Part shown: in pieces, positions 1 through 8,854 of the stretch
Layout: the number at the start of each line of letters is the position of its first letter
Position numbering within the stretch: the stretch's first letter is position 1
Source: an uncultured archaeon
Lineage (GTDB): Archaea; Thermoproteota; Nitrososphaeria; Nitrososphaerales; CALBXV01
Assembly: GCA_937890045.1 (NCBI GenBank)
Contig: CALBXV010000158.1
Span: forward strand, 1 to 8,854
DNA length: 8,854 nt
Reading direction: 5' to 3'
Notes under the pieces: model-generated
What the model was told of the DNA's origin: nothing
The model's database searches: none
What the model saw: only the letters and a program-made list of their open reading frames with translations
Made by a program: the position numbers and the translations under genes

Positions 1-74
1 AAGAACTACAAGAGGTTATCAAAGAATTGCAACAAGATATAAAATCACTTGAACGCAGAAAGAGGGATAAATAA
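1..74 (+). CDS. C-terminal end of an unidentified protein (5' truncated)
   Basis: An open frame enters from the left edge (first complete codon at base 3) and ends at TAA 72-74, giving a 23-residue tail, ELQEVIKELQQDIKSLERRK followed by RDK. The spacing of L, I and V among charged residues is that of an amphipathic helix, probably the end of a coiled coil, with a basic tip. Such tails are common and do not identify a function. The next gene starts 4 bases after this stop, so it probably belongs to the same transcript. The sequence is too short to place in a family. Confidence 0.6.
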   Translation, partial: ELQEVIKELQQDIKSLERRKRDK

Positions 75-78
75 TGTT

Positions 79-513
79 ATGAAATATAAAAAGTTAATAT
101 ACTGGGTATTTGGTATTTTGTTATATGTAGGTTGGAGTGAATTAGTTTGGGGTCAGGATAGCCTTAAACCTAAATCACCAATAGAATCATTAACCGATGA
201 CAATTTTAAAAAGAAAATAGCAAAGGGATTTGTACTTATTAAATTTACAGCACCATATCAAATGAAAAAACTAGATAATAAACTATTTGATGGTGTAAAG
301 GGATTTGAAGGTTGTGTTATTTTTGAGGTTGATCATTCACAAGTTAAAAAAGTTGTTAAAAAATTAAGAATACGAAATTATCCATCTATTGCTTTATTTC
401 ATGATGGTAAAAAGAAAGATGTATGGAAAGCTGATATGGACGGTGTTGTTGATGTAACTAATAAACATCTTAAAAAGGCAATATCTGATGCGATGTCGGG
501 AGATGTATTCTAA
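79..513 (+). CDS. Exported thioredoxin-fold protein lacking the CxxC active site
   Basis: A 144-residue protein. Residues 1-25 look like a signal peptide or membrane anchor: basic MKYKK, then a hydrophobic, Trp/Tyr-rich stretch, with a possible cleavage after VWG at 23-25. Residues 35-140 read as a thioredoxin fold: the strand FVLIKFTAP at 51-59, a second strand VIFEVD at 80-85, then RNYPSIALFHDGKK at 99-112 with the cis-Pro (P102) that follows helix 3 in thioredoxins. Where thioredoxin has WCGPC this protein has YQMKK (60-64), and its only cysteine is C79, so dithiol redox activity is not expected. By inference it is a binding or scaffold version of the fold acting in the host membrane or periplasm. 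I chose ATG 79 over an in-frame TTG at 49 because the signal peptide begins there and TTG 49 lies inside the upstream gene. AGAGGG at 61-66 is a rather distant ribosome site. The fold call is good, the role unknown. Confidence 0.72.
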   Translation: MKYKKLIYWVFGILLYVGWSELVWGQDSLKPKSPIESLTDDNFKKKIAKGFVLIKFTAPYQMKKLDNKLFDGVKGFEGCVIFEVDHSQVKKVVKKLRIRNYPSIALFHDGKKKDVWKADMDGVVDVTNKHLKKAISDAMSGDVF

Positions 514-665
514 TGCCAAACAGAAAAGCTAAAGATAGAAAAATTAGAAGGAAACGACTTAACGAAAAGTGGAAAAAAGAAGGTAGAACTGCAGTTCAAC
601 ACAAAAAGTGGTTGGCTAAAGAGAAAGAAAAAGGTACACAATTACCCGTATACGGAAGAAGATAA
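513..665 (+). CDS. Small highly basic protein of 50 residues, unknown function
   Basis: ATG 513 shares its A with the TAA of the previous gene (TAATG), and the stop at 663-665 overlaps the next start in the same way, so the frame sits exactly between two genes. GGGAG at 498-502 is a good ribosome site 10 bases upstream. The protein begins MPNRKAKDRKIRRKRLNEKW and ends LPVYGRR; roughly 40 percent of residues are Lys or Arg, with few hydrophobics. That composition suggests nucleic-acid binding or a small ribosome- or polymerase-associated phage factor, but no domain can be recognised. From memory, comparable small basic ORFs beginning MPNRK occur in marine T4-like phages; I cannot check this here. 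It is easily missed because of its length. Confidence 0.72.
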   Translation: MPNRKAKDRKIRRKRLNEKWKKEGRTAVQHKKWLAKEKEKGTQLPVYGRR

Positions 666-1048
666 TGATTATTGGAAAAAACTTATTATATGAAAGAATT
701 GATTTTCATCAAATAACAGTAGATATGGTAAAAGCTTATAAACTGAAATCTAAAGTTAAGTTTAAACCAGGAAAAAATAAAGCTGATTATAATTGGAGAT
801 CTGATGTTATTACTTTAAGACCTTCATACCCTTCAGTTAAGGATTTTTTAATTACAGTATTACACGAAATAGACCATGCAAATGATAGAAAAACAATGGG
901 TGCTAAAAAGTATGAAAAAGAGTACCAAAAAGCTGGAGAAGTTGCAATTCGAAATGGTGGTGATTTTCATGATGATAATGCATATGAAGAAAAAGCAGAA
1001 AAATGGGCACGAAAAGAAGCTAAAAAATGGATAAAAAAATATAAGTAA
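665..1048 (+). CDS. Small zincin-type metallopeptidase-like protein (HExxH)
   Basis: A 127-residue protein starting at ATG 665, coupled to the preceding stop (TAATG) with GGAAG at 654-658 as ribosome site. It carries a textbook zincin motif, LHEIDHA at 66-72 (H67, E68, H71), on a helix that follows a short beta region with WRSDVITLRPSYP (44-56). A second acidic helix, AYEEKAEKWARKEA at 106-119, supplies E108 or E112 as a plausible third zinc ligand, as in compact ImmA/IrrE-like or SprT-like peptidases. The C-terminus is strongly basic (KKWIKKYK). There is no signal peptide, so it should act in the host cytoplasm. The substrate is unknown: candidates are phage assembly proteins or host regulators. 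It could also be a non-proteolytic zinc-binding protein. The fold is likely, activity is inferred. Confidence 0.72.
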   Translation: MIIGKNLLYERIDFHQITVDMVKAYKLKSKVKFKPGKNKADYNWRSDVITLRPSYPSVKDFLITVLHEIDHANDRKTMGAKKYEKEYQKAGEVAIRNGGDFHDDNAYEEKAEKWARKEAKKWIKKYK

Positions 1049-1089
1049 TTTAAGGTTTTCTGGATGATATATATTAATAAGGTTATATT
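1049..1089 (+). promoter_or_regulatory. Short intergenic gap with possible promoter and ribosome site
   Basis: This 41-bp gap is the only non-coding space inside the left gene block. It contains an AT-rich stretch (TATATATTAATA, 1069-1080) resembling a -10 region and AAGG at 1079-1082, 7 bases before ATG 1090. It could carry an internal promoter for the nuclease-primase-recombination genes, but in such AT-rich DNA the match is weak. I see no stem-loop terminator here. Confidence 0.25.
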
Positions 1090-1425
1090 ATGAAACCACG
1101 TTCAGCAAAGAACAAAGGAAAAAGACTTCAAAATAAAGTTCGAGATATAATTCTTGAAAAATTCGATAAATTAGAACCCGATGATGTGCGTTCTATTACA
1201 ATGGGGGACGCCGGAGAAGATATTCTATTATCTCCTGCAGCCCGTAGATTATTTCCTTTTAGTGTAGAATGTAAAAACCAAGAAAAACTTAATATATGGG
1301 AAGCATTAGATCAAGCTGAGGGAAATAGTGGTAAACATACACCATTAGTTATATTTAAAAGAAATCGTTCTAAAACATATGCAGTTTTAGAATTTAAGGA
1401 GTTATTAAAGTTATTGGATGAATAA
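1090..1425 (+). CDS. Small PD-(D/E)XK nuclease-like protein (resolvase-like)
   Basis: A 111-residue protein. Residues 1-25 (MKPRSAKNKGKRLQNKVRDI onward) form a basic N-terminus and first helix; the core has GED at 42-44 on one strand, then FPFSVECKNQE (55-65) with the E60-x-K62 half of the catalytic signature, then Q75 on the following helix (ALDQAEGN). The GED...ExK...Q order is that of the PD-(D/E)XK superfamily, which includes Holliday-junction resolvases, VRR-NUC enzymes and many phage nucleases. The C-terminal strand pair, PLVIFKRNRSKTYAVLEF, completes the usual small fold. Metal-dependent phosphodiester cleavage, probably of branched or single-stranded DNA, is inferred. Its 3' end overlaps the primase gene by 8 bases, and the nuclease-ATPase follows, placing it in a replication/recombination operon. 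The substrate cannot be told from sequence. Confidence 0.72.
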   Translation: MKPRSAKNKGKRLQNKVRDIILEKFDKLEPDDVRSITMGDAGEDILLSPAARRLFPFSVECKNQEKLNIWEALDQAEGNSGKHTPLVIFKRNRSKTYAVLEFKELLKLLDE

Positions 1426-2332
1426 ACTTATTAATTTATTAAATAGGGTTATCGGTAATAATGGTAGAATGCTTAGGAAGAGAGATGAGTATATGTACTG
1501 GTCTCCTTTTGTATCACATCATAAACCAAAATTACAAATAAACGTAAAAACACAAAAGTGGCATTGTTGGGTTTCTAATCAAGGTGGACATAATTTATTT
1601 CAATTATTTAAAAAAGTAAATGCTACAGATAAACAATTTACAGAACTTCGTAATATTGTTGGTGAAACTTCATATAAATATCGAAGTGATATTTCTAAAA
1701 AAGAAGAAAAAGTAGAATTACCAAAACAGTATAAACCTTTATGGGAAGACGATTCTGGAATTCAAAGAAAACATTCTTTAGTATATTTGTATAATAGAGG
1801 AATTACTAAAGATGATATTATTAGGTATAGTATTGGATTTTGTGATGAAGGGTTATATAATAATAGAGTTATTATACCATCTTATGATGCGGAAGGTGTA
1901 TTAAATTATTTTATTGCTAGAGATATCTATAAAAGTAAATTAAAGTATCGTAATCCACCAGTTTCAAAGGATATTATAGGATTTGAATTATTTGTAAATT
2001 GGGATGAACCGATTATATTATGTGAGGGTGCATTTGATGCTATAGCAATAAAAAGAAATGCTATACCTTTATATGGGAAAACTATTCTTCCTAAATTGAA
2101 TAAAAGAATTTATGAAAACAAAGTTAAGGATATCTATATTGCATTGGATAGAGATGCATTATCAGATTCATTAAAAATGATGGAAACATTTATGAATAAT
2201 GGAATAAATGTATATCTTTTAAAATTTAAAGACAAAGATCCATCTGAATTAGGATTTGAACCTTGTTTGAATTTAATTAGAGATGCAAGTAAGGCAGATT
2301 TTATGTCATTAATAAAATATAAGTTAAAATAG
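1418..2332 (+). CDS. Phage DNA primase with Toprim domain and degraded zinc ribbon
   Basis: A 304-residue primase of the T4 gp61/DnaG type, which makes RNA primers for lagging-strand synthesis together with a replicative helicase. The N-terminus (about 24-66) is the zinc-ribbon region: YMYWSPFVSHHKPKLQINV, then KWHCWVSNQGGHN. Families with this layout normally have CPFC or CPFH and CWVC; here those positions read SPFV and CWVS, so only C50 of four expected cysteines remains. The RNA-polymerase-like part has NNRVIIP at 148-154 and ARDI at 167-170. The Toprim domain has E203 (LCEGAFDA), D244-R-D246 (ALDRDA) and DPSE at 274-277, so metal-binding catalysis appears intact. The start overlaps the previous gene by 8 bases; AAGGAG (1396-1401) lies 16 bases upstream. 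No helicase gene is present in the window. Confidence 0.85.
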   Translation: MNKLINLLNRVIGNNGRMLRKRDEYMYWSPFVSHHKPKLQINVKTQKWHCWVSNQGGHNLFQLFKKVNATDKQFTELRNIVGETSYKYRSDISKKEEKVELPKQYKPLWEDDSGIQRKHSLVYLYNRGITKDDIIRYSIGFCDEGLYNNRVIIPSYDAEGVLNYFIARDIYKSKLKYRNPPVSKDIIGFELFVNWDEPIILCEGAFDAIAIKRNAIPLYGKTILPKLNKRIYENKVKDIYIALDRDALSDSLKMMETFMNNGINVYLLKFKDKDPSELGFEPCLNLIRDASKADFMSLIKYKLK

Positions 2333-5300
2333 TGATAGAAGAAAAAAATGTAAAAGTTCCATTTCGAAAGTTAAAATATATTCATCATATGTCGGATATT
2401 CAAATACGGAACTTAAAACGACATAAGGAATATGAAGAGGTTTTTGAAAGAACCTACGAAGAAGTAAGGAAATATCCAGATAATGCCGTAGCATATATTG
2501 GTGGTGATATAGCTCATTCTAAAACAGAAATGTCACCTGAATTAGTTGATCAGTTATCAAGGTTATTTAAAAATTTAGCAGATATAGTTCCAACTATTAT
2601 TATTACAGGTAATCACGATTGTAATCTAAACAATCGTTCTCGGTTGGACTGTCTTTCTCCAATAGTAGATAATTTAAAACATCCAAACTTACATTATTTA
2701 AAAGATACAGGTGTATATAAATGTGCTGATGTAAAATTTGTAGTATGGGACGTTTGGGATGATAAGAAAAAATACATAAAAGCTAAGGATGTTAAAGGTG
2801 ATACTAAAATAGTATTATTTCATGGAACGGTAGATAAATGTCAAACTGATTTAGGATTTAGATTACCTTCTGATGTAAAGATTACTCAATTTAAAGGTTA
2901 TGATATGGGGTTGTTAGGTGATATTCATAAACGACAACATCTTAATAAAGAAGAAACCATTTCTTATTGTGGTTCTTTAGTTCAACAAAATCACGGAGAG
3001 GGATTAGACCACGGCTATTTACTATGGGATGTTCCAAAACGAAAATCTACTTATATTCCTGTACATAATGAATTTGGATATTATACTTTAGATATTGATA
3101 ATGGTAAATTTAAAGATGTTATTGATATGCCACCAAAGGCTAGACTTAGATTAAGAGTTGCTAATACAAATGCAGTGCAATTGAAGAAGATTCTTGCATT
3201 AATACATTCAAAGTATGGTATAAAAGAAATTAATGTTATTAGAACTGATGGATTTTCAGGGGATAAGATTCGAGTAGAGGATAAAATAGATGTTGGAGAT
3301 ATTACTAATTCTGATTATCAGTACAATTTAATTGAAGATTACTTGAATAGGAATTATATAGTAGATGAAGAACTGTTAGTTAAAATAAAGGAAATTAATG
3401 ATGATTTAAATGTGGTTCTTCCAGATGAAGAGATTCAAAGAAATGTAAGTTGGAAATTAAAATCACTTGAATTTGATAATATGTTTTCATATGGGAAAGA
3501 TAATGTAGTAAATTTTACAAAATTAAATGGTATAGTTGGATTGTTTGCTCCGAATGCTAGTGGTAAATCTTCTTTATTAGATGCATTATCATTTTGTTTA
3601 TTTGATACTTCTTCTCGTGCATTTAAAGCTGCTAATATATTAAATAACAAGAAAGGTTCTTTTCATTGTAAGGCTAATTTTGAGATAGATGGATTAGATT
3701 ATTATATAGAGAGAACAGCTAAGAAAAACTTCAGAAGTGGTCATGTAAAGGTAGATGTAGAATTTTGGATGGTTGATGAAGGTGGTGATAAAATATTATT
3801 GAATGGAGATCAAAGAAGAACTACTAATGCAAATATAAGAAGAGTAGTAGGTACATATGAGGACTTTATATTAACAGCGTTATCTCTCCAAGTCAATTCT
3901 ACAGTTTTTATAGATAAAACTCAAAAAGAAAGAAAAGAACTTTTAGCTCAGTTTATGGGAATAGGTATATTTGATCAATTGTATATGTTAGCTCACGAAG
4001 ATATATCCGAAGTTTCTGCTATTTTGAAGGATTTTAAGAAAAGAGACTATGGTTTAGAATTAAGTGATATAAATAAAAATTTATTAATTCTAAATAAAGT
4101 TGAAAGTAAGTTATTAGTAGAAAAAGGAAATATTTCAGGAGAAGAATCTCAACTTAATGTAGATATTCTTGAATTAACAAAAAAATTAAAATCAGTGGAT
4201 GATTCAATATTGGATGTAGATAAGTTGAAGGGTGATAAGTTACATACAAAAGGTGAATTAAATGATATTGATGTAAGACTTGGAACATTGAAATCTAATA
4301 GAACCCAAAATGAATTCAGAGAAACAGAGTTAAAGGAAAAAATAAAAAATTATACAGATAGTAATCTTAATCAGAAGTATTTGAAACTTCAGCAGTTTAT
4401 TGAAGATAGAAAAGATACTAAAATTGAAATTGATAAATTAAAAATAGAAGTTAGACATAAACTTGATAAAATAGATAAGTTGGGAGATTTAAAATATGAT
4501 GAGGATTGTGAATTTTGTATGAGTAATCCTTTTACTTTAGATGCTATAAGTACCAGAGAAGGTTTGGATGATGATAAGAAATTAGCAGATAAATATGTTA
4601 AAAAGTATGATAGAATAGATAAAAAGGTTAGAGATTTAGAATACGCTAAAAATGATAAGGTAGATTTAGATAGATCTTTAAATGCATTACAAAACATAGA
4701 AATACAAAATAGTAAATTTGTATCAGAAGAAACAGTATTACGAGAACGTAAAAAAGCACTTATCAGTCAAATAACTATATTTGAAGAGAAAATATCAAAA
4801 TATTATATGCAAGAAAAAGATATATTATATAATAAAGAAATAGAAGAAGATATTGAAGATTTAAAAATTACTATAAATGATTTATCTGCATTAATTCAAA
4901 AGAATGAAGATGATTTAAATGACTCTCGTGGTAAAATTAAGGTGGCTGAAACTAATAAACAGAATATAGTAGATACTATTAATAAGGTAGAGGATTTAGA
5001 AATTAAGTATAAAGCATATGAGTATTATTTAGATGCAGTTAAGAGAGACGGAGTTCCATACGAACTTGTATCTAAAGCGTTACCTACAGTAGAAGGTGAA
5101 GTTAATAATATTCTTGCTCAAATAGTAGATTTTAATATAGTTCTTCAAATGGACGGTAAGAATATAAACACTTTTATTGCTTACGATGAGGATAATGTAT
5201 GGCCACTTGAACTATCAAGTGGTATGGAACGATTTATATCTTCTCTTGCAATTAGAGTAGGTTTAATAAATGTATGTAACTTACCACGAACTAACTTTTT

Positions 5301-5490
5301 GGCAATTGATGAGGGTTGGGGAACAATGGATTCAGATAACTTGAATTCAGTTTATAACTTATTTCAATACCTTAAAACACAATTTCAATTTACATTAATT
5401 GTATCTCATATTGAGTCTATGAGAGATGCAGTTGATTCCTTATTAGAAATTAAAAAAGAAGGAAATTATAGTAATATTAATTACGCGTAG
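2332..5490 (+). CDS. Fused Mre11/SbcD-like nuclease and Rad50/SbcC-like ATPase (T4 gp47-gp46 equivalents)
   Basis: One uninterrupted 1052-residue frame carrying both halves of the DNA double-strand-end processing complex, normally two genes (T4 47 and 46). The calcineurin-like nuclease is about 10-250: SDIQIRN (21-27), GGDIAHS (57-63), TGNHD (92-96), FHGTVD (163-168), GDIHKRQ (196-202). A capping or linker region follows to about 370. The SMC-type ATPase begins near 374: Walker A APNASGKSS (406-414), Q-loop area near LSLQVNS (517-523), coiled coil about 560-890 interrupted by a zinc hook CEFC (726-729), ABC signature LSSGMERF (961-968), Walker B with FLAIDEGWGTMD (989-1000) and H-loop VSHIES (1024-1029). 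The GTG start (TAGTG, coupled to the primase stop, no clear Shine-Dalgarno) is preferred over ATG at 2389 because the latter would delete the first beta strand KLKYIHH. In phages this complex resects ends for recombination-dependent replication. The nuclease motif I has Gln for the usual His. Confidence 0.9.
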   Translation: MIEEKNVKVPFRKLKYIHHMSDIQIRNLKRHKEYEEVFERTYEEVRKYPDNAVAYIGGDIAHSKTEMSPELVDQLSRLFKNLADIVPTIIITGNHDCNLNNRSRLDCLSPIVDNLKHPNLHYLKDTGVYKCADVKFVVWDVWDDKKKYIKAKDVKGDTKIVLFHGTVDKCQTDLGFRLPSDVKITQFKGYDMGLLGDIHKRQHLNKEETISYCGSLVQQNHGEGLDHGYLLWDVPKRKSTYIPVHNEFGYYTLDIDNGKFKDVIDMPPKARLRLRVANTNAVQLKKILALIHSKYGIKEINVIRTDGFSGDKIRVEDKIDVGDITNSDYQYNLIEDYLNRNYIVDEELLVKIKEINDDLNVVLPDEEIQRNVSWKLKSLEFDNMFSYGKDNVVNFTKLNGIVGLFAPNASGKSSLLDALSFCLFDTSSRAFKAANILNNKKGSFHCKANFEIDGLDYYIERTAKKNFRSGHVKVDVEFWMVDEGGDKILLNGDQRRTTNANIRRVVGTYEDFILTALSLQVNSTVFIDKTQKERKELLAQFMGIGIFDQLYMLAHEDISEVSAILKDFKKRDYGLELSDINKNLLILNKVESKLLVEKGNISGEESQLNVDILELTKKLKSVDDSILDVDKLKGDKLHTKGELNDIDVRLGTLKSNRTQNEFRETELKEKIKNYTDSNLNQKYLKLQQFIEDRKDTKIEIDKLKIEVRHKLDKIDKLGDLKYDEDCEFCMSNPFTLDAISTREGLDDDKKLADKYVKKYDRIDKKVRDLEYAKNDKVDLDRSLNALQNIEIQNSKFVSEETVLRERKKALISQITIFEEKISKYYMQEKDILYNKEIEEDIEDLKITINDLSALIQKNEDDLNDSRGKIKVAETNKQNIVDTINKVEDLEIKYKAYEYYLDAVKRDGVPYELVSKALPTVEGEVNNILAQIVDFNIVLQMDGKNINTFIAYDEDNVWPLELSSGMERFISSLAIRVGLINVCNLPRTNFLAIDEGWGTMDSDNLNSVYNLFQYLKTQFQFTLIVSHIESMRDAVDSLLEIKKEGNYSNINYA

Positions 5491-5659
5491 TTTGTTTTGA
5501 AGGTAACTTATAACTTCTTTTTTTAACATCTATATTTCGCTTTAAATTTAAAATATACTGATTTATAATTGATGACATAGTGGTATATTCGCTTTTCGAA
5601 TATAATCTAAACCACATCATCAAATCTTCATCTATAGTAAAAGAAACTTTCTTTTTCAT
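5477..5659 (-). CDS. Ribbon-helix-helix DNA-binding protein (probable repressor)
   Basis: A 60-residue basic protein with the Arc/MetJ-type layout: an N-terminal strand KKKVSFTIDEDL (2-13), helix A (MMWFRLYSKSEYT), the turn TTMSS, and helix B (SIINQYILNLKRN), followed by a basic tail KKRSYKLPSKQ. RHH proteins bind DNA as dimers by inserting the paired strands in the major groove, usually to repress their own and adjacent promoters. The start at 5659 is chosen over an in-frame ATG at 5674 because GGAGA (5668-5672 on the minus strand) lies 8 bases before it, while the upstream ATG has no ribosome site. It is the only minus-strand gene, convergent with and overlapping the nuclease-ATPase end by 14 bases, and divergent from the PKD protein gene, whose promoter it may regulate (inference). 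Confidence 0.72.
   Translation of the reverse strand: MKKKVSFTIDEDLMMWFRLYSKSEYTTMSSIINQYILNLKRNIDVKKRSYKLPSKQTTRN
5499..5524 (+). terminator. Possible weak terminator after the nuclease-ATPase gene
   Basis: GAAG at 5499-5502 can pair with CTTC at 5514-5517, followed directly by seven T (5518-5524), starting 9 bases after the stop of the left gene block. The stem is only 4 bp, so thermodynamic support is poor. The position, at the convergent end of a long operon, is the main reason to list it. It lies inside the antisense-encoded RHH gene. Confidence 0.25.
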
Positions 5660-5667
5660 ACTTATAT

Positions 5668-5672
5668 TCTCC
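5668..5672 (-). promoter_or_regulatory. Shine-Dalgarno site deciding the RHH start
   Basis: On the minus strand this reads GGAGA, 8 bases before ATG 5659. The site overlaps codons just after the alternative ATG at 5674, so translation most likely begins at the second methionine, giving MKKKVSFTIDEDL rather than MENISMKKK. Confidence 0.6.
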
Positions 5673-5674
5673 AT

Positions 5675-5754
5675 ATAATGTCTATACCATTTTAAATAAA
5701 TATATAGTTTTGATATTTATATATGAGATAATTTAATTAAATTATGGGATATCA
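5675..5754. promoter_or_regulatory. Divergent AT-rich promoter region between RHH and PKD protein genes
   Basis: An 80-bp non-coding region, nearly all A/T, separating a minus-strand regulator from a plus-strand structural gene. On the minus strand bases 5714-5721 read TATAAATA, the exact T4 late-promoter box, about 54 bases before the RHH start. On the plus strand AATAAATA at 5695-5702 differs from that box at one position and lies about 52 bases before ATG 5755. GGGA at 5746-5749 is a modest ribosome site for the PKD gene. The same 8-mer also occurs by chance inside coding sequence (for example 1673-1680), so the promoter calls are tentative, but the placement is sensible. Confidence 0.4.
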
Positions 5755-8700
5755 ATGCTTGAAAAAATCGTAAGACAAAGAGACCTCAATCTTGTAGACG
5801 TTTATATTGAAGATTCTGATGCTACTTCGAAGTATTTTGAAGTATTAGAGTCTCCTCAAATTTTACCTCCAGGTAGAAGTTCAATTTTAATAAATGGTTC
5901 ACCATTTCTAAAAAAGGGAACAGAAGTTTTAGCTGAACTCCTTGATAGTGAAGGTAAGCCAATTTATATTAATGCAATAGCAAATCTACTTGAGGGTACA
6001 GCTAGAAGAATTGGAGTTGAAATATATCAGACTACTGCTCAAGGTAGGGCTGTTTTAACTATTCTTGGTGAGATAGACCCTGCCGCAGTAGATTTTGTTA
6101 TTCCAGAAGAATTCCAAGGAGTCTATAATGTAAGATTTCAGAAGACTTTATCAGTAAATCCTAATGTTAATAATACAGAACCAATTCGATTTTTACGCAG
6201 ACCTCAAATAGCAGTTGAAGAAGTTGTACTGAGTCAAATTACACCAGAAGAAGGTGTGTTTGGTGTAGATATTGTTAAATCAGGTTCTATGTATGGAAAA
6301 CGAGTACCTTATGGTGAACAACAAGTTGTTAATCCTGCAAATATAGAAAGAGTTTCTGCAGTATTATCGCCAGTTGTTGAAGCAGGATTTGGAACTGAGG
6401 GTACGATTAATAATAGAAAATTTCCTGTTAAATTATCATCGGGACAGTCTGATGGTATGATTGTAAGAAGGTTATATAGTTGGGGTGATGGTACAACAAC
6501 TACTGGTAATGCTTATAATATCGATCCAGTCGATGGACTCGCTCCGTATAACCAAACACATGAATATACAAAAGCTGGTACTTATATTGCAAGAGTTATA
6601 GTTACAAGTCCTACAGGACAACATGATGAAGCAACACAACTTGTTAATATTAGTAAACCTCAAGCTCCAGTAGCTGATTATTCACTAAGTCAAATTACAG
6701 GTAGTATAAATACTTCTATAACATTTAGTGATTTAACTCAAGGTGTAGCTGGTAATATAGACAGTTCTACATATTCAAATGGAAGTAGTTCAGCTGTAGA
6801 TACTGAATATAGTTGGAGTTTTGGTGATGGAACTCAAACTTCTCAAATAGGTCAAAATAATACTGGAGTATCACTTCCAATTACGCATTTATATAATCAA
6901 ACTGGTTCTTATTTAACGAGATTACAAGTTCATAATGATTATAGAAGACAAAATAGTTTTACTACAAAACCAATATTAATTTTACCACCAGATCCAGGTG
7001 CTAAGTTTGATATTGATGTTAGTCAAGGTGAATTTCCATTAACAATAACTGTTAGTTCAACTACTGAAAGTGGATCAGCACCAACACATACATTAGGTAC
7101 ACCAACTCCAAATGTACCAGCTGATATACAAGCAGTTAGTATGAGTTATGAATGGGATTTCGGTGATGGAAATACTGCAGGTGGAGATACTGCATCACAT
7201 ACATTCGGAATATCAGGAGGTTCACCAAGTTCAGATACTACCTATAATGTTAGTTTAAAGGCTACAGATCAATATGGAAGAGAAAGTACTGAAACTAAAG
7301 CAGTAGAAGTTACACTTGCAGCACCAAGAGCAGATTTTACTCAGAGTTTTGCATATGATACAACTTTTCCTGTAACTGCAACTTTTGCTGTTCAGGCAAC
7401 TGGATCTAATGCTACAGGTAGAGATTGGTCAGCTGGAACATTTTTAGATTCAACTTCTTATTATTGGACTTTTCCTGGTGGAAGTCCAGCTAGAAGTACT
7501 TCGGCTAATCCTACAGTAACTTATACAAGTCCAAATTCTAATAATATAGGATGGCCAGTTACTTTAAAAATTGTTAGTACTGGTACAGCTGCAAATGGAA
7601 ATAGAAAAACAGAAACATTTACTAAACCAAGTCTTGTACAAGTTGATTTACCATCAGTTCCTGTACCTAGTTTTGAAACATCTAAAACACAAGGATTTGT
7701 ACCATTAACAGTTAATTTTGCTAATACATCTCAAAAAGCAGCAGCACAAAATTTAACTTATTCATGGGATTTTGGTGATGACTCTGGAAGTGTATCTACA
7801 CATCCAACACATATATATACTGCAACGTCAGGGAATCATTCAGTTGTATTAACAGCAACTGATCAATTTGGAACGAGTAACTCTTCCGATCCACTATTAA
7901 TAAATACTCTATCAATAAATCCAAGTTCTAATTGGGATTTACAGGGGGCTTCGACTAACTTATCTCAAGGGGAAACAAGAAGATTTTATGATACGACTAC
8001 TACTCCAGCTGGGTCTGTTATAGTTAGTAGACAATGGTCATTTGCACAAGGAGAAATAAGTCAAACAAGTGCTGTACAAAATCCTTTAATAACATTTGCT
8101 AATGCTGGAAATGTTAACGTTTCTTTAACTACAGTTAATAGTCTTGGTGGTACACACACCAAAACAGTACAAAATTATTTGTCAGTTGGATATGATCCAC
8201 CTTCTGCGAGTGCTAATTTAACAGCTACGTCTGGAACTACTTCTGTTACAACTTTTTATATAACTGATACTTCTACAACAAACCATCCATTAGGAATTTC
8301 GGCAGTAACAGTAGATTGGGGTGATGGAATTATTTATACTACATTTGGCTCTGGTGCAATGCAGGGTCATGTGTATACGACTGCAGGAACTTATACTCCA
8401 ACTGTATCTGCTCATGATAACGCTGGATCTGCAACAACTTCTCTTGCAACAATAACAATTTCTAATCCAGCAGGTCCAACTGCTGTTATAGAATCAGTAA
8501 CAAGTACAACTTCTACTGTACCACATTATCAACAAGTCCAAGATAATTCTACAGGTACAGTTACGAGTAGAATATGGGATTGGGGGGATGGTTCTCCTAC
8601 TTCATCTTCACCAACTGCTGGACACGTATATAAAAATGCAGGAACATATACACTTGAGTTAGAAGTAACTGGACCTGGAGGTCAGACTAGCTTAGCAACT

Positions 8701-8854
8701 TTATCAGTTGTAGTTGAACCAGCGGTTGTTGACGGAGAATCAGATACTACTACGGAAGAAGAAGGTACAGAGAATACTGATACTTCAGGTGGTAGCTCCG
8801 GCGGTGGAGGCGGCTGTGTTCTTGAAGGAACTCTTATACTAACAGATAGAGGAT
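5755..8854 (+). CDS. Giant phage structural protein: N-terminal virion domain, eight PKD domains, start of a Hint domain (3' truncated)
   Basis: ATG 5755 opens a frame with no stop through the window edge (1033 codons). Residues 1-200 form a phage-structural-type domain: MLEKIVRQRDLNLVDVYIED, then PPGRSSILINGSPFLKKG (39-56), LEGTARRIGVEIY, and VPYGEQQVVNP near 190. From memory, similar N-termini occur in virion proteins of marine T4-like phages. Residues about 206-988 hold roughly eight PKD/Ig-like beta-sandwich domains, with WGDG (243), WSFGDG (354), WDFGDG (467), WTFPGG (571), WDFGDD (671), WSFAQG (761), WGDG (855), WDWGDG (941), most followed by an HxY...AGxY strand. Then come a Thr/Glu-rich linker (989-1010), a Gly/Ser linker (1012-1020), and C1021 followed by VLEGTLILTDRG, like the first block of a Hint/intein domain. 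There is no signal peptide, as expected for a virion protein. Likely a surface-exposed tail, neck or fibre component binding host or glycan surfaces; the exact virion location is unknown. Confidence 0.85.
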   Translation, partial: MLEKIVRQRDLNLVDVYIEDSDATSKYFEVLESPQILPPGRSSILINGSPFLKKGTEVLAELLDSEGKPIYINAIANLLEGTARRIGVEIYQTTAQGRAVLTILGEIDPAAVDFVIPEEFQGVYNVRFQKTLSVNPNVNNTEPIRFLRRPQIAVEEVVLSQITPEEGVFGVDIVKSGSMYGKRVPYGEQQVVNPANIERVSAVLSPVVEAGFGTEGTINNRKFPVKLSSGQSDGMIVRRLYSWGDGTTTTGNAYNIDPVDGLAPYNQTHEYTKAGTYIARVIVTSPTGQHDEATQLVNISKPQAPVADYSLSQITGSINTSITFSDLTQGVAGNIDSSTYSNGSSSAVDTEYSWSFGDGTQTSQIGQNNTGVSLPITHLYNQTGSYLTRLQVHNDYRRQNSFTTKPILILPPDPGAKFDIDVSQGEFPLTITVSSTTESGSAPTHTLGTPTPNVPADIQAVSMSYEWDFGDGNTAGGDTASHTFGISGGSPSSDTTYNVSLKATDQYGRESTETKAVEVTLAAPRADFTQSFAYDTTFPVTATFAVQATGSNATGRDWSAGTFLDSTSYYWTFPGGSPARSTSANPTVTYTSPNSNNIGWPVTLKIVSTGTAANGNRKTETFTKPSLVQVDLPSVPVPSFETSKTQGFVPLTVNFANTSQKAAAQNLTYSWDFGDDSGSVSTHPTHIYTATSGNHSVVLTATDQFGTSNSSDPLLINTLSINPSSNWDLQGASTNLSQGETRRFYDTTTTPAGSVIVSRQWSFAQGEISQTSAVQNPLITFANAGNVNVSLTTVNSLGGTHTKTVQNYLSVGYDPPSASANLTATSGTTSVTTFYITDTSTTNHPLGISAVTVDWGDGIIYTTFGSGAMQGHVYTTAGTYTPTVSAHDNAGSATTSLATITISNPAGPTAVIESVTSTTSTVPHYQQVQDNSTGTVTSRIWDWGDGSPTSSSPTAGHVYKNAGTYTLELEVTGPGGQTSLATLSVVVEPAVVDGESDTTTEEEGTENTDTSGGSSGGGGGCVLEGTLILTDRG
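6370..8718 (+). repeat. Array of about eight PKD-type domain repeats (protein-level)
   Basis: Approximate domain limits in residues are 206-301, 302-410, 411-521, 522-630, 631-722, 723-812, 813-902 and 903-988. Each begins near a Pro-rich linker (KPQAPVADY, PPDPGAKFD, AAPRADF, SVPVPSFE, DPPSASA, NPAGPTAV) and contains the W-x-F/W-G-D-G turn. Domains 1, 7 and 8 share an AGTY strand (KAGTYIARV, TAGTYTPTV, NAGTYTLEL). Domains 4 and 6 have lost the GDG turn (FPGG, FAQG). The repeats are divergent at DNA level, so they are old duplications rather than recent tandem copies. Confidence 0.8.
8719..8814 (+). other. Acidic then Gly/Ser linker with a sharp GC rise
   Basis: Residues 989-1020 of the PKD protein. 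The first part is Thr/Glu/Asp-rich (DGESDTTTEEEGTENTDTSG), the second is GGSSGGGGG. Bases 8788-8817 are 22 of 30 G or C, far above the surrounding AT-rich coding sequence and using GGC and TCC codons rare elsewhere in the window. It is a flexible hinge separating the PKD array from the following Cys-led module. Confidence 0.75.
8815..8854 (+). other. N-terminal start of a probable Hint (Hedgehog/intein) domain, cut by the window
   Basis: Cys 1021 is followed by VLEGTLILTDRG. Hint domains begin with a catalytic Cys (or Ser) and a block of the form C-x-x-x-G/D-T-x-I/V-x-x-x-x-G, which this matches at C, G, T, I and G. The abrupt Gly-rich linker directly before the Cys is also a common arrangement for Hint modules in phage and bacterial surface proteins. 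Only 13 residues are visible, so whether it is a splicing intein, a self-cleaving bacterial-intein-like domain or an unrelated Cys-led segment cannot be decided. Confidence 0.55.

What the first reader, a model, noticed from the sequence alone, without database searches (positions are those of the whole stretch)
8785..8854. PKD fibre protein runs into a probable self-processing Hint domain at the window edge
After eight PKD domains and a Gly/Ser linker the protein reaches CVLEGTLILTDRG, matching the opening block of Hint/intein domains (catalytic Cys, GT, hydrophobic strand, G). If correct, the virion protein could cut itself, splice, or transfer its N-terminal part onto a nucleophile, a maturation or host-attachment mechanism not standard for T4-like fibres. 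The match is seen; the family pattern is established knowledge; the function is inference.
Basis: partly seen in the sequence, partly recalled or inferred. Interest (0 to 1): 0.75.

Follow-up and report, generated by a model that had tools for sequence, protein, structure and literature searches.

The report
Self-processing domain inside phage fibre
A giant phage tail-fibre protein runs, after a row of adhesion-type domains, into an intein-like domain that probably cuts itself out of the chain, so the fibre may be trimmed or re-joined after it is made.

Summary
Cys1021 (8815-8817) is the only cysteine of the 1033-residue open frame. The last 14 residues are 9-10/14 identical to the start of a complete Hint domain at the same place in four relatives. 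Five relatives (P0003, P0007, P0008, L009, L007) show the rest: about 138 residues, SDTH/SDSH in block B and a terminal His-Asn. In three of them a long shaft is read beyond the Hint. L009 has the window's gene order; L007 ends in a Peptidase_S74 chaperone domain. The predicted structure of the L009 Hint matches bacterial intein-like (BIL) domains and mini-inteins. The residue after HN is R, R, A, A or K, never C/S/T, so canonical splicing is not expected. Best fit: a type-A-BIL-like self-processing domain that breaks Gly|Cys and Asn|X and may re-join the flanks through an amine. L011 and L023 keep PKD array and Gly linker without the Hint. Activity is untested, and the window shows only 13 residues of its own Hint. 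Hints on tail proteins already stand in deposited records (phage NCTB; Erwinia, Dickeya, Yersinia phages); seven paper searches found none described. New variant of a known kind.

The parts
5755..6222 (+). N-terminal domain (about residues 1-156) shared by the fibre family, with or without PKD and Hint; probably the part that anchors the fibre (inference)
   Evidence: Alignment A3 of 8 sequences, invariant columns up to E156; relatives P0001-P0006 and L001, L003
6358..8724 (+). Array of eight PKD-type repeats (about residues 202-990; outer limits approximate)
   Evidence: Pfam PKD_4, 7 stretches, E 1.3e-52; eight W-type motifs 88-113 residues apart
8788..8814 (+). Gly/Ser linker GGSSGGGGG, ending at Gly1020, the predicted acyl donor
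   Evidence: Sequence; linker also in Hint-bearing relatives and in Hint-less L011 and L023
8815..8853 (+). First 13 residues of the Hint domain (block A): Cys1021 predicted nucleophile, CVLEGTLILTDRG; the domain runs off the window
   Evidence: 9-10/14 identity with four complete Hints at the same place
2332..5490 (+). Context: single-frame Mre11/Rad50-like (gp47/gp46, SbcD/SbcC) fusion that precedes the fibre gene here and in relatives
   Evidence: Pfam Metallophos plus SMC_N/AAA_23, PHROG 77; same neighbour in L001, L003, L009, L010, L011, L023, L043, L044

Best explanation
The open frame is the N-terminal third or so of a giant tail-fibre-like protein: N-terminal domain, eight PKD repeats, Gly linker, a Hint domain of about 138 residues, then a long shaft and, at least in one relative, a C-terminal S74 chaperone. 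The Hint is a BIL type-A-like self-processing domain. Predicted steps: Cys1 takes over the bond to Gly1020 as a thioester; the terminal Asn cyclises and frees the C-terminal flank; then either water ends the reaction and the PKD half is cut from the shaft, or an amine of the C-flank (the new alpha-amine, or the Lys at +3 that all five read relatives carry) attacks the thioester and joins PKD half and shaft, with the Hint excised. I think re-joining somewhat more likely than plain cleavage, because Hint-less orthologues make the same fibre as one chain and plain cleavage would part the N-terminal domain from the shaft. Shown: architecture, motif residues, predicted fold, Hint-less relatives. 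Inferred: that it is in the virion, that it is active, and which outcome prevails.
For: Same architecture with complete Hint in P0003, P0007, P0008, L009 and (from inside the Hint) L007. Cys1 in 4 of 4 with a readable start; S-D-[TS]-H and terminal HN in 5 of 5; +1 residue R, R, A, A, K, so no C/S/T in 5 of 5. Pfam PT-HINT and Intein_splicing hits, weak but over the right stretch; NCBIfam intein_Cterm above cut-off in P0008. Profile search of solved structures: best hit 2LWY, the Clostridium thermocellum BIL domain, E 2.5e-8 (single sequence 3.8e-7). AlphaFold2 model of the L009 Hint, pLDDT 75.5, pTM 0.71; Foldseek top hits the BIL2 domain 6Y75/6TMM, Ssp DnaB mini-intein, 2LWY, E 1e-10 to 1e-9. 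Hint site lies in the Gly linker; L011 and L023 have PKD and linker without Hint. S74 chaperone at the end of L007 (E 1e-14). BILs lacking the +1 nucleophile cleave and can ligate through an amine (passages of PMC4031507; PMC7664689).
Against: Only 13 residues lie in the window; its own Hint may be incomplete or mutated. Pfam Hint hits of the fibre proteins are below the curated cut-offs in hmmscan, though L009 is above it for PT-HINT in the genome search. Block B has S-x-x-H, not T-x-x-H. The other four AlphaFold models were worse (pLDDT 54.5-66.9) on an alignment of only 5 sequences. One review says type A BILs cannot ligate their flanks (PMC7765530 passages), against the other review. Hint divergence is not strongly constrained (pN/pS 0.56 between L009 and L007, flanks 0.40-0.63). 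No activity test.
Confidence: 0.65

Rival explanations
1. Worn-out intein: the Hint keeps its fold but no longer reacts, and sits in the fibre as an inert domain or spacer in a tolerant Gly linker.
For: No +1 nucleophile in 5 of 5; S-x-x-H in block B; located in a flexible linker where an inert insert would be tolerated; dispensable in L011 and L023; pN/pS in the Hint no lower than in the flanks.
Against: Cys1, block B His, penultimate His and terminal Asn are kept in relatives whose flanks are only 41-58% identical for the divergent pairs; a dead domain would be expected to lose some of them.
Confidence: 0.2
2. Ordinary mobile mini-intein that splices by the class 1 route and leaves no trace.
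For: Hint-less alleles exist (L011, L023); closer between L009 and L007 than its flanks at synonymous sites too (pS 0.27 against 0.43-0.57), as recent sharing would give; true inteins occur in phage LR756508 of the same wider group (HN followed by S, T, C).
Against: +1 is R, R, A, A, K, never C/S/T; about 138 residues leave no room for a homing endonuclease; inserted in a Gly linker, not in a conserved enzyme site.
Confidence: 0.1
3. Hedgehog-like transfer: the Hint passes the PKD half as an acyl group to an outside nucleophile (another virion protein, a lipid or a host-surface amine).
For: Thioester chemistry only needs the N-terminal half; BIL2 of Tetrahymena passes a ubiquitin-like domain to a Lys side chain (PMC8616854 passages) and is the top structural match; Hints of the same phages can end the protein with nothing behind them (L024 ends ...HN stop, L007 232-aa protein ...HQ stop).
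Against: In the fibre family the terminal HN and a long C-flank are kept, which a hog-type domain would not need; no acceptor is known; nothing tested.
Confidence: 0.1
4. The window's own protein stops or diverges shortly after the edge, so this phage has only a block-A-like end.
For: The window ends there; no source held the continuation (exact search of viral contigs 0 matches; the 96% identical P0001 ends before the linker).
Against: Position, linker and 9-10/14 identity agree with relatives in which the frame goes on.
Confidence: 0.06

Closest known systems
Type A bacterial intein-like (BIL) domains, e.g. Clostridium thermocellum BIL (PDB 2LWY)
   Same: Hint fold, Cys1, block B His, terminal His-Asn, no C/S/T at +1; best sequence match among solved structures
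   Different: Here inside a phage fibre with a long shaft behind it, inserted in a Gly linker after PKD repeats; block B is S-x-x-H
BIL2 of the Tetrahymena BUBL1 locus (PDB 6Y75, 6TMM)
   Same: Top structural match; works without a +1 nucleophile and forms an isopeptide with a Lys (PMC8616854 passages); fibre Hints have a Lys at +3
   Different: 19-20% identity in the Foldseek alignment; flanks are ubiquitin-like domains; Lys use is only an analogy here
Mini-inteins (Ssp DnaB M86, NpuDnaB, gp41-1)
   Same: Fold and motif order; Hint-less alleles exist
   Different: No +1 C/S/T; not in a conserved enzyme site
Hint-bearing tail proteins of phage NCTB and of Erwinia, Dickeya and Yersinia jumbo phages (NCTB genes 136, 135, 132; Alexandra gp112, Y3 gp110 and others)
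   Same: Hint on proteins annotated as tail, tail fibre or virion structural, after collagen-like, Ig-like or Calx-beta parts; in NCTB 136 and 132 behind GGGGC
   Different: There the Hint ends the protein with a tail of 3-10 residues; here it is internal; little sequence similarity; +1 is T in the five Erwinia/Dickeya proteins read
Peptidase_S74 chaperone of tail fibres
   Same: Autoproteolytic processing of fibres is known; S74 domain found in L007 and L043
   Different: S74 acts at the C-terminus as a folding aid; the Hint lies between PKD array and shaft

Membership tests
Type A BIL domain | Hint fold | tested here: met
   In relative L009: AlphaFold2 and Foldseek; not testable on the window's 13 residues
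Type A BIL domain | N-terminal Cys/Ser nucleophile | tested here: met
   Cys1021 in the window; 4 of 4 relatives with a readable Hint start
Type A BIL domain | Block B T-x-x-H | tested here: inconclusive
   S-D-T-H or S-D-S-H in 5 of 5 relatives: His kept, Thr replaced by Ser
Type A BIL domain | C-terminal His-Asn | tested here: met
   HN in 5 of 5 relatives; beyond the window edge in the window
Type A BIL domain | No C/S/T at +1 | tested here: met
   R, R, A, A, K in 5 of 5
Type A BIL domain | Auto-cleavage or nucleophile-free splicing | not testable with these tools
   Needs protein chemistry
Class 1 intein | C/S/T at +1 | tested here: not met
   0 of 5
Class 1 intein | Insert at a conserved functional site of the host protein | tested here: not met
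   Lies in a variable Gly-rich linker
Class 1 intein | Intein-less alleles exist | tested here: met
   L011 and L023; flanks differ in length, so the join is not exact
Hedgehog Hog domain | No C-terminal HN; sterol-recognition region instead | tested here: not met
   HN in 5 of 5, followed by shaft sequence in L007, P0007, P0008, L009
Tail fibre with S74 chaperone | S74 domain at the C-terminus | tested here: met
   L007 (E 1e-14) and Hint-less L043 (6.1e-15); window protein truncated; not found by Pfam in L044, L001 and L023; the L009 and L023 frames end early or off the contig

The most novel reading that the evidence does not exclude
The Hint does not just excise itself: it welds the PKD half to the shaft through a side chain, the invariant Lys at +3, giving a branched, isopeptide-linked fibre, or passes the PKD adhesin to an amine elsewhere on the virion or the host surface. 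In the Hints read, a Lys lies within 10 residues after HN in 17 of 17 tail-locus Hints that have a tail, against 3 of 8 in replication and packaging proteins; within 7 residues 15 of 17 against 1 of 8. The 17 are about 8 independent groups, hand-picked after the fact; two further Hints end at HN or HQ without any tail.
Probability: 0.12. Interest if true: 0.88.

Novelty: new variant of a known kind. Interest (0 to 1): 0.6.

Why it matters
If active, this is a phage fibre whose covalent make-up is decided by an embedded intein-like domain after translation: PKD repeats and shaft could be separated, re-joined or linked at a side chain. It would add a processing route for fibres beside the S74 chaperone, give a natural use for BIL domains, whose role is still unclear, and put a question that protein chemistry can settle quickly. 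The same domain type on tail proteins of cultured jumbo phages suggests that it is not a local accident.

Tried and rejected
Tried without use: whole-genome lookup (no genome held); exact search for the window's end in viral contigs; P0003 as query in viral contigs (no relative confirmed); PHROGs on the window fibre (0 families); search with window residues 720-1033: 115 proteins, of which I opened none; none lists a Hint Pfam accession, the named ones are cellular PKD proteins, so it gave no continuation of the window.

Considered and rejected: chance motif; class 1 intein (+1 residue); Hog domain (HN kept). The idea that the Hint is more conserved than its flanks because of selection: Hint identity is above both flanks in all 6 N-flank pairs (once only 83 against 81) and all 6 C-flank pairs, but synonymous divergence is lower too (one pair), so recent sharing explains it as well. 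Conserved Lys as acceptor: kept only as the novel case. Rows dropped before the Lys count: L031 (HN then AECKVSP) and L034 (LCVQKTV), Hints on proteins of unknown kind, both with Lys; L020, a chance pattern match; L030, no match to my pattern; L019 and L022, near duplicates; three LR756508 Hints without a readable end; and 33 of the 39 Erwinia, Dickeya and Yersinia records, not opened. The enzyme set of 8 is L006, L018, L021, L032, L033 and three LR756508 Hints (two, one alone).

Full report
What is in the window. ORF 5755-8853 is open at the window's end and gives 1033 residues. It has a conserved N-terminal domain, PKD repeats (7 stretches by Pfam PKD_4; eight by motif), a Gly/Ser linker (8788-8814) and GCVLEGTLILTDRG. 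Cys1021 is its only cysteine. Upstream lie a primase-like gene, a PDDEXK/RusA-like gene and a single-frame Mre11/Rad50-like fusion.

Is the match more than chance? The last 14 residues are 9-10/14 identical to the Hint starts of four relatives; 300 shuffles reached at most 8/14, the other five frames 5/14. A Hint HMM alone cannot tell 13 residues from noise. The case therefore rests on relatives.

Relatives. A search with residues 1-300 found six proteins; P0003 (1243 aa) carries, after PKD array and Gly linker, a complete Hint. A search with that Hint found P0007 and P0008 (80 and 63% identity), whose frames go on for several hundred residues into a fibre shaft. In viral contigs, L009 has the window's gene order (primase-like gene, one extra gene, the fusion gene, the fibre gene) and a fibre of at least 2704 aa with the Hint at residues 1068-1205. 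L007 begins inside the Hint and runs 2200 further residues to a Peptidase_S74 domain. The window's linker and Hint start fall in the same alignment columns.

Catalytic residues. Cys1 in 4 of 4 readable starts; S-D-[TS]-H and terminal HN in 5 of 5; +1 is R, R, A, A, K; Lys at +3 and Pro at +11 are the only invariant positions in the first 11 or so residues behind HN.

Fold. The A2 profile finds 2LWY (BIL domain) first among solved structures, E 2.5e-8, then inteins; L009's Hint alone gives the same. The AlphaFold2 model of L009's Hint (pLDDT 75.5; the four other models 54.5-66.9) matches BIL2 of Tetrahymena, DnaB mini-inteins and 2LWY, with Hedgehog autoprocessing domains further down. In the viral library many hits are terminase inteins or proteins named Hint, and two are named Fibronectin type III.

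Relatives without the Hint. L011 and L023 have PKD repeats (Pfam for L023), the Gly linker and shaft but no Hint. L001, L003 (L002 looks like the same phage), L043 and L044 share N-terminal domain and neighbours; a Hint profile finds nothing in them and Pfam finds no PKD in the three tested, L001, L043, L044. L010 is cut before the linker. So of 11 fibre genes where the Hint site or what stands for it could be read, 5 have the Hint and 6 do not; Hint-bearing ones come from a search with Hints, so this is no frequency.

Evolution. Hint identity is higher than N-flank identity in 6 of 6 pairs and than C-flank identity in 6 of 6, e.g. L009/P0008: 44, 64, 47%. Between L009 and L007 synonymous differences are also fewer in the Hint (pS 0.27 against 0.43-0.57) and pN/pS is not lower (0.56 against 0.40-0.63). 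Recent sharing, as with a mobile intein, fits as well as selection.

Other Hints on tail proteins. L007's phage has two more Hint proteins next to the fibre (232 aa, ending HQ; 399 aa), L009's contig a 445-aa protein with two in tandem, the second ending at HN, and LR756508 a 432-aa protein ending HNKH. The NCTB record has three at its tail-fibre locus, annotated by its depositors as intein domain proteins. Searching with one of these found 41 records: NCTB itself, 36 Erwinia, 2 Dickeya, 1 Yersinia and 1 Mycolicibacterium phage, the last in a terminase. In the six I opened the protein is annotated virion structural or tail fibre, and its Hint is followed by a 10-residue tail; Y3's note says it contains an intein domain.

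Mechanism. Without C/S/T at +1 the transesterification of class 1 inteins is not available. Reviews say that such BILs mostly cleave, and that type A BILs can splice by attack of the freed amino group on the thioester (PMC4031507 passages; PMC7664689 passages); another says they cannot ligate (PMC7765530 passages). BIL2 joins to a Lys side chain (PMC8616854 passages). For a fibre, re-joining would keep N-terminal domain and shaft together as in Hint-less orthologues; plain cleavage would part them unless they hold together otherwise. This is inference.

Literature. Seven of ten paper searches aimed at Hint, intein-like or BIL domains on phage virion or tail proteins. I saw listings and passages, no whole paper. 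Passages put phage inteins in terminases, reductases and similar enzymes; none described a Hint on a tail fibre. The library holds only open-licence PMC papers, and the supplements were not searched.

Noticed in passing
window 2332-5490: Mre11-like nuclease and Rad50-like ATPase (gp47/gp46, SbcD/SbcC) are fused in one 1052-aa frame; the same fusion precedes the fibre gene in relatives. Of 92 phage records matched, only 2 cover at least 80% of it (Microcystis phage Mel-JY01, LR756508).
   Followed up: partly
L024 7916-9250: A 445-aa protein with two Hint domains in tandem; the first is followed by KESLGG, the second ends exactly at HN before the stop.
   Followed up: partly
L007 7245-7943 and 9023-10222: Two further Hint proteins next to the fibre gene; one ends in HQ at the stop, the other has HN then K and a 26-residue tail.
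   Followed up: partly
L026 5761-9921 (LR756508): One 1387-aa frame with three Hint matches, two with HN followed by S or T, the third without a readable end: likely nested true inteins in one protein.
   Followed up: no
L035 3972-5414, L036 3984-5417, L037 4002-5435, L038 3903-5339, L039 3975-5414, L040 3903-5345: Erwinia, Dickeya and Yersinia phage virion structural or tail fibre proteins end in a Hint and a 10-residue tail, TDIVAKAEKK-like.
   Followed up: partly
L023: A fibre gene of this phage family lies on a contig binned as a Chloroflexi MAG; host link or mis-binning not tested.
   Followed up: no
window 49-513 and 665-1048: A thioredoxin-like protein with a hydrophobic N-terminal stretch and a small zincin-like protein lie upstream.
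   Followed up: no
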